64,000 bases of DNA from Sphingopyxis sp. BE259. Lineage in GTDB: Bacteria; Pseudomonadota; Alphaproteobacteria; Sphingomonadales; Sphingomonadaceae. The translations under genes and the position numbers were made by a program. The notes under the pieces are model-generated. The model saw nothing but the letters and a program-made list of their open reading frames with translations. It was not told the origin of the DNA and searched no databases. Positions 1 through 64,000 of this stretch are shown here, piece by piece. The stretch lies in NCBI RefSeq assembly GCF_031457495.1, contig NZ_JAVDWM010000001.1:2096001-2160000 (forward strand), in the 5' to 3' direction. Every line of letters starts with the position of its first letter. The first letter of the stretch is position 1.

Positions 1-2
1 TC

Positions 3-134
3 GCGACCGCAGCATCGGGCGCGCCCGGGCCGCTGGTCGCGCATTTCACCGGACCGGATGCGGGAACGCTGCCGTGTCCGGTGATGCTGGTGCCGGGCGC
101 AATCGACCTCGCCCGCCTCGATGCGCTGAGCTGA
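3..134 (+). CDS. 3' end of an unidentified gene (partial)
   Basis: Frame 3 is open from the window edge to TGA at 132-134 and encodes 43 C-terminal residues ending in LARLDALS. The other two forward frames are interrupted, and the composition fits a coding end. It converges on rnr with a REP-like repeat between them. The fragment is too short to assign a family; I do not recognise it. Confidence 0.45.
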   Translation, partial: ATAASGAPGPLVAHFTGPDAGTLPCPVMLVPGAIDLARLDALS

Positions 135-150
135 GCTCGCTCTCAAAAAT

Positions 151-237
151 TCGTCATTGCGAGCGCAGCGAAGCAATCCAGGGCGGCCCTTGAACCGCCC
201 CTAGATTGCCGCGTCGCTCCGCTCCTCGCAATGACGA
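151..237. repeat. REP-like palindrome, CGTCATTGCGAG family
   Basis: Imperfect inverted repeat: the left arm starts CGTCATTGCGAGCGCAGCG and the right arm ends CTCGCAATGACG, with a GC-rich loop. It sits between two convergent genes. The same family recurs at 12493, 28061 and 58885. It can form a long hairpin and may also help end transcription from both sides. Confidence 0.8.
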
Positions 238-244
238 AGGTGGG

Positions 245-2548
245 TCAGCGCCGTCGCCCCTTGTGCTTGATATTCGCCGGTCGGCCGCGCTTGCCGACTA
301 TGTGTTTGCCCGCCTTGTCCTTCATCCCGTCGCGCCGCGGCGGGCGGTTACGATAGCCGCCCTCGGGCGCATCGGGCAGTTCAAAGCGCAACGCGCCGCT
401 GACCGGATTGGCGTCGATCAACCGCAGGTCGAGCCGCTGGCCGGTGGTGAAACTGACACGGCCATGCTCGCTATCCAGGCTGCGCGCCGCCTCGTCATAA
501 AAGAACCGCTCGCTGCCCAGCGTCGACACCGGGACCAGCCCGTCACCGCCGAGCCCGTCGACGGTGGCAAAAAATCCGAAGGGCTGCACCCCGGTGATCC
601 GCGCCTGAACAATCTCGCCCTTTTTGGCAGACAGATAGGCCGCAACATAACGATCGACCGTCTCGCGCTCGGCCTCCATCGCGCGGCGTTCGAGCGCGCT
701 GATCGCCTCGCCGATCCGCGACAGCCCCTTGGCGTCGGCTTCGCCCAACCCGGTGCGTTCGGGCAGCCCCTTGGGCTTGCCGGGGACTTCGAGCTTGTAG
801 CCGTCCACCAGCGCGCGGTGGACGATCAGGTCGGCGTAGCGGCGGATCGGCGAGGTGAAATGCGCGTAGCTGCCGAGCGCGAGGCCAAAATGCCCGGCAT
901 TGGCCGGGCCATAATAGGCCTGTGTCTGGCTGCGCAAAATCGCCTGCATGATCTCGGGCAACCGGTCGTCTTCGGAAAAGCCGTCGATCAGCCGGTTGAA
1001 CACTGCGGGGGTGATGACCTGCCCAAGCGCGAAGCTCTGTTCGAAGGTTTCGAGATAATCCTTCAGGCTGACCAGCTTTTCGCGGCTCGGCGGCTCGTGG
1101 ATGCGGTACATCACCGGCGACTTCTTCGCCTCCAAGGCCTTCGCCGCCGCGACGTTCGCTGCGATCATATAATCCTCGATCAGCCGCATCGAATCGAGCC
1201 GGTCGCGGACACGGATTTCGGCGATCCCGCCCTGCTCGTCGAGGATCACCTGCCGTTCGGGCAGGTCGAGGTCGAGCGGCGCGCGGGCGGCGCGCGCGGC
1301 GGCAAGGAGTTTCCAGCAAGCCCACAGATACTTGAGCCCGGGGAGCACGTCGGCGTCCCAGCCATCGCGCGCGTCGTCAGCATCATAAGCCACCTGGGCA
1401 TGTTCATAGGCGATGTTCGCACGCAGCCGCACCAGCGCCCGCGTGAACCGCCATGACGTCACTTTGCCATGCTTGTCGATAACAAGGTGGCACGCCATCG
1501 CCGCCCGGTCCTGCCCGGCTTTCAGCGAGCAGACGCCCGCCGACAGCGTTTCGGGCAGCATCGGCACGACCTGGTCGGGAAAATAGACGCTATTGCCGCG
1601 CCGCCTCGCCTCACGGTCGAGCGCGCCGTCGGGACGCACGTAAAAACTGACGTCGGCGATCGCGACGATGGCGCGGAATCCGCCTTTGTTCGGCCCGTCG
1701 GTGTCGGGCTCAGCCCACACGGCATCGTCATGGTCGCGTGCATCGATCGGGTCGATCGCGACGATCGGCAGGTCGCGCAAATCCTCGCGGCCGTCGGGAG
1801 TCAGTGGCAGCTTGGCCGCAATCTCGGCCTCGGCGAGCGTCTCGGCGCCGAAGACATGCGGGATTTCGTGGCGCGCGATCGCGATCATGCTGAGCGCGCG
1901 CGGCGCGAACGGATCGCCAAGCCGCTCGACGACCTTCGCCTTGATCGCCGGGCCGCGTCCGGTCAGTTCGGCGCGCACCAGGTCGCCGATATGGGCGTCG
2001 CCCTTGTCGGCCACCGCAAAATCGTAGCGCGCGCGCTTGTCGGCCGGGCGCAGCCACAGGATCGGTTTGCCGCCCGGACCCATGTCCTCGACCAGCACGC
2101 CGATCACCGTCTCGCCGCCCGCTTGCAACCGCTTCATCGGATGGGCAACATGGCCGCTGCCGCGCTCCTCGGTGCGCGCCAATATGCGATCGCCGACTCC
2201 CAGCGCGCCTTTGCGGCCCTGTTCCACCACCCGCAGGCGCGGCGCGGGGCCGGCGGCTTCCCAATGCTCGGGAACCGCCCAGACCGTGCTGCCGTCGATC
2301 GACATCACGCGCAGCACCGTGACCCGCGGCAGGCCGCCATGCTTGTGGAATGCCCGCCCCGACGCCAGATCGACGAGCCCTTCGTCGGTCATGTCCTTGA
2401 GCAAAGCCTTCAGCGCGATTTTCTCATTGCCGTGCAGCGCAAAATGCTTGGCAATCTCGCGCTTACCGACCGCCTCCTGGCTCTCTTCGATAAGGCGCAG
2501 GATCTGCTCGCGGCTGGGCAGGCCAGCGGGCTGTTGCCGTTTGGCCAA
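245..2548 (-). CDS. rnr: Ribonuclease R
   Basis: A 767-residue 3'-5' exoribonuclease of the RNase II/VacB family, which degrades structured RNA and rRNA/tRNA fragments in the cytoplasm. The N-terminal winged-helix segment (residues about 10-70) is followed by cold-shock-like domains, the RNB catalytic domain with the metal-binding Asp cluster DARDHDDAV, an S1 domain (GEIVQARITGVQPFGFF) and a lysine/arginine-rich tail. The start is TTG at 2548. The in-frame triplet just before it is the TAA of proS, so no earlier start is possible in this frame, and the sequence from this TTG matches the family N-terminus. No clear Shine-Dalgarno precedes it; expression probably depends on translation of proS. 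Confidence 0.95.
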   Translation of the reverse strand: MAKRQQPAGLPSREQILRLIEESQEAVGKREIAKHFALHGNEKIALKALLKDMTDEGLVDLASGRAFHKHGGLPRVTVLRVMSIDGSTVWAVPEHWEAAGPAPRLRVVEQGRKGALGVGDRILARTEERGSGHVAHPMKRLQAGGETVIGVLVEDMGPGGKPILWLRPADKRARYDFAVADKGDAHIGDLVRAELTGRGPAIKAKVVERLGDPFAPRALSMIAIARHEIPHVFGAETLAEAEIAAKLPLTPDGREDLRDLPIVAIDPIDARDHDDAVWAEPDTDGPNKGGFRAIVAIADVSFYVRPDGALDREARRRGNSVYFPDQVVPMLPETLSAGVCSLKAGQDRAAMACHLVIDKHGKVTSWRFTRALVRLRANIAYEHAQVAYDADDARDGWDADVLPGLKYLWACWKLLAAARAARAPLDLDLPERQVILDEQGGIAEIRVRDRLDSMRLIEDYMIAANVAAAKALEAKKSPVMYRIHEPPSREKLVSLKDYLETFEQSFALGQVITPAVFNRLIDGFSEDDRLPEIMQAILRSQTQAYYGPANAGHFGLALGSYAHFTSPIRRYADLIVHRALVDGYKLEVPGKPKGLPERTGLGEADAKGLSRIGEAISALERRAMEAERETVDRYVAAYLSAKKGEIVQARITGVQPFGFFATVDGLGGDGLVPVSTLGSERFFYDEAARSLDSEHGRVSFTTGQRLDLRLIDANPVSGALRFELPDAPEGGYRNRPPRRDGMKDKAGKHIVGKRGRPANIKHKGRRR

Positions 2549-4075
2549 TTAATAAGTCCGCCCGATGAGCACGCGTTCGACGGCGGGCTCGCCGGTGAAG
2601 AAGCAATTGCCGTCGGCGGGTGCGGCGTCGAGGGGGGTGTTGCGCATCGTCAGCTTGAGCGCCTTGAGTTGCTCGACGATCTTGTCGAGCCCGGCGCCCG
2701 TCGGACGCGCCCATTGCACTTCCACCCAGCCCACAAATTTGTCGTCGCCTTTGAAATGGGCGGTGAGATCGCTGACGTCGCGGCGGATATTGGCGTCGAG
2801 ACGCTGTTTGGCCTCGGCGTGCAGGCTCGCCTGGATGTCCTCCAGCATCGCCACCGCTTCGGCGACAAAATCACCCTTCGCGATGAACGCCGCATTGAGC
2901 TTGCCATCGTCCTTGTACAGCCGGTCGCGGCGGATCACCGCGACGTTGCCGCCCGCCATGTCGCGCGGACCGATCTCGAGGATGATCGGCGCGCCCTTCT
3001 TGACCCAGCCCCAGCGCTTGGTCTGCGCCTTGTTGGCACCCGCGTCGAGCAGCACCCGCACGGGTTCGCGAAACGCATCGAGCGCCTTCAATTCGGTTTC
3101 GATGCCGCGGCAATAATCGAGGATCGCGGCGTCCTCGTCATTGTCGCGCAGCATCGGCACGATGACGATCTGGTGCGGCGCGATGCGCGGCGGGCAGCGC
3201 AGGCCGTCGTCGTCGCCATGCGTCATGATGACGCCACCGATCATTCGCGTCGACACGCCCCAGCTGGTCGTGTGGCACAGGCTGTGGCCGCCGTCCTTGT
3301 CCTGGTAGCGGATGCCCGCGGCCTCGGCGAAGCCGGTGCCGAGGTAATGCGACGTCCCGGCCTGCAACGCCTTGCCATCCTGCATCATCGCTTCGATCGA
3401 ATAGGTTGCGACCGCGCCGGGAAAACGCTCGTTCTCGGGCTTTTCGCCCGCGACAACGGGCATCGCCAGCACATCTTCGGCGAAGGCGCGGTACATTTCG
3501 AGCGCGCGCAGCGTTTCGGCCATCGCGTCATCCTTGTCGGCATGCGCGGTATGGCCTTCCTGCCACAGAAATTCGCTGGTGCGCAGGAACATGCGGGTCC
3601 GCATTTCCCAGCGCACGACATTGGCCCATTGATTGACCTTCAGCGGCAGATCGCGCCAGCTTTGCACCCAGCGGCTCATCGCGGCGCCGATCACCGTCTC
3701 CGACGTCGGGCGGACGATCAGCGGTTCCTCCAGCTTCGCCTCGGGATCGGGGATCAGCTTGCCCTTGCCGTCGCCGATCAGGCGGTGGTGAGTGACGACC
3801 GCCATTTCCTTTGCAAAACCATCGACATGATCGGCTTCCTTCTCAAAGAAGCTCAAGGGGATGAACAGCGGGAAATAGCAATTCTGGACCCCGGCATCCT
3901 TGATCGCGGCGTCCATGACCGTCTGGATGCGTTCCCAGATGCCATAGCCCCACGGCTTGATCACCATGCAGCCGCGAACTCCGGACTCTTCGGCGAGGTC
4001 GGCTTCGGCAATGACATCCTGATACCAAGCCGCGAAATCGGCCTGCCGGGTTACGCTAAGCGCATGTTTGACCAT
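2549..4075 (-). CDS. proS: Prolyl-tRNA synthetase (archaeal/eukaryal-like type)
   Basis: A 508-residue class II aminoacyl-tRNA synthetase that charges tRNA-Pro. Motif 2 region and active-site stretches are visible (MVIKPWGYGIWERIQ; VRPTSETVIG; WEMRTRMFLRTSEFLWQEGHTAH). The protein ends in GRTY: the terminal tyrosine is a hallmark of the archaeal/eukaryal-like ProRS form, distinct from the bacterial form with an insertion editing domain. ATG at 4075 has a weak GGA upstream. Its TAA directly abuts the TTG of rnr in the same frame. Sphingomonads are known to carry this form; its presence in place of the usual alphaproteobacterial ProRS suggests ancient transfer (inference). Confidence 0.95.
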   Translation of the reverse strand: MVKHALSVTRQADFAAWYQDVIAEADLAEESGVRGCMVIKPWGYGIWERIQTVMDAAIKDAGVQNCYFPLFIPLSFFEKEADHVDGFAKEMAVVTHHRLIGDGKGKLIPDPEAKLEEPLIVRPTSETVIGAAMSRWVQSWRDLPLKVNQWANVVRWEMRTRMFLRTSEFLWQEGHTAHADKDDAMAETLRALEMYRAFAEDVLAMPVVAGEKPENERFPGAVATYSIEAMMQDGKALQAGTSHYLGTGFAEAAGIRYQDKDGGHSLCHTTSWGVSTRMIGGVIMTHGDDDGLRCPPRIAPHQIVIVPMLRDNDEDAAILDYCRGIETELKALDAFREPVRVLLDAGANKAQTKRWGWVKKGAPIILEIGPRDMAGGNVAVIRRDRLYKDDGKLNAAFIAKGDFVAEAVAMLEDIQASLHAEAKQRLDANIRRDVSDLTAHFKGDDKFVGWVEVQWARPTGAGLDKIVEQLKALKLTMRNTPLDAAPADGNCFFTGEPAVERVLIGRTY

Positions 4076-4120
4076 GAAATATCCGTCATATCTGTCGTGC
4101 AGGCGGGGAGCCGCCTGGTG

Positions 4121-4657
4121 TTACTTGTTGGCGAGCTCCGCCTTGAGCGCGGCCACTTCGGCCTTGAGCGCGGCAATCTCGGCGTCTTTTGCCTTGCTGG
4201 CTCCGGCGCCTGGAATGAAGGCACCCGCGGCCTGTTGGAACATCTCCATATTGCGGCGGGTCAGTTCGGCGAGCGGGTTCGACCCGAGCACGCCGTCGAA
4301 TGCGGCACGGACATCCTGCTGGTTCTTGCGGAACGCGGTCATCGACGCTTCCAGATATTGCGGAACCATCGACTGCATCTTGTCACCATACATGCCGATC
4401 AGGTGGCGCAGGAAATTGACCGGCAGCAACGTTTCGCCGCGCGTTTCCTCGTCCATTATTATCTGCGTCAGCACATTATGCGTGATATCGTCGCCGCTCT
4501 TGGCATCGACAACCCGGAATTCGCGGCCATCGCGAACCATCGCACCCAAATCTTCGAGCGTGATGTAGCAGCTGCGTTCGGTATCATAGAGCCGCCGGTT
4601 GGCGTATTTCTTGATCGTGACGACGCCGTCGTCCGCCGTCGTCTTGGACTTTGCCAT
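4121..4657 (-). CDS. phaR: Polyhydroxyalkanoate synthesis repressor
   Basis: A 178-residue PhaR-family regulator. The N-terminal DNA/PHA-binding domain begins with IKKYANRRLYDTERS, which is diagnostic, followed by the PHB accumulation region (NFLRHLIGMYGDKMQSMVPQYL). The C-terminus is an alanine/lysine/glutamate heptad-like helix, probably a coiled coil. The family represses phasin and PHA-synthesis genes and is released by PHA granules. I chose ATG 4657, preceded by GGGAG with about 10-nt spacing; an upstream GTG at 4684 in the same frame would add nine residues. No phaC or phasin gene lies in this window. Confidence 0.93.
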   Translation of the reverse strand: MAKSKTTADDGVVTIKKYANRRLYDTERSCYITLEDLGAMVRDGREFRVVDAKSGDDITHNVLTQIIMDEETRGETLLPVNFLRHLIGMYGDKMQSMVPQYLEASMTAFRKNQQDVRAAFDGVLGSNPLAELTRRNMEMFQQAAGAFIPGAGASKAKDAEIAALKAEVAALKAELANK

Positions 4658-5152
4658 GCCTGTTTTGCTCCCATCGCCCGCCACGCAATCGACTGATCGT
4701 GCCGGACGGACCTATCCCTAAGGTCAATAGCATCAATTTATGATGCATCGCAACATGGCGTCGATCTTCCGCGCCGATTCGGCGGTTTGGCGCTTTTTGC
4801 GGTGAAACGAGTGCACCGCGCCGGGGCTTGCTGTGCTGATGACCCTTTCCGTCTCATCGAGTGGGTTCTCGCCGAGTTAAGCAAGATCGTTTCTCATGAA
4901 ACCGATCGACCGACATAAACGAAGGCTGGGACGCATTGCTGCAATCAGTTCGTTTCACCTGCCGCCCAGATACACCGATCAGCGCCCACATTCCGCGGCC
5001 CGTAGTTTGTTGCAAAAATGGCACAGCGGCCGACGCGATGCGTACCGGTGTAAGATTTATGCCATCAAACTCTTGTGCGGACGTCACTTTCACGCTTTCT
5101 TGTGGCCAAGCCGTCCTCCTACTCTGTGGGACGGGCAACCGGGGAGTATAGA
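4658..5152. other. 495-bp intergenic region between phaR and a TonB receptor
   Basis: Divergent promoter region for phaR (minus) and the TonB-dependent receptor (plus). Small open frames here lack ribosome sites and coding character, and I reject them. Seen: the 11-bp palindrome ATTGCTGCAAT at 4935-4945, GATGCATC at 4743-4750, and a less GC-rich stretch around 4990-5060. I cannot place a convincing -35/-10 pair. Confidence 0.6.
4935..4945. promoter_or_regulatory. Palindrome ATTGCTGCAAT, possible operator
   Basis: A perfect odd palindrome (ATTGC-T-GCAAT) in the phaR/TonB-receptor intergenic region. PhaR proteins of other alphaproteobacteria bind GC-type palindromes built on TGC/GCA half-sites, so autoregulation is conceivable. 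An 11-bp palindrome can also occur by chance. Confidence 0.25.
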
Positions 5153-8100
5153 ATGATTAAGTCGCACCTGCTTATAGGTGCCGCTGCGTTTGCAGTGGCT
5201 ATTTCCGTTTCGCAGCCAGTTTTTGCTCAGGAAACGCCTGCCAATTCCACCGACTGCGTCGACGCCAACGCTGATGGCGTCTGTGATACCGATCAGACGA
5301 CCGCGCAGGGTTCGGACATCGTCGTTACCGGCTCGCGCATTCGCCGCGACGAGTTTTCGACCGTCGAACCGATCACCGTCGTGACCTCGGAAGAAATCAC
5401 CCAGGGTGGTTTCAACAGCGCGGCTGACGCGCTGCAGAGCTCGGAAGTCACCGCTGGTGCCGGGCAGATCAACAACTTCTATGGTGGCTTCGTCACCGCA
5501 GGCGGCACCGGCGCCAACACGCTCGGCCTGCGCAACCTGGGTCCGGCCCGCACGCTCATCATGCTCAACGGTCGCCGCCTGGCACCGGCTGGTACGCGCG
5601 GCAACGTGCTTGCCGCCGATCTTAACGTGCTGCCGACCGCGATCATCGACCGTATCGAAGTCCTGAAGGCGGGTGCGTCGTCGGTCTATGGTTCGGACGC
5701 CGTCGCCGGCGTGGTCAACATCATTACCGACGCCAAGGTGCGCGGCCTGACCATCGATGCGCAGGTCAACGTTCCCGAAGTCGGCGCCGGCGTCGATCGC
5801 CGCGTTGCCGCGACCTTTGGTTTCGGCACCGATCGCCTGAACATCATCGGCTCGCTCGAGTATCGCAAGCGCGATGCCCTGCGTCTGAATGACGTCGATT
5901 TCACCAGCTGCCCGATCCCCGGTTTCAAGCTCGATGCCGGATCGCCCTTTGGTTCGGACGATCCGTTCCCGCTCGGCGACCCGCGCAACTGCTTTACGAT
6001 CGATAACGGCGGCGTGACCATTAACACGCTCGGCCTGCCGAACCGCTCGGGGATCGGCCGCACCAGCGGTGCGCCAGGCATCTTCAACCGCTTCGTGCCT
6101 TCCGCTGGCGCTGGCGGCGGCACCCCTGGCTATCTGGGCGTCGGCACCTACGACCGTGACTCGTTCGATCCGGCGAGCCAGGAAGAAGAGCTGATTACCC
6201 CGGTCGAAACCTACACCGGGTTCCTGTCGGGCACCTATGATGTGGGTGGTTTGGGCAATGCGCAGGTCTATGGCGAACTGCTCGCGACCCGCCGCAAATC
6301 GTCTTCGCTGCTCTATCGCCAGCTCTCGCTCGATTATTTGCAGAACAGCCCGCTGGTTCCGATCGAATTCCGCAGCGGCGTGTTCGCCAACCCGACCAAC
6401 ACGTCGAGCGGCCAGAACATTGCGGCTCGCGCCTTCATCGGTTTCGGCCTGACCGATTCGTCGCAGAAGGTCGATTATGTTCGCGCCGGCGGCGGTCTGC
6501 GCGGTGACTTCTTCCTGCCCGGATGGCGCTATGACGCCTATGTCGGCAAGTCGTGGACCGACGGCACATACGAGCAGGATTCGTTCCTGATCGACCGCCT
6601 CGCTTTCGCAACCGACGTGGTGCAATTGCCGAACGGCACGATCCAGTGCCGCAGCCAGGCATCGAACCCGAGCTGCGTCGCCGCTCCGCCGCTGAATGCC
6701 GCCACGATCGGTGGTCAGCTGCCGCAAGCGTTCCGCGATTACATCCTGGTAAACACGATCGGCACCACCAAGTTCCGCGAATCGACCGCAATCTTCAACA
6801 TCGACGGTCCGATCTTCTCCCTGCCCGGCGGCGACGTGCAGCTGGCACTGGGTGCGGAATATCGCAAGCAGCGTATCGACGATACGCCCGATGACAACGC
6901 GATCCGCGGCAATCTGCTCGGCCTCACCGCCGGCACGCCGACGCGCGGTTCGGACAACGTCAAGGAAGTGTTCGGCGAAATCTTCGTCCCGATCCTTGCC
7001 GACCGTCCGTTCTTCCACAACGTCAACCTGAACGCATCGATCCGCTACACCGACTATGCGTCCTATGGCAGCGACATCACCTACAAGGTTGCTGGCGAAT
7101 GGGAGTTCTTCCGCGGTTTCGGTATCCGTGGCAGCTATGGCACGTCCTACCGCGCTCCGGCGCTGTCGGAACAGTTCCTGGGTGCGACCAGCGGCTTCAT
7201 CGCCGCGGGTAACGATCCTTGCGATGCTGACAACTTCCCGCGGGCCAACGGCCAGCCGAACCCGGGTGCCTACACCCCGGCGCAGCAACAGCGGGCGGCC
7301 AACTGCGCCACCATCGGCCTCAACGTCGCGACGTTCCAGCAGAACAACGGCATCACGTCGTTCACCCGCGGTGGTGCGGAAACCGGGCTGTCGGCGGAAA
7401 CGTCGCGCAACTGGTCGGTCGGTGCTGTTGTCCAGCCTCGGATCTCCAGCACGACGACGCTGGCGCTGGCGCTCGACTATTTCGACATCAAGGTGTCGAA
7501 CGGCGTGTCGGCTCTGAGCGGCACGACGATCCTCAACCGTTGCTACAATGACGTCGATTTCAACGCCAACGAGGGCTTCTGCCGCTTCGTTACGCGTGAC
7601 GCCAACAACATCCTTTCGGTGACCAGCGGGTTCGTGAACCTGTCGGAAGACATCGTGAAGGGTTATGAATTCTCGGGCCGGTTCGCGACGGATCTGTTCG
7701 GTGGTCGGTTCACGTTCAACGCGAACGTGACGAAATACACCGAACAGTCGGACCGCACTTTCCCCGAAGAAATCCTGTTGGACGCCAACGGCACCACCAA
7801 CGTCCCGGATTGGGTCGGCAACTTCGATGCGACCTATCGCACCGGCGCGACGACTTTCCGTTACGGCGTGTCGTGGTTCGACAGCAGCAGCGGCACCGCT
7901 GAGTACAACCAGACGAGCCGCACCACGGGTGTCGTGAACCAGGCCGCGGTTGATCAGCTCAACGAATTCTACCAGATCGAAGTGCCGGATTATTTCCTGC
8001 ACAGCGCATCGGTGCAGTTCGATATTGCCGACAACTTCGAAATGACCCTCGGCGTGCGTAACCTGTTCGACAAGCAGCCGCCGAAGATCACCGTGTATTA

Positions 8101-8185
8101 CACGACGATCGGCAACGCTCCGCTTTACTCGGGCTATGACTACACCGGCCGTCAGTGGTTCATTAACACGAACTTCAAGTTCTGA
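5153..8185 (+). CDS. TonB-dependent outer-membrane receptor (Oar-like)
   Basis: A 1010-residue precursor. It has a signal peptide (MIKSHLLIGAAAF...VFAQE), then a short acidic stretch DANADGVCDTD that resembles a calcium-binding loop, a TonB box/plug start (IVVTGSRIRRDEF), the plug with NGRRLAP, EVLKAGASSVYGSDAVAGVVNI, and a long beta-barrel ending in the aromatic F expected for outer-membrane insertion. It should take up an unidentified large substrate using TonB energy. The ATG at 5153 follows GGGGAG by 7 nt and begins directly with the signal peptide; the GTG at 5075 is rejected. It is a single-gene unit closed by the terminator at 8208. Substrate unknown; no neighbouring degradative genes. 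Confidence 0.95.
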   Translation: MIKSHLLIGAAAFAVAISVSQPVFAQETPANSTDCVDANADGVCDTDQTTAQGSDIVVTGSRIRRDEFSTVEPITVVTSEEITQGGFNSAADALQSSEVTAGAGQINNFYGGFVTAGGTGANTLGLRNLGPARTLIMLNGRRLAPAGTRGNVLAADLNVLPTAIIDRIEVLKAGASSVYGSDAVAGVVNIITDAKVRGLTIDAQVNVPEVGAGVDRRVAATFGFGTDRLNIIGSLEYRKRDALRLNDVDFTSCPIPGFKLDAGSPFGSDDPFPLGDPRNCFTIDNGGVTINTLGLPNRSGIGRTSGAPGIFNRFVPSAGAGGGTPGYLGVGTYDRDSFDPASQEEELITPVETYTGFLSGTYDVGGLGNAQVYGELLATRRKSSSLLYRQLSLDYLQNSPLVPIEFRSGVFANPTNTSSGQNIAARAFIGFGLTDSSQKVDYVRAGGGLRGDFFLPGWRYDAYVGKSWTDGTYEQDSFLIDRLAFATDVVQLPNGTIQCRSQASNPSCVAAPPLNAATIGGQLPQAFRDYILVNTIGTTKFRESTAIFNIDGPIFSLPGGDVQLALGAEYRKQRIDDTPDDNAIRGNLLGLTAGTPTRGSDNVKEVFGEIFVPILADRPFFHNVNLNASIRYTDYASYGSDITYKVAGEWEFFRGFGIRGSYGTSYRAPALSEQFLGATSGFIAAGNDPCDADNFPRANGQPNPGAYTPAQQQRAANCATIGLNVATFQQNNGITSFTRGGAETGLSAETSRNWSVGAVVQPRISSTTTLALALDYFDIKVSNGVSALSGTTILNRCYNDVDFNANEGFCRFVTRDANNILSVTSGFVNLSEDIVKGYEFSGRFATDLFGGRFTFNANVTKYTEQSDRTFPEEILLDANGTTNVPDWVGNFDATYRTGATTFRYGVSWFDSSSGTAEYNQTSRTTGVVNQAAVDQLNEFYQIEVPDYFLHSASVQFDIADNFEMTLGVRNLFDKQPPKITVYYTTIGNAPLYSGYDYTGRQWFINTNFKF

Positions 8186-8207
8186 TCGGAACGAGAACGA
8201 CCAAAAG

Positions 8208-8237
8208 AAAGGGCCCCGGGAGACCGGGGCCCTTTTT
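8208..8237. terminator. Bidirectional intrinsic terminator
   Basis: Perfect 9-bp GC stem GGGCCCCGG / CCGGGGCCC with tetraloop GAGA, followed on the plus strand by TTTTT and on the minus strand by TTTCTTTT. It lies between the convergent TonB receptor and alr and can serve both. Confidence 0.93.
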
Positions 8238-8257
8238 CATTTCCGCGCCGCAAAATA

Positions 8258-9319
8258 TCAGTCGTTCGTGTCGCACGTCCATCGACGGTCGAACCGGGGA
8301 CCAAGCCCGGTGAGCAATTCATATTGCGACAGGCCGCAGCGCGCGGCGATGCCCGGCAGGTCATAATCGAGACGCAGCCACTCGCCTTCACCCACCCCGG
8401 CCGCGTCGCTGACGTCGAACGCGATCAGGTCCATCGATACCCGTCCGACGAGCGGCAGTGCCTGTCCCTGCCATGTTGCGCCGCCGTTTCCGGCATGACA
8501 ACGCAGATAGCCGTCGGCATAGCCCATATTGACCACCGCGATCCGACTGTCGCGCCGCGCGGTCCAGGTCGCGCCATAACCGACCGTCTCGCCCGTCGGC
8601 ACCGTCCGCACTTGCAGCACCCGCGCGCCGGGAAAGACGACCTGCCGGATATGCCCTGCCGCCTCGCCGCGCGGCGTGCCGCCATAAAGCGCGATCCCAG
8701 GCCGCGTCAGGTCAAAACCATAGTCGGTACCCAAACAGATGCCCGCGCTGTTCGCCAGGCTATAACGCCGCGCCGGAATCCGGTCGCGCACCGTCCGAAA
8801 GGACGCAAGTTGCCGCGCGTTCTGATCGCTGTCCTCGTCAGCCGAGGCCAAGTGACTGAGCAATGTCTCGACAGCGAGGCCATCGAGCGCACCGCTGAGC
8901 GCCTCGTCGATCCGCAAGCCGAGCCGGTTCATGCCCGTGTCGATCATGACGTCGCACGGTCGCCCCTCGCCTGCATCGCGCCAGCGTCGCACCTGTTCGA
9001 CGCTGTTCAGTACCGGACGCACCGGAAGCAGCCGTGCGGCGACCATATCGCCCGCACCCACCCCGTGCAGGACCGACAGCGACACCCCTACGGGCAAAGG
9101 CATCAGCGCGGCGGCTTCGGCCCAGGTGGCAACAAAAAAATCGCGGCAGCCCGCGGCGGCCAGATGGCGCATCACCTCGCGTGCGCCCAGACCATAGCCG
9201 TCGGCCTTGAGCGCCGCGCCGCACGCCGCCGCACCGCCCTGTGCCGCCAGCCAGCGCCAGTTGGCGACCAGCGCGTCGCGGTCGAGATGCAGGCGAAGCG
9301 GTGACGGCACGGCAATCAT
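8258..9319 (-). CDS. alr: Alanine racemase
   Basis: A 353-residue PLP-dependent enzyme that interconverts L- and D-alanine for peptidoglycan. The PLP lysine is K38 in ALKADGYGLG. The C-terminal beta domain has VGYGATW with the second catalytic Tyr, NMGYADGY and the terminal LTGLGPRFDRRW. ATG 9319 is preceded by AGGGG at about 7 nt; an in-frame TTG at 9355 is rejected. It lies 45 bp downstream of the MHS transporter gene on the same strand, possibly cotranscribed. Confidence 0.95.
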   Translation of the reverse strand: MIAVPSPLRLHLDRDALVANWRWLAAQGGAAACGAALKADGYGLGAREVMRHLAAAGCRDFFVATWAEAAALMPLPVGVSLSVLHGVGAGDMVAARLLPVRPVLNSVEQVRRWRDAGEGRPCDVMIDTGMNRLGLRIDEALSGALDGLAVETLLSHLASADEDSDQNARQLASFRTVRDRIPARRYSLANSAGICLGTDYGFDLTRPGIALYGGTPRGEAAGHIRQVVFPGARVLQVRTVPTGETVGYGATWTARRDSRIAVVNMGYADGYLRCHAGNGGATWQGQALPLVGRVSMDLIAFDVSDAAGVGEGEWLRLDYDLPGIAARCGLSQYELLTGLGPRFDRRWTCDTND

Positions 9320-9364
9320 GGCTGTGCCCCTATACGGGTTCGCAGTCGCCGCCAATGGGCTGGA

Positions 9365-10987
9365 TCAGGCCGCCGGCGGCGCCGCTGACGGCTGCTTGTC
9401 CCACTGCCCCTCGACCGGATCCTTCAGCATGAAGGCGGTGACCAGAAACGCCACCAGCACCACGCCCCATGTGTACCACAGCCCGGCATAGGCATCGCCG
9501 GTCTTGGCGATGATGAAGCTGGCGATCAGCGGCAGGAAACCGCCGAAATAGCCGGTCCCGATATGATAGGGAATCGACAGCGATGAATAGCGGACATGCG
9601 GCGGAAACATTTCCGACAGCAGCGCCGCGACCGGGCCATAGGTAAAGCCCGACAGCGCGCTGAGCCCCAGCAGCGCAAGGAAGATGATGGCAATGCTGCC
9701 CCAGCCCGGCACCTGTTTGACAAAATCATAGCCGCTCGCCTCAAGCGCGGGTTGCAGCAGCGCCGGATCGTCGCTCGCCACCTCGCGATCGCCGATGCGG
9801 ATTTTCACGCTGTCGAAGCCGCTGTTGGTCTGAACGACGGTGTATGGCACGCCCAGCTTGGTGAGTTCGCCCAGCGTCTTGCCGCACGCGGTTTCCTGTT
9901 TCTGGGCAAAGGGGTCGAAACTGCACTGCGATCCGGTGACGGTCACCGGCGTCCGCTCCGCCGCGGCGGTCAGCGCCGGATTGCCGACGCTGCCCATCCA
10001 CCAGAACAGCGGGAACAGCAGCACCAGCGTCGCCGCATAGCCCCAGACGATCGGCTTCTTGCGCCCGACCCGATCGGACAGATGTCCGGCCCAGATGAAA
10101 AAGCCCATGCCGACCGCGGCGGCCACGCCGACGATGATTTCGGCGGCGGTATCCTCGACCTTCATCGGACCTTTCAGGAAGGCGAGGCCCGAGAACATCG
10201 CGGTGTACCAGATGACAGTCAGGCCGGCGGCGATGCCGAACAGCGCGATGAAGATGCGGCGCGGATTGCCGGGATAGGTGAAACTTTCCTTCAGCGGATT
10301 CTTCGCCAGTTCGCCCTGCTCCTTCATCGCCTTGAACACCGGGCTTTCGGACAGCTTCAGCCGCATCCACAGCGAGATGGCGAGCAGGATCAGCGACAGC
10401 AGGAACGGCACCCGCCACCCCCAGCTTTGCCAGACCGCGTCGGGCATCAACGCCTTGCACCCCAGCACCACGATCAGGCTGAGCACAAAGCCGCCGACGA
10501 CGCTCGCCTGAATGAAACTGGTGTAAAATCCGCGCTTTCCGGGCGGCGAATGTTCGGCGACATAGACCGCCGCACCGCCATATTCGCCGCCGAGCGCCAG
10601 ACCTTGCAAAATTCGCAGCAGTATGACGATGATCGGCGCCGCAATGCCGATCGTCGCCGCCGACGGGATCATGCCAACGCCCGCGGTCGCAATTCCCATC
10701 AAGGTGACGGTAACAAGGAAGGTATATTTGCGCCCTAACCGGTCGCCGAGGAAACCGAATAGGACCGCACCGAGGGGGCGGAAGCCGAAGCCGACGGCGA
10801 ATCCTGCCCACACCAGCAATGTTTCCAGCGTCGCATTGTCGCTAGGGAAAAAGGCCTTGCCGATGATCGCGGCCAACGTGCCGTAGATGAAGAAATCATA
10901 CCATTCGAACACGGTCCCCGCCGACGAGGCGGCGATGACCATGCGGATTTCTTTCTGGGTCGGTTCGTAAACGGCAGCGTCGCTCAT
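9365..10987 (-). CDS. MFS transporter, metabolite:H+ symporter (MHS) family
   Basis: A 540-residue inner-membrane protein. The N-terminal half has the MHS signatures SAGTVFEWYDFFIYG, GFGFRPLGAVLFG and GDRLGRKYTF (loop 2-3), and LRILQGLALGGEYGGAAVY. It belongs with the ShiA/KgtP/ProP carriers for carboxylates or osmolytes; the substrate cannot be read from the sequence. Unusual is an insert of about 90 residues between helices in the C-terminal half (from AAAERTPVTVTG to EASGYDFVKQVPG) with two cysteines, which probably forms an extracytoplasmic loop domain. I chose ATG 10987 over an in-frame TTG at 11005. Downstream is alr. Confidence 0.9.
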   Translation of the reverse strand: MSDAAVYEPTQKEIRMVIAASSAGTVFEWYDFFIYGTLAAIIGKAFFPSDNATLETLLVWAGFAVGFGFRPLGAVLFGFLGDRLGRKYTFLVTVTLMGIATAGVGMIPSAATIGIAAPIIVILLRILQGLALGGEYGGAAVYVAEHSPPGKRGFYTSFIQASVVGGFVLSLIVVLGCKALMPDAVWQSWGWRVPFLLSLILLAISLWMRLKLSESPVFKAMKEQGELAKNPLKESFTYPGNPRRIFIALFGIAAGLTVIWYTAMFSGLAFLKGPMKVEDTAAEIIVGVAAAVGMGFFIWAGHLSDRVGRKKPIVWGYAATLVLLFPLFWWMGSVGNPALTAAAERTPVTVTGSQCSFDPFAQKQETACGKTLGELTKLGVPYTVVQTNSGFDSVKIRIGDREVASDDPALLQPALEASGYDFVKQVPGWGSIAIIFLALLGLSALSGFTYGPVAALLSEMFPPHVRYSSLSIPYHIGTGYFGGFLPLIASFIIAKTGDAYAGLWYTWGVVLVAFLVTAFMLKDPVEGQWDKQPSAAPPAA

Positions 10988-11083
10988 GCCTTGTCGGTCC
11001 CCCAAAATTACGTGTTTTTCTGGCGTCCGTCATAACCGCTGTTCCGTCTTGCACAAGCAGGCGTGTGCGCGCAGCATTGCGAT

Positions 11084-11854
11084 ATGACCAAATTCATCGA
11101 CCTGTCGATCCCGATCACCAACGACGTCGTGTCCGACCCGCCGGTGATGCGCCCGAACATCACCTATATGACCCACGAGAATACGTGGGAGCAGATCGCG
11201 ATGTTTTTCCCCGGTCTGACCAAAGAGGATTTGCCCGATGGCGAAGGCTGGGCGGTCGAAAGCCTGACGCTCAGCACCCACAACGGCACCCATATGGACG
11301 CGCCATGGCATTATCATTCGACGACCGACAACGGCGCGTCCCCTGCCCCGTCGATCGACGAAGCGCCGCTCGACCTGTTCTATCGGCCCGGCGTCAAACT
11401 CGACTTTTCCGATCGCCCGCACGGCCATGTCGTCAGCGGCGCCGAGGTAGAAGCCGAACTGGCGCGGATCGGGCACGACCTGCAACCGCTCGACATCGTG
11501 CTGATCCAGTCGGGCGCGGTATATGGCACCGACAATTTTACCGATCAGGGTTGCGGCATGGGCGCCGAGGCGACGCTGTATCTGACCGAACGCGGCGTCC
11601 AGGTGGTTGGCACCGATGCGTGGAGTTGGGACGCGCCGTTCAGCCACACGGCGCGGCGCTGGGCCGAAACGCGCGATCCGTCGATTATCTGGGAAGGCCA
11701 TAAGGCGGGGCGCATTCGCCCCTATTACCAGATTGAAAAATTGACCAACCTGGGTGGGGTTCCGGCGACGGGCTTCAGCTTCAGCTGCTTTCCGGTGAAG
11801 ATCGAGCGCGCGAGCGCCGGATGGATCCGCGCGGTGGCGTTGGTGGAGGATTGA
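11084..11854 (+). CDS. Cyclase family metal-dependent hydrolase
   Basis: A 256-residue member of the cyclase/kynurenine formamidase-like superfamily. The metal-binding signature HNGTHMDAPWHYH is intact, and the C-terminal SFSCFPVKIE matches the family. These enzymes hydrolyse amides or cyclic compounds such as N-formylkynurenine or isatin; the actual substrate here is unknown. ATG 11084 gives the normal family N-terminus (MTKFIDLSIPITND); the GTG at 11063 is unlikely. Divergent from the MHS transporter, which might carry its substrate or product (inference). Confidence 0.88.
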   Translation: MTKFIDLSIPITNDVVSDPPVMRPNITYMTHENTWEQIAMFFPGLTKEDLPDGEGWAVESLTLSTHNGTHMDAPWHYHSTTDNGASPAPSIDEAPLDLFYRPGVKLDFSDRPHGHVVSGAEVEAELARIGHDLQPLDIVLIQSGAVYGTDNFTDQGCGMGAEATLYLTERGVQVVGTDAWSWDAPFSHTARRWAETRDPSIIWEGHKAGRIRPYYQIEKLTNLGGVPATGFSFSCFPVKIERASAGWIRAVALVED

Positions 11855-11926
11855 GGACTGGTCGTTCCGCGCCGCATAACGGTATGACCGCTAGCGATCA
11901 GTAGCGGACGTTCGCTGTTTTTTACT

Positions 11927-12008
11927 TCGTCATTCCCGCGAAAGCGGGAACCCAAGGGCGTGCGTCGGCTGATCCCACCCTGGGTTCCCGCTTTCGCGGG
12001 AATGACGA
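11927..12008. repeat. REP-like palindrome, CATTCCCGCGAAAGCGGG family
   Basis: 28-bp near-perfect arms: TCGTCATTCCCGCGAAAGCG... at 11927-11954 and the complementary arm 11981-12008, with a 26-bp loop. Each arm itself contains the palindrome CCCGCGAAAGCGGG. It lies between convergent genes. Confidence 0.85.
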
Positions 12009-12055
12009 GGGTGGGGAATGTCCGCTTTCCACCCCAAAGCCGCCCTTCAGCTCAA

Positions 12056-12463
12056 TTAGAGATTCACCGCCGCCAGCATCCACAGCGTCCACCCGCCCAG
12101 CACCAGCAGCGTGATCCACGTCGCGATGACGCCGATCTGACGCGGCACGGGCGGCTTGCCGGGTTCAATCACGGCGTGCAGCCCGGCGATATGCGCGACG
12201 CGGCCGATCAGGAACAGCGCGCCGATCACCATCAACGCCATATGATTGGCGCGCGCGGTTTCCAACAGCCCGAGCAGGATGACGACGATCGGCGCATGTT
12301 CGGCCAAATTGCCGTGGCTGCGGCTCGCCGCGATCAGCTTGGCGTCGCCATGATCGCCGAAAGCGGCTTTGAGCCGCAGCCGCTGGCGCACCGTCAGTAT
12401 CGCGGTGAACAGCAGTAACAGCGCGCACACGGCGGCGACGAAGGCGGTTACCGGCAAGGTCAT
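12056..12463 (-). CDS. MAPEG family membrane protein
   Basis: A 135-residue protein with four predicted membrane helices. The loop ASRSHGNLAEHAPIVV after helix 1 is the MAPEG signature (membrane-associated proteins in eicosanoid and glutathione metabolism; YecN-like branch). Bacterial members are probable glutathione-dependent transferases or peroxidases; the substrate is unknown. It is unlike the two tandem MAPEG genes at 55-56 kb in length and loop sequence. Same strand as pccA but separated by a REP-like element. Confidence 0.85.
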   Translation of the reverse strand: MTLPVTAFVAAVCALLLLFTAILTVRQRLRLKAAFGDHGDAKLIAASRSHGNLAEHAPIVVILLGLLETARANHMALMVIGALFLIGRVAHIAGLHAVIEPGKPPVPRQIGVIATWITLLVLGGWTLWMLAAVNL

Positions 12464-12492
12464 TTACTATCTCCCCCAAGCCCCCTCGTTCG

Positions 12493-12571
12493 CCGTCATT
12501 GCGAACTTAGCGAAGCAATCCAAGGCGGTTTACGCTACTCTGAATTGCTTCGCTACGCTCGCAATGACGAT
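12493..12571. repeat. REP-like palindrome, CGTCATTGCGA family (diverged copy)
   Basis: Left arm GCCGTCATTGCGAACTTAGC and right arm ending ACGCTCGCAATGACG; mismatches in the arms make this the most diverged copy of the family seen at 151, 28061 and 58885. It separates pccA from the MAPEG gene and may insulate the latter. Confidence 0.75.
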
Positions 12572-12621
12572 GGTGTCAAAACAGCGGCGCCCGTTCCAAC
12601 CCTGTCCCTGCAAAGGCCCAG

Positions 12622-14628
12622 CTACTCCATCTCCAAAATCACCGCATCGACCGCCAGGCTGTCGCCCTGCGCCGCGTTGACGCTTTTCACTGTTCCCGAT
12701 TTCTCGGCCCGCAGGATATTCTCCATCTTCATCGCCTCGACCGTCGCGAGCGGTTGACCCGCTTCGACCTTGTCGCCCTCGCCGACGTGCAGCGCGACGA
12801 GCAGGCCGGGCATCGGACAAATCAGGAATTTCGACAGGTCGGGCGGGATCTTTTCAATCATATGACGAGTCAGCGGCGCGACGTGCCACGGCAGCACGCG
12901 CACATCGTGAATGCGCCCGCGCGTCGTCATCCGCCAGCCGGTGCGCGTCTTCGCAACCTTGACGGCCAGTTCGCTGCCGTCGATCTCGGCAATCACCAGC
13001 CGGTCCCCCGGCGTATATTCCAGCGCGATGTCGAGCTTGTCGCCGTCAACCTTGATATGTTTGTGGCCCAGCTTCACCTTATGCTCGGTCCCGCCAACGG
13101 TCACCTGCCACTTGGCGGGCGGATCGAGCCGGTCGCCGAGCTGACCATCGGTGCGCCGCGCGCGATCGGCTTCGGCGCTCGCCATAAAGCCCGCGATGGC
13201 GGCGAGTGCGCGGACGATATGATCCGCGGTCGCGGCGCCGTGGAAGCCGTCAGGATATTCCTCTGCGATGAAGCCCGTCGTCAGCTCGCCCGAGCGGAAG
13301 CGCGGGTGCTGCATGATCGCCGACACGAAATCGATATTATGCCCCAGCCCTTCGATCTCGAACCGGTCGAGCGCCGCGATCTGTAGGTCGGCGGCTTCGT
13401 CGCGCGTCGCGCCCCAGGTCACGAGCTTGGCGATCATCGGGTCGTAGAACATCGACACCTCGCCGCCCTCCTCGACCCCGGCATCGACGCGCACGCCATC
13501 CTCGCCGCGCGCGTTGCCCGCCCAAGCCGGTACGGGCGTGCGATAGCGCACGAGCCGCCCGGTCGAGGGCAGGAAACCGCGATAGGGATCCTCGGCATAG
13601 ACGCGGTTCTCGATCGCCCAGCCGTCGATCTTGATGTCGTCCTGCGTCATTTCGAGCTTTTCGCCCGCGGCGACGCGGATCATCTGCTCGACGAGGTCGA
13701 TACCGGTGATCGCTTCGGTCACCGGATGTTCAACCTGTAGCCGCGTGTTCATTTCGAGGAAGTAGAAGCTCTCGCCGGTCGGGTCGGCGCCGCTGACGAT
13801 CAGTTCGACCGTGCCCGCGCTATAATAGCCGACCGCCTTCGCCAGCGCGACGCATTGCTCGCCCATCGCCTTGCGCATCGAGGGGGTGACGAAGGGCGAC
13901 GGCGCTTCCTCGACCACCTTTTGATGGCGACGCTGGATCGAACATTCGCGTTCGTTCAGATATAGAATATTGCCGTGTTGATCGCCGAGGATCTGGATTT
14001 CGATGTGGCGCGGATTGAGGATGAATTTCTCGATAAACACCCGGTCGTCGCCGAACGAATTCAGCCCCTCACGCTTGGTCGCCTCGAACCCTTCGCGAAC
14101 ATCCTTTTCGTCATAGGCGAGCCGCATCCCCTTGCCGCCGCCACCCGCCGACGCCTTCATCATCACCGGATAGCCGATCTCGTTCGAGATCTTTACCGCA
14201 TGTTCGGTATCGTCGATCTCGCCCACGAAGCCGGGGACGACATTGACGCCGGCCTCCAATGCGAGCTTCTTTGATTCAATCTTGTCGCCCATCGCAGCGA
14301 TCGCGTTCACGGGCGGCCCGATGAAGGCGATATTTTCCTTGGCGAGCGCCTCGGCAAAGCTGGTGCGTTCGGACAGGAAGCCATAGCCCGGATGCACCGC
14401 CTCGGCTCCGGTCGCCTTGCACGCGGCGATGATCTTGTCGGCGACCAGATAGGATTCGGACGCCGGCGACGGTCCGATATGCACCGCCTCGTCGGCCATC
14501 TGGACGAAGGGCGCGCGCGCGTCGGCGTCGGAATAGACGGCCACCGTCGCGATGCCCATGCGCCGCGCGGTCTTGATGACGCGGCAGGCGATCTCGCCGC
14601 GATTGGCGATCAGGATTTTCTTGAACAT
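12622..14628 (-). CDS. pccA: Propionyl-CoA carboxylase alpha subunit (biotin carboxylase/carrier)
   Basis: A 668-residue subunit that carboxylates its own biotin with ATP and bicarbonate and, with PccB, makes methylmalonyl-CoA. The biotin carboxylase domain (1-450) starts FKKILIANRGEIACRVIKTA and has the ATP loop KASAGGGGKGMR and FLEMNTRLQVEHPVTE. A BT-type linker domain follows, then the biotinyl domain with the biotin-accepting EAMKMEN near the end. It is the last gene of the pccB-mce-mcm-orf-bioB-orf-pccA unit, 16 bp after the preceding small orf. The neighbours mcm and mce make propionyl-CoA the likely substrate rather than methylcrotonyl-CoA. Confidence 0.95.
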   Translation of the reverse strand: MFKKILIANRGEIACRVIKTARRMGIATVAVYSDADARAPFVQMADEAVHIGPSPASESYLVADKIIAACKATGAEAVHPGYGFLSERTSFAEALAKENIAFIGPPVNAIAAMGDKIESKKLALEAGVNVVPGFVGEIDDTEHAVKISNEIGYPVMMKASAGGGGKGMRLAYDEKDVREGFEATKREGLNSFGDDRVFIEKFILNPRHIEIQILGDQHGNILYLNERECSIQRRHQKVVEEAPSPFVTPSMRKAMGEQCVALAKAVGYYSAGTVELIVSGADPTGESFYFLEMNTRLQVEHPVTEAITGIDLVEQMIRVAAGEKLEMTQDDIKIDGWAIENRVYAEDPYRGFLPSTGRLVRYRTPVPAWAGNARGEDGVRVDAGVEEGGEVSMFYDPMIAKLVTWGATRDEAADLQIAALDRFEIEGLGHNIDFVSAIMQHPRFRSGELTTGFIAEEYPDGFHGAATADHIVRALAAIAGFMASAEADRARRTDGQLGDRLDPPAKWQVTVGGTEHKVKLGHKHIKVDGDKLDIALEYTPGDRLVIAEIDGSELAVKVAKTRTGWRMTTRGRIHDVRVLPWHVAPLTRHMIEKIPPDLSKFLICPMPGLLVALHVGEGDKVEAGQPLATVEAMKMENILRAEKSGTVKSVNAAQGDSLAVDAVILEME

Positions 14629-14644
14629 TTTGCCTAACTTCCAA

Positions 14645-15010
14645 TCATTGCGATGTTTGAGAGGCAGTGAACTTCGTCCAGCGCCGCTCTAGCTTTTCGA
14701 TCTTTTTGAATTCGGGCGTGCCCGATTTATCAATGGAGACGAGCCACTTATGAAAGTCATTCCGCACGAACTGCTGGCCCAGATCTGTCAACTGGGACCA
14801 ACGGATCGTAAGATCCGGTCGGCGTTCCACCTTAAGGTCGCCTGACAGCAGGCCCTTCTCCACCAGAAACTCAGCAAAGACGTACTGACTTTCTGCCGCC
14901 TCGCGATTCCAGTTTGGGTCGGGTCGTTCTCCGGCCTCTTCCGATATCGTAACCTTTACCGCTAACATGCTCGGTACATCGATCACGATGAAATCGCTCG
15001 GGTCGTTCAC
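14645..15010 (-). CDS. Small protein of unknown function (orf downstream of bioB)
   Basis: 121 residues, soluble and charged, no cysteine, no membrane segment, no recognised domain. Notable stretches are [20 protein letters not shown] and a basic C-terminus ([13 protein letters not shown]). The GTG start at 15010 overlaps the bioB stop (GTGA), so it is translationally coupled. Base composition is clearly lower in GC than the neighbours (one 60-base stretch at 14701-14760 is 43% GC), which suggests recent acquisition. It may be paired with the low-GC orf on the other side of bioB. The architecture resembles small immunity-like proteins, but I cannot assign a family. Confidence 0.8.
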
Positions 15011-16008
15011 TCCGCCGCCTCCATCCGCATCGGCTCTTCGCTTTCCATCGGCCGCAGCCCTAGCTTCGCGAACAGCGCCGCATCCTTGCTGTCGCCGGCA
15101 TTGGCGGTCGTCAGCAACTTGTCACCGGTGAAAATGCTGTTTGCGCCCGCCATGAAGCAGAGCGCCTGCGTCGCTTCCGACATGCTTTCGCGGCCTGCCG
15201 ACAGGCGCACCATGCTCAGCGGCATGGTGATGCGCGCGACGGCGATGGTGCGGACGAACTCGATATCGTCGATCTTGGCGAGCGGGGTGTCGGCGAGCAT
15301 ATCGCCAAGCACGGTGCCCTTCACCGGCACCAGCGCGTTGATCGGCACGCTGCCCGGATGTTCGGGCAGGGTCGCGAGCGCGTGGATAAATCCGACGCGG
15401 TCGGCGCGCGTTTCGCCCATGCCGACGATCCCGCCGCTGCACACATTGATGCCAGCGCTGCGCACTTCCTCCAGCGTATCGAGCCGTTCCTGAAAGGTCC
15501 GCGTCGTGATGACGTTGCCGTAATTTTCCGGCGAGGTGTCGATGTTGTGGTTGTAATAATCGAGCCCCGCCACCGCGAGCGTCTGCGCCTGTTCCTTCGT
15601 CAGCATGCCCAGCGTCATGCAGGTTTCCATGCCCATCGCGCGCACGCCCTCGACCATCTCGACGATCGCGGGCATGTCGCGGTCCTTGGGGTTGCGCCAG
15701 GCGGCGCCCATGCAGAAACGCTGCGATCCCGAATCCTTCGCCTGCGCCGCCGCCTGCAACACTGCGCGCACGTCCATCAGCTTGGTGGCCTTCAGCCCGC
15801 TGTCGGCGCTTTTGCTTTGCGAGCAATAGCCGCAATCCTCGACGCAGCCACCGGTCTTGATGCTGAGCAAGGTGCACAGCTGGATTTCGCCGCGCGAATG
15901 GTGGCGGCGGTGGACGCCCTGCGCTTCCCACATCAGTTCGTCGAACGGCAGGTCGAAGAGGGTAGCGATTTCCTCGCGGGTCCAGTCGGTGCGGGTTTCG
16001 GTGGTCAT
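15007..16008 (-). CDS. bioB: Biotin synthase
   Basis: A 333-residue radical-SAM enzyme that inserts sulfur into dethiobiotin. The [4Fe-4S]/SAM motif [11 protein letters not shown] (CxxxCxxC) is near residue 55, and downstream stretches ([41 protein letters not shown]) are typical BioB. It has an ATGA overlap with the orf upstream and GTGA with the orf downstream. Other bio genes are absent from this window. Its position in an operon for a biotin-dependent carboxylase suggests cofactor supply is matched to PccA level (inference). Confidence 0.97.
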
Positions 16009-16370
16009 ACTGCATTCTCCGGTTTCGACGCGTTCGCCGCGTTACAGCGCTCGACCACGTCCAAAATTTCGTTGGCGGACATCATTTCAGTCCCAATCAC
16101 GACGCAGACATTCTGGTAGCCATTTCTGCCATGGACGGTGAGCACCTCGCCGTCGAACGTCAGCTTTTCCACCAATCCATATCCGCGCTTCGTATCCCCG
16201 TTGGTCGCGACGAACAGCCCCGTCAGACCAAGGGCGCGATCCTGCTCACCCTCTTCACCGAATGATATCAAAATGTTCGTCGAGCCGCCCCCATCAACGC
16301 TGTCCGCGAGCGCCAGAACCCAGCCGTCCTCCACGGACGAAAACGAAATGTGGGAAGCAACAAACTGCAC
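16005..16370 (-). CDS. Small Imm10-like protein (orf upstream of bioB)
   Basis: 121 residues from GTG 16370, whose G overlaps the last base of the mcm TAG; its TGA overlaps the bioB ATG. The middle part ([10 protein letters not shown]..., [30 protein letters not shown]) recalls the Imm10 immunity-protein family, which has an EQD, an aromatic/acidic strand and a GYG motif; this is by eye only. GC is near 50% in places (16081-16140) against about 65% in mcm and bioB. I reject longer starts that would run into mcm. It may be a stray immunity gene or a domesticated regulator. Confidence 0.75.
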
Positions 16371-18517
16371 TACGCGGCATCCTCCAGCGGCGGCATGTTG
16401 TGGCCGAGCAGGCGCAGCACGTCGGCGGCGCATTCGACGACGTTGCTGCCGGGGCCGTAGATGCCCTGCACCCCGGCGTCGCGCAGATAGTCGTAATCCT
16501 GCGGCGGGATGACGCCGCCCGCGATCACCTTGATGTCGGTGCGGCCGGCTTCGCGCAGCTTGCCGATCAGTTCGGGGATCAGCGTCTTGTGGCCCGCGGC
16601 GAGGCTCGACGCGCCGACGACGTCGACGCCATTGTCGAGCGCGAGCACGACGGTCTCCTCGGGGGTCTGGAACAGCGGACCCGACACAACGTCGAACCCC
16701 ATGTCGCCGAACGCCGACGCGATGACGTTGGCGCCGCGGTCGTGTCCGTCCTGTCCCATCTTGGCTACCAGCAGCTTGGGTTTGCGGCCGAGTCGCCGCG
16801 TGACCGCCTCGACCCCGTCGAGCACCTGCGCCCAGCGCGCGTCGCCCTCATAGGGCGCGGCATAGACGCCCTTCACCGGGGTCGGCTGGGTGGCATAACG
16901 GTCGAAGCTTTCCTCCATCGCCGACGAAATCTCGCCCAGCGTCGCGCGCGCCCGCGCTGCCTCGACCGCGAGCGCCAGCAGGTTGTTCTCGATGCTCGAC
17001 GGCTTTGCCGCGCCATCGCGCAGCGCCGTCAGCGCCGCCTGACACGCTGCCTCGTCGCGCTCGGCCTTGGTCTTCCTGATCCGCGCGATCTGGCCTTCGC
17101 GCACCTTGGCGTTGTCGATGTCGAGCGTTTCGAGCAGATCCTCGTCCTTCAGGCGATATTTGTTCACGCCCACGATGACATCGTCGCCGCGATCGACCCG
17201 CGCCTGCCGCGCCGCCGCCGCGGTCTCGATCATCGCTTTGGGCCAGCCCGCCGCGACCGCTTTCGCCATGCCGCCCTCGGCCTGGACGCGGTCGATAATC
17301 TCCTGCGCCTTGTCGACCAGCTCCTGCGTCAGCGCCTCGACATAGTACGACCCGCCGAGCGGATCGACGACCTTGGTCATCCCCGTCTCTTCCTGGATCA
17401 CGATCTGGGTGTTGCGCGCGATGCGGGCGGAGAAATCGGTCGGCAGCGCGATCGCTTCGTCGAGCGCATTGGTGTGCAGCGACTGGGTGCCGCCCAGCAT
17501 CGCCGCCATCGCCTCGATCGTCGTGCGCATCACATTGTTGTACGGATCTTGCTCGGTCAGCGAGACGCCCGACGTCTGGCAATGGGTGCGCAGCATCTTC
17601 GACCGCTCGTCCTGCGCGCCAAGCGTCGTCATCGCGCGGTGCCACAGCACCCGCGCCGCGCGCAGCTTGGCGATCTCCATGAAGAAATTCATGCCGATCG
17701 CGAAAAAGAAGCTCAGCCGCCCGGCAAACTTGTCGATGTCGAGCCCCGACGCGACGCCATATTTCACATATTCCATGCCGTCGGCGATGGTGAACGCCAG
17801 CTCCTGCACCTGCGTCGCACCGGCTTCCTGCATATGATAGCCAGAGATCGAGATGCTGTTGAACTTCGGCATCTCGCGCGACGTGTAGCCAAAGATGTCG
17901 CTGATGATCCGCATGCTCGGTTCGGGTGGATAGATATAGGTGTTGCGGACCATGAACTCCTTCAGGATGTCGTTCTGGATCGTCCCGTCGAGCAGCTTGC
18001 GATCGACCCCCTGCTCCTCGCCCGCGACGATGAAGAACGCCAGGATCGGGATCACCGCGCCGTTCATCGTCATCGACACCGACATCTGATCGAGCGGGAT
18101 GCCGTCGAACAGGATCTTCATATCCTCGACACTGTCGATGGCGACCCCCGCCTTGCCGACGTCGCCGGTGACGCGCGGGTGGTCGCTGTCATAGCCGCGG
18201 TGGGTGGCGAGGTCGAAGGCGACGGAGAGGCCTTTCTGGCCCGCGGCGAGGTTGCGGCGATAGAAGGCGTTCGATTCCTCGGCGGTCGAAAAGCCCGCAT
18301 ATTGCCGGATCGTCCACGGCCGCCCCGCGTACATCGACGCGCGAACGCCGCGCGTGAACGGCGCAAAGCCGGGCAGGCCGGGATCTTCGCGCACGTCTTC
18401 GGCCGTATAGAGCGGCTTAACGTCGATCCCCTCTGGCGTCGCCCAAGTGAGGTCCTTGCCCTTCACTTCCTTGTCGGCGGCGGCAGCCCATTGGTCGATG
18501 GTCGGTTTGTCGGTCAT
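16370..18517 (-). CDS. scpA: Methylmalonyl-CoA mutase (single-chain)
   Basis: A 715-residue B12 enzyme converting methylmalonyl-CoA to succinyl-CoA. The N-terminal CoA-binding barrel has the early motif [20 protein letters not shown] and [15 protein letters not shown]. The C-terminal cobalamin domain has the DxHxxG motif in [16 protein letters not shown] and [16 protein letters not shown]. Length matches the homodimeric or catalytic-chain type. ATG 18517 follows AAGGA at about 7 nt; a TTG two codons upstream is rejected. No MeaB chaperone is present in the window. Confidence 0.97.
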
Positions 18518-18530
18518 AATCAATCCTTAC

Positions 18531-18711
18531 TCCCCTCTCCCCTTGAGGGAGAGGGTTGCGAAAACTTGGCAGCTCGCTGCCTAGTTGAAGCTGGGTGAGG
18601 GGTATGCGGTCCACAGGACCGCGCGAGCTTCGCTCGCAACCCCTCATCCAAGTCCGGCTAGTTCGCTGCGCTCACAAGCCTCCCTATCCTTCTCCCTCAA
18701 GGGGAGAAGGT
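18531..18711. repeat. Long REP-like element, CCCTTGAGGGAGAGGG / CTTGGCAGC(T)GCTGCC family
   Basis: A 180-bp intergenic element: outer arms CTCTCCCCTTGAGGGAGAGG and CTTCTCCCTCAAGGGGAGAAGG, with an internal segment CTTGGCAGCTCGCTGCCTAG. The same internal core and outer arms recur at 56124-56250. It lies between mce and mcm inside the methylmalonyl operon, so read-through must cross it. Confidence 0.8.
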
Positions 18712-18712
18712 T

Positions 18713-19150
18713 TTAATGCCCCTTCGGCGTCTCCATAATCTCGGTCAGCACCCCGCCCATATCCTTGGGGTGCAGAAAGAAAATCAGCGTCCCATGCGCC
18801 CCGATCCGCGACTCCCCCAGCACCCGCTTGCCCAGCGCCTCGAACGCCGCCTTGGCCGCATGAATGTCAGGCACCTCGTAACAGACATGATGCTGCCCCC
18901 CTGCCGGGTTCTTCTCCAGAAACCCCGCGATCGAGGTGTCGCCCGGCAGCGGCTCGATCAACTCGATCTGCGTGCCGTTCAGCGCCCCGTCGGCACCGGG
19001 CGTATCGACGAAACACACCTTCACCCCCTGCTCGGGCAGGTCGAACGGCGCATGAATATTAGTCGCGCCCATCACGTCGCGGTAAAAGACGATGCTGTCG
19101 GCAATCGACGGCGTCGCAACGCCGATATGGTTGAGGCGGCCTAGTTTCAT
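18713..19150 (-). CDS. mce: Methylmalonyl-CoA epimerase
   Basis: A 145-residue VOC-superfamily metalloenzyme that interconverts (S)- and (R)-methylmalonyl-CoA, linking the carboxylase and mutase. It starts MKLGRLNHIGVATPSIADS with the metal His in LNHIGVA; further family motifs are GGQHHVCYEVPDI and GTLIFFLHPKDMGGVLTEI. It sits between pccB and mcm, each separated by a REP-like element. Confidence 0.95.
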   Translation of the reverse strand: MKLGRLNHIGVATPSIADSIVFYRDVMGATNIHAPFDLPEQGVKVCFVDTPGADGALNGTQIELIEPLPGDTSIAGFLEKNPAGGQHHVCYEVPDIHAAKAAFEALGKRVLGESRIGAHGTLIFFLHPKDMGGVLTEIMETPKGH

Positions 19151-19170
19151 TTCGCATAATCTCCAGCTTC

Positions 19171-19240
19171 GTCATCCCGGACTTGATCCGGGACCCATAA
19201 CCACGGCGTTGCATGGACCCCGGATCAAGTCCGGGGTGAC
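19171..19240. repeat. REP-like palindrome, GTCATCCCGGACTTGATCCGGG family
   Basis: Arms GTCATCCCGGACTTGATCC... (19171-19198) and ...GGATCAAGTCCGGGGTGAC (19213-19240), each itself palindromic around ACTTGATCC. Located between pccB and mce inside an operon. Confidence 0.85.
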
Positions 19241-19249
19241 GATAAACAA

Positions 19250-20782
19250 TCACAGTGGAATATTGTCATGCTTCTTCCACGGGTTTTCCAACTGCTTGTT
19301 CCGCAGCTTCCGGAGCCCCAGCGCGATCCTTTTGCGCGTATTATGCGGGTGGATGACCTCGTCGATATACCCCCGCGACGCCGCGACGAACGGGTTGGCA
19401 AAGCGGTCCTCATATTCCTTCGTGCGCTGCGCGATCTTTTCGGGGTCGCCCATGTCGGCGCGGAAGATGATCTCGACCGCGCCCTTCGCGCCCATCACCG
19501 CGATCTCGGCGGTGGGCCAAGCGTAGTTCAAATCGCCGCGCAGATGCTTTGACGCCATCACGTCATAGGCGCCGCCATAGGCCTTACGCGTGATCACCGT
19601 GATCTTGGGCACCGTCGCCTCGGCATAGGCGAACAGCAGCTTCGCGCCATGTTTGATGATGCCATTATATTCCTGCGCGGTGCCGGGCAGGAAGCCGGGT
19701 ACGTCGACGAAGGTGATGATCGGAATTTCGAACGCGTCGCAGAAACGGACGAAACGCGCGGCCTTCTTCGACGAATTGATGTCGAGCACCCCCGCGAGCA
19801 CCAGCGGCTGGTTGGCGACGATACCGATCGTGCGCCCCTCGATCCGCCCGAAACCGCAAATGATGTTGCCCGCATGGGCAGGCTGCACCTCGAAGAAATC
19901 ACCCTCGTCGACGGTTTTGCGGATCAGCTCGTGCATGTCATAGGGCTGGTTCGCATTGGGCGGGATCAGCGTGTCGAGGCTGGGTTCGGCGCGGTCGAAC
20001 GGGTCGCTCGTCGGGCGGACCGGCACCCCGCTGCGGTTGTTTTCGGGCAGATAGTCAAAGAAATCGCGCGTCGCCAGCAGCGCCTCGATGTCATTTTCGA
20101 ATGCAATATCAGCGACCGAGCTTTTGGTCGTGTGGGTGATCGCGCCGCCCAGTTCTTCCTGCGTGACCACCTCGTTGGTCACCGTCTTGACCACATCGGG
20201 GCCGGTGACGAACATATAGCTGCTGTCTTTCACCATGAAGATGAAGTCGGTCATCGCGGGGCTGTAAACCGCACCGCCCGCGCACGGCCCCATGATCAGG
20301 CTGATCTGCGGCACCACCCCCGACGCCAGCACATTGCGCTGGAACACCTCGGCATAGCCGCCCAGCGACGCGACGCCCTCCTGAATGCGCGCGCCGCCGC
20401 TGTCGTTGATCCCGATGATCGGCGCGCCGACCTTCATCGCATTGTCCATGACCTTCATCATCTTCTGGGCGTGGCGCTCGGACAACGAGCCGCCAAAGAC
20501 GGTGAAGTCTTGGCTGAAGACATAGACGAGGCGGCCGTTGATCGTGCCCGATCCGGTGACAATCCCATCGCCGGGGATGATCTGGTCCTGCATCCCGAAA
20601 TCGGTGCAATTATGCTCGACATAGGTGTCGAGCTCTTCGAACGACCCCTCGTCGAGCAGCACATCGAGCCGTTCACGCGCGGTAAGCTTGCCCTTGCTGT
20701 GCTGCGCATCGATGCGCTTTTGCCCGCCGCCCAAGGCAGCGGCGGCGCGGCGGCGTTCCATTTCGGCGATATTGGCGGACAT
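19250..20782 (-). CDS. pccB: Propionyl-CoA carboxylase beta subunit
   Basis: A 510-residue carboxyltransferase of the crotonase-fold family; it transfers CO2 from carboxybiotin on PccA to propionyl-CoA. Motifs seen: [71 protein letters not shown] and [21 protein letters not shown]. It is the first gene of the methylmalonyl operon, reading away from the regulator at 20892, with TTTGCAAA boxes 54-96 nt upstream of its start. Confidence 0.97.
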
Positions 20783-20835
20783 TCAGATCTCCCAACGCAC
20801 TTTAAAACGTCGTCTGCCTGCTTAGAGCCGCGCAA

Positions 20836-20878
20836 GCAAATGCGAATTTGCAAAGTTGCAAAGTGATAGTTTGCAAAC
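20836..20878. promoter_or_regulatory. PccR-type operator cluster in the pccB/regulator intergenic region
   Basis: Three closely spaced boxes: TTTGCAAA (20847-20854), GTTGCAAA (20855-20862) and TTTGCAAA within the palindrome GTTTGCAAAC (20869-20878). An additional GCAAAT-N4-ATTTGC palindrome covers 20836-20851. TTTGCAAA half-sites are the reported binding motif of Rhodobacter PccR. The last box ends 13 nt before the regulator ATG, so binding there should also affect the regulator itself. Confidence 0.75.
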
Positions 20879-20891
20879 TAATTTGCCGCCG

Positions 20892-22301
20892 ATGGTCCCA
20901 AACCGACTCTACGCTGGGCGGCAACTTCGCCAACTTCGGGAATCCCGCAACCTCCGCCAGTCCGACTTCGCCGCGCAGCTTGGCATCTCCGCTTCGTATC
21001 TCAGCCAGATCGAGCATGACGACCGCCCGCTGACCCCCGCCCTCCTCGACCGCCTGCAAAAGCTGTTCCCGCTCGAATGGGAGGAAGTCGCCGCCGACAC
21101 CGGCGATCGCCGCGCGGGCGCGCTCCGCGAAGCCGCCGCCGATCCGCTGTTTGCAGCAACTCCCCTACCCCCGGACCAACTCGAACGCGCCGCGCTCCAG
21201 CAACCGCAGCTCGCCGACCAGTTCGTCGCGCTCCACGCCGCCTATCGCCGCGCCGGACAGCGATTGCAGATCATCGACGAAGCGCTGACCGGCGGGACTG
21301 CCGAGGGCAGCCGCCTGCCATGGGAGGAAGTGCGCGACTGGTTTCACGATGCAGGCAATTATGTCGACAGCATCGACCGCGCCGCCGAGGCGCTGGCTGG
21401 GCAGCTGCGCGGCAAGGATCCATCGCCCGCGATCGAGACGATCGAACGGCGGCTGCGCGACGCGCTCGGCATCTCGATCGTTTATACCCAGACGCAAAGC
21501 CTGCGCGATTTCGACGCGACGATGCGCCATCTGGTGATCGATCCGTCGCAACCCGCCGAAAGCCGACGCTTCCAGCTGGCGCACCAGCTGGCGGCGCTGG
21601 CCTTGGCGCGCGAGATCGCAGCGGTAGTCGAAGCGTCCCCGCTACGGACCGCGGCAGCACGCCAATTGCTCCACGTCGGGCTTGCCAACTATGCCGCAGG
21701 CGCGGTGCTGATGCCCTACGCCCCGTTCCGCGCCAGCGCCCGCGCGGTGCGTCACGACATCGACCGCCTGCGGATGGACTATGGCGTCAGCTTCGAACAG
21801 GCGTGCCATCGGCTCTCGACGCTCCAACGCCCCGGCGCGCGCGGTATTCCGATGTTCTTCTGCCGCGTCGATATGGCGGGCAACATCACCAAGCGGCACA
21901 GTGCGACGCGGTTGCAGTTCGCGCGCTTCGGGGGCGCCTGCCCGCTGTGGATCGTTCATGAGGCGGCGGCGATCCCGGACCGCATCCTGTTCCAGCTCGC
22001 CGAAACCCCCGACGGGCTGCGCTATGTGTCGATGGCGAAGGGGCTGGTCAAACCGTCGGGCAGCTATGCGCGCATCCCGCGCCGCTACGCCGTCGCCTTG
22101 GGGTGCGAAGCGCAATATGCGGGGGATTTCGTCTATGCCGACGGCGTCGATGTTGGCGCGCCACAAGCCGCGACGCGCATCGGCCTGTCATGCCGCATCT
22201 GCCCGCGCGACGATTGCGATCAACGCGCGTTTCCGCCGAGCGATCGGCCGATTTTGGTCGATCCGGATCGGCGGGACGTGGTGCCGTATCGGATTGGGTA
22301 G
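20892..22301 (+). CDS. pccR: Short-chain fatty acyl-CoA regulator (XRE/ScfR family, PccR-like)
   Basis: 469 residues. The N-terminal HTH_XRE (about 5-60: RQLRQLRESRNLRQSDFAAQ, SASYLSQIEHDDRPL) is followed by an IrrE/ImmA-like middle region without a metal motif and a C-terminal ScfR-type domain with a cysteine cluster (GLSCRICPRDDCDQRAFPP). The family (PccR, RamB, MccR) senses acyl-CoA and controls propionate or acetate assimilation. It is divergent from pccB with shared TTTGCAAA boxes. I chose ATG 20892, which gives the family N-terminus; it has no Shine-Dalgarno and may be leaderless. A TTG at 20856 would lie inside the operator. Confidence 0.92.
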   Translation: MVPNRLYAGRQLRQLRESRNLRQSDFAAQLGISASYLSQIEHDDRPLTPALLDRLQKLFPLEWEEVAADTGDRRAGALREAAADPLFAATPLPPDQLERAALQQPQLADQFVALHAAYRRAGQRLQIIDEALTGGTAEGSRLPWEEVRDWFHDAGNYVDSIDRAAEALAGQLRGKDPSPAIETIERRLRDALGISIVYTQTQSLRDFDATMRHLVIDPSQPAESRRFQLAHQLAALALAREIAAVVEASPLRTAAARQLLHVGLANYAAGAVLMPYAPFRASARAVRHDIDRLRMDYGVSFEQACHRLSTLQRPGARGIPMFFCRVDMAGNITKRHSATRLQFARFGGACPLWIVHEAAAIPDRILFQLAETPDGLRYVSMAKGLVKPSGSYARIPRRYAVALGCEAQYAGDFVYADGVDVGAPQAATRIGLSCRICPRDDCDQRAFPPSDRPILVDPDRRDVVPYRIG

Positions 22302-22323
22302 CGAGAGAAGTCCGCCCCAAGCT

Positions 22324-22402
22324 CCGTTCGTGTCGAGCGAAGTCGAGACACGCCGAGTTCGCGCTCGGCTTCACATGTCTCGACTTAGCTCGACACGAAC
22401 GG
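22324..22402. repeat. REP-like palindrome, CCGTTCGTGTCGAGCGAAGTCGAG family
   Basis: Arms CCGTTCGTGTCGAGCGAAGT... (22324-22350) and ...TAGCTCGACACGAACGG (22376-22402), between the convergent regulator and gor. A sister copy is at 25402. Confidence 0.85.
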
Positions 22403-22421
22403 AAATCAGGCGGTTCCTAGC

Positions 22422-23768
22422 CTACTTCAACAACACCAGCTCCTCCGCCATGCTCGGATGCAGCGCCACCGTCGCGTCGAAATCGGCCTTGGTCAGTCCC
22501 GCCTTCACCGCGACCGCCGCCGCCTGCAAAATCTCCGGCGCGTCGGGGCCGATCATGTGCAGCCCGACGACCTGGTCGGTCGCCTCGTTGACGATCATCT
22601 TGTACAGCGCGCGTTCGTTTCGTCCCGCGAGGACATTTTTCATCGCCCGGAAATCGCTCGTGTACACGCGCACCGTGCCGAGCTTGTTGCGCGCCTCGGC
22701 CTCGGTCATCCCGACCGCGCCGATCGGCGGGTGGCTGAACACCGCGCTCGGGACATTGGCGTAATCGACCACGGTCGGCTTGCCGCCGAACACGCTGTCG
22801 GCAAAGGCCTGCCCCTCGCGGATTGCCACGGGGGTCAGCTGGATGCGGTTGGTGACGTCGCCAACGGCATAGATGCTGGCGACCGACGACTGGTTGGTAT
22901 CATCGACCTTGATCGCGCCCTCGTTGTCGAGTTCGACCCCGACCTCCTCCAACCCCAGTCCCTTGGTGTTCGGCACCCGGCCCGCGGCGACCAGCACGAT
23001 GTCGGCGTCGATCGGATCGCAGTTGCCCAGATGGACGGTCAGCGAACCGTCCTCCTTCTTTTCGATCGACTCGAACGGCGCGTTGAAGCGGAATTCGATG
23101 CCCTTGGTCATCGAGATTTGCAGCAGGCGGTCGCGGATCTGCTCGTCATAGCCGCGCAGGATCGTGTCGCCGCGATTGACGATCGTCACCTTGCTGCCGA
23201 ACTCGTTGAAGATACCGGCGAACTCGTTGGCGATATAGCCGCCACCCGCAATCACGACGCGCTTCGGCAATTTGTCGAGGTGGAACACCTCGTTCGAGGT
23301 GATCGCATGTTCGCTGCCAGGAAACTCCGGCACGAACGGCCAGCCGCCGGTTGCGGTCAAAATGCGTTCGGCGGTGATTTCCTGCCCGTCGGCCAGCCGG
23401 ACCTTTTGCGGGCCAATAATCGTCGCGCGTGTCTTGAACAGCGTGACCTTATGATTTTCCAGCGTCTGGCCATACAGTCCTTCGAGCCGGGTGACCTCGG
23501 CCAGCACATTGTCGCGCAGCCGGTCCCAGTCGAATTTGCAGTCGGGCACGTCCCAGCCGAAATGGCGCGCATCCTTCAAATCTTCGGCAAAATGCGCGCC
23601 GTAAACGAGCAGCTTCTTGGGCACGCAGCCGCGGATGACGCAGGTGCCGCCAACCCGATGCTCCTCGGCCACCGCAACGCGCGCGCCATAGGAAGCGGCG
23701 ACGCGCGAGGCGCGAACCCCGCCCGACCCGGCACCGATGACAAACAGGTCGAAGTCGAAATTGCTCAT
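22422..23768 (-). CDS. gor: Glutathione-disulfide reductase
   Basis: A 448-residue class I flavin disulfide reductase that reduces GSSG with NADPH. The FAD motif GAGSGGVRASRVAA is followed by the redox disulfide motif GGTCVIRGCVPKK; the NAD(P) site GGGYIANEFAGIFNEFG and the C-terminal active-site His region (VGLHMIGPDAPEI; ALHPSMAEE) are present. ATG 23768 has AGGGG at 8 nt upstream; an upstream in-frame start at 23801 is rejected. It lies downstream of pgi on the same strand. Confidence 0.95.
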   Translation of the reverse strand: MSNFDFDLFVIGAGSGGVRASRVAASYGARVAVAEEHRVGGTCVIRGCVPKKLLVYGAHFAEDLKDARHFGWDVPDCKFDWDRLRDNVLAEVTRLEGLYGQTLENHKVTLFKTRATIIGPQKVRLADGQEITAERILTATGGWPFVPEFPGSEHAITSNEVFHLDKLPKRVVIAGGGYIANEFAGIFNEFGSKVTIVNRGDTILRGYDEQIRDRLLQISMTKGIEFRFNAPFESIEKKEDGSLTVHLGNCDPIDADIVLVAAGRVPNTKGLGLEEVGVELDNEGAIKVDDTNQSSVASIYAVGDVTNRIQLTPVAIREGQAFADSVFGGKPTVVDYANVPSAVFSHPPIGAVGMTEAEARNKLGTVRVYTSDFRAMKNVLAGRNERALYKMIVNEATDQVVGLHMIGPDAPEILQAAAVAVKAGLTKADFDATVALHPSMAEELVLLK

Positions 23769-23877
23769 GTGGGAGACCCCTGAAATGGAATTGGCTGGCA
23801 TTCGCAGCCCGCGCCTATGTGGTTACGCGGGCCGCCGATGCCAATCGATTTTTGCGCTTACAGACAGTGGCGCGGCC

Positions 23878-25383
23878 TCATTCGCCAAGCGCCGCGGCCA
23901 TCAACGCCTGTGTCGCCGGGTCGAACTCCACGGTCCCCTCGGCCAGTCCCTTGGCCATATCCTTGCCCAGCTCGACCCCGAACTGATCGAACGGGTTGAT
24001 CCCCAGCAGCACCGCATTGGCGAACACGCGATGTTCGTAAAAGGCGATCAGCGCGCCCAGCGCGTGCGGGGTGACTTGGTCGAAGAGGATCGTCGTCGAT
24101 GGCCGATCGCCCGGATAGTTGCGCGCGCCATCCTCGCTCGCCCGCCCCGCCATCAGCGCCGCACCCTGCGCGATGCAATTGGCGACGAGCGTTTCGTGAT
24201 GCGCGTCATCGAGCAAATGGTCGGGCTCGCGCGCGACGACGAACTCGACCGGGACCAGGTTGGTCCCCTGATGGAGCAGCTGGAACACCGCGTGCTGCGC
24301 GTCGGTGCCGACCCCACCCCAGGTGATCGGCGCGCTGTGCTGGGTCAGCGGCTTGCCATCGAAGGTCACCGACTTGCCGTTTGATTCCATCTCCAGCTGT
24401 TGCAAATAGCTCGGCAGCAACCGCAGCCGCTCGTCATAGGCGAACACCGCGCGCGTCTGACAGCCCAGTCGATTGGCGTAGAGCTGATCGACGAATGCCG
24501 CCAGCAGGCCGACATTGTCCGCGCCGTCGGTCAACCGGAAATGCCGGTCCATTTCAGCCGCGCCCTCCAACAGATCCTCGAACGCATCCCAGCCGAGCGC
24601 CAGCGCGGCGGGAAAGCCAATCGATGACCAGAGCGAATAGCGACCGCCCACCGTTTCATTGAACGGCAGAATGCGTGTTTCATCGATGCCCCATTCGATT
24701 GCGCGATCGGGCATTGCGGTCAGCGCGATGAAGCGACCGAGCGGATCATTCACTCCCGCCTCATCAAGCCATTGTAGCGCCGAGTTGGCGTTCATCAGCG
24801 TTTCGGTGGTGGTGAATGTTTTCGACGCCACCGCGACCAGCGTATGTTCTGGGCTGAACTTGGCAAAGACTTCATCGAGCGCCGCGCCATCGACGTTCGA
24901 CACCACCGCGACGTCATAGCGGTTGCTGTGGCGCCCGAGCGCGTCGACGAGCAGGTCGGGACCGAGCGCCGAACCGCCGATGCCGATGTGAAGCAAATGG
25001 CGGATTTCGCCGAACGCGCCCGCCTCGATCGCATCGATCATCATCCGCATCCGTTGATGCAGCGCCTGCGCCCGATGCACCGATTCTGGCGCGCCGTCGC
25101 CGCGCTCGGCGCTATGTTCGGCGGCGCGGTTCTCGGTCGGGTTGGCGATGCCACCCGAAAACAGCGTCTTGCGGCGTCCTTCGAAATCCTGCGCTGCGGC
25201 CAGGTCGGACAGGATCGCCACTGCCGCGTCATCCAGATGCGTCTTGGCAAAGTCAAAACGGATGTTCGCCACGCTGCGCACCAGCGCCTGCAACCGCGCG
25301 TCCGGATCGACGCTGACCAGGTCGGTCAGCTTCTGCGACCGCCAGTCAGCGAGCGCCTGCCAGGCTTGGTCTGCGGTGGGCAT
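23878..25383 (-). CDS. pgi: Glucose-6-phosphate isomerase
   Basis: 501 residues; interconverts glucose 6-phosphate and fructose 6-phosphate. Signatures: GIGGSALGPDLLVDAL, ASKTFTTTETLMNA, GGRYSLWSSIGFPAAL (PGI signature 1 region) and INPFDQFGVELGKDMAKGL (signature 2). Slightly shorter than the 549-residue enterobacterial enzyme, as is usual in this group. Transcribed toward gor with a 109-bp gap. Confidence 0.96.
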   Translation of the reverse strand: MPTADQAWQALADWRSQKLTDLVSVDPDARLQALVRSVANIRFDFAKTHLDDAAVAILSDLAAAQDFEGRRKTLFSGGIANPTENRAAEHSAERGDGAPESVHRAQALHQRMRMMIDAIEAGAFGEIRHLLHIGIGGSALGPDLLVDALGRHSNRYDVAVVSNVDGAALDEVFAKFSPEHTLVAVASKTFTTTETLMNANSALQWLDEAGVNDPLGRFIALTAMPDRAIEWGIDETRILPFNETVGGRYSLWSSIGFPAALALGWDAFEDLLEGAAEMDRHFRLTDGADNVGLLAAFVDQLYANRLGCQTRAVFAYDERLRLLPSYLQQLEMESNGKSVTFDGKPLTQHSAPITWGGVGTDAQHAVFQLLHQGTNLVPVEFVVAREPDHLLDDAHHETLVANCIAQGAALMAGRASEDGARNYPGDRPSTTILFDQVTPHALGALIAFYEHRVFANAVLLGINPFDQFGVELGKDMAKGLAEGTVEFDPATQALMAAALGE

Positions 25384-25401
25384 GCGAAATTCCTCTTAAG
25401 T

Positions 25402-25481
25402 CCGTTCGTGTCGAGCGAAGTCGAGACACCGGGAGGTCATGCGCGACCCATGGGTATCTCGACTTCGCTCGATACGAACGG
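25402..25481. repeat. REP-like palindrome, CCGTTCGTGTCGAGCGAAGTCGAG family (copy 2)
   Basis: Arms 25402-25429 and 25454-25481, near identical to the copy at 22324 in the stem and different in the loop. Located between the divergent genes pgi and lepB. Confidence 0.85.
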
Positions 25482-25584
25482 GGATGAGATGTCGGCCCCT
25501 CTCTAAGCATCCCGCCCCTGCGACACCAGCGTCATCCGCCGATATTTGCTTGACGTGGCAACCTATTCATCGCCAAGGCGCGGC

Positions 25585-26469
25585 ATGACTGAAGCCAGCT
25601 TTACCGCCGATAACGCGCCCGCCAGCCCGTCCGCGCCGACCCCTGCACCGGTGTCCGCAAAAGAAGAGGCGGTCGACACCATCCGCTTCCTCGCACTGCT
25701 CGCGATTGCGGTGCTGATTTTCCGCAGCTTTTTCCTGTCGCCGTTCAACATTCCGTCGGAATCGATGCAGCCGCGGCTGCTGATCGGCGACTATCTGCTC
25801 GTCAACAAAATGGCCTATGGCTATTCGAAATATAGCCTGCCGTTCAGTGCGCCGCTGATCCCCGGGCGGATTTTCGCGCGCACGCCAGAGCGCGGCGACG
25901 TCGTCGTGTTCAAGGCGCCCCCGGTCGCCGACAATGATTATATCAAGCGCGTCATCGGCCTGCCCGGCGACCGTGTGCAGGTGAAGGGCGGCATCGTCTG
26001 GCTCAACGGCGCGCCGCTCAAGCGCGAAGCGATCGCCGATTTCGTCATTCCAGTAACCCAGAACATGATCGAAGCCTCGCGTGCGACGGGCACGCTGCCC
26101 TGCTATTCCATGGAATTCGAAGAGGTCGCCGCCGACGGTCAGCGCCAATGCCGTTACAAACAGTTTCGCGAAACGCTGCCGAGCGGCAAAAGCTACAACA
26201 TCCTGGATATCGCACCGATCGCCGAGGACAATACGCCGCTCGTCGTTGTCCCCGCGGGCCACCTGTTCCTGATGGGCGACAATCGCGACCGCAGTGCCGA
26301 CAGCCGCTTTCCGGCGATGGAAAATCAGGGCATCGGTCTGGTTCCCGAGGAAAATCTGGTCGGCCATGCGCTGGTCGGCATGTTCTCGACGGACGGATCA
26401 GCGAGCTGGCTGAATCCGATCAGCTGGTTCACTGCGGCGCGCTGGAGCCGCATCGGGGACGGTTTTTGA
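25585..26469 (+). CDS. lepB: Signal peptidase I
   Basis: 294 residues; cleaves signal peptides at the periplasmic face. One membrane helix ([16 protein letters not shown]) near residues 32-50 is followed by the nucleophile motif [15 protein letters not shown] (Ser) and the general-base Lys in [15 protein letters not shown]; box [12 protein letters not shown] is present. ATG 25585 has AAGG 6 nt upstream. A longer start at 25546 is less likely. It heads the lepB-rnc-era cluster found in many proteobacteria. Confidence 0.95.
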
Positions 26470-27146
26470 ACGATATCCTTGACACCGGGGCGCTCGCCGA
26501 GATCATCGGCTGCACCCCGGGCGACCTGGCGCTGTACGAACTGGCGCTGACCCACGGCAGCACCGGGCGCGCCGATTATCAGCGGCTGGAGTTTCTGGGC
26601 GACCGCGTGCTCGGACTCGTCATCGCGTCCGAACTCTACACCCGCTTCCCGAACGCCAGCGAGGGCGAGATGTCGTCGCGGCTGCACGTTCTGGCGTCGG
26701 GCGCGACCTGCGCCGCGATCGCGCAGCGGCTGAACCTGACCGACCTGATCCGCTTCGGCGCGCAGGCCCGCAACGACGGCGGGCGCTACAGCGATAATAT
26801 CGCCGCTGACGCGATCGAGGCGCTGATCGGCGCGGTCTATTTGGATCATGGCCCCGACGCCGCGCGCGCCTTCGTCCTTGCCCATTGGGGCGAGATGATC
26901 GACGGGCAGGCCGCCGCACCCAAACATCCCAAGGCCGCGCTGCAGGAATGGGCGCTTGCCCGCAAACGCCGCCCGCCCGAATATGAAATCGTCGCCCGCG
27001 AAGGCCCGGACCACGCGCCGCGTTTCCGCGTCGCGGTCAGTGTCGGCAAGCTCGCCCGCGCCGAGGCCGAGGGCGCCAGCAAACAGGCAGCCGAAAAAGC
27101 GGCCGCGGCGGCCCTGCTCGCCGAACTCGAAGGAATGAAATCATGA
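26466..27146 (+). CDS. rnc: Ribonuclease III
   Basis: 226 residues from TTG 26466, which overlaps the lepB stop by 4 nt (TTGA). The catalytic signature [12 protein letters not shown] and the second acidic site ([15 protein letters not shown]) are intact, and the C-terminal dsRNA-binding domain ([15 protein letters not shown]...[14 protein letters not shown]) is complete. The longer open frame upstream runs through lepB in another frame and is not used. The TTG start with no spacing implies coupling with lepB. Processes rRNA and structured mRNAs. Confidence 0.93.
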
Positions 27147-28036
27147 CCCACCGCTGCGGATTTGTCGCCGTCGTCGGCGCGCCCAACGCGGGCAAATCGA
27201 CGATCGTCAACGCATTGGTCGGCCAGAAGGTCGCGATCGTCAGCCCCAAGGCGCAGACGACGCGCACCCGATTGATGGGCGTGGCGATGGACGGCGAGAC
27301 CCAGATCGTGCTGATCGACACCCCCGGCATCTTCGCCCCCACCCGCCGCCTTGACCGCGCGATGGTGGCCGCCGCGTGGAACAGTCTCGATCAGGCCGAA
27401 GCGATCCTGGTGATGATCGACGCCGCGGCGAAACTCGGCGAGCGCGCCGAGCGCGTGCTGCAGGGGATCGAGGGGCGGCCCGAAAAGAAGTTTCTGGTGC
27501 TCAACAAGGTCGACCTGACCCGCAAGGACAAATTGCTGACGACCGCGACGACGCTCAACGAGCGGGTCGCCTTCGACGAAACTTTCTTCGTCTCGGCCAG
27601 CACAGGCGACGGCGTTCCCGAACTGAAGGCGACGCTGGCGAAGCTGATGCCCGAGGGACCGTGGCATTTCCCCGAGGACGAGGTCAGCGACGCCCCCGAA
27701 CGCATGCTCGCCGCCGAAATCACCCGCGAGCAACTCTACCGCCAGCTCCACGAGGAACTGCCCTATCAGTCGACCGTCGAGACCGAGAAATTCACCACCC
27801 GCCCCGACGGCAGTGCCGAAATACATCAGCAGATCCTGGTCGCGCGCGACAATCAGCGCGCAATCATCCTTGGTCACAAGGGCGAGCGCATCAAGGAAAT
27901 CGGCAGCAAGGCGCGCGGCGAATTGAGCGAACTATTGGGCCGCAAGGTTCACCTGTTCCTGCACGTCAAGGTCAAGGCGAACTGGGACGAGGACCGCGGT
28001 GTCTACCGCGACATGGGGCTCGATTGGGTCGATTGA
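27143..28036 (+). CDS. era: GTPase Era
   Basis: 297 residues; 30S assembly GTPase binding the 16S rRNA 3' end. G1 [10 protein letters not shown]2 region QTTRTR, G3 DTPG, G4 NKVD and the C-terminal KH domain ([20 protein letters not shown]) are intact. The ATG overlaps the rnc stop (ATGA). The end of the transcription unit is followed by a REP-like hairpin. Confidence 0.97.
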
Positions 28037-28060
28037 GGACGGGCGACGGTCGCCCTCTAT

Positions 28061-28136
28061 CGTCATTGCGAGCGAAGCGAAGCAATCCAGAGCGGCTTGT
28101 CACGCCCTGGATTGCTTCGCTTCGCTCGCAATGACG
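28061..28136. repeat. REP-like palindrome, CGTCATTGCGAGCG family (perfect copy)
   Basis: Arms CGTCATTGCGAGCGAAGCGA... 28061-28090 and 28107-28136 are perfectly complementary over 30 bp, with a 16-bp loop. It lies between convergent era and the lipase gene and could act as a factor-independent transcription barrier though no T-run follows. Confidence 0.88.
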
Positions 28137-28141
28137 GATTT

Positions 28142-29266
28142 CTAAATTCGCCGACAATCATTCGGCGGCGGGTTGCCGTCGAAGCGTGATGTGATCCAGC
28201 CGATCGTTTCCTGCGCGCTTTCGCGGGCGCTCGATCCATGGTCGCCGGTCATATCGATCCAGCGTATCGGCGTGCCGCGCCGACACGCCGCCTTGGCGAA
28301 TTTGCGCGTGACCGCGGGGGCGACGATCGTGTCTTTGCTGCTCTGCGCGATCAGCAGCGGTCCAGGCACCCGCGCCGCATCGACGCTATTGGCGCGGGCG
28401 AAGGCGCCGAAGGGTTCGATCTTGGCGATATCCTTGTTCTTCGTCGCGCGGGCGATGGTCAGGATACCCAGGATCGTGCCGAGTTTGGGCTTGGTGTTGA
28501 AACTCACGCAGTTGTTTTCGGCCAATCGGCGGATCACCCCCTGATTGGCGCGGCCCGTGATAGCACCCTGTGAAAAACCATAAAGCGTCGACCAGCTATG
28601 CAGCGCGAACGATAGCAGCAGCGCCCGCGCGTTCTTGTCACTGCCTTCGCGCAAATTGGCGGCTAGATCGGTCGGCGGCGCTGCTGCCGCGGTGGCGATC
28701 AGGGTCAGGTCGGGGGCGTAAGACCGCGCAGCCGTCGCGGTCCATAGCGCGGCATGCCCGCCCTGCGATTCCCCCCAGACGGCAAAGCTGCTGCCCGCCG
28801 CGGCGCCCGAAATGTCGCGCGCCGCGCGCACCGCATCGAGCACGGCCTGTCCGGTGTCGGCACCGACCAGAAACGGATGCATCGTCGAGTTCGCCAGCCC
28901 GATATAATCGGGCGCGACCACGACATAGCCGCTGCGAACGGCATCCATGCCCGCCGAATATTCGAAGAAATCGGGACTGAGCGACGGCGCGCATTTTTCG
29001 GCGACACCCCACGCGCCATGGGTCCACGCGATGACGCGGCGCGGACGCGGCGGGATCGCTTCCATCGGCGCGGCGACGATGCCGGTGACCTGGAAGCGCA
29101 TGCCGTTACCGTTGGTCGTCCAATATTGCACCCGCCATGCTTGAACGCCCGGCGGGGCATCGCGCATCGGTTCGGCCGAGATCAGCCGCCCCGGCTGTTG
29201 CGCCGCAGCGGGCAGCGAGACCATCGACGATAGCGTGAGCAAGAAGGCGGCAAGCAGATAGCGCAT
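28142..29266 (-). CDS. Secreted lipase/esterase (alpha/beta hydrolase, LIP family)
   Basis: A 374-residue precursor with a Sec signal peptide (MRYLLAAFLLTLSSM...PAAAQQ). The nucleophile elbow is GESQGGH (WGESQGGHAALW), the acid is probably Asp in SSKDTIV, and the His in TGDHGSSA, matching secretory lipases of the LIP family. Substrate specificity unknown; short-chain esters or lipids in the periplasm or outside. A monocistronic gene flanked by REP-like elements on both sides. Confidence 0.85.
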   Translation of the reverse strand: MRYLLAAFLLTLSSMVSLPAAAQQPGRLISAEPMRDAPPGVQAWRVQYWTTNGNGMRFQVTGIVAAPMEAIPPRPRRVIAWTHGAWGVAEKCAPSLSPDFFEYSAGMDAVRSGYVVVAPDYIGLANSTMHPFLVGADTGQAVLDAVRAARDISGAAAGSSFAVWGESQGGHAALWTATAARSYAPDLTLIATAAAAPPTDLAANLREGSDKNARALLLSFALHSWSTLYGFSQGAITGRANQGVIRRLAENNCVSFNTKPKLGTILGILTIARATKNKDIAKIEPFGAFARANSVDAARVPGPLLIAQSSKDTIVAPAVTRKFAKAACRRGTPIRWIDMTGDHGSSARESAQETIGWITSRFDGNPPPNDCRRI

Positions 29267-29310
29267 GGACGATCTCCCGGATGCGTCACGCTATCATGTT
29301 CGAACTCATG

Positions 29311-29388
29311 CGTCATCCCGGCGAAAGCCGGGATCTCACCCTCGCGCCATGATGCAACGATGAGATCCCGGCCTTCGCCGAGATGACG
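29311..29388. repeat. REP-like palindrome, CGTCATCCCGGCGAAAGCCGGGAT family
   Basis: Arms CGTCATCCCGGCGAAAGCC... 29311-29338 and ...CCGGCCTTCGCCGAGATGACG 29361-29388. Located between topA and the lipase gene. Confidence 0.82.
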
Positions 29389-29404
29389 GTAATGTCGCTG
29401 TGAT

Positions 29405-31972
29405 TTATTCCTTGGCCGCGGCCTTCTTCGCCGGAGCCTTCTTTGCCGCAGGCTTCTTCGCAGGCGCCTTCTTCGCCGCAGCCTTCTTCGGCGCCGCCTT
29501 CTTCTTCCCCTTCGCCGGTCCCTTCGCAGCGCGTGCGTCGATCAGCGCAATCGCTTCCTCCAGCGTCAGGGCGGCGGGCTCCATCGACTTGGGCAGCGTC
29601 GCATTGGTCGTGCCGTCGGTGACATAAGGACCAAAGCGCCCTTCCATCAGCTTCATCTCGCCGCCGCTGGTCGGGTGCGGGCCAAAGGTGTTGAGCGGTT
29701 CGGCCTTGGTCCGCCCGCGCCCGCCGCCCGCGGCAGCTTCGGCAATGCGGACGACCGCGGCGTTCATGCCGATGTCAAAGATTTCGGCGGTCCCCGTCAG
29801 CTTGGCATATTTGCCGTCGTGGAGCAGATATGGACCGTAACGCCCCAGCCCCGCCATGATGACCTTGCCGCTTTCGGGATGCGTGCCGACCTCGCGCGGC
29901 AGGCTGAGCAGGCGCAGCGCGTAATCAAGATCGAAATCCTCGCCCGGAATGTCCTTGGGGATCGAAGATCGCTTCGCCTCCTTGCCATCGCCAAGCTGGA
30001 TATAAGGGCCAAAGCGTCCGCTGCGCTTCGTCACTTCCAGCCCGCTGTCGGGATCATTGCCCAGCGTTTCGGGTCCGGTATCGGGTTCGCCATTGCCACC
30101 CGGCTGGGCGAATTTCCGGGTGAATTTGCAATCGGGGTAATTGCTGCAAGCAATGAACGGGCCGAATTTGCCGCCGCGCAGCGCCAGCTTGCCGGTCCCG
30201 CAATTGGGGCAGAGCCTGGGATCGCTTCCGTCGCCCTTGTCGGGGAAAAGATAGGGGCCGAGGAATTCGTCAAGCGCCGCGGTGATCTCAGATGGCTTCT
30301 GTTCCATGACCTCACCGGTGCGCGGCTTGAAATCGCGCCAGAACCGGTCGAGCACCGCCTGCCACTGCGCGCGGCCGCCGGACACATCGTCGAGTTCTTC
30401 CTCCAGCCCGGCGGTGAAGTCATATTGGACATAGCGTTCGAAAAAACGTTCGAGGAATGCGGTGAGCAACCGCCCGCTTTCTTCCGGCATGAAGCGGTTC
30501 TTTTCGACCGTCACATAGGCGCGGTCTTTCAGCACCTGCAGGATCGCGGCATAGGTCGACGGGCGCCCGATGCCGAGCTCTTCCATCTTCTTGACGAGGC
30601 TGGCTTCGGAGTAACGCGGCGGCGGCTGGGTCTCGTGGCTCTCGGTATCGACCCCGGTCTTGGCCGGTGCGTCGCCTTTTTCCATCGCGGGCAGCAGACG
30701 CGCATCGTCGTCGTCACTGCTCTCGTCGCGGCCCTCGTCATAAAGTGCCAGGAAGCCCGGGAATTTGATCACCTGTCCCGTCGCGCGCAGCATCGTCTTG
30801 CCGGTGCCGTCGGTCAGGTCAATGCTGGTGCGTTCGAGCCGCGCCGACGCCATCTGGCTCGCCATCGCGCGCTTCCAGATCAGCTCATACAGCCGCGCAT
30901 GGTCGCCGCCGCCGGTCTTGTCCTTGCTGAAGTCGGTCGGGCGGATCGCCTCATGCGCTTCCTGGGCATTCTTCGCCTTGGTTTGATACTGGCGCGGCTG
31001 GTCGGGGACATAGCCGCCGTCGTATCGCGTCGCGATGGCCTTGCGCGCCGCGCTTATCGCACTGCCGTCCATCTGGACGCCGTCGGTTCGCATATAGGTA
31101 ATCGCGCCATCCTCATACAGACCCTGCGCGATCCGCATCGTGTGGCTAGCCGAAAATCCGAGCTTTCGCGCCGCTTCCTGCTGCAAGGTCGAGGTCGTGA
31201 ACGGCGGCGGGGGATTGCGCGTCAGCGGTTTGGTCTCGACCAGATCGACCGTGAAATGCCCCGCCTTCACATCGGCCTCGGCCCCGCGCGCATCGGCTTC
31301 GTTGGTGATCGTCAGCCGCTCAATCTTGTCGCCGCGCCAGCGCGCCAGCCGCGCCTTGAACGGCGTCCCCGACATTTCGAACAGCCCGGTGATCGACCAA
31401 TATTGCTGCGCAACAAAGGCTTCGATCTCGCGCTCGCGTTCGACGATCATGCGCAGCGTCACCGACTGGACGCGGCCCGCCGATTTGGCGCCGGGCAGCT
31501 TGCGCCACAGTACCGGCGACAGCGTGAAGCCGACCAGATAGTCGAGCGCGCGGCGGGCGCGATAGGCGTCGATCAGATCATCGTCGAGCGCGCGCGGCGC
31601 CGCCATCGCGGTCAGCACCGCGTCCTTGGTGATCGCGTTGAACGTGACACGATCGACTTCGGCAGGCAGCGCCTTTTTGCTGCGCAGCAATTCCTGCACA
31701 TGCCAGCTGATTGCCTCACCCTCACGGTCAGGGTCAGTCGCGAGGATCAGACGGTCGGCGCCCTTGGCCGCGTCCTGAATTTCCTTCATCCGCTTGGCCT
31801 TGTCGGGATACAGCAGCCACTGCATCGCAAAGCCGTCGTCGGGATCGACCGACCCGTCCTTGGGCGGCAGGTCGCGGACATGGCCATAGCTGGCCAGCAC
31901 CTTGAAATCGCGCCCCAGATATTTCTCGATCGTCTTCGCCTTGGCGGGCGATTCAACAATTACCAACTGCAT
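29405..31972 (-). CDS. topA: DNA topoisomerase I
   Basis: 855 residues, type IA topoisomerase that relaxes negative supercoils. The N-terminal Toprim (VIVESPAKAKTIEKYLG; ATDPDREGEAISW) is followed by the catalytic Tyr motif GAITYMRTDGVQ at about residue 300. A zinc ribbon (CPNCGTGKLALRGGKFGPFIACSNYPDCKFT) and several topo C-repeat domains (RFGPYIQLGDGK, GRYGPYLLHDGKYA, RFGPYVTDG) follow. The tail is a lysine/alanine repeat (KKAPAKKPAAKK), common in alphaproteobacterial TopA and probably a DNA- or RNA-polymerase-contact tail. Confidence 0.97.
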   Translation of the reverse strand: MQLVIVESPAKAKTIEKYLGRDFKVLASYGHVRDLPPKDGSVDPDDGFAMQWLLYPDKAKRMKEIQDAAKGADRLILATDPDREGEAISWHVQELLRSKKALPAEVDRVTFNAITKDAVLTAMAAPRALDDDLIDAYRARRALDYLVGFTLSPVLWRKLPGAKSAGRVQSVTLRMIVEREREIEAFVAQQYWSITGLFEMSGTPFKARLARWRGDKIERLTITNEADARGAEADVKAGHFTVDLVETKPLTRNPPPPFTTSTLQQEAARKLGFSASHTMRIAQGLYEDGAITYMRTDGVQMDGSAISAARKAIATRYDGGYVPDQPRQYQTKAKNAQEAHEAIRPTDFSKDKTGGGDHARLYELIWKRAMASQMASARLERTSIDLTDGTGKTMLRATGQVIKFPGFLALYDEGRDESSDDDDARLLPAMEKGDAPAKTGVDTESHETQPPPRYSEASLVKKMEELGIGRPSTYAAILQVLKDRAYVTVEKNRFMPEESGRLLTAFLERFFERYVQYDFTAGLEEELDDVSGGRAQWQAVLDRFWRDFKPRTGEVMEQKPSEITAALDEFLGPYLFPDKGDGSDPRLCPNCGTGKLALRGGKFGPFIACSNYPDCKFTRKFAQPGGNGEPDTGPETLGNDPDSGLEVTKRSGRFGPYIQLGDGKEAKRSSIPKDIPGEDFDLDYALRLLSLPREVGTHPESGKVIMAGLGRYGPYLLHDGKYAKLTGTAEIFDIGMNAAVVRIAEAAAGGGRGRTKAEPLNTFGPHPTSGGEMKLMEGRFGPYVTDGTTNATLPKSMEPAALTLEEAIALIDARAAKGPAKGKKKAAPKKAAAKKAPAKKPAAKKAPAKKAAAKE

Positions 31973-32055
31973 TAAAAACTATCCCCGTCACCGGCTCTCA
32001 CATGTACGCGCGAGGGTGGCGGGGATAGCTTGGCTCCGTCAAGCCGGATTTTTCG

Positions 32056-33680
32056 TCACCCGTCCTGCCATTTGAAATCGGCGGGCAGGACGCATTTGCC
32101 CGCGTCATATTTGCCGACGCTGCGGATGATTTCCTGTTCCTCTGGCTCGACGCGGCGGCCGCTGATCTGGGTATCGATCACGCGGCGGACCAGCGCGTCG
32201 AGTTTGGTCACCAGATAACAATCGATCGCCGGCGGCGCGTGCGGATTGCCGACGCCGCTGTCGTCGGTCAGGAACAGGTAGCGCGACTGGGTTGCCGCCG
32301 CCATCGCGCGCATCGCATATTCGGCCTTGTCGGCCACTCCAGACGCGGCAACCGGGGTGATGTGGATGCGCAGGGCGCGCGCCGCTTCGGCGGCTTGCCA
32401 GGTCCGCCCGAACAGTTGATCATGCGGCGGCGCGTCGGCAACCAGCAGCAGCGACTTCACCGCATCGGGCCGCCAGTCCTGCCCGACCGCCCGGATCAGC
32501 GCTTGATCCATCGCCTCGGGATAATCGCCGCCGCCGTTGGCCTGCTGCTGCGCCAGCGCGCCCTGCACCCGCCCGACATCACGATCGAACGCCACTGTCC
32601 GTGTGACATAATCGTCGCCGAGGTCGCGGTAAAAGACGAAGCCGATGCGGATATCGAGATTGCGGTGTCTGGCAGAGATCGACGCGATGATCGATCGCAG
32701 TTCGGATTGCAGATAGTTGATCTCGTCACCCATACTGCCCGTGGTATCCACCACCAGCATCAGGTCGAGTTTGGTGACCTTGGTTGCCGCCTGATTGGCG
32801 GTTAGCCCGACCGACTGGCCGCCAGCGGCATTGGCAACCAGCACCGGACGCGCATCGGCGATGGTGCGCCCGGCCTTGCGTGCGGTGACCGTGATTCTCT
32901 CGCTCAGCCGGTCGAGGCCTGGAAAGAAAACCGCGCTGCCGTCGGCCTGCGTTGCCATCGTGATGCTGTTGCCATCGCTGCACGTCACCACGACGTCGGC
33001 AAAGGGGATCGGCTGGCCATTGCGGTCATTGACCTTGACCGTCACCACCCGCGTCGTGTCGACCCGCGGCAGGCTGCGCACCTCCTGCCCAGATCGCCGC
33101 TACGGCTCACATAGGCGGCGTAGAGTTCGGGATTGAGCAGATCGTCGTGCTCGCCGGCGGTCAGGATACCGGACTGTGGCTGCGGCCGTGGATAGGTCCG
33201 CCGCGGGGATGGCGGCATGACGCGCGCGTCGGCGGTCGATCCTGGCACCGGCGGCGCGTCTGATGCATCGGCCCGCAGTTCTTCCGTCCCGATCACGGTC
33301 ACCGGGCTGGCCGATTCCAGCATCGGCGACCGGATACGGCTGCCAGTAACCATCACCTCGGCCGTGCCGTCGTCATCGATATAGGCAGGCGGAGGCGGCG
33401 CCATCGGCGCTGGCGGTGGAGGCGGCGGCGGTGGAGGCGGTGGCTCGGAGGCCAAACCGGCATCGCGGTCGCGCTTGGCTGCGCCGGTGGCTCTCACCGT
33501 CGCGATGGATTGCTGTTGCGGTGGCTGAACTTCGGGATCTAGCCGAGGCAGCGGATCGGCGGTACGGCAGAAACCCTGCACTGGCGACCCATACGTCTGG
33601 GTCGCCGTAACCGGCATTGGACCGACGCTGGTCATCAAAATCGCGAACACCGTCGCCGATGTCAGAAATTTGCTTTGCAT
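32056..33680 (-). pseudogene. vWA-domain exported protein with TonB-plug-like motif, split by a frameshift
   Basis: Two frames read as one gene of about 540 codons. The first part (from ATG 33680, GGGAG upstream) has a signal peptide (MQSKFLTSATVFAILMTS...), a polyproline tract of 11 consecutive prolines, and VMVTGSRIRSPMLE..PVTVIGTEEL, which matches the TonB-box/plug start of outer-membrane receptors; then GILTAGEHDDLLNPELYAAYVSR, known from YfbK-like vWA proteins. Near 33085 the frame shifts by a missing base (GGGCAGGAG where GGGCCAGGAG would continue). The second part carries a carboxypeptidase-regulatory-like beta domain and a vWA domain with MIDAS DTTGSMGDE. It may be a true pseudogene, programmed frameshift or sequencing error. 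Confidence 0.7.
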
Positions 33681-33828
33681 GAACGCTCCCCGGTCCTCGC
33701 CACTGCAGTTGATGCGGACCCGCACGTCGATTGCGACCGCTGCGGTGAACCATGCGTGAATTGTGCCCAGCCGACTGTGGCGGCGATCACATTGTCATCG
33801 CCGATGTGGCTGCGCTAAGGAGCGGCGC

Positions 33829-34809
33829 ATGGTATCGCAGCATCGCTCCCAACAACCGCATCCGATCCTTGCCCGCGCGGAGGCACTGGCGGGCTCCGGA
33901 CGACGCGACGAAGCCGTGTTGCTGGTCCGCCAGCTTGCGGCGCAGCGCGATCCCGACGGCCTGTTTGCGCTGGGTCGCATGTTGTGGGGCGGCGGGCTGA
34001 TCGCAGTCGATCCAGTGGCAGCGCGGCAGCAGTTTGCGCTGGCGGCGCAAGCCGGCCATCGCGCCGCGCGCGTTCTGACCACAAATTTGCTGGCCAGCGG
34101 CATCGCCGGGCCGCGCGATTGGCCGACCGCGTTGACCCGGCTGGCGAGCGAAATTGCCATCGATCCGCGCCGGAAGGCGCAGATCGATCTGCTAGGGCGC
34201 ATGTCGCTGACGACGGGCGGTGATCCCGAAAAACTGCGGGAGGGCGAGCGGCTGGCGGCAACGCCCGACGTCTTGCGCTTCGCGGGCTTTTGCACCGCTG
34301 CCGAATGTGCCTATCTGGTCGAGGTGGGTGGCCGCGGGTATCGCGCCGCCGAAATCCGCGATGGTCGCGGCGGCACCCGGCGCGATCCGATCCGCGACAG
34401 CGACGAGTTTACCATCCACTGGCTGATCGAGGATCCGGTGGTCCATGCAATCAATCGCCGCATCGCCGCGGTGGCGGGCAGCGATACCGATCGCGGCGAA
34501 GCGATGCAGCTGCTGCGCTATCGCCCCGGCCAGCAATATCGCGCCCATTATGATTATAATCCGACGTTGGAGAATCAGCGCAGCCTGACCGCGCTCATCT
34601 ACCTGAACCATGATTACAAAGGCGGCGAAACCGCGTTCGTCAAAACCGGCCTGAAGGTCAAAGGACGCAAGGGCGATCTGCTGTTGTTCCGCAACACGCT
34701 GCCCGACGGCGCGGTCGATCCGATGTCCGAACATGCCGGTCAACCGATCGTCAGCGGCACCAAATTCATCGCTTCGCGCTGGATCCACGAGCGAAAATTC
34801 GTGCCTTGA
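33829..34809 (+). CDS. Sel1-repeat/2-oxoglutarate-Fe(II) oxygenase (prolyl 4-hydroxylase-like)
   Basis: 326 residues. The N-terminus (about 10-110) contains Sel1/TPR-like helices (GLFALGRMLWGGGL...AARQQFALAAQAGHRAA), and residues 140-326 are a P4Hc-type dioxygenase domain: the HxD in YRAHYDYNP, the distal His in SEHAGQPI and the 2OG-binding Lys in SGTKFIASRW. This suggests hydroxylation of a protein side chain, perhaps proline, in the cytoplasm (no signal peptide). ATG 33829 follows AAGGAG by 5 nt; a longer frame from 33763 is not supported. Divergent from the vWA gene. Confidence 0.88.
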   Translation: MVSQHRSQQPHPILARAEALAGSGRRDEAVLLVRQLAAQRDPDGLFALGRMLWGGGLIAVDPVAARQQFALAAQAGHRAARVLTTNLLASGIAGPRDWPTALTRLASEIAIDPRRKAQIDLLGRMSLTTGGDPEKLREGERLAATPDVLRFAGFCTAAECAYLVEVGGRGYRAAEIRDGRGGTRRDPIRDSDEFTIHWLIEDPVVHAINRRIAAVAGSDTDRGEAMQLLRYRPGQQYRAHYDYNPTLENQRSLTALIYLNHDYKGGETAFVKTGLKVKGRKGDLLLFRNTLPDGAVDPMSEHAGQPIVSGTKFIASRWIHERKFVP

Positions 34810-34815
34810 TCGACA

Positions 34816-35901
34816 TCAGGCGCGGCTGACCCGCGCCCCGGCATGGCGTTCGATACGCCCGGCCAGTTCCAGTTCGAGCAGCACGAGCTGGACCGCTGCC
34901 GCTGCGTGCCCCGACTGGCGCACCAATTCATCGACCGCAACCGGCGTCGGGCCGAGCAAGTCGATCACCGTCCGGCGCGCACCATCGCCCGTAACGTCCC
35001 CCACCGCCGCGAGGGTGTAACGCTGCACAGGTTCACGGACCATGCGAGCATCGATCGATCCCACTGCCTCGATCACGTCGTCGACGGACTGGATCAGCGT
35101 CGCCCCCTCGCGAATCAGCAGATTGCAGCCCTGCGCGCGCGGGTCGAGCGGCGATCCGGGGACCGCCATCACCTCGCGCCCATAATCCCCAGCCCGGCGC
35201 GCGGTGATCAGCGATCCTGACCGCGGCGCTGCCTCGATCACCACCGTCCCGTGCGCCAGCCCGGCGATGATCCGGTTGCGCGACGGGAAATGACGCGCCA
35301 ACGGCTCGCTGCCCGGCGGCTGTTCGGCGATCAGCAACTGGTCGGTCGCGATCTTTTCCTGGAGCGCGGCATTTTCGGGCGGAAAGGCGATGTCGATGCC
35401 GCTGGCGATCACTCCCACCGTCGATCCGCCAAGCGCGCCGATATGCGCCGCGGTATCGACGCCGCGCGCCAGCCCGCTGACCACCGTCACGTCGCGCGCC
35501 GTCAGATCGGCGGCGAGTTGACGCGCGAACCGGCACGCGATCGCCGAGGCATTGCGCGCGCCGACGATTGCCACGCACGGGCGCCGCAGCATCGCGGCGT
35601 CGCCGCGCACGACGATCACCGGCGGAGCGCCTTCGACTTCGCGCAGCAGCGGCGAATATTCGGGCTCGTCGCTGAAAACATGCCGCGCGCCAAGGTCGGC
35701 CGCGCGGGCAAACTCACGCTCTGCCACATCGGCGGGCGCGATCCGCGCCTTGCCCGCCCCACCGCGCAGGACGAGATCGGGCAGCGCGTCGAGCGCCGCC
35801 TCGCCCGATCCGAAGCGCTGCATCAGCTGATGCCAGCTGACCGGCCCGACATGCGGGGTGCGGATCAGCCGCAGCCGTGCCAGCCGCTCGGCTGGGGTCA
35901 T
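34816..35901 (-). CDS. dprA: DNA processing protein A
   Basis: 361 residues; loads RecA on incoming single-stranded DNA in natural transformation. The Rossmann-like DprA domain shows VAIVGARNASAIACRFARQLA, SGLARGVDTAAHIGAL, TVGVIASGIDIAFPPENAAL, FPSRNRIIAGLAHGTVVIEAAPRSGSL and GREVMAVPGSPLDPRAQGCN. The C-terminal winged helix (VIDLLGPTPVAVDELVRQ) is present. The ATG overlaps the plsY stop (ATGA). A longer upstream frame is out of the plsY reading frame and not real. Confidence 0.95.
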   Translation of the reverse strand: MTPAERLARLRLIRTPHVGPVSWHQLMQRFGSGEAALDALPDLVLRGGAGKARIAPADVAEREFARAADLGARHVFSDEPEYSPLLREVEGAPPVIVVRGDAAMLRRPCVAIVGARNASAIACRFARQLAADLTARDVTVVSGLARGVDTAAHIGALGGSTVGVIASGIDIAFPPENAALQEKIATDQLLIAEQPPGSEPLARHFPSRNRIIAGLAHGTVVIEAAPRSGSLITARRAGDYGREVMAVPGSPLDPRAQGCNLLIREGATLIQSVDDVIEAVGSIDARMVREPVQRYTLAAVGDVTGDGARRTVIDLLGPTPVAVDELVRQSGHAAAAVQLVLLELELAGRIERHAGARVSRA

Positions 35902-36518
35902 GCGCCCCCAACCTCTTTCGCGCCGTCTTTCCTGGCACCGATCCGCGGCTCGGTCCCGGCGCGCAGCCGCGCGATATTGTCGCGATGCCGCCACAGCACG
36001 ATCACCGCCAGACCCGCGAGACCGATGGCATAGACCGGATGACCGAACGCCAGCGCCGCAAGCGGCGCCGCGACCGCCCCCAGCATCCCGCCGAGCGACG
36101 AAATCCGCAGCACCAGCACCGCGCCGATCCACACCGCGGCAAAGACCAGCCCGATCGGCCAGGCCAGCGCGAGCGTCAGACCGAGCAGCGTTGCCACGCC
36201 CTTGCCGCCGCGGAGCTTCAGCCACACCGGGTAACAATGGCCGATCATCGCCGCCGCGCCCGCGATCATCGCGCCCTGGTCGCCAGTTTCGGGCAAAAAT
36301 TGCCGTGCCAGCAACACCGCCACCGCGCCCTTCGCGCCGTCGAGGATCAACGTCGCCGCTGCCAGCCCCTTGCGCCCTGTCCGCAGCACATTGGTGGCGC
36401 CGATATTGCCCGATCCGATCTGCCGCAGATCGCCCGCGCCGAACAGGCGCGTCAGGATGACGCCAAAGGGGATCGAACCGAGCAGATAGCCCATGGCAAT
36501 CAGCGATAAAGTCGTCAT
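35898..36518 (-). CDS. plsY: Glycerol-3-phosphate acyltransferase (acyl-phosphate type)
   Basis: 206 residues, five or more membrane helices; acylates glycerol 3-phosphate with acyl phosphate as the first step of phospholipid synthesis. The three PlsY motifs are visible: GYLLGSIPFG, GSGNIGATNVLRTGRK and GHCYPVWLKLRGGKGVAT. ATG 36518 follows AAGGA at 6 nt; an earlier ATG at 36572 is rejected. Coupled to dprA. Confidence 0.96.
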   Translation of the reverse strand: MTTLSLIAMGYLLGSIPFGVILTRLFGAGDLRQIGSGNIGATNVLRTGRKGLAAATLILDGAKGAVAVLLARQFLPETGDQGAMIAGAAAMIGHCYPVWLKLRGGKGVATLLGLTLALAWPIGLVFAAVWIGAVLVLRISSLGGMLGAVAAPLAALAFGHPVYAIGLAGLAVIVLWRHRDNIARLRAGTEPRIGARKDGAKEVGGA

Positions 36519-36608
36519 GGCAATCCTTGCTCCGTTCGCGGCGATAGTGGCGAAGTTGGTGGGCGCGATCAATGGTTTCGGCTACCGATAAGGTCAGAAT
36601 GGACAATT

Positions 36609-36690
36609 ACCGTCGCCCCCGCGCAGGCGGGGGCCGCTGGACAGGTAGCGTATGACCGATGGCGGCCCCCGCCTGCGCGGGGGCGACGGT
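36609..36690. repeat. REP-like palindrome, CCGTCGCCCCCGCGCAGGCGGGGGCC family
   Basis: Near-perfect arms ACCGTCGCCCCCGCGCAGGC.. (36609-36636) and ..GCCTGCGCGGGGGCGACGGT (36662-36690). Another copy, more diverged, is at 40177. Between divergent plsY and murI. Confidence 0.87.
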
Positions 36691-36732
36691 TAGGTAATTG
36701 AGCCCCGCCCTCCCCCCTGCTAGTCGCCGCGC

Positions 36733-37536
36733 ATGAACCCAGCACCCGACGCCCCCATCCTCTTTTTCGACTCCGGCCTCGGCGGCCTCACCGTCCTTGG
36801 TCCAACCCGTGCGCTGCTGCCCACCGCGCCGATCGTTTATGCCGCCGACTATGCCGGGTTGCCCTATGGCCAGAAAAGCGAGGCTGAACTCGCGGCGCGC
36901 GTCCCGGCGCTGCTTGGCCGCCTTGTCGAACGCTATCAGCCGCGGCTCGCGGTGATCGCCTGCAACACCGCCTCGACGATCGCCCTTACCCACGTCCGTG
37001 CCGCGCTCGACCTGCCGATCGTCGGCACGGTGCCCGCGATCAAACCTGCCGCGGCCCTCACAAAAAGCGGGGTCATCGGGGTGCTCGGCACCGAAGCGAC
37101 GGTTCGCCAGCCCTATGTCGACGACCTCAGCGCGCGCTTTGCGGGCGGCACGACCGTGCTGCGCCACGGCAGTCCGGGCCTGGTCACCGGTGCCGAGGCC
37201 AAGCTGCACGGCGAACCGGTCGATCGCGCCATCATCGCGCGCGCCATCGCCGGGCTGCGCGATCAACCAAACGGCGATGCGATGGACGTGATCGTCCTCG
37301 CCTGCACCCATTTCCCGTTGCTGGCGGACGAATTGCAGGCCGCCGCCGGTCCGGGTGTCACATTGATCGACGGCGCCGACGGCATCGCGCGGCGGATCGC
37401 CGACCTGACGCAGGGTCAGCCCTGGCCCACCACCGCAACCCCCGGCCTGGCGGTATTCACCCGCAGCGCCGACCGCCCGCCGCCGCCACTGGCGACGCTG
37501 GCGCCCTATGGCATCGACCGGATCGAGACGATCTGA
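36733..37536 (+). CDS. murI: Glutamate racemase
   Basis: 267 residues; makes D-glutamate for peptidoglycan without PLP. Both catalytic cysteine motifs are present: IACNTASTIALTHVR and VLACTHFPLLADEL, with the N-terminal FFDSGLGGLTVL. With alr at 8.3 kb, it provides the second D-amino acid racemase of cell-wall synthesis in the window. Convergent with the next gene, stops 4 bp apart. Confidence 0.96.
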   Translation: MNPAPDAPILFFDSGLGGLTVLGPTRALLPTAPIVYAADYAGLPYGQKSEAELAARVPALLGRLVERYQPRLAVIACNTASTIALTHVRAALDLPIVGTVPAIKPAAALTKSGVIGVLGTEATVRQPYVDDLSARFAGGTTVLRHGSPGLVTGAEAKLHGEPVDRAIIARAIAGLRDQPNGDAMDVIVLACTHFPLLADELQAAAGPGVTLIDGADGIARRIADLTQGQPWPTTATPGLAVFTRSADRPPPPLATLAPYGIDRIETI

Positions 37537-37539
37537 TTG

Positions 37540-38064
37540 CTATTCGCGTCCCGCGGCGCACGCCGCCAACCAGGCGTGATCGTCCGGCGCTGGCCCCTGC
37601 GCGCCCAGAGTGCGAACGCGCGGCATCCCCATGCCCGGCTTGACGCCCTTGCAACTGGCGGCGGTGTCGCCCGCTCCGACAAACAGGCGGCCGCGACACT
37701 GGAACAGCTTGTCGTCCGAAGCGCCCCAGCCGATTTTCGCGGCATCGCGCGGCGCTCGCCCGGTGCAATAAGTGTCGGTTTCCGATCCCGGATCGCCGCA
37801 GATCTTTTCGATCCGCGCAGCATTGCCAGTCACCGTGCCGACAAACCGCTGTTCATAATAGGCGCTGGTCGCAAAATAACGCTGGACCCCGCACACGCGG
37901 CGCCCACGCTGCACCAGCAATTTGTAGGAGCATATTTCCGCCTCTCGATATGTCTCACAGGACATCCACGCGCCTTCGAAAGGCGCAGGGGCCCACGCCG
38001 GGGCAGGTGCCGACACCGCTAGTGCGGCGGCGACCGGCATCAGGGTAACAAGCAAGCGACGCAT
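37540..38064 (-). CDS. Exported protein of unknown function
   Basis: A 174-residue precursor with a signal peptide (MRRLLVTLMPVAAALAVSAPAPAWA). The mature part has seven cysteines (CETYREAEIC, VCGVQRY, ICGDPG, YCTG, QCRG, SCKG, ACAAG), consistent with an oxidised periplasmic domain. No family recognised. It is convergent with murI and divergent from hemA. Confidence 0.8.
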   Translation of the reverse strand: MRRLLVTLMPVAAALAVSAPAPAWAPAPFEGAWMSCETYREAEICSYKLLVQRGRRVCGVQRYFATSAYYEQRFVGTVTGNAARIEKICGDPGSETDTYCTGRAPRDAAKIGWGASDDKLFQCRGRLFVGAGDTAASCKGVKPGMGMPRVRTLGAQGPAPDDHAWLAACAAGRE

Positions 38065-38135
38065 GATGATCTGGCTCCCATTTGACAGCTTCTGGTCGCG
38101 GCTTAGGCGCTAACCGTCAACCTACCGGTGCAATT

Positions 38136-38148
38136 GATCACAGTGATC
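38136..38148. promoter_or_regulatory. Palindrome GATCACAGTGATC upstream of hemA
   Basis: A perfect 6-1-6 palindrome (GATCAC-A-GTGATC) in the 201-bp divergent region between the exported protein and hemA, 118 nt before the hemA start. It resembles a dimeric regulator site but fits neither an FNR/FixK box (TTGAT-N4-ATCAA) nor a canonical CRP site. Confidence 0.35.
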
Positions 38149-38265
38149 GCCTCAATGACTTGCGAATCGTTCGCACTGGATTTTGGCTCCATTCGCCGTT
38201 ATTGGCCCGCCTGTTAATAGCCGTCCTGAACGAGCGGCGCGGGAACCTGACTGCGGGGCCGGAAC

Positions 38266-39486
38266 TTGAACTATAACGACATCTTCGCTCGCGCGATCGA
38301 CCGGCTGCATGAAGAGGGGCGCTACCGCGTCTTCATCGACATCCTGCGCAACCGCGGCGCCTTTCCGAACGCACGCTGTTTTGCAGGGCACAATGGCCCC
38401 AAGCCGATCACCGTCTGGTGTTCGAACGACTATCTTGCGATGGGTCAGCATCCGAAGGTCGTCGAAGCGATGGAAGCGGCGTTGCACGACGTCGGCGCCG
38501 GTTCGGGCGGCACCCGCAACATCGGCGGCAACACCCATTACCATATCGACCTCGAGCATGAGCTTGCCGACCTGCACGGCAAAGACGGCGCTCTGCTGTT
38601 CACGTCGGGCTATATCTCCAATGAGGCGACGCTCGGCACGCTTGGCAAATTGCTGCCGAACTGCATCATCTATTCGGACGAATTGAACCACGCCTCGATG
38701 ATCGCGGGCATTCGCAATTCGGGCTGCGAAAAGCGGGTGTGGCGCCACAACGACCTCGCCCATCTCGAAGAATTGATGGCGCAGGACGATCCCGAAGCCG
38801 CCAAGCTGATCGCTTTTGAAAGCGTCTATTCGATGGACGGCGACGTCGCCCCGATCCACGCGATCTGCGATCTCGCCGAAAAATACAACGCTCTCACCTA
38901 TTGCGACGAAGTCCATGCCGTCGGCATGTACGGCCCGCGCGGCGGCGGCATTACCGACCGCGACGAGGCCGCCGACCGGGTGACGATCATAGAGGGGACG
39001 CTGGGCAAGGCGTTCGGCGTCATGGGCGGCTACATCGCCGCCGACAAGAATATCATCGACGTCATCCGCAGCTATGCGCCGGGCTTCATCTTCACGACCA
39101 GCCTGTCGCCGGTGCTCGTCGCCGGGGTACTCGCCAGCGTTCGCCACTTGAAGCAATCGAGCGTCGAGCGCGAAGCGCAGCAAGCCGCCGCCGCCTATCT
39201 CAAGGCGAGCTTCCGCGACGCCGGTCTGCCGGTGATGGATTCGACGACACACATTGTGCCGTTGATGGTCGGCGATCCGGTGCGCGCGAAAAAGATCAGC
39301 GACATATTGCTCGCCGAATATGGCGTTTACGTCCAGCCGATCAATTTCCCGACCGTGCCGCGCGGCACCGAACGGCTGCGCTTCACCCCCGGGCCAGCGC
39401 ATGACGAAGCGATGATGCGCGACCTGACCGAGGCGCTGGTGGAAATCTGGGGCCGGTTGGAACTGGGGCTGGCGAAAGCCGCGTGA
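38266..39486 (+). CDS. hemA: 5-Aminolevulinate synthase
   Basis: 406 residues; condenses glycine with succinyl-CoA (PLP) to start tetrapyrrole synthesis by the Shemin route, typical of alphaproteobacteria. Motifs: [45 protein letters not shown] and the PLP lysine in [16 protein letters not shown]. The start is TTG at 38266 since the family N-terminus ([20 protein letters not shown]) begins right there and no ATG is close. The last bases overlap the GTG of the nitroreductase (GTGA). Confidence 0.96.
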
Positions 39487-40175
39487 GCGACGCGATCGGT
39501 TTTGACGACGTCGTGACGGGACGCCGCTCGATCCGCGGCTTTCTGGACAAGTCTGTCCCCAAAGCCCTGATTGCGGAGGTCATCGAGATCGCGATGCGCG
39601 CGCCCTCGTCCTACAACAATCAGTGCTGGAATTTTTCGGTCGTCACCGGCGCCCCGCTCGACGCGATCCGCCGCGGCAACACCGACGGCATTTTGGCGGG
39701 AAAGCCCGACAGCCGAGAATTTCGGACCTTCACCGTCGTTCCCGACGAGCATCGCGGCCGCCAGATCGAAGTCGCCAAACAATTGTTTGGAGCGATGGGC
39801 ATCGAGCGCGACGACAAGGACGGGCGGCAGGATTGGGTGCTGCGCGGCTTTCGCCAGTTCGACGCGCCGGTCAGCATCGTCGTCACCTACGATCGCGTTC
39901 TGCTCGGCAGCGACATCGCGCCGTTCGATTGCGGCGCCGTCACCAACGCGCTGGTCAACGCCGCCTGGTCGCGCGGGCTCGGCTGCGTGATCAACAGCCA
40001 GGGCATCATGCAAAGCCCGGTGGTGCGCGAACACGCCAAAATCCCCGACGATCAGGTGATCATGATCTGCGTCGCGCTCGGCTGGCCCGACGAAGACTTT
40101 CCCGCCAATGCGGTGGTGTCCAACCGCAAAAGCGTCGAGGCCGCAGCGCGGTTCGTGGGGTTCGACGAAGCCTGA
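39483..40175 (+). CDS. Nitroreductase family FMN oxidoreductase
   Basis: 230 residues with the nitroreductase fold: [14 protein letters not shown] at the N-terminus (FMN-binding Arg/Ser), [12 protein letters not shown] and the C-terminal [14 protein letters not shown]. It reduces nitro compounds or quinones with NAD(P)H; the in vivo substrate is unknown. It starts with GTG at 39483, overlapping the hemA stop, so it is probably cotranscribed with hemA. Confidence 0.9.
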
Positions 40176-40176
40176 T

Positions 40177-40267
40177 CGTCGCCCCCGCGTAGGCGGGAGC
40201 CGCTGCCGTCATGCGGCAGCGAAGCTGAGCAGCGCCGCCAACGGCCCCCGCTTTCGCGGGCGCGACG
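40177..40267. repeat. REP-like palindrome, CGTCGCCCCCGCGTAGGCGGG family
   Basis: Arms CGTCGCCCCCGCGTAGGCGG... (40177-40203) and ...CCCCCGCTTTCGCGGGCGCGACG (up to 40267), with a GC-rich loop holding CTGCCGTCATGCGGCAG, a smaller hairpin. Between convergent nitroreductase and fasciclin genes. Confidence 0.8.
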
Positions 40268-40336
40268 CTTTGCGCCGCAATGCGGCCCGTCCCGGGAGGG
40301 AGTTGGACGGACCGCACCTGTTACCGGACGAAGGGG

Positions 40337-40891
40337 TTAGCCCGGCAGCAATACGCCGTCGACGACATGGATGACGCCGTTCGACTGCTTCACGTCGGCG
40401 ATGGTGATCTGCGCCTGGCCGCCCTTGGCGTCGGTCACATACCATTTGCCATCCTTGCCCCACACGGTCAGCTTGGCGCCCTGAACCGTGGTCAGCACGG
40501 CCTTGCCGCCGTTCGCCTTGGCATTGGCGGCCAGATCGGCGGCGGTCAGGGTGCCGGGCACGACGTGATAGGTCAGCACTGCGGTCAGAGTGCCCTTGTT
40601 TTCAGGCTTCAGCAGCGTGTCGACAGTGCCCGCAGGCAGCTTGGCGAACGCGGCATTGGTCGGGGCGAACACGGTGAACGGACCTGGGCTGGCAAGCGTA
40701 TCGACCAGGCCAGCGGCCTGCACCGCGGCGACCAGCGTCGTGTGATCCTTTGAATTGACGGCATTTTCGACGATGTTTTTCGTCTCATACATCGCGGCAC
40801 CGCCAACCATCGGGTTGGCGAGCGCGACGCCGCCCCCGGCAACCATCATCAAAACAGCGAGCGACGCGGAGAGTTTGGAAAGTTTCATCAT
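40337..40891 (-). CDS. Fasciclin-domain exported protein
   Basis: A 184-residue precursor: signal peptide (MMKLSKLSASLAVLMMVAGG...ALA) and a single FAS1 domain with the two family blocks GPFTVFAPTNAAFAKLP and YHVVPGTLTAADL, ending in NGVIHVVDGVLLP. Periplasmic or surface adhesion-like domain. The start at 40891 has AGAGGA about 5 nt upstream; the ATG one codon later (40888) is an equal alternative. It follows sigma and anti-sigma genes on the same strand (gap 83 bp), a layout that recalls SigK-RskA and the fasciclin proteins MPT70/83 of mycobacteria. Confidence 0.92.
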   Translation of the reverse strand: MMKLSKLSASLAVLMMVAGGGVALANPMVGGAAMYETKNIVENAVNSKDHTTLVAAVQAAGLVDTLASPGPFTVFAPTNAAFAKLPAGTVDTLLKPENKGTLTAVLTYHVVPGTLTAADLAANAKANGGKAVLTTVQGAKLTVWGKDGKWYVTDAKGGQAQITIADVKQSNGVIHVVDGVLLPG

Positions 40892-40974
40892 ACGATCCTC
40901 TGGTTTCTGGCAGCCCGGAAATGCAGACTGCGCCGCAGCTACGGCGGCCACCCGGCGGCGGATGCACGGCTGCG

Positions 40975-41682
40975 TCAGATCGTGATGATTTTTCCCGAAG
41001 CCACCGCAACGCCGCTCGGCGCCGGATGCGGCGTCTTTGACACCGGCTCCATCGTGATCGCCAGCGTTGCACCTTCGGTCATCAACAGACGGTGCGGCGG
41101 CGGCATCGTCATTTGGGCCTCTCCCGCATGACCAATCTGGCCAAGCGAGACGGGCGGGCCGCCCTCGGGGATGACCCACAGCTCGGGCGCCAGCGTTCCG
41201 GGTTCAAAGCCGTGGATACGTAGCTGCATCAGCCCATTGCTCTGGTTATAGCGCGCCAGCACCAACGGCCCCGCCGCGTCGCTCTCGATCCGCGCCACCG
41301 CGAGTTGCGGTGCATCGGGGGTCGGCGTCGGCACCAGCTGGGTGATGAGCACAAATGCCAGCGCGGCTGCGACAGCACCCGACAACAGCGCCCCGGCGCG
41401 CCAACGACGCAGGCGCGTTTCGATTGCAACAACCTTATCGGCGGGGGCATCCGCCAGCTGCCGCTCTATGCTGCTCCATACTGCAGCACTAGGTTCGGCA
41501 TCGGCCCACTCGCCGTGCAGCGGCGCCAGCTTCGCTTCCCACGCCGCTACAAGCGCGGCGAAAGCCGGATCGCTGAGCGACAGCCGCAATGCATCGGCGC
41601 GCGCCGACCCTTCGAGCAGGCCCAGCCCCAGTTCAGCGGCGAGTGCGTCGCGTTCCTCGGCAGGCGTCAGATGGTCATCCAT
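40975..41682 (-). CDS. Anti-sigma factor, RskA-like
   Basis: 235 residues. A soluble N-terminal sigma-binding part (about 1-85, MDDHLTPAEERDALAAELGLGLLEG) is followed by one membrane helix (ALLSGAVAAALAFVLITQL, about 90-110) and a periplasmic RskA-type domain (GPLVLARYNQSNGLMQLR, PELWVIPEGGPPVSLG). No HxxxCxxC zinc motif, so it belongs to the RskA class rather than the ZAS class. The ATG 41682 overlaps the sigma stop codon by 8 bases (ATGGATGA). Presumably holds the ECF sigma at the membrane until the periplasmic part is cleaved. Confidence 0.9.
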   Translation of the reverse strand: MDDHLTPAEERDALAAELGLGLLEGSARADALRLSLSDPAFAALVAAWEAKLAPLHGEWADAEPSAAVWSSIERQLADAPADKVVAIETRLRRWRAGALLSGAVAAALAFVLITQLVPTPTPDAPQLAVARIESDAAGPLVLARYNQSNGLMQLRIHGFEPGTLAPELWVIPEGGPPVSLGQIGHAGEAQMTMPPPHRLLMTEGATLAITMEPVSKTPHPAPSGVAVASGKIITI

Positions 41683-42253
41683 CGCCAAGACAATCCTTCA
41701 GGCGCAGCAACCCGCGCCGTATCCAGCTTTTCATCGTCCCCAGCGGCACATTTTCGCGTTCGGCCAGCTCGGCATAGGTCGATCCGTCGAAAAAGGCAGC
41801 GCGGATGCACAAGCGGGTGCGATCTTCGAGTTCGCCCAAGCAGCGGTGCAACTGCTCGCCCTCCTCCGCCGCCACCAGCGACTGGTCGGCGCGCGGTGCA
41901 TCGTCGGCCACCGCCAAGGCCGCTTGTTCGGGCAGGGTGTCGCGAATCGCCCGGCCCGCAACCGACCGCCGCCAGTCGATCGCGGCGTTGCGCGCGATCG
42001 TCGCCAGCCAGGTGATCGGGCTGGCGCGCCCGGCATCGAACTGCCCCGCGCGCTCCCACACCTTGATATAGACGGTCTGCAAAACATCCTCCGCGCTGGC
42101 CCTCTCACCGCAGATACGGAGGCAAATTCCAAATAGTTTCGCGGCGGTCATGTCATAGACTTGGCGCAGCGCCGCGCGGTCGCCGCGTCCGACCATCGCC
42201 AATGCCGCCGCCAGTCGCGTTCGCGCCTCGTCGGCACCTGATGACCATTGCAT
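41675..42253 (-). CDS. ECF RNA polymerase sigma factor (SigK-like)
   Basis: 192 residues. Region 2 (AAKLFGICLRICGERASAEDVLQTVYIKVWERAGQF...WLATIARNAAIDWRR) and region 4 (STYAELAERENVPLGTMKSWIRRGLLRLK) are complete. Its adjacent anti-sigma and fasciclin genes match the SigK-RskA arrangement. ATG 42253 chosen over an upstream GTG at 42298. Autoregulation is common in this class; see the possible promoter 42290-42317. Confidence 0.92.
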   Translation of the reverse strand: MQWSSGADEARTRLAAALAMVGRGDRAALRQVYDMTAAKLFGICLRICGERASAEDVLQTVYIKVWERAGQFDAGRASPITWLATIARNAAIDWRRSVAGRAIRDTLPEQAALAVADDAPRADQSLVAAEEGEQLHRCLGELEDRTRLCIRAAFFDGSTYAELAERENVPLGTMKSWIRRGLLRLKDCLGDG

Positions 42254-42289
42254 ATCGCTCACAACGCCAAGTCGTAGTGAAGTGGCGGG

Positions 42290-42317
42290 ATTATACAAGC
42301 GGCGGCGGCGGGTTAGC
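42290..42317 (-). promoter_or_regulatory. Possible promoter of the sigma factor gene
   Basis: On the minus strand, TATAAT (42290-42295) lies 37 nt upstream of the ATG, with GCTAACC at 42311-42317, 15 nt further upstream. The AACC core would suit an ECF-type -35, and the TATAAT a housekeeping -10. Read by eye; no consensus is established. Confidence 0.25.
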
Positions 42318-42358
42318 GGCGCCGCCGCACCCCCGACGATGCCAAAGGATGCGCGGCA

Positions 42359-42802
42359 TCAATCGCGGCAATAGCCTTCGCCGTCCTTGACCTTGAGGCA
42401 ATCTTTCTTGCCCGCCAGATATTTCAGGCCCGTCGCGTCGCCGGTCGAGGCCGTCAACGTCAGGGTCTCACCGCCACGCGTGAACGTAATGCCGCCGTCG
42501 CCGTCGCTGCCATCATAGGTGCCCTTGGTGTCGAGGTCGGACTGCATCTCCAGCTTGTATTTGCCGGGTTCGGCGGTCGTGATCGTCGCATACATGCCCT
42601 CGACCCCCGTCCATTTGCCCGCCCACGCCGCGTAGCGATGCGATGCCGCAGCCGGACCGGCCGCATCGGCGCCTTCGGACGGCGCGGCTTCGACCGGTAC
42701 TTCGGTCGTCGTCGGTTCGGCGGGTGCCGGCGCTTCCGCCTTTTCGCAGCCTGCCAGCACCACCAGCGCCGCGGCGCTCGCCCAGATCAAACGCTTTTGC
42801 AT
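42359..42802 (-). CDS. Lipoprotein of unknown function
   Basis: 147 residues with a lipobox (VVLAGCEKAEAP) after a short hydrophobic signal. An alanine/proline/glutamate spacer (about 20-60) precedes a compact domain with WAGKWTGVEGMYATIT, a strand-rich repeat and two C-terminal cysteines (DCLKVKDGEGYC). Probably an outer- or inner-membrane-anchored periplasmic protein. ATG 42802 is preceded by AGGAG. Same strand as the threonine-dehydratase-like gene upstream. Confidence 0.8.
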   Translation of the reverse strand: MQKRLIWASAAALVVLAGCEKAEAPAPAEPTTTEVPVEAAPSEGADAAGPAAASHRYAAWAGKWTGVEGMYATITTAEPGKYKLEMQSDLDTKGTYDGSDGDGGITFTRGGETLTLTASTGDATGLKYLAGKKDCLKVKDGEGYCRD

Positions 42803-42851
42803 ATCGCTTCTCCTCTGCCGTCCCAACGCGCCCGCGCTGATATATATCCCA

Positions 42852-43841
42852 TTACCCCGTCAGTATCTCCGCATAATGCTGCGGATCGACATTCCCGCCT
42901 GACAGGGTGACCAGTGTCGCTTCGCCCAATTCCACCTTGCCTGCCAGCACAGCCGCCAGCGCCGCCGCGCCGCCGGGTTCGACGACCAGATGTAGCCGTT
43001 CGAATGCGACGCGCATCGCATGGCGCACCTCCTCGCGCGTCACGACCACCCCGCGAACGCCGCGCGCCTGCAATACCGCAAAATTGATCGGCCATGTCTG
43101 CGGCGTCTGCAAGGCATCGCATTCGGTCGGATAGGCCAGATCCTCGACAGCCAGAATTTTTCCCGCCGCCAGGCTGCGCGTCACATCGTCCCAGCCTTCG
43201 GGTTCGACCGCGATAATCTCGGCGTCGGGGCAAGCCAGCGCCAGCCCGGCGGACAATCCGCCACCGCCGCAGCATGCGATCACTTTATCGGGCCCGGCAA
43301 GGCCTCGCGCCGCCAGCTGCGCGCGCGCCTCGATCCCGGCACTGCCCTGCCCCTCAATGATCCACGGATCGCCATAGGCATGGACCAGCGTTCCGCCGCG
43401 ATCCTCGAGCAGCTTTGCAGCGACTGCATCGCGCGACTCGGTCACCCGGTCGTACAGTATGACCTCGGCGCCTAGCGCGCGCGTTGCCGCCAGTTTCATC
43501 TTCGGCGCATTGCTGGGCATCACGATCGTCGCCGCGATGCCCAGCCGTTTCGCCGCCCACGCAACCCCCTGCGCGTGGTTGCCGCTGGACACCCCGACCA
43601 CGCCCGCCGCCGCGTCTTCGGGGCTCAGATCGGTGAGGCGGTGCCAGGCGCCGCGAATCTTGAATGCCCCCACGGGTTGCAGGCATTCGGCCTTGCACCA
43701 GATCGTCCGGCCATCGACCTCCATCGGCAACAAGGGGGTCAAAGGCAGCAGTTCGGCGACCTTGGCGGCAGCGCGTTCGACGCCCGCCAGCGTCGGGGCG
43801 CGGTTCGGGCTCAAGAGGGGATCGGGGCTTTGCTGTGTCAT
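42852..43841 (-). CDS. Threonine/serine dehydratase-like PLP enzyme
   Basis: 329 residues of the fold-type II PLP family. The PLP lysine lies in VGAFKIRGAWHR, the phosphate-binding loop in ACCGGGGLSAGLAL, and the Ser/Asn loop SSGNHAQGVAWAA precedes it. It lacks the C-terminal ACT-like regulatory domain of biosynthetic IlvA, so it is the short catabolic form or a racemase-like relative. Threonine to 2-oxobutyrate would deliver a propionyl-CoA precursor to the 12-20 kb operon (inference). Confidence 0.88.
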   Translation of the reverse strand: MTQQSPDPLLSPNRAPTLAGVERAAAKVAELLPLTPLLPMEVDGRTIWCKAECLQPVGAFKIRGAWHRLTDLSPEDAAAGVVGVSSGNHAQGVAWAAKRLGIAATIVMPSNAPKMKLAATRALGAEVILYDRVTESRDAVAAKLLEDRGGTLVHAYGDPWIIEGQGSAGIEARAQLAARGLAGPDKVIACCGGGGLSAGLALACPDAEIIAVEPEGWDDVTRSLAAGKILAVEDLAYPTECDALQTPQTWPINFAVLQARGVRGVVVTREEVRHAMRVAFERLHLVVEPGGAAALAAVLAGKVELGEATLVTLSGGNVDPQHYAEILTG

Positions 43842-43906
43842 CGCTTCGTCCTATAGCGCCCGGCATACAAGACAAGGCGGCAGAGGTCCGCGACAGGAGA
43901 TTTTCG

Positions 43907-45115
43907 ATGAGCAAGGTTCTGGTGATCGGCGCGGGTGGCGTCGGTTCGGTCGCGGTGCACAAAATGGCGATGAACGCCGACATTTTTCCCGACATCACAC
44001 TGGCCAGCCGCCGCAAGTTCAAATGCGACGCGGTCGCCGAATCGGTCAAGGCACGCACCGGCGTCACGATCAAGACTGCCGAAGTCGATGCCGACCATAT
44101 CGACGCCACTGCGGCGCTGATCCGCGAAATCGGCGCAACGCATGTCGTGAACCTGGCCCTGCCCTATCAGGATCTGACGATCATGGAAGCATGCCTGTCC
44201 ACCGGCGCCCACTATATGGACACCGCGAATTACGAGCCGCGCGACGAGGCGAAGTTCGAATATCATTGGCAGTGGGCGTATCACGACCGGTTCAAGGATG
44301 CGGGGCTGATGGCGCTGCTCGGCTCGGGCTTCGACCCCGGCGTGACCAGCGTGTTCACGACCTGGCTGAAGAAACATCACTTCGCGCGCATCGACACGCT
44401 CGACATTCTCGATTGCAACGGCGGCGATCATGGCCAGCATTTTGCGACCAACTTCAACCCCGAGATCAACATCCGCGAAGTGACAGCGGTTGCGCGGCAT
44501 TGGGAAAATGGCGACTGGGTCGAAACCCCGCCGATGTCGGTGAAGCAAAAATTCGACTTCGAAGCGGTCGGCGAAAAGACGATGTACCTCATGTATCATG
44601 AGGAGATCGAAAGCCTGAAAACGCACCTCCCCGAAATCCAGCGCATCCGCTTCTGGATGACCTTTGGCGAGGCCTATATCACCCACCTCAATGTGCTCCA
44701 GAACGTCGGCATGACGCGCATCGACCCGGTGATCTACGAAGGACGCGAGATCATTCCGCTGCAATTCCTGAAAGCCGTGCTGCCCGAACCGTCGAGCCTG
44801 GGCGAGACCACCAAGGGCAAGACCAACATCGGCGTCATCGCCACCGGTCTGGGTCAGGACGGCAAGGAAAAGACGCTCTACCTCTACAACATCTGCGACC
44901 ATGAGGACGCCTATGCCGAAACCGGCAATCAGGCGGTCAGCTACACCACCGGCGTCCCCGCGATGATCGGTGCGGCGATGATGGTTACGAATACGTGGGG
45001 CGGCGACGGGGTGTTCAACATGGAGCAGATGGACCCCGATCCGTTCATGGCCATGCTGAATGATCACGGCCTGCCTTGGCAGGTGAAAGAACTGGACGGG
45101 CCGCTAGATTTCTAA
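43907..45115 (+). CDS. Carboxyspermidine (carboxynorspermidine) dehydrogenase
   Basis: 402 residues of the saccharopine-dehydrogenase-like family: Rossmann start VLVIGAGGVGSVAVHKMA, then GATHVVNLALPYQDLTIMEA, and GSGFDPGVTSVFTTW. The enzyme condenses aspartate-semialdehyde with putrescine (or diaminopropane) and reduces the imine with NADPH. It fits with the decarboxylase at 46743 and the ornithine decarboxylase at 49837 in one spermidine route. ATG 43907 follows AGGAGA at 6 nt. Other saccharopine dehydrogenase functions are unlikely given these partners. Confidence 0.92.
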   Translation: MSKVLVIGAGGVGSVAVHKMAMNADIFPDITLASRRKFKCDAVAESVKARTGVTIKTAEVDADHIDATAALIREIGATHVVNLALPYQDLTIMEACLSTGAHYMDTANYEPRDEAKFEYHWQWAYHDRFKDAGLMALLGSGFDPGVTSVFTTWLKKHHFARIDTLDILDCNGGDHGQHFATNFNPEINIREVTAVARHWENGDWVETPPMSVKQKFDFEAVGEKTMYLMYHEEIESLKTHLPEIQRIRFWMTFGEAYITHLNVLQNVGMTRIDPVIYEGREIIPLQFLKAVLPEPSSLGETTKGKTNIGVIATGLGQDGKEKTLYLYNICDHEDAYAETGNQAVSYTTGVPAMIGAAMMVTNTWGGDGVFNMEQMDPDPFMAMLNDHGLPWQVKELDGPLDF

Positions 45116-45135
45116 CGCGGCAGATAACCTCAATC

Positions 45136-45221
45136 CCGTTCGTGCTGAGCTTGTCGAAGCACCGTTCTTTCTTTCAGCACCAAAAGAAAGAGCGGCCCTT
45201 CGACAAGCTCAGGGCGAACGG
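45136..45221. repeat. REP-like palindrome, CCGTTCGTGCTGAGCTTGTCGAAG family
   Basis: Arms CCGTTCGTGCTGAGCTTGTC... (from 45136) and ...GACAAGCTCAGGGCGAACGG (to 45221), enclosing the inner inverted repeat CTTTCTTTC/GAAAGA. Between two co-directional genes. Confidence 0.83.
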
Positions 45222-45266
45222 AGTAGGGTCGTCTTTCCGCGATTCACGGCGGACGAAGGACAAGCC

Positions 45267-45617
45267 ATGACCGCCTATCTCGCCCCGATCGGGCTGCTGA
45301 TCATCTCGAACATTTTCATGACCTTTGCCTGGTATGGGCATCTGGGTGATGTATCGCGGCCGTTGTGGCTCGCGGTGCTGATCGCGTGGGGCATCGCCTT
45401 CTTCGAATATTGCCTCGCGGTGCCCGCCAACCGCATCGGCTATGGCGTCTACACCGCCGCCGAACTCAAGACCTTGCAGGAAGTCATCACCCTGGTCATA
45501 TTCGCAGGGTTCGCGGTCTTCTGGCTCGGTGAGAAGCTCACCGTGAACCATCTCGTCGGCTTTGGCTTTATCGCGGCGGGCGCCTTTTTCATCTTCAAGG
45601 GACCGATTGCGGCCTGA
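45267..45617 (+). CDS. DMT-family small membrane protein (DUF486-type)
   Basis: 116 residues with four predicted helices: ILIISNIFMTFAWYGHL-like start, FFEYCLAVPANRIG, LKTLQEVITLVIFAGFAVF and VGFGFIAAGAFFIF. It matches the DUF486/DMT family. Function and substrate unknown; not obviously linked to its polyamine neighbours. Confidence 0.88.
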   Translation: MTAYLAPIGLLIISNIFMTFAWYGHLGDVSRPLWLAVLIAWGIAFFEYCLAVPANRIGYGVYTAAELKTLQEVITLVIFAGFAVFWLGEKLTVNHLVGFGFIAAGAFFIFKGPIAA

Positions 45618-45655
45618 CCTCCGCCCCGCTAGCCTCGCATCACGGAGGATCGGCG

Positions 45656-46660
45656 ATGGCAACAGATGATCGGGGCATTTCACGGCGGACGTTCGGGGTC
45701 GGCGCGGCAGGACTGGCCACCCTCGGCGCGTCACAGGCGTCGGCGAAACCGGCAAAGCCGAAAACGATCCCGACGGGCCAGCCCTTCATCCTGACGACAT
45801 GGGACTTCGGCCCCGGCGCCAACGCCGTCGGCTGGCCGATTCTCGCAGGCGGCGGTTCGGCGCTCGACGTCGTCGAATCCGCAATCAACCATGTCGAACT
45901 GCTTGGCGATTATTGGGTCGGCGCCGGAGGCGTTCCGAACGAGGTCGGCGAGACCACCCTCGATGCGATGATCATGTGGGGGCCGACGCACGATGCGGGC
46001 GCGGTCGGTTGCCTCAAGCGCGTAAAGAAAGCGATCTCGGTCGCGCGCAAGGTGATGGAGGAAACCCAGCACAGCCTGATCGTCGGCGACGATGCGACGC
46101 GCTTTGCGGCGCGTGTTGGCTTTACCGAAACCTCGCTGACCAGCGTCGTGTCGCAGCAGGCGTGGGACAAATGGGCCGCCAAGGGCGAGAAAACCAACGC
46201 GTTCGCTCCCGAACCGATCGGAAAAAATCCGAAACTCGCCGGACATGACACGGTCGGCAGCATCGCGCTCGATGCCGCGGGCAATTTGTGCGTCGGCTGC
46301 TCGACCAACGGGCGCGAGTTCAAGATCCCGGGCCGCGTCGGCGATTCGCCGATCATCGGCGCGGGTGCCTATGTCGATCAGGCGATCGGCGCCGCAGTCG
46401 CGACGGGCAACGGCGATGTGATGATGCGGTTCCTGCCAACCTATCATGTCGTCGAACTGATGCGCGGCGGGATGGCCCCCCAGGCGGCGGCGGAGGCCAC
46501 GATCCGGCGTATTGTCGATGCTGGATATGAAATCGACGGCGGCATCGCGGTCATCCGCCGCGACGGTAGGCACGGCGGCGCCAAGACCGGGTGGAAGGAT
46601 ACGCCGTTCAGCTATTCGGTCCAGACTGCGGCCGGAAATGTCAAAGTGCCCGTGGCATAG
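45656..46660 (+). CDS. N4-(beta-N-acetylglucosaminyl)-L-asparaginase (glycosylasparaginase family)
   Basis: 334 residues. A Tat signal (SRRTFGVGAAGLATLGASQASA) predicts export in folded form. The Ntn-hydrolase cleavage/nucleophile site is GHDTVGSIALD (Thr after Asp at about residue 200), followed by GRVGDSPIIGAGAYVDQ and GNGDVMMRFLPTYHV. The precursor should self-cleave into alpha and beta chains and hydrolyse the glycan-Asn bond or L-asparagine/isoaspartyl residues. ATG 45656 has a nearby GGAGG. Confidence 0.92.
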   Translation: MATDDRGISRRTFGVGAAGLATLGASQASAKPAKPKTIPTGQPFILTTWDFGPGANAVGWPILAGGGSALDVVESAINHVELLGDYWVGAGGVPNEVGETTLDAMIMWGPTHDAGAVGCLKRVKKAISVARKVMEETQHSLIVGDDATRFAARVGFTETSLTSVVSQQAWDKWAAKGEKTNAFAPEPIGKNPKLAGHDTVGSIALDAAGNLCVGCSTNGREFKIPGRVGDSPIIGAGAYVDQAIGAAVATGNGDVMMRFLPTYHVVELMRGGMAPQAAAEATIRRIVDAGYEIDGGIAVIRRDGRHGGAKTGWKDTPFSYSVQTAAGNVKVPVA

Positions 46661-46742
46661 AAGCGCGGCGCCGGACCGGGATTTGGGCGGCCCCGGCGCA
46701 GCCCCCTTCCTTCACGGCGCCAAACCCCCTACATGGCCGCGC

Positions 46743-47930
46743 ATGGAAACCAGAGCCGGCGACCCCGGGGCTTTTGCCCATTTCGACCTCACCCGCGTCC
46801 CCTCGCCCGCCTTTGTCGTGGATGCGGCAAAGATACGCGCCAATCTCTCGGTGCTGCGCCATATCGGCGATGCGTCGGGTGCGCGGGTACTCGCGGCGCT
46901 AAAGGCGTTTTCCATGTGGTCGCTGGGTCGCACCGTTACCGAATATCTCGACGGTGTCTGCGCCTCGGGGCTCTACGAGGCGAAGCTCGGCCGCGAGGAA
47001 TATGGCGGCGCGGACGGGGACAAAGAGGTCGCGACCTATTGCGCCGGCTACAAGGAAGCCGACCTGCCCGAAATCGCGGCGCTGTCGGATCACCTCATCT
47101 TCAATTCGCCGGGGCAGATCGCCCGGTTTCGTCCGCTGCTGGATGACCTTCGCGCACAAGGGGCGACGTTCGACGTCGGTCTGCGGATCAACCCGATGCA
47201 CAGCGAGGGCGAAACGCCGAAATACGACCCGGCGGCGCCGTGCAGCCGCCTGGGCTTTCCGGTCACCCAGCTGCTGCCCGAGCATATGCAGGGCATCGAC
47301 GGCATTCATATGCATAGCCTGTGCGAACAGGATTTCCCGCCGCTCCAGCGCACTTGGGAAGCCGTGCAGCCGATGCTGCGGCCCTTCTTTGGCCAGCTCA
47401 AATGGATCAACTTCGGTGGTGGCCATCATGTGACACGCGCCGATTATCAGGTCGACGATCTGATCGCGTTCCTGAAACAGGTGCGCGCCGCGACCGACTG
47501 CGACGTGATGATCGAACCCGGTGAAGCGATCGCACTCGACGCTGGCATTCTTGTCGGAGAGATTCTCGACCTGTTCGACAATGGCATGCCGATCGGCATC
47601 ACCGATATTTCGGCGACCTGCCACATGCCCGATGTCATCGAAGCGCCCTATCGCCCGGCGATGCTGGGCGAAGGCGATGAGGGGATGCCGGTGCGCCTTG
47701 GTGGCCCCTCATGCCTCGCGGGCGACGTCATCGGCGACTACCGCGTCCCCGGCGGCGCCCGCATCGGCGAGCGTTTCGCTTTCCTCGACCAAGCGCATTA
47801 TTCGATGGTCAAAACCAACACCTTCAACGGCGTCCCGCTGCCGTCGATCTGGCTCTGGGACAGTGAGACTGACGAGCTCAAGCTGATCCGCGAGTTCGGG
47901 TATGAGGATTTCAAGACGCGCCTCAGTTGA
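46743..47930 (+). CDS. nspC: Carboxyspermidine (carboxynorspermidine) decarboxylase
   Basis: 395 residues, alanine-racemase-fold PLP decarboxylase. Features: PSPAFVVDAAKIRANL, the PLP lysine in LAALKAFSMW, CASGLYEAKLGREEYGG, HMHSLCEQDFPPL, INFGGGHHVTR and MIEPGEAIALDAG. It decarboxylates carboxyspermidine to spermidine. ATG 46743 is chosen though no clear Shine-Dalgarno is present. Tail-to-tail overlap (8 bp) with the oxidoreductase gene on the other strand. Confidence 0.94.
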   Translation: METRAGDPGAFAHFDLTRVPSPAFVVDAAKIRANLSVLRHIGDASGARVLAALKAFSMWSLGRTVTEYLDGVCASGLYEAKLGREEYGGADGDKEVATYCAGYKEADLPEIAALSDHLIFNSPGQIARFRPLLDDLRAQGATFDVGLRINPMHSEGETPKYDPAAPCSRLGFPVTQLLPEHMQGIDGIHMHSLCEQDFPPLQRTWEAVQPMLRPFFGQLKWINFGGGHHVTRADYQVDDLIAFLKQVRAATDCDVMIEPGEAIALDAGILVGEILDLFDNGMPIGITDISATCHMPDVIEAPYRPAMLGEGDEGMPVRLGGPSCLAGDVIGDYRVPGGARIGERFAFLDQAHYSMVKTNTFNGVPLPSIWLWDSETDELKLIREFGYEDFKTRLS

Positions 47931-49581
47931 GGTCCGCGCCGACCTCCGCCAGCGCCTGATGAATGTCGCTGACCACCACCGACCCCTCGCCGACCGACGA
48001 CGCGACGCGCTTCACCGATCCCTTGCGGACATCGCCGATGGCATAGATGCGCGGCCAACTCGTCTCGTACCGGCTGGGCATCCGGTCGAGCGACCAGCCC
48101 GCCTTCACCAGTTCCATTGGCGAAATGTCGGCACCTGTTTTCACAAAGCCGCGCTCGTCGCACACCATTTCCTTTGGCAACCAGCCGGTGTTCGGGCTGG
48201 CGCCGAGGAACAGGAACAGGAAGCGGCAGTCGCAATGGCCTTCCTCGCCGGTCTCGCGGTCACGATAGGTAAGCCCGGCGAGCCCGTCGTCGCCATGCAG
48301 CGCGACCACGTCAGTCGACGGGATGATCTCGATGTTCGGATGGTCTTCGAGCCGCCTGACCAGATATTCGGACATCGTTTCGCGCAGGCTCTTGCGGCGA
48401 AAAATGACATAGACCTTCTTGGCAACGCCCGCGAGATAGATCGCCCCCTGCCCCGCCGAATTGCCCGAGCCGACGACCGTGACCTCGGCGTTGCCGCACA
48501 GCTGCGCTTCCATCGGGGTCGCGCCATAATAGATGCCGCGCCCTTCATAAGCCTCGATCCCCTCGATCGGCAGGCGCTGATATTGCGCGCCCGAAGCGAC
48601 GACTACCGCGCGGCTGCGGAGCTTGCGCCCGTCGGCCAGATGAAGGCAATAGACGTCCTCGTCACGCATGATCGCCGTGCCGCGCACCGGCGCGACCAGC
48701 CGCGCGCCGAACTTCTGCGCCTGCACCGTCGCGCGCCGCGCCAGCTCATTGCCCGAAATGCCGGTCGGAAAGCCGAGGTAGTTCTCGATCTTTGACGATG
48801 TTCCGGCCTGTCCGCCCGGCGCGAGCGCGTCGAGCCCGATGACCGTCAGCCCTTCGGACGCCGCATAGACCGCCGCCGCCAACCCGCCCGGCCCGCTACC
48901 CACGACGATGACATCGGCGGTCGAGCCATCGGGAAGCAGGTCGAGCCCGAGCGCTGCCGCGAGCTGTTCGGGCGTCGGCTGGACCAGCACATCGGCGGCA
49001 CCGAGGATGACGACTGGAAGTTGCTCCCCGTTGATATTGCGCTCGCCCATCAGGTGTCCGGCCACCGGCCCGTCGACGGGGTCGAACCAGCGATGTGCAA
49101 CGCCATGCTTCATAAGCAGGTCGCGCAGCGCATAGACACTGCGATCCATTGCGGCGCCGATCACAATCGTCACCGCAAAACCGCGCTGGTTGCTGAACTC
49201 GCGCCGCGCCGAAAGCACCCGCACGAAAATGTCCGAATAATGCGAATTGCCGGCGATCAGCCGCTGGAAATCGGCGTGCTTGATCCGCAATATCTCGCCA
49301 TCGGCGCCCATTTCGACCCGCGACAGATGCCGCTGCCCGGTCAGCACCGACAGATCGCCCGCGAACTGCCCGCGCTCCATCCACCCGACGCGCTTCCGAC
49401 CTTCGTCGGTGGACGCAAAAATATCGGTATGGCCCGACAGGGTGATGATGCAATCGGGCGCCATTGCGCCCTCTTCGATGATCAGATCGCCAGCGCGATG
49501 CGATTCGACCGTACCGAACGCCAGCAGTTCCTGCAGCTCGGCATCAGAGAAAGTATGATTCACATCAGCAGGAGTAACCAT
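47923..49581 (-). CDS. Cyclic-nucleotide-binding domain/thioredoxin-reductase-like flavoprotein
   Basis: 552 residues. Residues about 1-130 form a cNMP-binding-like beta-roll (GDLIIEEGAMAPD, GQFAGDLSVLTGQ), the middle about 135-220 is a linker with a thioredoxin-like fold, and 225-550 is a TrxB-like FAD/NADPH module (VIVVGSGPGGLAAAVYA; NADPH site TVVGSGNSAGQGAIYLA). The usual CxxC redox pair of thioredoxin reductase is replaced: YYGATPMEAQLCG has no Cys pair. It thus is not a canonical disulfide reductase; it may reduce an unknown partner or act as an NAD(P)H oxidase in redox signalling. ATG 49581 has weak ribosome-site support. Confidence 0.9.
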   Translation of the reverse strand: MVTPADVNHTFSDAELQELLAFGTVESHRAGDLIIEEGAMAPDCIITLSGHTDIFASTDEGRKRVGWMERGQFAGDLSVLTGQRHLSRVEMGADGEILRIKHADFQRLIAGNSHYSDIFVRVLSARREFSNQRGFAVTIVIGAAMDRSVYALRDLLMKHGVAHRWFDPVDGPVAGHLMGERNINGEQLPVVILGAADVLVQPTPEQLAAALGLDLLPDGSTADVIVVGSGPGGLAAAVYAASEGLTVIGLDALAPGGQAGTSSKIENYLGFPTGISGNELARRATVQAQKFGARLVAPVRGTAIMRDEDVYCLHLADGRKLRSRAVVVASGAQYQRLPIEGIEAYEGRGIYYGATPMEAQLCGNAEVTVVGSGNSAGQGAIYLAGVAKKVYVIFRRKSLRETMSEYLVRRLEDHPNIEIIPSTDVVALHGDDGLAGLTYRDRETGEEGHCDCRFLFLFLGASPNTGWLPKEMVCDERGFVKTGADISPMELVKAGWSLDRMPSRYETSWPRIYAIGDVRKGSVKRVASSVGEGSVVVSDIHQALAEVGADLN

Positions 49582-49717
49582 GGCCAGCGCGTCCTTGTTG
49601 GCGTTGCAGAGGGGTTGCCTTAGCGCAGAGCTGATGCCCTGTCTCGATTTTGCCCCGTTCGGCGCGCTACTGCCCCGCTTCGCCCTTTGTGTTACTGCGG
49701 CGTTACAAAATTACGCG

Positions 49718-49786
49718 ATGGGGTCTTTACATGGGGGGACCCCCTGCATATATCGCCGTCCGCTGCCCCAGGGGGACTTCCAATAA
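49718..49786 (+). CDS. Putative 22-residue leader peptide of ornithine decarboxylase
   Basis: An open frame with ATG 49718 and TAA 49784-49786 encoding MGSLHGGTPCIYRRPLPQGD plus FQ, located 51 bp before the ornithine decarboxylase start. It has no strong ribosome site. It overlaps the C-rich block (49736-49745) that can pair with the downstream Shine-Dalgarno region, so translation through it would disturb that pairing. It includes YRRPLPQ with two arginines and two prolines, possible stalling codons. It resembles in layout the speFL leader peptides of gammaproteobacteria, but not in sequence. Confidence 0.4.
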   Translation: MGSLHGGTPCIYRRPLPQGDFQ

Positions 49787-49836
49787 CCGCAAGGCAGCCT
49801 TGTCGTTTACCGTTACACTTTTGGGGGTCCCTTGCA
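49718..49836 (+). promoter_or_regulatory. Ornithine decarboxylase leader with alternative pairing of the ribosome site
   Basis: The block GGGACCCCC at 49736-49744 is exactly complementary to GGGGGTCCC at 49823-49831, which contains the probable Shine-Dalgarno of the TTG start at 49837. The same C-tract can instead pair with GGGGTC at 49720-49725 or, as CCCCCT (49740-49745), with AGGGGG at 49770-49775. The three pairings are mutually exclusive, as in riboswitches or peptide-coupled attenuators. Polyamine or ornithine control is an inference; an Rfam speF-motif comparison was not possible. Confidence 0.55.
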
Positions 49837-51030
49837 TTGCACCAGCATCATAGCGCCCACGGGCTGATTCAGGCACTTTCGCCGGTCGAACCCGTCACGC
49901 TCGTCCGCCCGCACGCCGCGCGGCGCGCAGCGCGTTTCTTCATTGACCGGTTTCCCGGCACGACCATGTATGCGGTCAAGGCGAATCCGTCCGCTGACCT
50001 GCTGCGCGTGCTGTGGGATTCGGGCGTCACCCATTACGACGTCGCCTCGATCGCCGAGGTCCGACTGGTATCGCGCACCCTGCCGCAGGCGACGCTGTGC
50101 TTCATGCATCCGGTGAAGGCCGAGGAAGCGATTTCCGAAGCCTATTGGAAGCATGGCGTGCGCACCTTCTCGCTCGACACGATGGACGAACTGGAAAAGA
50201 TCGTCCGCGCGACCGAAGGCGCCGCCGACCTCAACCTGCTCGTGCGCCTGCGAGTCTCGTCCGACCACAGCAAGCTCAGCCTCGCCGCCAAATTTGGCGC
50301 CGAAGCCGACGAAGTGGCCGAACTGCTGATGGCAACGCGGCAGGCCGCCGACGCGCTCGGCATCTGCTTCCACGTCGGCAGCCAGGCGATGACCCCGCAC
50401 GCCTATGCCCAGGCGATGGAGCGCGTCCGCGCCGCGATCGTTGCCGCGTCGGTCACCGTCGACATCATCGATGTCGGGGGCGGTTTTCCGTCGTCCTATC
50501 CCGGCATGGAGCCTCCGCCGCTCGACGCCTATTTCGACACCATCCACCGCAGCTTCGAAAGCCTGCCGATCAGCTATTCGGCCGAACTGTGGTGCGAACC
50601 CGGCCGCGCGCTGTCGGCCGAGTATAGCTCGCTGATCGTCCGCGTCGAAAAGCGCCGCGGCGAAGAATTGTACATCAACGACGGCGCCTATGGCGCGCTG
50701 TTCGACGCCGCGCATGTCGGCTGGCGCTTCCCCGTGTCGCTGCAACGCGACGTCGAAAGCGATGCCGAGCTGGTGCCGTTCAGCTTCTATGGGCCGACCT
50801 GCGACGATCTAGACCATATGGCCGGCCCCTTCTTCCTGCCCGCGGACATCAAGGCGGGCGATTTCATCGAAATCGGCATGCTCGGTGCCTATGGCTGCGC
50901 GATGCGGACCAAGTTCAACGGCTTTGGCGCTGACGAAACCCACGTCGTCAGCGACGAGCCGATGGTCAGCCTCTACACCGGCGAAGTCGAACAGGAACGC
51001 CGCAGCGCGACGGTGACCAAGCTGTTCTGA
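49837..51030 (+). CDS. Ornithine decarboxylase (alanine-racemase-fold, ODC type)
   Basis: 397 residues; PLP decarboxylase making putrescine from ornithine. Motifs: the PLP lysine in MYAVKANPSADLL, the dimer/His region LGICFHVGSQAMTPHAYAQAM, IDVGGGFPSSYPGM, CEPGRALSAEYSS, and FYGPTCDDLDHM (the catalytic Cys loop that distinguishes ODC). Lysine as a second substrate cannot be excluded. The start is inferred as TTG 49837 behind GGGGG at 9 nt. With the genes at 43907 and 46743 it completes the carboxyspermidine route. Downstream lies a strong terminator. Confidence 0.92.
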   Translation: MHQHHSAHGLIQALSPVEPVTLVRPHAARRAARFFIDRFPGTTMYAVKANPSADLLRVLWDSGVTHYDVASIAEVRLVSRTLPQATLCFMHPVKAEEAISEAYWKHGVRTFSLDTMDELEKIVRATEGAADLNLLVRLRVSSDHSKLSLAAKFGAEADEVAELLMATRQAADALGICFHVGSQAMTPHAYAQAMERVRAAIVAASVTVDIIDVGGGFPSSYPGMEPPPLDAYFDTIHRSFESLPISYSAELWCEPGRALSAEYSSLIVRVEKRRGEELYINDGAYGALFDAAHVGWRFPVSLQRDVESDAELVPFSFYGPTCDDLDHMAGPFFLPADIKAGDFIEIGMLGAYGCAMRTKFNGFGADETHVVSDEPMVSLYTGEVEQERRSATVTKLF

Positions 51031-51046
51031 ACCGGTCGCATGATCG

Positions 51047-51090
51047 AAACAAACAGGGCTGGCGCAGCGATGCGACCAGCCCTTTTGTTT
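51047..51090 (+). terminator. Intrinsic terminator after ornithine decarboxylase
   Basis: Stem AGGGCTGG-CGCA / TGCG-A-CCAGCCCT with a GCGA tetraloop and tail TTTTGTTT, preceded by AAACAAAC that extends the stem with the tail. It lies 16 nt after the stop codon. Confidence 0.9.
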
Positions 51091-51104
51091 GCTGATGCAA
51101 AGAA

Positions 51105-51128
51105 GCCCGCCGGGTTGAGCCGACGGGC
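51105..51128. other. Hairpin 2 of tandem hairpins
   Basis: GCCCGCCGG / CCGACGGGC with one mismatch and loop GTTGAG. It follows the terminator and is not followed by a T-run. Confidence 0.6.
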
Positions 51129-51138
51129 CTGAAGCGAA

Positions 51139-51164
51139 CAGGATGGTCGTTGCGGACCATCCTG
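51139..51164. other. Hairpin 3 of tandem hairpins
   Basis: Perfect 10-bp stem CAGGATGGTC / GACCATCCTG with loop GTTGCG, similar to the GTTGAG loop of the preceding hairpin. Confidence 0.65.
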
Positions 51165-51205
51165 CCCTTGGGTCGCACCCGATCCATGCCCCATCCGGCG
51201 CGGGC

Positions 51206-51231
51206 TTTCGCTACCCATCTGGGTAGCGAAA
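51206..51231. promoter_or_regulatory. Perfect 12-bp inverted repeat upstream of a LuxR-type gene
   Basis: TTTCGCTACCCA-TC-TGGGTAGCGAAA, complementary over all 12 bases per arm with a 2-bp centre. It ends 81 nt before the regulator start and could be its operator; as RNA it would be a hairpin with CGCATTTTT soon after, so a terminator role is possible too. Confidence 0.5.
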
Positions 51232-51312
51232 CGCATTTTTGTACGTTTCCGGCAGGATAATCGTGTATTGCTGTCACGCTACTGACCAATAGACCGCTTG
51301 CCGGGGAAGCGT

Positions 51313-52473
51313 GTGCCTGATGACGGTCCGATCTTTGCGCCGAGTCACAACGAACCCGCCGAATGGGAAACGCTGAATGCGCTGATCGGGCTCATCTACG
51401 ATTCGGTCCTCCAGCCTGAACGCTGGAACGACACCCTCGCGCGGATCACCGGCGCGCTATGCCCGCTCAGTTGGGAAGCGGCATTCATTCTATGGGAAAG
51501 CAGCAATCCGCCGCGCGCGCGCTTCGTCGCGGCGACGGGGCTCGCCGCCGGGGTTCAGGAAATTTACGCGGCGGTTTATGCCGGCAACCACCCCTGGTCG
51601 CGCAAATTGATGCGTTACGGCAATGGCAGCGTCGTCGACAGCAACGACATCATGACCCGCGAAGAATTTGCCGAGTCCGCCTTTTTCCAGAACTTCCTTG
51701 CGCCGTGGGGGATCGACCGGATGGTCTGCGTCTTGCTCGACCGCCGCGGCGGCGAGCGGCTGGGCTTGATGCTGCCCGGCCCCGGCGACCGCGATGTCGA
51801 AACGCTCAAACGCGGGTTGCGCGTGTTGGCGCCCCATATCCAGCGCGCGATGCGGATCAGCGATCGCATCGCGACGCTCGAACTCGCGGTTGGTGCGGCG
51901 CGGGCGGCCGCCGATGTCGCGCCCTTCGCGATCTTCAGCCTCGACGATCAACTGAACATCCTCGCCGCCAACAGCCGCGCCGGCCGATATGAGGATGCCG
52001 GGGTCGTCCACCTCGCGCAGGGCCGCTTTGCCTTTGCTCACCCCGCCAGTCAGAAAAAACTGCTCGATCTGGTCCGGAGCGAGCATGCCGCAGGGCTCGC
52101 GTTTCAAACGATCGGCAATTCTGGGACCGAATGTCCGGTGCTCGTCGCCCGGATAACACCGCAAGCCGCGCAGCAGATCGGCGGCGTCACCGCCGGAGCC
52201 TCGCTGATCGTCACCCTGGGCAGCGCGCCGGGCGAAACCCCCGTCGTCGAGATCGACCGGGTCGCGCAATGGTTCGCCCTGACCCCGGCGGAAGCGCGGC
52301 TCGCGGTCGCACTCGCCGCGGGGCAATCGCTGCAAAGCTATGCCGCGCTGCGCGCCGTCAGCCTCAACGCTGTGCGTTTCCTGCTCAAAGGCATATTCCG
52401 AAAAACCGGCGCCACCAGCCAGGCACAGCTGGTCGCGATGCTGGCGCGCCTCCCGGCGGCTGGACAAAGCTAG
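51313..52473 (+). CDS. LuxR-family transcriptional regulator
   Basis: 386 residues. The C-terminus (about 320-380) has a LuxR/GerE-like HTH (LTPAEARLAVALAAGQSLQSYAAL, SLNAVRFLLKGIFRKTGATSQAQLV). The first 190 residues hold a GAF/PAS-like region (YDSVLQPERWNDTLARITG), then a second sensor-like part (PFAIFSLDDQLNILAANSRA). The ligand is unknown. I place the start at GTG 51313, which follows GGGGA by 6 nt; TTG 51298 would add five residues. The MFS gene follows 98 bp later and may be the target. Confidence 0.88.
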   Translation: MPDDGPIFAPSHNEPAEWETLNALIGLIYDSVLQPERWNDTLARITGALCPLSWEAAFILWESSNPPRARFVAATGLAAGVQEIYAAVYAGNHPWSRKLMRYGNGSVVDSNDIMTREEFAESAFFQNFLAPWGIDRMVCVLLDRRGGERLGLMLPGPGDRDVETLKRGLRVLAPHIQRAMRISDRIATLELAVGAARAAADVAPFAIFSLDDQLNILAANSRAGRYEDAGVVHLAQGRFAFAHPASQKKLLDLVRSEHAAGLAFQTIGNSGTECPVLVARITPQAAQQIGGVTAGASLIVTLGSAPGETPVVEIDRVAQWFALTPAEARLAVALAAGQSLQSYAALRAVSLNAVRFLLKGIFRKTGATSQAQLVAMLARLPAAGQS

Positions 52474-52571
52474 ACGCCACCCGCGCCTTTCGCGTTCCGA
52501 CCGATCATGGTAGCCATCCGCCCGGGTGGCGTTCCAGCGCACCAGATGCGGGTCAGACAGCAGCGATATTT

Positions 52572-53897
52572 ATGCAGCCCTTCCACCATCTCCTGATCAA
52601 CAATCTGGTCGCCAACATCACCAATTTCACGGTGTGGTTCGCGATCACCTTCTGGATATTCCTGGAAACCCTGTCGGTGTTCGCGACGGGGATGATCGCC
52701 GGCATCTATCTGGTGCTGACCGGCGCGCTCGGCATCTGGTTCGGCAGCCTGGTCGATCATCACCGCAAACGCAGCATGATGCTGGTCTCCAGCCTGGTCT
52801 CACTGGCAATCTATGCCGCGGCGCTCGGCGCCTATGCGCTCGACCCGTCGATCGCCGCCGCGCGGGTGTCCAGCGTGTCCCTGTGGCTATTCGTCCTGTT
52901 GACGATGCTCGGCGTCATCGTCGGCAATATCCGCATGATCGCGCTGCCGACGCTGGTTACCCTGCTGGTGCCCGAGGACCGCCGTGACAAGGCGAACGGA
53001 CTGGTCGGAATGGTCAGCGGTATCGGGTTTCTGACCACCTCGGCGATCAGCGGTTTTCTCATCGCTTGCGGAGGCATGGTTGCGACGCTCGCCTTCGCAA
53101 TTACCTTCTCGCTCATTGCCGCCCTGCATCTCCTCTTGGTGTCCGTCGACGAGCCGCGCGAAGCGAGCGAGCATGACAAGCCGCGCCGCATCGATCTGAT
53201 CGGCACGTTTCGCATCGTCACCGCAATCCCTGGCCTGTTCGCGCTGATCCTGTTCGCGGCGTTCAACAATCTGCTCGGCGGCGTCTTCATGGCGCTGATG
53301 GACGCCTATGGCCTGTCGCTGATGAAGGTCGAACAATGGGGGCTGCTGTGGGCGTTCGTCTCGTGCGCGTTCATCCTCAGCGGCGCGTTGATCGCCCGCA
53401 CCGGGCTCGGTGCCAATCCGGTGCGGACCTTGCTGCTGGTCAACCTGATCGTGTGGGCGGTCGCGGCGCTGTTCACCGTACAGTCGTCGATCCTGTTGCT
53501 CACCGTCGGCTGCTTCATCTGGCTGTTCCTTGGCCCCTATGCCGAAGCCGCCGAACAGACGACCCTGCAAAAGGTCGTGCCGTTCGAACGGCAAGGGCGG
53601 GTTTTCGGCTTTGCCCAGTCGGTCGAACAGGCCGCCTCGCCGCTCACCGCCTTTCTGATCGCGCCGCTGACGCAGTTCATCTTTGTGCCGCTGATGACCA
53701 GCGGAGCGGGTGCCGACTTGATCGGCGACTGGTATGGGCGCGGCGCCGAACGCGGCATCGCGATCGTCTTCACCATCACAGGGATACTCGGAGTGATCGC
53801 CACGCTCGCCGCCTTCCGGTCGCAATCCTACCGCCGGATTTCGGCCGCTTACGCAGCGGGGGGCACGGGCGCAGACACGCCCACGCCTCCCCAATAA
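52572..53897 (+). CDS. MFS transporter
   Basis: 441 residues, 12 predicted helices, reading MQPFHHLLINNLVANITNFTVWF. Motif A-like GSLVDHHRKRSMM in loop 2-3 and the second-half element VPFERQGRVFGFAQSVEQAASP. It resembles drug/macrolide-type efflux MFS proteins (MefA-like); substrate unknown. It has only a weak ribosome site. The LuxR-like gene upstream is a candidate regulator. Confidence 0.85.
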   Translation: MQPFHHLLINNLVANITNFTVWFAITFWIFLETLSVFATGMIAGIYLVLTGALGIWFGSLVDHHRKRSMMLVSSLVSLAIYAAALGAYALDPSIAAARVSSVSLWLFVLLTMLGVIVGNIRMIALPTLVTLLVPEDRRDKANGLVGMVSGIGFLTTSAISGFLIACGGMVATLAFAITFSLIAALHLLLVSVDEPREASEHDKPRRIDLIGTFRIVTAIPGLFALILFAAFNNLLGGVFMALMDAYGLSLMKVEQWGLLWAFVSCAFILSGALIARTGLGANPVRTLLLVNLIVWAVAALFTVQSSILLLTVGCFIWLFLGPYAEAAEQTTLQKVVPFERQGRVFGFAQSVEQAASPLTAFLIAPLTQFIFVPLMTSGAGADLIGDWYGRGAERGIAIVFTITGILGVIATLAAFRSQSYRRISAAYAAGGTGADTPTPPQ

Positions 53898-54011
53898 TGG
53901 CAGGCAATCGCCTCTTCCGTTTCACTTCGAAATCATTCTATCCTTGGCAAAAGAGCAAAGGGAGGGATGCCGCATGGGGGTTGTGATTCGTCGAACAGCG
54001 GTGGCATCGGC

Positions 54012-55172
54012 ATGACGATGCTGTCGGGCATCCGCATCATCGACCTGACGACGGTGATCTTCGGCCCCTATGCGACTCAGATGCTCGCCGATCTGGGCGC
54101 CGAGGTGATCAAGGTCGAGACCCCCGGCCTTGGCGACATATCGCGCTATCTGGGCAGCGGCGTTCCCGATCCGACGATGGGGTCGATCCATTTGACGGTG
54201 AACCGCGGCAAACGCTCGATCGCACTCGACCTCAAGAAACCCGAAGACGCCGCGGTGCTGCGCAATCTGGTCGCGGGCGCCGACGTCTTTTTCCACAATG
54301 TCCGCGGCAAGGCGATCGCCAAGCTGGGGTTCGACTATGCCGGATGCCGCGCCATCAAGGACGACATCATCTATGTCCATGGCACCGGCTTTGGGCAGGA
54401 TGGTCCCTATGCCGATTTGCAGGCCTATGACGATGTCATCCAGGCGGCGACGGGCACGACCAGCCTGTTGCCGCGCGTCGATGGCGATCCCCGCCCGCGC
54501 TATTTCCCGTCGCTGATTGCCGACAAGATTGCGGGCCAGTTCGGCGCGCAGGCGATCCTCGCCGCGCTGATCCACAAGCTGCGGACCGGCGAGGGGCAAG
54601 CGGTCGAGGTGCCGATGTTCGAATGTTTCGCATCCTTCATGCTGACCGAACATCTGCGCGACGCCGCGCTCGACCCGCCGCTCGGCCCCGCGGGCTATCC
54701 GCGCCAGCTCGACCCGACGCGCCAGCCCTTTCCGACCCGCGACGGGTATCTGGCGATCGTCCCTTACACTCCCGAATCGACCGCGCGGCTGATGACGCTG
54801 CTTGGCAGCGCGGGGCTGACCGAAACGCCCGAATTCGAAGCCGCCAAGGCGAAGGGCCAGCATATGCCGATCGTCTATAGCGAGATTGCCCGCAAGACCC
54901 CGGCCAAGACGACCGCCGAATGGCTTGCGCTGTTCGCAGCGAACGACATCCCGGCGATGGCAGCGCGCGACCTGCAAGACGTCAAGGAGGATCCGCATTT
55001 CTCCGCGACCGGCTTCTTCCGCCCCCGCACCCACCCCGACGTCGGCGCGTTCCACGAAATGCAGCCGCCCGTGAAATATGGTGCGGCGCCCGCGCGCGAC
55101 CTGGGCTTTGCACCGCGGATCGATGGCGACGGCGCGGCGATCCGTGCCGAACTTGCCAACCCGCATAGCTGA
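54012..55172 (+). CDS. CaiB/BaiF family CoA-transferase
   Basis: 386 residues of the type III CoA-transferase family: IRIIDLTTVIFGPYATQMLADLGAEVIKVE and GRGLPD-like catalytic Asp in RNLVAGADVFFHN region; SIALDLKKPEDAAV and GFGQDGPYADLQAYDDVIQAATG are typical. It moves CoA between acids such as formyl, oxalyl or succinyl; the substrate is not readable. ATG 54012 is preferred for the family N-terminus MTMLSGIRIIDL; ATG 53967 with GGGAGGG very close is an alternative adding 15 residues. Confidence 0.9.
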   Translation: MTMLSGIRIIDLTTVIFGPYATQMLADLGAEVIKVETPGLGDISRYLGSGVPDPTMGSIHLTVNRGKRSIALDLKKPEDAAVLRNLVAGADVFFHNVRGKAIAKLGFDYAGCRAIKDDIIYVHGTGFGQDGPYADLQAYDDVIQAATGTTSLLPRVDGDPRPRYFPSLIADKIAGQFGAQAILAALIHKLRTGEGQAVEVPMFECFASFMLTEHLRDAALDPPLGPAGYPRQLDPTRQPFPTRDGYLAIVPYTPESTARLMTLLGSAGLTETPEFEAAKAKGQHMPIVYSEIARKTPAKTTAEWLALFAANDIPAMAARDLQDVKEDPHFSATGFFRPRTHPDVGAFHEMQPPVKYGAAPARDLGFAPRIDGDGAAIRAELANPHS

Positions 55173-55237
55173 ACATCGATCATTGCATTGTCCCGCGCGT
55201 ATCCTAGCATCGCGCGGAAATAATCAGGGGGAACGAT

Positions 55238-55669
55238 ATGCCAGAAAATTTGCTGGCGCCCGGCGCGGTGCTCGCGCTGTGGACGCTCATCATGCTCATC
55301 TGGGTCGCCGCGACGCGCTTTTCGGCGATGGCCAAGGTCGGAATCGACGTGAAGGCCGCACCGCCCGGCGGTCGCGGCGCCGATCTGGAGGCCGTCCTGC
55401 CGCCCGTGACCAACTGGAAATCGCATAATTACACGCATCTGCTCGAACAGCCGACACTGTTTTATGCGGTCATCATCTTTCTGCATCTGTCGGGCGGCAG
55501 TACCGACCTGACGCGCGGGCTGGCCTGGGTCTATGTCGTGCTGCGGATCATTCACAGCCTGTGGCAGGCGACGGTCAATCGTATCCCGGTACGCTTTGCC
55601 ATTTTCGGGCTATCGACATTTTGTCTATTCGCACTTTCGGTGCTGGCGGTGATTGCCACTTTGGGTTGA
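55238..55669 (+). CDS. MAPEG family membrane protein, copy 1
   Basis: 143 residues with four predicted helices. Conserved core WKSHNYTHLLEQPTLFYAV and YVVLRIIHSLWQATVNRIP. It is a paralogue of the next gene, 13 bp downstream, with the same core. Family members are glutathione-dependent membrane enzymes; no substrate assigned. Confidence 0.87.
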   Translation: MPENLLAPGAVLALWTLIMLIWVAATRFSAMAKVGIDVKAAPPGGRGADLEAVLPPVTNWKSHNYTHLLEQPTLFYAVIIFLHLSGGSTDLTRGLAWVYVVLRIIHSLWQATVNRIPVRFAIFGLSTFCLFALSVLAVIATLG

Positions 55670-55682
55670 GGGGGGAAGATAT

Positions 55683-56117
55683 ATGGAGACGAATGCGATT
55701 TTGGGAGCGGTCGCGACGCTCGCGCTGTGGTCAATGATCATGTGGGTGTGGATGTACGCGACGCGCATCCCGGCGATGAGCCGCGCGAAGATCGATGCGA
55801 AGAATCTCGTCGGCACGACCGGTCGCGGCCTCGACGAGGTTTTGCCGCCAGAAGTGCAATGGAAAGCCCATAATTACAATCACTTGATGGAACAACCGAC
55901 GGTCTTTTACGCCGTCGCGCTGGCGCTCGCGGTCGGCGGGATGGGCGGCGGGCTGAACACCCAGCTTGCGTGGGCCTATGTCGCGCTGCGGATCGTTCAC
56001 AGCCTGATCCAGGTGACGGTCAACCGCGTCATGTGGCGTTTTCTGGTGTTCGCGCTGGCCAGCCTCGCGCTGCTCGCGCTGTGCGTGCACGCGTTCATGG
56101 GGTTTGTGTTGAATTGA
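55683..56117 (+). CDS. MAPEG family membrane protein, copy 2
   Basis: 144 residues, tandem paralogue of the previous gene: WKAHNYNHLMEQPTVFYAV and YVALRIVHSLIQVTVNRVM. ATG 55683 follows GGGGAAG. The duplicated pair may form a heteromer, as MAPEG proteins are trimers (inference). Confidence 0.87.
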   Translation: METNAILGAVATLALWSMIMWVWMYATRIPAMSRAKIDAKNLVGTTGRGLDEVLPPEVQWKAHNYNHLMEQPTVFYAVALALAVGGMGGGLNTQLAWAYVALRIVHSLIQVTVNRVMWRFLVFALASLALLALCVHAFMGFVLN

Positions 56118-56123
56118 GCGCAA

Positions 56124-56250
56124 ACCCCCTCGCTTTTAGGGAGGGGCAGCGAGACTTGGCAGCTTGCTGCCTAGTCGCAGCGAGGGTGGGTCTGAAGTCA
56201 TGCGCCTTCGGCGGCACCCACCCCTAACCCCTCGCGCAAGCGGGAAGGGT
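56124..56250. repeat. Long REP-like element sharing the core of 18531-18711
   Basis: Contains CTTGGCAGCTTGCTGCCTAG (one base different from the copy at 18531) between GC-rich outer arms CCCCCTCGCTTTTAGGGAGGGG and CACCCCTAACCCCTCGCGC. Between the convergent MAPEG and RNA-methyltransferase genes. Confidence 0.75.
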
Positions 56251-56254
56251 AAAG

Positions 56255-57454
56255 CTATCGCGAAAACCGCGCCGCCAACTCGACATGCGTCGACCAGCGG
56301 AACTGCCCGACCGGCTGCACCCAGTCGAGCGTGTAGCCACCTGCAACGAGCAGTTTGGCATCGCGCGCGAAACTCGCGGGGTTACAGCTGACATAGGCAA
56401 TGACCGGCGCGTCCGACGCCGCCAGCTGCACCACCTGCTCCTCGGCCCCCGCGCGCGGCGGATCGAGGATCACCGCGCCAAAGCGATTCAATTCCGCGGG
56501 GATCAGGGGCCGCCGGAACAGGTCGCGATGTTCGGTGGCGACCAGCGCACCGGCGCGGTTCGCCGCGGCCTTCAGCGCCGCGATCGCATCGCGTGCGCCT
56601 TCCGCAGCATAGACCTTGCGCCCCTTCTGGAGCGACAGCGCGAAGGTTCCGACCCCGGCGAACAGATCGGCAATCGCCCCAGCGTCACCGACCGCCCGCG
56701 TCACGGCGTCCACTAGCGCCGCCTGCCCAGCGGTCGTCGCCTGCAAAAACGCAAACGCGGGCACCTCGACCGTCATATCGCCAAAGCGCACCGTTGGCGG
56801 TTCGGGCTGCCACAGCGTTTCCAGCCCCTGCCCCTGATCGATCGCAAAGCGCGCCAACCTATGCGCGCCCGCGAAATCCTGTAACGCCATCGCGGCGTCG
56901 AGCCCCTCGGCCTTGACGCCTTCCAATATCACTTCGACCCCCTGATCGAGCATCTGGAGCTTGACCTTTGTCGGCCGCCGTTGCTGCGCGATTGTCGTCA
57001 GCAAGTCGCGCAGCGGCGCGATCAGCGCGAACAATTCGGGCAGCAGCAGCGGGCACTGCCGCATGTCGACGATCTGGTTGCTCTGCGCGGCATTGAACCC
57101 GATCGCAACCTGCTTGCCGGTCCGCAGCGCCGTCAGCGCCGCGCGGCGGCGACTCTGCGGTGGCGAAAGATGGGCGGGCAGCACGTCGCCAACCGGCACC
57201 TCCTGGCCCGCCAGCGCACCGACCACCCGATCGCGGACAAAATCGGCAAGCGCAGGTTCAGCGACGTGCTGCAACTCGCATCCGCCGCATTTGCCGAAAT
57301 GGCGGCACGGCGGCTCAGCGCGGTTCGGCCCCGGGATGATGATCCCGTCATAGCGAACGCGGTCGCCCGGCACGCCGCCCGCCACATGGCGACCGTCGGC
57401 CGTCACACCATCGCCGCGCGCGGCGATGCGCTCGATCAGCGCAGTTTCGCTCAT
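56255..57454 (-). CDS. 23S rRNA (uracil-C5)-methyltransferase-like, RlmD family
   Basis: 399 residues: N-terminal TRAM-like region, the [4Fe-4S] cluster motif CRHFGKCGGCELQH, SAM motif DLFAGVGTFALSL, ILDPPRAGAEEQVV and the catalytic Cys in YVSCNPASFARD. Family members methylate U1939 or U747 of 23S rRNA; the exact site cannot be read. ATG 57454 lies 1 nt after the nnr stop codon (TGAAATG), so it is coupled to nnr. A longer start is rejected. Confidence 0.93.
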   Translation of the reverse strand: MSETALIERIAARGDGVTADGRHVAGGVPGDRVRYDGIIIPGPNRAEPPCRHFGKCGGCELQHVAEPALADFVRDRVVGALAGQEVPVGDVLPAHLSPPQSRRRAALTALRTGKQVAIGFNAAQSNQIVDMRQCPLLLPELFALIAPLRDLLTTIAQQRRPTKVKLQMLDQGVEVILEGVKAEGLDAAMALQDFAGAHRLARFAIDQGQGLETLWQPEPPTVRFGDMTVEVPAFAFLQATTAGQAALVDAVTRAVGDAGAIADLFAGVGTFALSLQKGRKVYAAEGARDAIAALKAAANRAGALVATEHRDLFRRPLIPAELNRFGAVILDPPRAGAEEQVVQLAASDAPVIAYVSCNPASFARDAKLLVAGGYTLDWVQPVGQFRWSTHVELAARFSR

Positions 57455-57455
57455 T

Positions 57456-58823
57456 TCATTCCCTAACCAGATCGTCGGCGACCAGATCGTCAGCGACAAG
57501 GCCGGGGCCTATACGCACGGCCTGCGCGATATGCCACCCCACCGCCGCCACCGCGGCATCGAACGCATCGCCGCCACGCGCCAGCATCGCGCCGCACGCT
57601 CCCGCCAGCACATCGCCGGTTCCCGCGGTCGCCAGCCACGGGCTACCCGGCCACGCCCCCACCACACGGCCATCGGGCGCCGCGATGACGGTATCGGCAC
57701 CTTTGTAGATCACCACCGCCCCCGTTCGCACCGCCGCGGCCTTGGCGCGGTCGATCTTGCTGCCGTATAATTCGGGAAAGGCGCGCGCGAACTCGCCCTC
57801 ATGCGGGGTCAGGATCGCGCAGCATGGGGTTTCGCACAGCCGCGGCAGAGCTGCGGCAATCGCGGCGGCGTCGAGGACCAGCGGCTTGCCCGAATCGAGC
57901 GCCGCCTCGACATCGAACAGCAATTCGTCGCCCGCGGGAAAGCCCGGCCCGATCACCACCGCGCCGACTCGCGGGTCGCTCAACCGTTCGCCAAAGCGCG
58001 CGTCGCTTTCGGTGATGATCGCCGACAGCGGCGCCCGTTCGCTGCCTTCCAGCACGACATAGCCCGCGCCCGCGCGCAGCGCCGCTGCGGCTGCCAACCC
58101 CGCCGCGCCCGGCATCGGTCCGGCAAAGACCAGCACCATGCCGCGGTTGAACTTGTGGGCTGCCGCGGCGGGCGTTGCGACTGTCGCCGTCGGCAGCGTC
58201 CGCATCTTACCCGGCGCGGCAATTCCGATCGGCGCGAGCAGCACCCTGCCGCAGGCGGACGCGGTCGGCAGCAAGACATGCGCCGGTTTCAGCGCGCCCA
58301 GCGCCAGGGTGACATGGGCAGCCAACGGCGGCATCCATGCGGAGCCGCCGTCGCTGTCGACCCCGCTCGGGACATCGACGGCGAGGACGCGGTGTCCGGC
58401 AAAGCGATGCAGCAAACGGGCCAGATCGTCGGCCAGCGGCCGCGACAAGCCGACGCCGAACAGCGCATCGACGATCAACGGCGCAGCGGCCAGTGCGGCG
58501 TCGATCACTTCGACAGGACCGCTCCAAGCGGCGCGCGCGGCCTTCGCCAGATCGGTCGCGGGATCGGCACGCGCCGCCACTCGCACCGCCGCGCCCCGTT
58601 CCGCCAAGAGCCCCGCCGCGACATAGCCGTCGCCGCCATTGTTGCCGGGACCGCACAGGATCAGGATCGGCCCGCCCGCCGCCATGCGCCATGCGGTGTC
58701 GGCGACTGCCGCCCCCGCGCGCTCCATCAAGTCCGCCAGCGACGTCCCCTGCACCGCGCACGCCGCCTCCGCCTCGCGCATCGCGGCGCTGGTCAGGATC
58801 GGGGCGTCAGCGGGAACGGACAT
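57456..58823 (-). CDS. nnr: Bifunctional NAD(P)H-hydrate epimerase/dehydratase
   Basis: 455 residues; repairs hydrated NAD(P)H. N-terminal YjeF epimerase domain (ILCGPGNNGGDGYVAAGLLAE, AVDVPSGVDSDGG) and C-terminal ADP-dependent dehydratase (FAGPMPGAAGLAAAAALRAGAGY, LTPHEGEFARAFP, YKGADTVIAAPDGR, ATAGTGDVLAGACGAMLARG). Ends with a short direct repeat VADDLVADDL. I chose ATG 58823 for the family N-terminus; a GTG at 58877 would add 18 residues. Confidence 0.94.
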   Translation of the reverse strand: MSVPADAPILTSAAMREAEAACAVQGTSLADLMERAGAAVADTAWRMAAGGPILILCGPGNNGGDGYVAAGLLAERGAAVRVAARADPATDLAKAARAAWSGPVEVIDAALAAAPLIVDALFGVGLSRPLADDLARLLHRFAGHRVLAVDVPSGVDSDGGSAWMPPLAAHVTLALGALKPAHVLLPTASACGRVLLAPIGIAAPGKMRTLPTATVATPAAAAHKFNRGMVLVFAGPMPGAAGLAAAAALRAGAGYVVLEGSERAPLSAIITESDARFGERLSDPRVGAVVIGPGFPAGDELLFDVEAALDSGKPLVLDAAAIAAALPRLCETPCCAILTPHEGEFARAFPELYGSKIDRAKAAAVRTGAVVIYKGADTVIAAPDGRVVGAWPGSPWLATAGTGDVLAGACGAMLARGGDAFDAAVAAVGWHIAQAVRIGPGLVADDLVADDLVRE

Positions 58824-58884
58824 GGCGCTCAGACTATCACGGCCAGCGAAAAAGTCGCGATGGAAGCGATCGGCCACCTCAACC

Positions 58885-58960
58885 CGTCATTGCGAGCGCA
58901 GCGAAGCAATCCAGAGCGGCGTAAACCGCTCTGGATTGCTTCGCTGCGCTCGCAATGACG
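58885..58960. repeat. REP-like palindrome, CGTCATTGCGAGCGCAGCG family (perfect copy)
   Basis: Arms 58885-58919 and 58926-58960 are fully complementary over 35 bp with a 6-bp loop, the longest perfect stem in the window. It separates nnr from the lipoprotein gene, same strand. Confidence 0.88.
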
Positions 58961-58966
58961 ATGTTG

Positions 58967-59356
58967 CTACTTCGCCCCACCCGTATTCGCGGGCAACCGA
59001 TAGCGATCATTTCCGACCGCGACCTCGATCATCCCGTCGCCCACGATCGTCACGTTGGCCGGTTCAGCGCCATCGGCCGACACGACACCGCGGCCGTCGG
59101 TGGTAATCTGCAAGCGACGGTAGCCGACATTGCCGCGTCCGACGACCAGAACGGCGCCGTCCTGACCGCTCATTTCCTCGACGGTGCAGGTGCGGTCGAA
59201 CAGCTTGGCGCCTTCCAGCGCACATTCGATCCGGCCGTTCGCTGCCGCGTCACGCGATCCGCGCGCTTCGGCTTCGGCCAAGTCGCCATTGTCGGGTGCA
59301 CCGCCGCACGCCGCAAGCAGCAGGAACCCAGCGACACACCCCAGTCTTTGCATCAT
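58967..59356 (-). CDS. Small lipoprotein of unknown function
   Basis: 129 residues; signal with lipobox [15 protein letters not shown], then a charged spacer and a compact beta-rich domain containing [21 protein letters not shown] with a likely disulfide. The ATG overlaps the ilvD stop (ATGA), so it is coupled to ilvD, a surprising pairing of a periplasmic lipoprotein with an amino-acid enzyme. Confidence 0.82.
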
Positions 59357-61209
59357 TTGCCCTTCAGCTGCGACAGGTCGCGCACCGCGCCGCGCGCCGC
59401 ACTCGTCGTCATCGCGGCATAGGCCTGAAGTGCCACCGATATCTTGCGCGGGCGCGGCTTGGCGGGTTGCCAGGCCGAGTCGCCCTTGGCCTCCATCGCC
59501 GCCCGCCGCTCAGCCAGCTCGGCATCGGATACGACAAGGTTGATCGTGCGGTTCGGAATATCGATCTCGATCAGATCACCATCCTCGACCAGCCCGATCA
59601 CACCGCCCTCGGCGGCCTCGGGCGAGGCATGGCCGATCGACAGCCCCGACGTGCCACCCGAAAAACGCCCATCGGTGACGAGCGCGCAGGCGGCGCCCAG
59701 CCCCTTCGATTTCAGATAGCTCGTCGGATACAGCATTTCCTGCATCCCCGGCCCGCCCTTCGGCCCTTCGTAGCGGATGACCACAACATCGCCCGCGACG
59801 ACCTGGCCGGTCAGGATGCCCGCGACCGACGCGTCCTGGCTTTCAAAAACCTTCGCCGGGCCCGAGAATTTCAGGATGCTCTCGTCAACCCCGGCGGTCT
59901 TCACGATGCAGCCATCGAGCGCGAGATTGCCCGACAGCACCGCCAGCCCACCGTCCTGGCTGAAGGCATGCTCGGCCGACCGGATCACGCCGCTTGTCCG
60001 ATCGAGATCGAGCGATTCCCAGCGCCGCTCCTGACTGAACGCGACCTGCGTCGGCACCCCGCCGGGCGCCGCCATGAAGAATTTCTGCACATCGGGGTCG
60101 TTGGTCCGCGAAATATCCCATTTGTTCAGCGCATCGCCCAGCGTCGCGCTGTGCACGGTCGGCAGATGCGCGTGGAGCAGGCCGGCGCGCTCAAGCTGGC
60201 CGAGGATCGCCATGATCCCGCCCGCGCGGTGGACATCCTCCATGTGCACGTCCGATTTGGCGGGCGCGACCTTCGACAGGCACGGCACCCGGCGCGACAG
60301 CCGGTCGATGTCGGTCATGGTAAAATCGACCCCGGCCTCGAACGCCGCGGCGAGCAGATGCAGCACCGTGTTGGTCGATCCGCCCATCGCAATGTCGAGG
60401 CTCATGGCATTTTCAAACGCCTCGAAGGTCGCGATATTGCGCGGCAAGACGCTGTCGTCATCCTCTTCATAATGGCGGCGACACATCTCGACGACGATCC
60501 GCCCGGCGCGCAGGAACAAATCCTTGCGATCGGCGTGGGTCGCCAGCTGCGACCCGTTGCCCGGCAGCGACAGCCCCAGCGCCTCGGTCAGGCAGTTCAT
60601 CGAATTGGCGGTGAACATGCCCGAGCAGCTACCACAGGTCGGGCACGCCGCCTGCTCGATCGCGGTGACTTCCTCGTCGGTATAGCTTTCGTCCGCGGCT
60701 GCAACCATCGCATCGACCAGATCGAGCGCGACCGTCTTGCCCTTCAGCACGACCTTGCCCGCCTCCATCGGCCCGCCCGACACGAACACTACCGGAATGT
60801 TGATACGCAGCGCCGCCATCAACATACCCGGCGTGATCTTGTCGCAATTGGAAATACACACCATCGCGTCGGCGCAATGCGCGTTTACCATATATTCGAC
60901 CGAGTCCGCGATCAGGTCGCGGCTGGGCAACGAATAGAGCATTCCGTCATGCCCCATAGCGATCCCGTCATCGACCGCGATCGTGTTGAATTCCTTGGCA
61001 ACGCCGCCCACTGCTTCAATCTCGCGCGCGACCATCTGACCCAGGTCTTTCAGATGGACGTGGCCCGGTACGAACTGGGTAAAGCTGTTGACCACCGCGA
61101 TGATCGGCTTGCCGAAATCGCTGTCCTTCATTCCGGTAGCGCGCCAAAGGCCGCGCGCGCCGGCCTGATTGCGGCCGTGGGTGGTCGTCCGCGAACGATA
61201 AGAAGGCAT
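59353..61209 (-). CDS. ilvD: Dihydroxy-acid dehydratase
   Basis: 618 residues; third step of branched-chain amino-acid synthesis, with a [4Fe-4S] or [2Fe-2S] cluster. Cluster-binding cysteines lie in [15 protein letters not shown] and [17 protein letters not shown]; other signatures are [17 protein letters not shown] and [21 protein letters not shown] 49-bp AT-rich tract directly precedes the ATG with AGGAA at 8 nt, so it likely has its own promoter. Confidence 0.97.
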
Positions 61210-61268
61210 TTTTATATTTCCTAGAAATAATATTACAATTTTTCACGACAGAAAGCGCCTCTACACGC

Positions 61269-62000
61269 CTATGTCGCGATGTTCAACGCCACTTTATGGC
61301 ACATGCGCGCCAGTCGCTTGGCAAACAGTCGCTGTCCCGCGGCATCGCCGACCAGATCCTGCCGCATCTCGATCCCGACATAGGGAATGGCATTGCCCTC
61401 GGCATGACGGTTCATCGTCGCGTTGAGCAGCTTCCCCGAATAGGGCAGCTGATCGCCGACAATCAGCCCCTCGGCCGCCAAAGCCGCGATCGCCGCCGCC
61501 GCCAGCCGCTCGTCCTCATTATACAGCACCCCGACATGCCAGGGCCGCTCCTGTTCGGGATGCGCTGCCAGCGACGGGGTAAAGCTGTGCAGCGACAGGA
61601 TCATCGCCGGGCGATACGCCGCGATCGTCGCCTCGATATGCGCGTGATAGGGCCGGAAGAACCGCACAAGCCGCGCCTCGCGCGCAGGATCGTCCAGCGC
61701 GTTACCCGGCACCGCATGCCCGTCGCTGGCGATCGGCAGCACCCCCGGTGCGTCCTCCTCGCGGTTACAATCGACCACCAGCCGCGACACGCCGCCGAGG
61801 ATCGCCGCATCGACTGGGCCGTCCTGCACCAGCAGCGCCGCGACCTCGGCCACGCCGATGTCGACGGCGATATGATTGGAAAGTAATGCTGAATCGATCC
61901 CCAAATCAATGTCAGGCGGAACATGGTTCGACGCATGATCGGCGATCAGCAGGAAGCCGCCGGCGCGCGGCGTGCCTAACTGGCGCCACGCTTCGCTCAC
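61269..62000 (-). CDS. N-formylglutamate amidohydrolase family protein
   Basis: 243 residues from GTG 62000, which overlaps the ispE stop (GTGA). Motifs: FLLIADHASNHVPPDIDLG with conserved His, VDCNREEDAPGV, and the zinc-ligand region LSLHSFTPSL, then LPYSGKLLNATMNRHAEG. Homologous to HutG-like hydrolases of histidine degradation, but no hut gene is near, so a different N-formyl or acyl substrate is possible. The in-frame sequence upstream of 62000 belongs to ispE in another frame. Confidence 0.88.
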   Translation of the reverse strand: MSEAWRQLGTPRAGGFLLIADHASNHVPPDIDLGIDSALLSNHIAVDIGVAEVAALLVQDGPVDAAILGGVSRLVVDCNREEDAPGVLPIASDGHAVPGNALDDPAREARLVRFFRPYHAHIEATIAAYRPAMILSLHSFTPSLAAHPEQERPWHVGVLYNEDERLAAAAIAALAAEGLIVGDQLPYSGKLLNATMNRHAEGNAIPYVGIEMRQDLVGDAAGQRLFAKRLARMCHKVALNIAT

Positions 62001-62848
62001 CGCAGCGTCCCTGCCATCAGCCACCAGTGCGGGTGGCTTTGCGCGAGGCGCGTCGCCGCCGCGTCGCGTTCGGCCAGCGCATCGAACAGCGCAAAACAGG
62101 TCGCCCCTGACCCCGACATCCGTGCCAGCCAGGGCCCGAGCGCGCCCAATTCGGTCAGCACATCGACAATGGCGGGGCATTGCGCGATCGCCGCGCGCTG
62201 CAAATCGTTGCGCGCCGCCAGCAGCTGCGCGCGGCCCGCCGGATCGCGGAACAATTCCCCGCGGTCGATCCCATCCCACGCGGCGAACACCGGCCCGGTC
62301 GCCACCGGCTGGCGCGGGTTGACCAGCAGCACCGGCGTGGCGCCAAGTCGCAGGTCCGGCACCGCGCGCAATTCCTCACCCACGCCAACTCCCAGACAGG
62401 TCGCGCTCGCGACGCAGGCGGCAATGTCGGCGCCGAGCGGCGCGATGATCCGCGCCAGCGTCGCATCGCCCAGCTCGGGCAGAAAATGCTGCCGCACGAG
62501 CCGCGCCGCCGCCGCCGCATCGGCGGACCCGCCGCCGATCCCCGCCGCAACCGGCAACCGCTTGGTCAGCGTTACCGCCAAGGGTGGCACCCGGTCAGCG
62601 CCATAGCGGGCGCGCAGCAAGGCCAGCACCTGCATCACCAGATTGTCGGCGCCCGCGCTCAAGCCCTCGGCAAAATCGCCGACGATCGTCAGCCTGTCCG
62701 CGTCGACCACCTCGGCGACCAGGCCATCGCCGCCATCGACAAAGGCGAACAAAGTCTCGATGTCGTGATAGCCGTCGCTGCGTCGCGCCCGCACATGCAG
62801 CGCCAGATTGATCTTGGCCCAGCCGGTTTCCTGCATCACCTGTGTCAT
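61997..62848 (-). CDS. ispE: 4-Diphosphocytidyl-2-C-methyl-D-erythritol kinase
   Basis: 283 residues; a GHMP kinase of the MEP isoprenoid pathway. Motifs: WAKINLALHVRARRSDGYHDIETLF, the ATP loop PVAAGIGGGSADAAAAARL, and MSGSGATCFALF at the C-terminus. ATG 62848 overlaps the TPR gene stop (ATGA); an in-frame start at 62977 is rejected as it lies in the TPR gene. Confidence 0.95.
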   Translation of the reverse strand: MTQVMQETGWAKINLALHVRARRSDGYHDIETLFAFVDGGDGLVAEVVDADRLTIVGDFAEGLSAGADNLVMQVLALLRARYGADRVPPLAVTLTKRLPVAAGIGGGSADAAAAARLVRQHFLPELGDATLARIIAPLGADIAACVASATCLGVGVGEELRAVPDLRLGATPVLLVNPRQPVATGPVFAAWDGIDRGELFRDPAGRAQLLAARNDLQRAAIAQCPAIVDVLTELGALGPWLARMSGSGATCFALFDALAERDAAATRLAQSHPHWWLMAGTLR

Positions 62849-64000
62849 GGCGCGGTCGTCGCCGGGGTCAGCCCGTCGCGCAGCTTCGCCGCCAGCCGCG
62901 TCGCCATGTCCGCCTTGGCCAGCAGCGCCGCAGCGCGCCAGGTGTAGCGCGCCTGAAACCTGCGCCCCGCCTGCCAATAGGCATCGCCCAGATGTTCGAC
63001 GATCACCGCGTTAGTCGGCTCGCCGCGCTGCGCCTTTTCCAGCAGATCGACCGCGTCATCGGTGCGTCCGGTCAGGAAATAGGCCCAGCCGAGCGAGTCG
63101 GTGATGCTCGCATTCTGCGACTCCTGCGCCCACGCCGCCTCGATCCGCGCCAGTGATTGCTCGACATCCTTGCGCCGTTCCAGCGCCGAATAGCCCACAA
63201 AATTGAGCACCGCGGCATCGTCGGGGCGAAGCGCCACCGCCTTTTCCATCAGCGGCGCCGCGGCGTCCCACTGATCCGCCTGCAATAGCAATTCGGCGCG
63301 CGCGATCAGCAAACTGCCGCGCAGCGCCTGGTCGTCGGCGTCGTCGGCCAAAGCGCCTTCCAGCCGCTCATAGGCGCGCGCCGCCGCCTTGGGATCGTCG
63401 GAGCGCCGCGCGACATCGGCCAGCCGGACGAGCAGGCTGCGCGGCGTATCCCGCGCCGCCGCCGCGCGCTCGGCCAGTTTTGCCGCGCCCACCACGTCGC
63501 CACCATCGGCGACCAGTTCGGCGCGGCGCATCGCCAGCACCGGCGGCAGCGCCGTTCCGCTATCGCCCAGAAACGCCATTGCATCGGCGCGCTGACCATT
63601 GCGATCGAGCGCCTCGACCAATGTCGCCCGCACCGCCCAATCCTGATCGTTCAGCCAAAAGGACGCGCGCGAAAACAGCAGCGGCACCTTCGTGTTGCTG
63701 TTCGGGGTCCGCGCCAGCCCATCGCCGAGCAGGCCGAGCCAGTGGGCGACGCCCGCGCGCGCCGTCGATACCGGCTGATCGGGCAGCAGCAGCATCGGAT
63801 CCTCGCGCTGTCCCGACGCCAGCGCGATCTTCGCGCGCAGGCGGGTAGCCGCATCGCGCTGTCCGGCCCGGTCCAACGTCGCCGCGAGACGCAGGGCGAC
63901 GAGTTGGCTTGTCCGGTCGGTAAGCACGATATCGTCAGCCAGCGCCGCCGCCGCCCCCGGTCGCTGCGTCGCCAGCTGCACCAGCGCGACCTGCAACCCC
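62845..64000 (-). CDS. TPR-repeat protein (partial, 5' end outside window)
   Basis: At least 384 residues of tandem helical repeats with TPR spacing (for example AVALRPDDAAVLNFVGYSALERRKDVEQ, SITDSLGWAYFLTGRTDDAVDLLEKAQRGEP, VIVEHLGDAYWQAGR). The frame runs off the window end, so the true start and any signal peptide are not visible. Family members of this kind, upstream of ispE in sphingomonads, are exported or membrane-associated scaffolds; the exact role is unknown. Confidence 0.85.
   Translation of the reverse strand, partial: GLQVALVQLATQRPGAAAALADDIVLTDRTSQLVALRLAATLDRAGQRDAATRLRAKIALASGQREDPMLLLPDQPVSTARAGVAHWLGLLGDGLARTPNSNTKVPLLFSRASFWLNDQDWAVRATLVEALDRNGQRADAMAFLGDSGTALPPVLAMRRAELVADGGDVVGAAKLAERAAAARDTPRSLLVRLADVARRSDDPKAAARAYERLEGALADDADDQALRGSLLIARAELLLQADQWDAAAPLMEKAVALRPDDAAVLNFVGYSALERRKDVEQSLARIEAAWAQESQNASITDSLGWAYFLTGRTDDAVDLLEKAQRGEPTNAVIVEHLGDAYWQAGRRFQARYTWRAAALLAKADMATRLAAKLRDGLTPATTAP

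Follow-up and report, generated by a model that had tools for sequence, protein, structure and literature searches.

What controls translation of the ornithine decarboxylase-like gene of Sphingopyxis sp. BE259, and which stretches of DNA in front of that gene belong to the controlling RNA? Within the window (the whole stretch of 64,000 nucleotides that was analysed), the first-pass annotation described an undescribed switch in which a C-rich block inside a 22-codon frame pairs either with the ribosome site of the enzyme gene or with one of two other partners. All of the strings in that description are present: an ATG..TAA frame of 22 codons plus stop (49718-49786), the block GGGACCCCC (49736-49744) and the ribosome-site segment GGGGGTCCC (49823-49831) as exact reverse complements, and the alternative partners GGGGTC (49720-49725) and AGGGGG (49770-49775). 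Translational control is also upheld by a conserved pairing over the enzyme's ribosome site; however, the 22-codon frame and the C-block are the wrong parts. Nor is the element new, as the window leader is almost certainly a member of the odc1 motif, an already known element whose published description it matches (Brewer et al. 2021; PMC8632094). In window coordinates, the features are:

49726..49731, plus strand: -35-like hexamer TTTACA of a putative promoter (loose pattern, 79 of 79 relatives; strict scan negative)
49749..49754, plus strand: -10-like hexamer TATATC, with a putative transcript start at about 49760 (position and conservation)
49760..49839, plus strand: odc1 leader RNA core, through the main start codon (covariance model R1, 78.8 bits, E 5.2e-18)
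49762..49767, plus strand: pseudoknot strand 1, GCUGCC (covariation, 91 leaders)
49773..49783, plus strand: anti-ribosome-site strand GGGACUUCCAA (at least nine uninterrupted pairs in 81 of 99 leaders)
49786..49792, plus strand: conserved unpaired loop ACCGCAA (nearly invariant in alignments A1 and A3)
49793..49798, plus strand: pseudoknot strand 2, GGCAGC (covariation, 91 leaders)
49821..49831, plus strand: ribosome-site strand UUGGGGGUCCC (pairs with 49773-49783)
49832..49867, plus strand: uORF of 11 codons with a UUG start (MHCTSIIAPTG, first residue read as M) and a TGA stop, overlapping the enzyme frame (163 of 166 loci)
49837..51030, plus strand: ornithine decarboxylase-like PLP enzyme with a UUG start (PF02784 and PF00278)

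The product of the gene at 49837-51030 was identified as an ornithine/DAP/arginine decarboxylase-type PLP enzyme (PF02784, E 3.6e-35; PF00278), and its closest named relatives are from Sphingopyxis. Seven NCBIfam models match this protein, none at its cut-off, so ornithine decarboxylase activity is likely rather than proven. Upstream, within 46512-47930, is a gene resembling nspC (carboxynorspermidine decarboxylase; 381.5 bits, below the cut-off of 409.05), and because of it the gene setting of the leader looks like polyamine synthesis. The minus strand at 47923-49581 encodes, divergently from the decarboxylase gene, a protein that resembles thioredoxin reductase and carries a cyclic-nucleotide-binding domain at its N terminus (PF00027 and PF07992).

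The two promoter-like hexamers (TTTACA-17 nt-TATATC, 49726-49754) end 5 nt 5' of the conserved leader, whose conserved stretch begins at 49760. Using loose patterns of our own making, we located both hexamers in the corresponding position in every one of 79 named relatives; an 80th relative, L080, was left out of this count, its contig ending inside the leader. With a stricter pattern, 8 of 80 rows had no match, and a strict sigma-70 consensus scan of 49600-49900 yielded 0 promoters. Based on position and conservation, 49726-49754 is a candidate promoter, and transcription would begin near 49760. With such a start, the ATG of the 22-codon frame and the C-block would be promoter DNA: the frame would begin upstream of the -35 hexamer, and the C-block is probably absent from the RNA because it lies between the hexamers. 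The first-pass annotation had staked the frame on its conservation among relatives, yet the start codon occurs at the homologous place in only 3 of 79 (two with the same peptide, and one probably by chance), and an exact 9-nt complement of the ribosome site occurs in the promoter region of 28 of 79. Position relative to the promoter-like hexamers, together with this poor conservation, led us to exclude both as parts of the RNA, which removes the 22-codon frame as a false lead and sets the right coordinates on a known, unsolved control RNA. Within the spacer between the hexamers is a near inverted repeat, GGGGGGACCCCC (49733-49744), that has a similar form in many Sphingopyxis relatives and a single occurrence in the window's genome; it is possibly an operator.

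The consensus of the leader core is CCGCUGCCCCA..GGGACUUCCA..ACCGCAAGGCAGC..UUGG(A/G)GGUCCC-UUG-NN-UUG. The R1 hit in the window's genome (G000:C1:2145760-2145839) comes from a model for which the window was among the sequences used. We carried out a covariance search with 100 of 108 representative leaders, of which the window is L001, leaving out L080 (truncated), L092 and L216 (to cap the set at 100), L162, L171 and L172 (long insert), and L183 and L188 (degenerate). All 100 match the model at E ≤0.001, most of them having been found with it and some having been used to build R1. In the predicted fold, a pseudoknot of GCUGCC (49762-49767) with GGCAGC (49793-49798) crosses the ribosome-site helix formed by 49773-49783 and 49821-49831. 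By an anchor reading, which probably misread L176 and L185, all six pairs of the pseudoknot can form in 93 of the 100 leaders, and the remaining 7 contain mispairs. We aligned 91 of these leaders with MAFFT, omitting nine because of hairpin inserts or a misread start; in this alignment, 99.1% of the pseudoknot cells are paired, three of the six pairs have changed on both sides, and none of 500 shuffles attains even one of five measures. Slid versions of the pseudoknot pair in at most 50.5% of cells; the +3 slide, with 50.5% of cells paired, has a covariation score of 0.081 versus 0.093 for the unslid pairing, and we counted this against the mechanism that we favour. Covariation, which the first-pass annotation had asked to be examined in such leaders, is found in the pseudoknot.

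The ribosome-site helix runs for at least nine pairs without interruption in 81 of 99 leaders and for three to eight in the other 18; L159 lacks the strand. The partner of the ribosome site, GGGACTTCCAA (49773-49783), is far better conserved than the C-block. Folding energy, computed with a tool that cannot score pseudoknots, was unexceptional relative to shuffles (z 0.34 for 49718-49836, -0.03 for 49760-49870, and 0.50 for 49690-49880). It is very probable that the leader gives rise to an RNA that folds and controls translation. A hairpin that would compete in Sphingopyxis leaders (CAAGG-CAG-CCUUG) was considered and rejected, being absent by eye from many relatives. In L168, L169, L173, L175, L178, L181 and L184, pseudoknot strand 1 is followed by an extra, often hairpin-like stretch before the anti-ribosome-site strand begins; in L162, L166, L171 and L172 (genus g177), a long insert separates pseudoknot strand 2 from the ribosome site.

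Directly after the ribosome site are two UUG starts 5 nt apart, of which 49832 opens the uORF and 49837 opens the enzyme frame. A short frame thus does form part of the device, as the first-pass annotation had supposed, but it is this 11-codon uORF and not the 22-codon frame, which is poorly conserved and probably untranscribed. We scanned 230 loci (229 from L001-L233, the four RF00518 loci having been left out, plus the window) with a pattern of a ribosome site followed by two starts, composed after the relatives had been inspected; this arrangement occurs in 227 of the 230 loci, once each, and the exceptions, L191-L193, are distant paralogues. The 227 loci reduce to 166 unique sequences, whose encoded proteins are 65-100% identical to the window enzyme. 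The uORF is 11 codons long in 163 of these 166, the exceptions being L177 (48 codons), L188 (22) and L205 (9). Its start is UUG in 160, GUG in 5 and AUG in 1, and the main start is UUG in 165 and AUG in 1.

Enzyme codons 10 and 11 supply the stop at codon 12 of the uORF. At enzyme codon 10, CTA encodes 55 of 106 leucines and GTA encodes 59 of 60 valines; elsewhere in the same genes, these codons account for 1.4% of leucines and 4.5% of valines. The codon-12 stop was observed in 164 of 166 loci versus 30.4 expected from the enzyme residues and codon use. With one locus per genus, which lessens shared ancestry and does not remove it, the stop was observed in 46 of 47 genera versus 4.2 expected, and the uORF has exactly 11 codons in 45 of 47; in a 42-genus subset of these 47, 41 stops were observed versus 3.5 expected. 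Because the stop is kept across changes in the enzyme residues (VV, VA, LA, VI, LI and LT) while the uORF peptide varies widely over the 166 unique loci and 42 genera (e.g., SCTSIIARWG versus NCHLTLTPRR), the comparison indicates that selection holds the place at which the uORF terminates. The third residue of the peptide, a cysteine, is largely dictated by the overlapping main UUG start. Both loci that lose the stop, L177 and L188, also have a degenerate folded part, although two cases prove little. One prediction of the stop result is that moving the uORF stop should matter more than recoding its peptide.

The speF leader RNA (RF00518) precedes decarboxylase genes in alphaproteobacteria. It resembles the window leader in this placement and differs from it in its conserved sequences. 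Four of 142 genomes of the class match RF00518, three of them above the cut-off, whereas the window's genome has no match; by eye, the four matching sequences look unlike the window leader and have other conserved sequences. The absent model match and the differing members exclude RF00518 membership, and the first-pass annotation had correctly set the leader apart from this family. Against Rfam, the window leader had two weak matches to unrelated families, both on the opposite strand (E ≤10), and six relatives together had three matches of this unrelated, weak kind (E ≤1); the Rfam copy searched does not recognise the odc1 element. In enterobacteria, the speF leader frame is separate from the enzyme gene, and its effect comes from an ornithine- or polyamine-sensing peptide that stalls the ribosome. 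The window differs from that arrangement in that its uORF overlaps the enzyme start and encodes a poorly conserved peptide. In enterobacterial speF, a short frame together with alternative mRNA conformations controls ornithine decarboxylase (PMC6386406).

In the odc1 section of Brewer et al. (PMC8632094), the motif (uORF-25-1) is represented by 272 alphaproteobacterial examples, mostly before ornithine decarboxylase genes. In that description, the ribosome site is held within a stem, the 5' end pairs with the loop to give a pseudoknot, two nucleotides separate a pair of UUG starts, and the uORF encodes 11 residues. Relative to this section, the window instance shows no difference: it directly precedes an ornithine decarboxylase-type gene (PF02784, PF00278), its stem is formed by 49773-49783 with 49821-49831, its predicted covarying pseudoknot by 49762-49767 with 49793-49798, its UUG starts are at 49832 and 49837, and its 11-residue uORF is at 49832-49867. 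The same section reports that uORF length is fixed and calls most peptide positions highly conserved (PMC8632094). Our wider set departs from this description in its less conserved peptide, its GUG or AUG uORF starts (6 of 166), its three length exceptions, and a diverged form in another family; this diverged form and the selection on uORF stop position (46 of 47 genera) go beyond what the odc1 section contains. In E. coli reporters that carry the leader of Sphingomonas echinoides, translation begins at both starts and is about 3-fold stronger from that of the uORF; minimal medium gives higher expression than rich medium (PMC8632094). A literature search located the phrase "odc1 motif" only in PMC8632094 and found no follow-up study, though subscription journals may hold one.

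We used R1 with stricter search filters on two sets of genomes. In the order, 210 of 296 genomes gave a single match, and in a draw from the class, 5 of 385 genomes matched; all of these matches are in the window's family. There is one strong leader copy per genome, located before this enzyme. The 86 order genomes without a match include at least three of the window's family and at least 17 of other families, and with looser filters these three family members gave only weak matches (E 0.001 to 0.04). G292 lacks the enzyme, its best protein match being 29% identical, and G289 (L188) has a leader that is degenerate by eye. In G458 (L183), by eye, the pseudoknot and anti-site strands are gone, but both starts remain, as do the ribosome site and a uORF of 11 codons; it is a natural deletion worth comparing.

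In the mechanism that we favour, a transcript beginning near 49760 would form, within its first 72 nt, a helix occupying the ribosome site (49773-49783/49821-49831) and held by the crossing pseudoknot (49762-49767/49793-49798). Once the site is free, ribosomes would start either at 49832, on the out-of-frame uORF, or at 49837, on the enzyme. Enzyme output would then be set by the opening and closing of the site together with the division of initiations, each uORF start being a wasted one, so that the uORF would act as a decoy that drains initiations from the enzyme, with a polyamine-pathway metabolite as the signal. The transcript start, the locking by the pseudoknot in the cell, the decoy role and the polyamine-pathway signal are the steps that we infer. 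As a whole, this account is quite probable given the covarying pseudoknot, the ribosome-site helix, the double start, the conserved stop, the single match per genome and the published description; it is weakened by the lack of a known ligand, the ordinary folding energy, the short ribosome-site helices (18 of 99 leaders), the mispaired pseudoknots (7 of 100), and the loss of the fold in G458. A further proposal, that the conserved device is a partition of start sites with a decoy in which the uORF stop and not the peptide is selected, an architecture exceeding the described motif, could equally well prove right or wrong.

A strict metabolite-binding riboswitch, in which the pseudoknot and the ACCGCAA loop would bind a pathway substrate or product and alone gate the ribosome site, with the uORF secondary, is compatible with the favoured account and differs from it in the sensor. 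The unpaired loop and the pseudoknot are nearly invariant, changes at conserved loop positions just 5' of a pseudoknot strand abolish main-frame reporter expression, and in their odc1 section the authors propose such a riboswitch without naming a ligand (PMC8632094); this reading nevertheless has no known ligand, and it sits poorly with the strong selection on the uORF stop, which G458 keeps despite its lost fold, and we place its chances slightly short of even. By analogy with the enterobacterial speF leader peptide, the uORF peptide might instead stall the ribosome on ornithine or polyamines. The fixed length and stop of the uORF and the peptide conservation described for odc1 would suit such a sensor, but across genera the peptide is not conserved and its sequence drifts, the cysteine is largely imposed by the main UUG, and the diverged form presented below has only six codons, which makes an arrest peptide unlikely. 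That a C-block in the RNA pairs with the ribosome site under the governance of 22-codon frame translation is highly improbable despite the exact strings, given the counts of 3 and 28 among 79 relatives and the position of the block between hexamers present in all 79.

Among eleven enzyme homologues from other families of the order, 43-53% identical, ten have no such leader by eye, and the eleventh, in G048, carries a diverged leader. A search of its family (32 genomes) identified a second, in G228; by eye, four more enzyme loci of that family have no such leader.

In L246 and L247, a diverged leader resembling odc1, with an AUG-A-AUG double start and a 6-codon uORF, lies at about 1390-1510; both loci belong to another family of the order.

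A 31-nt core is identical in G048 and G228 and, allowing up to 3 mismatches, is found in no other of 396 order genomes. A looser 20-nt pattern matched 103 of 385 class genomes and was rejected as chance, since a backward control also gave many matches. Because it is represented by two sequences whose core shows no covariation, the diverged form is a lead and not a family; if it works alike, it would provide an independent sequence for finding the essential parts and the ligand. Both genomes share CUCUUGCCGAAUCGGGCCUUCGCAACGUCGGCAAC, a variable stretch, and then GUUGUGGAGGUC(C/U)C-AUG-A-AUG, with AUG starts 4 nt apart, and their 6-codon uORFs, MNGLLP and MNGLLY, both end in TAG. The putative helices of the diverged form are UUGCCGA/UCGGCAA and GGGCCUUCGCAACG/UGUUGUGGAGGUCC, and as read from the sequence the former can pair across the ribosome-site helix. 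In G048, a 14-pair helix is predicted over the ribosome site, with a z of -1.80 and 9 of 200 shuffles equally stable. Of 2000 composition shuffles, 1 gives a helix as long as the 15 pairs of G228, and 19 give one as long as the 14 pairs of G048.
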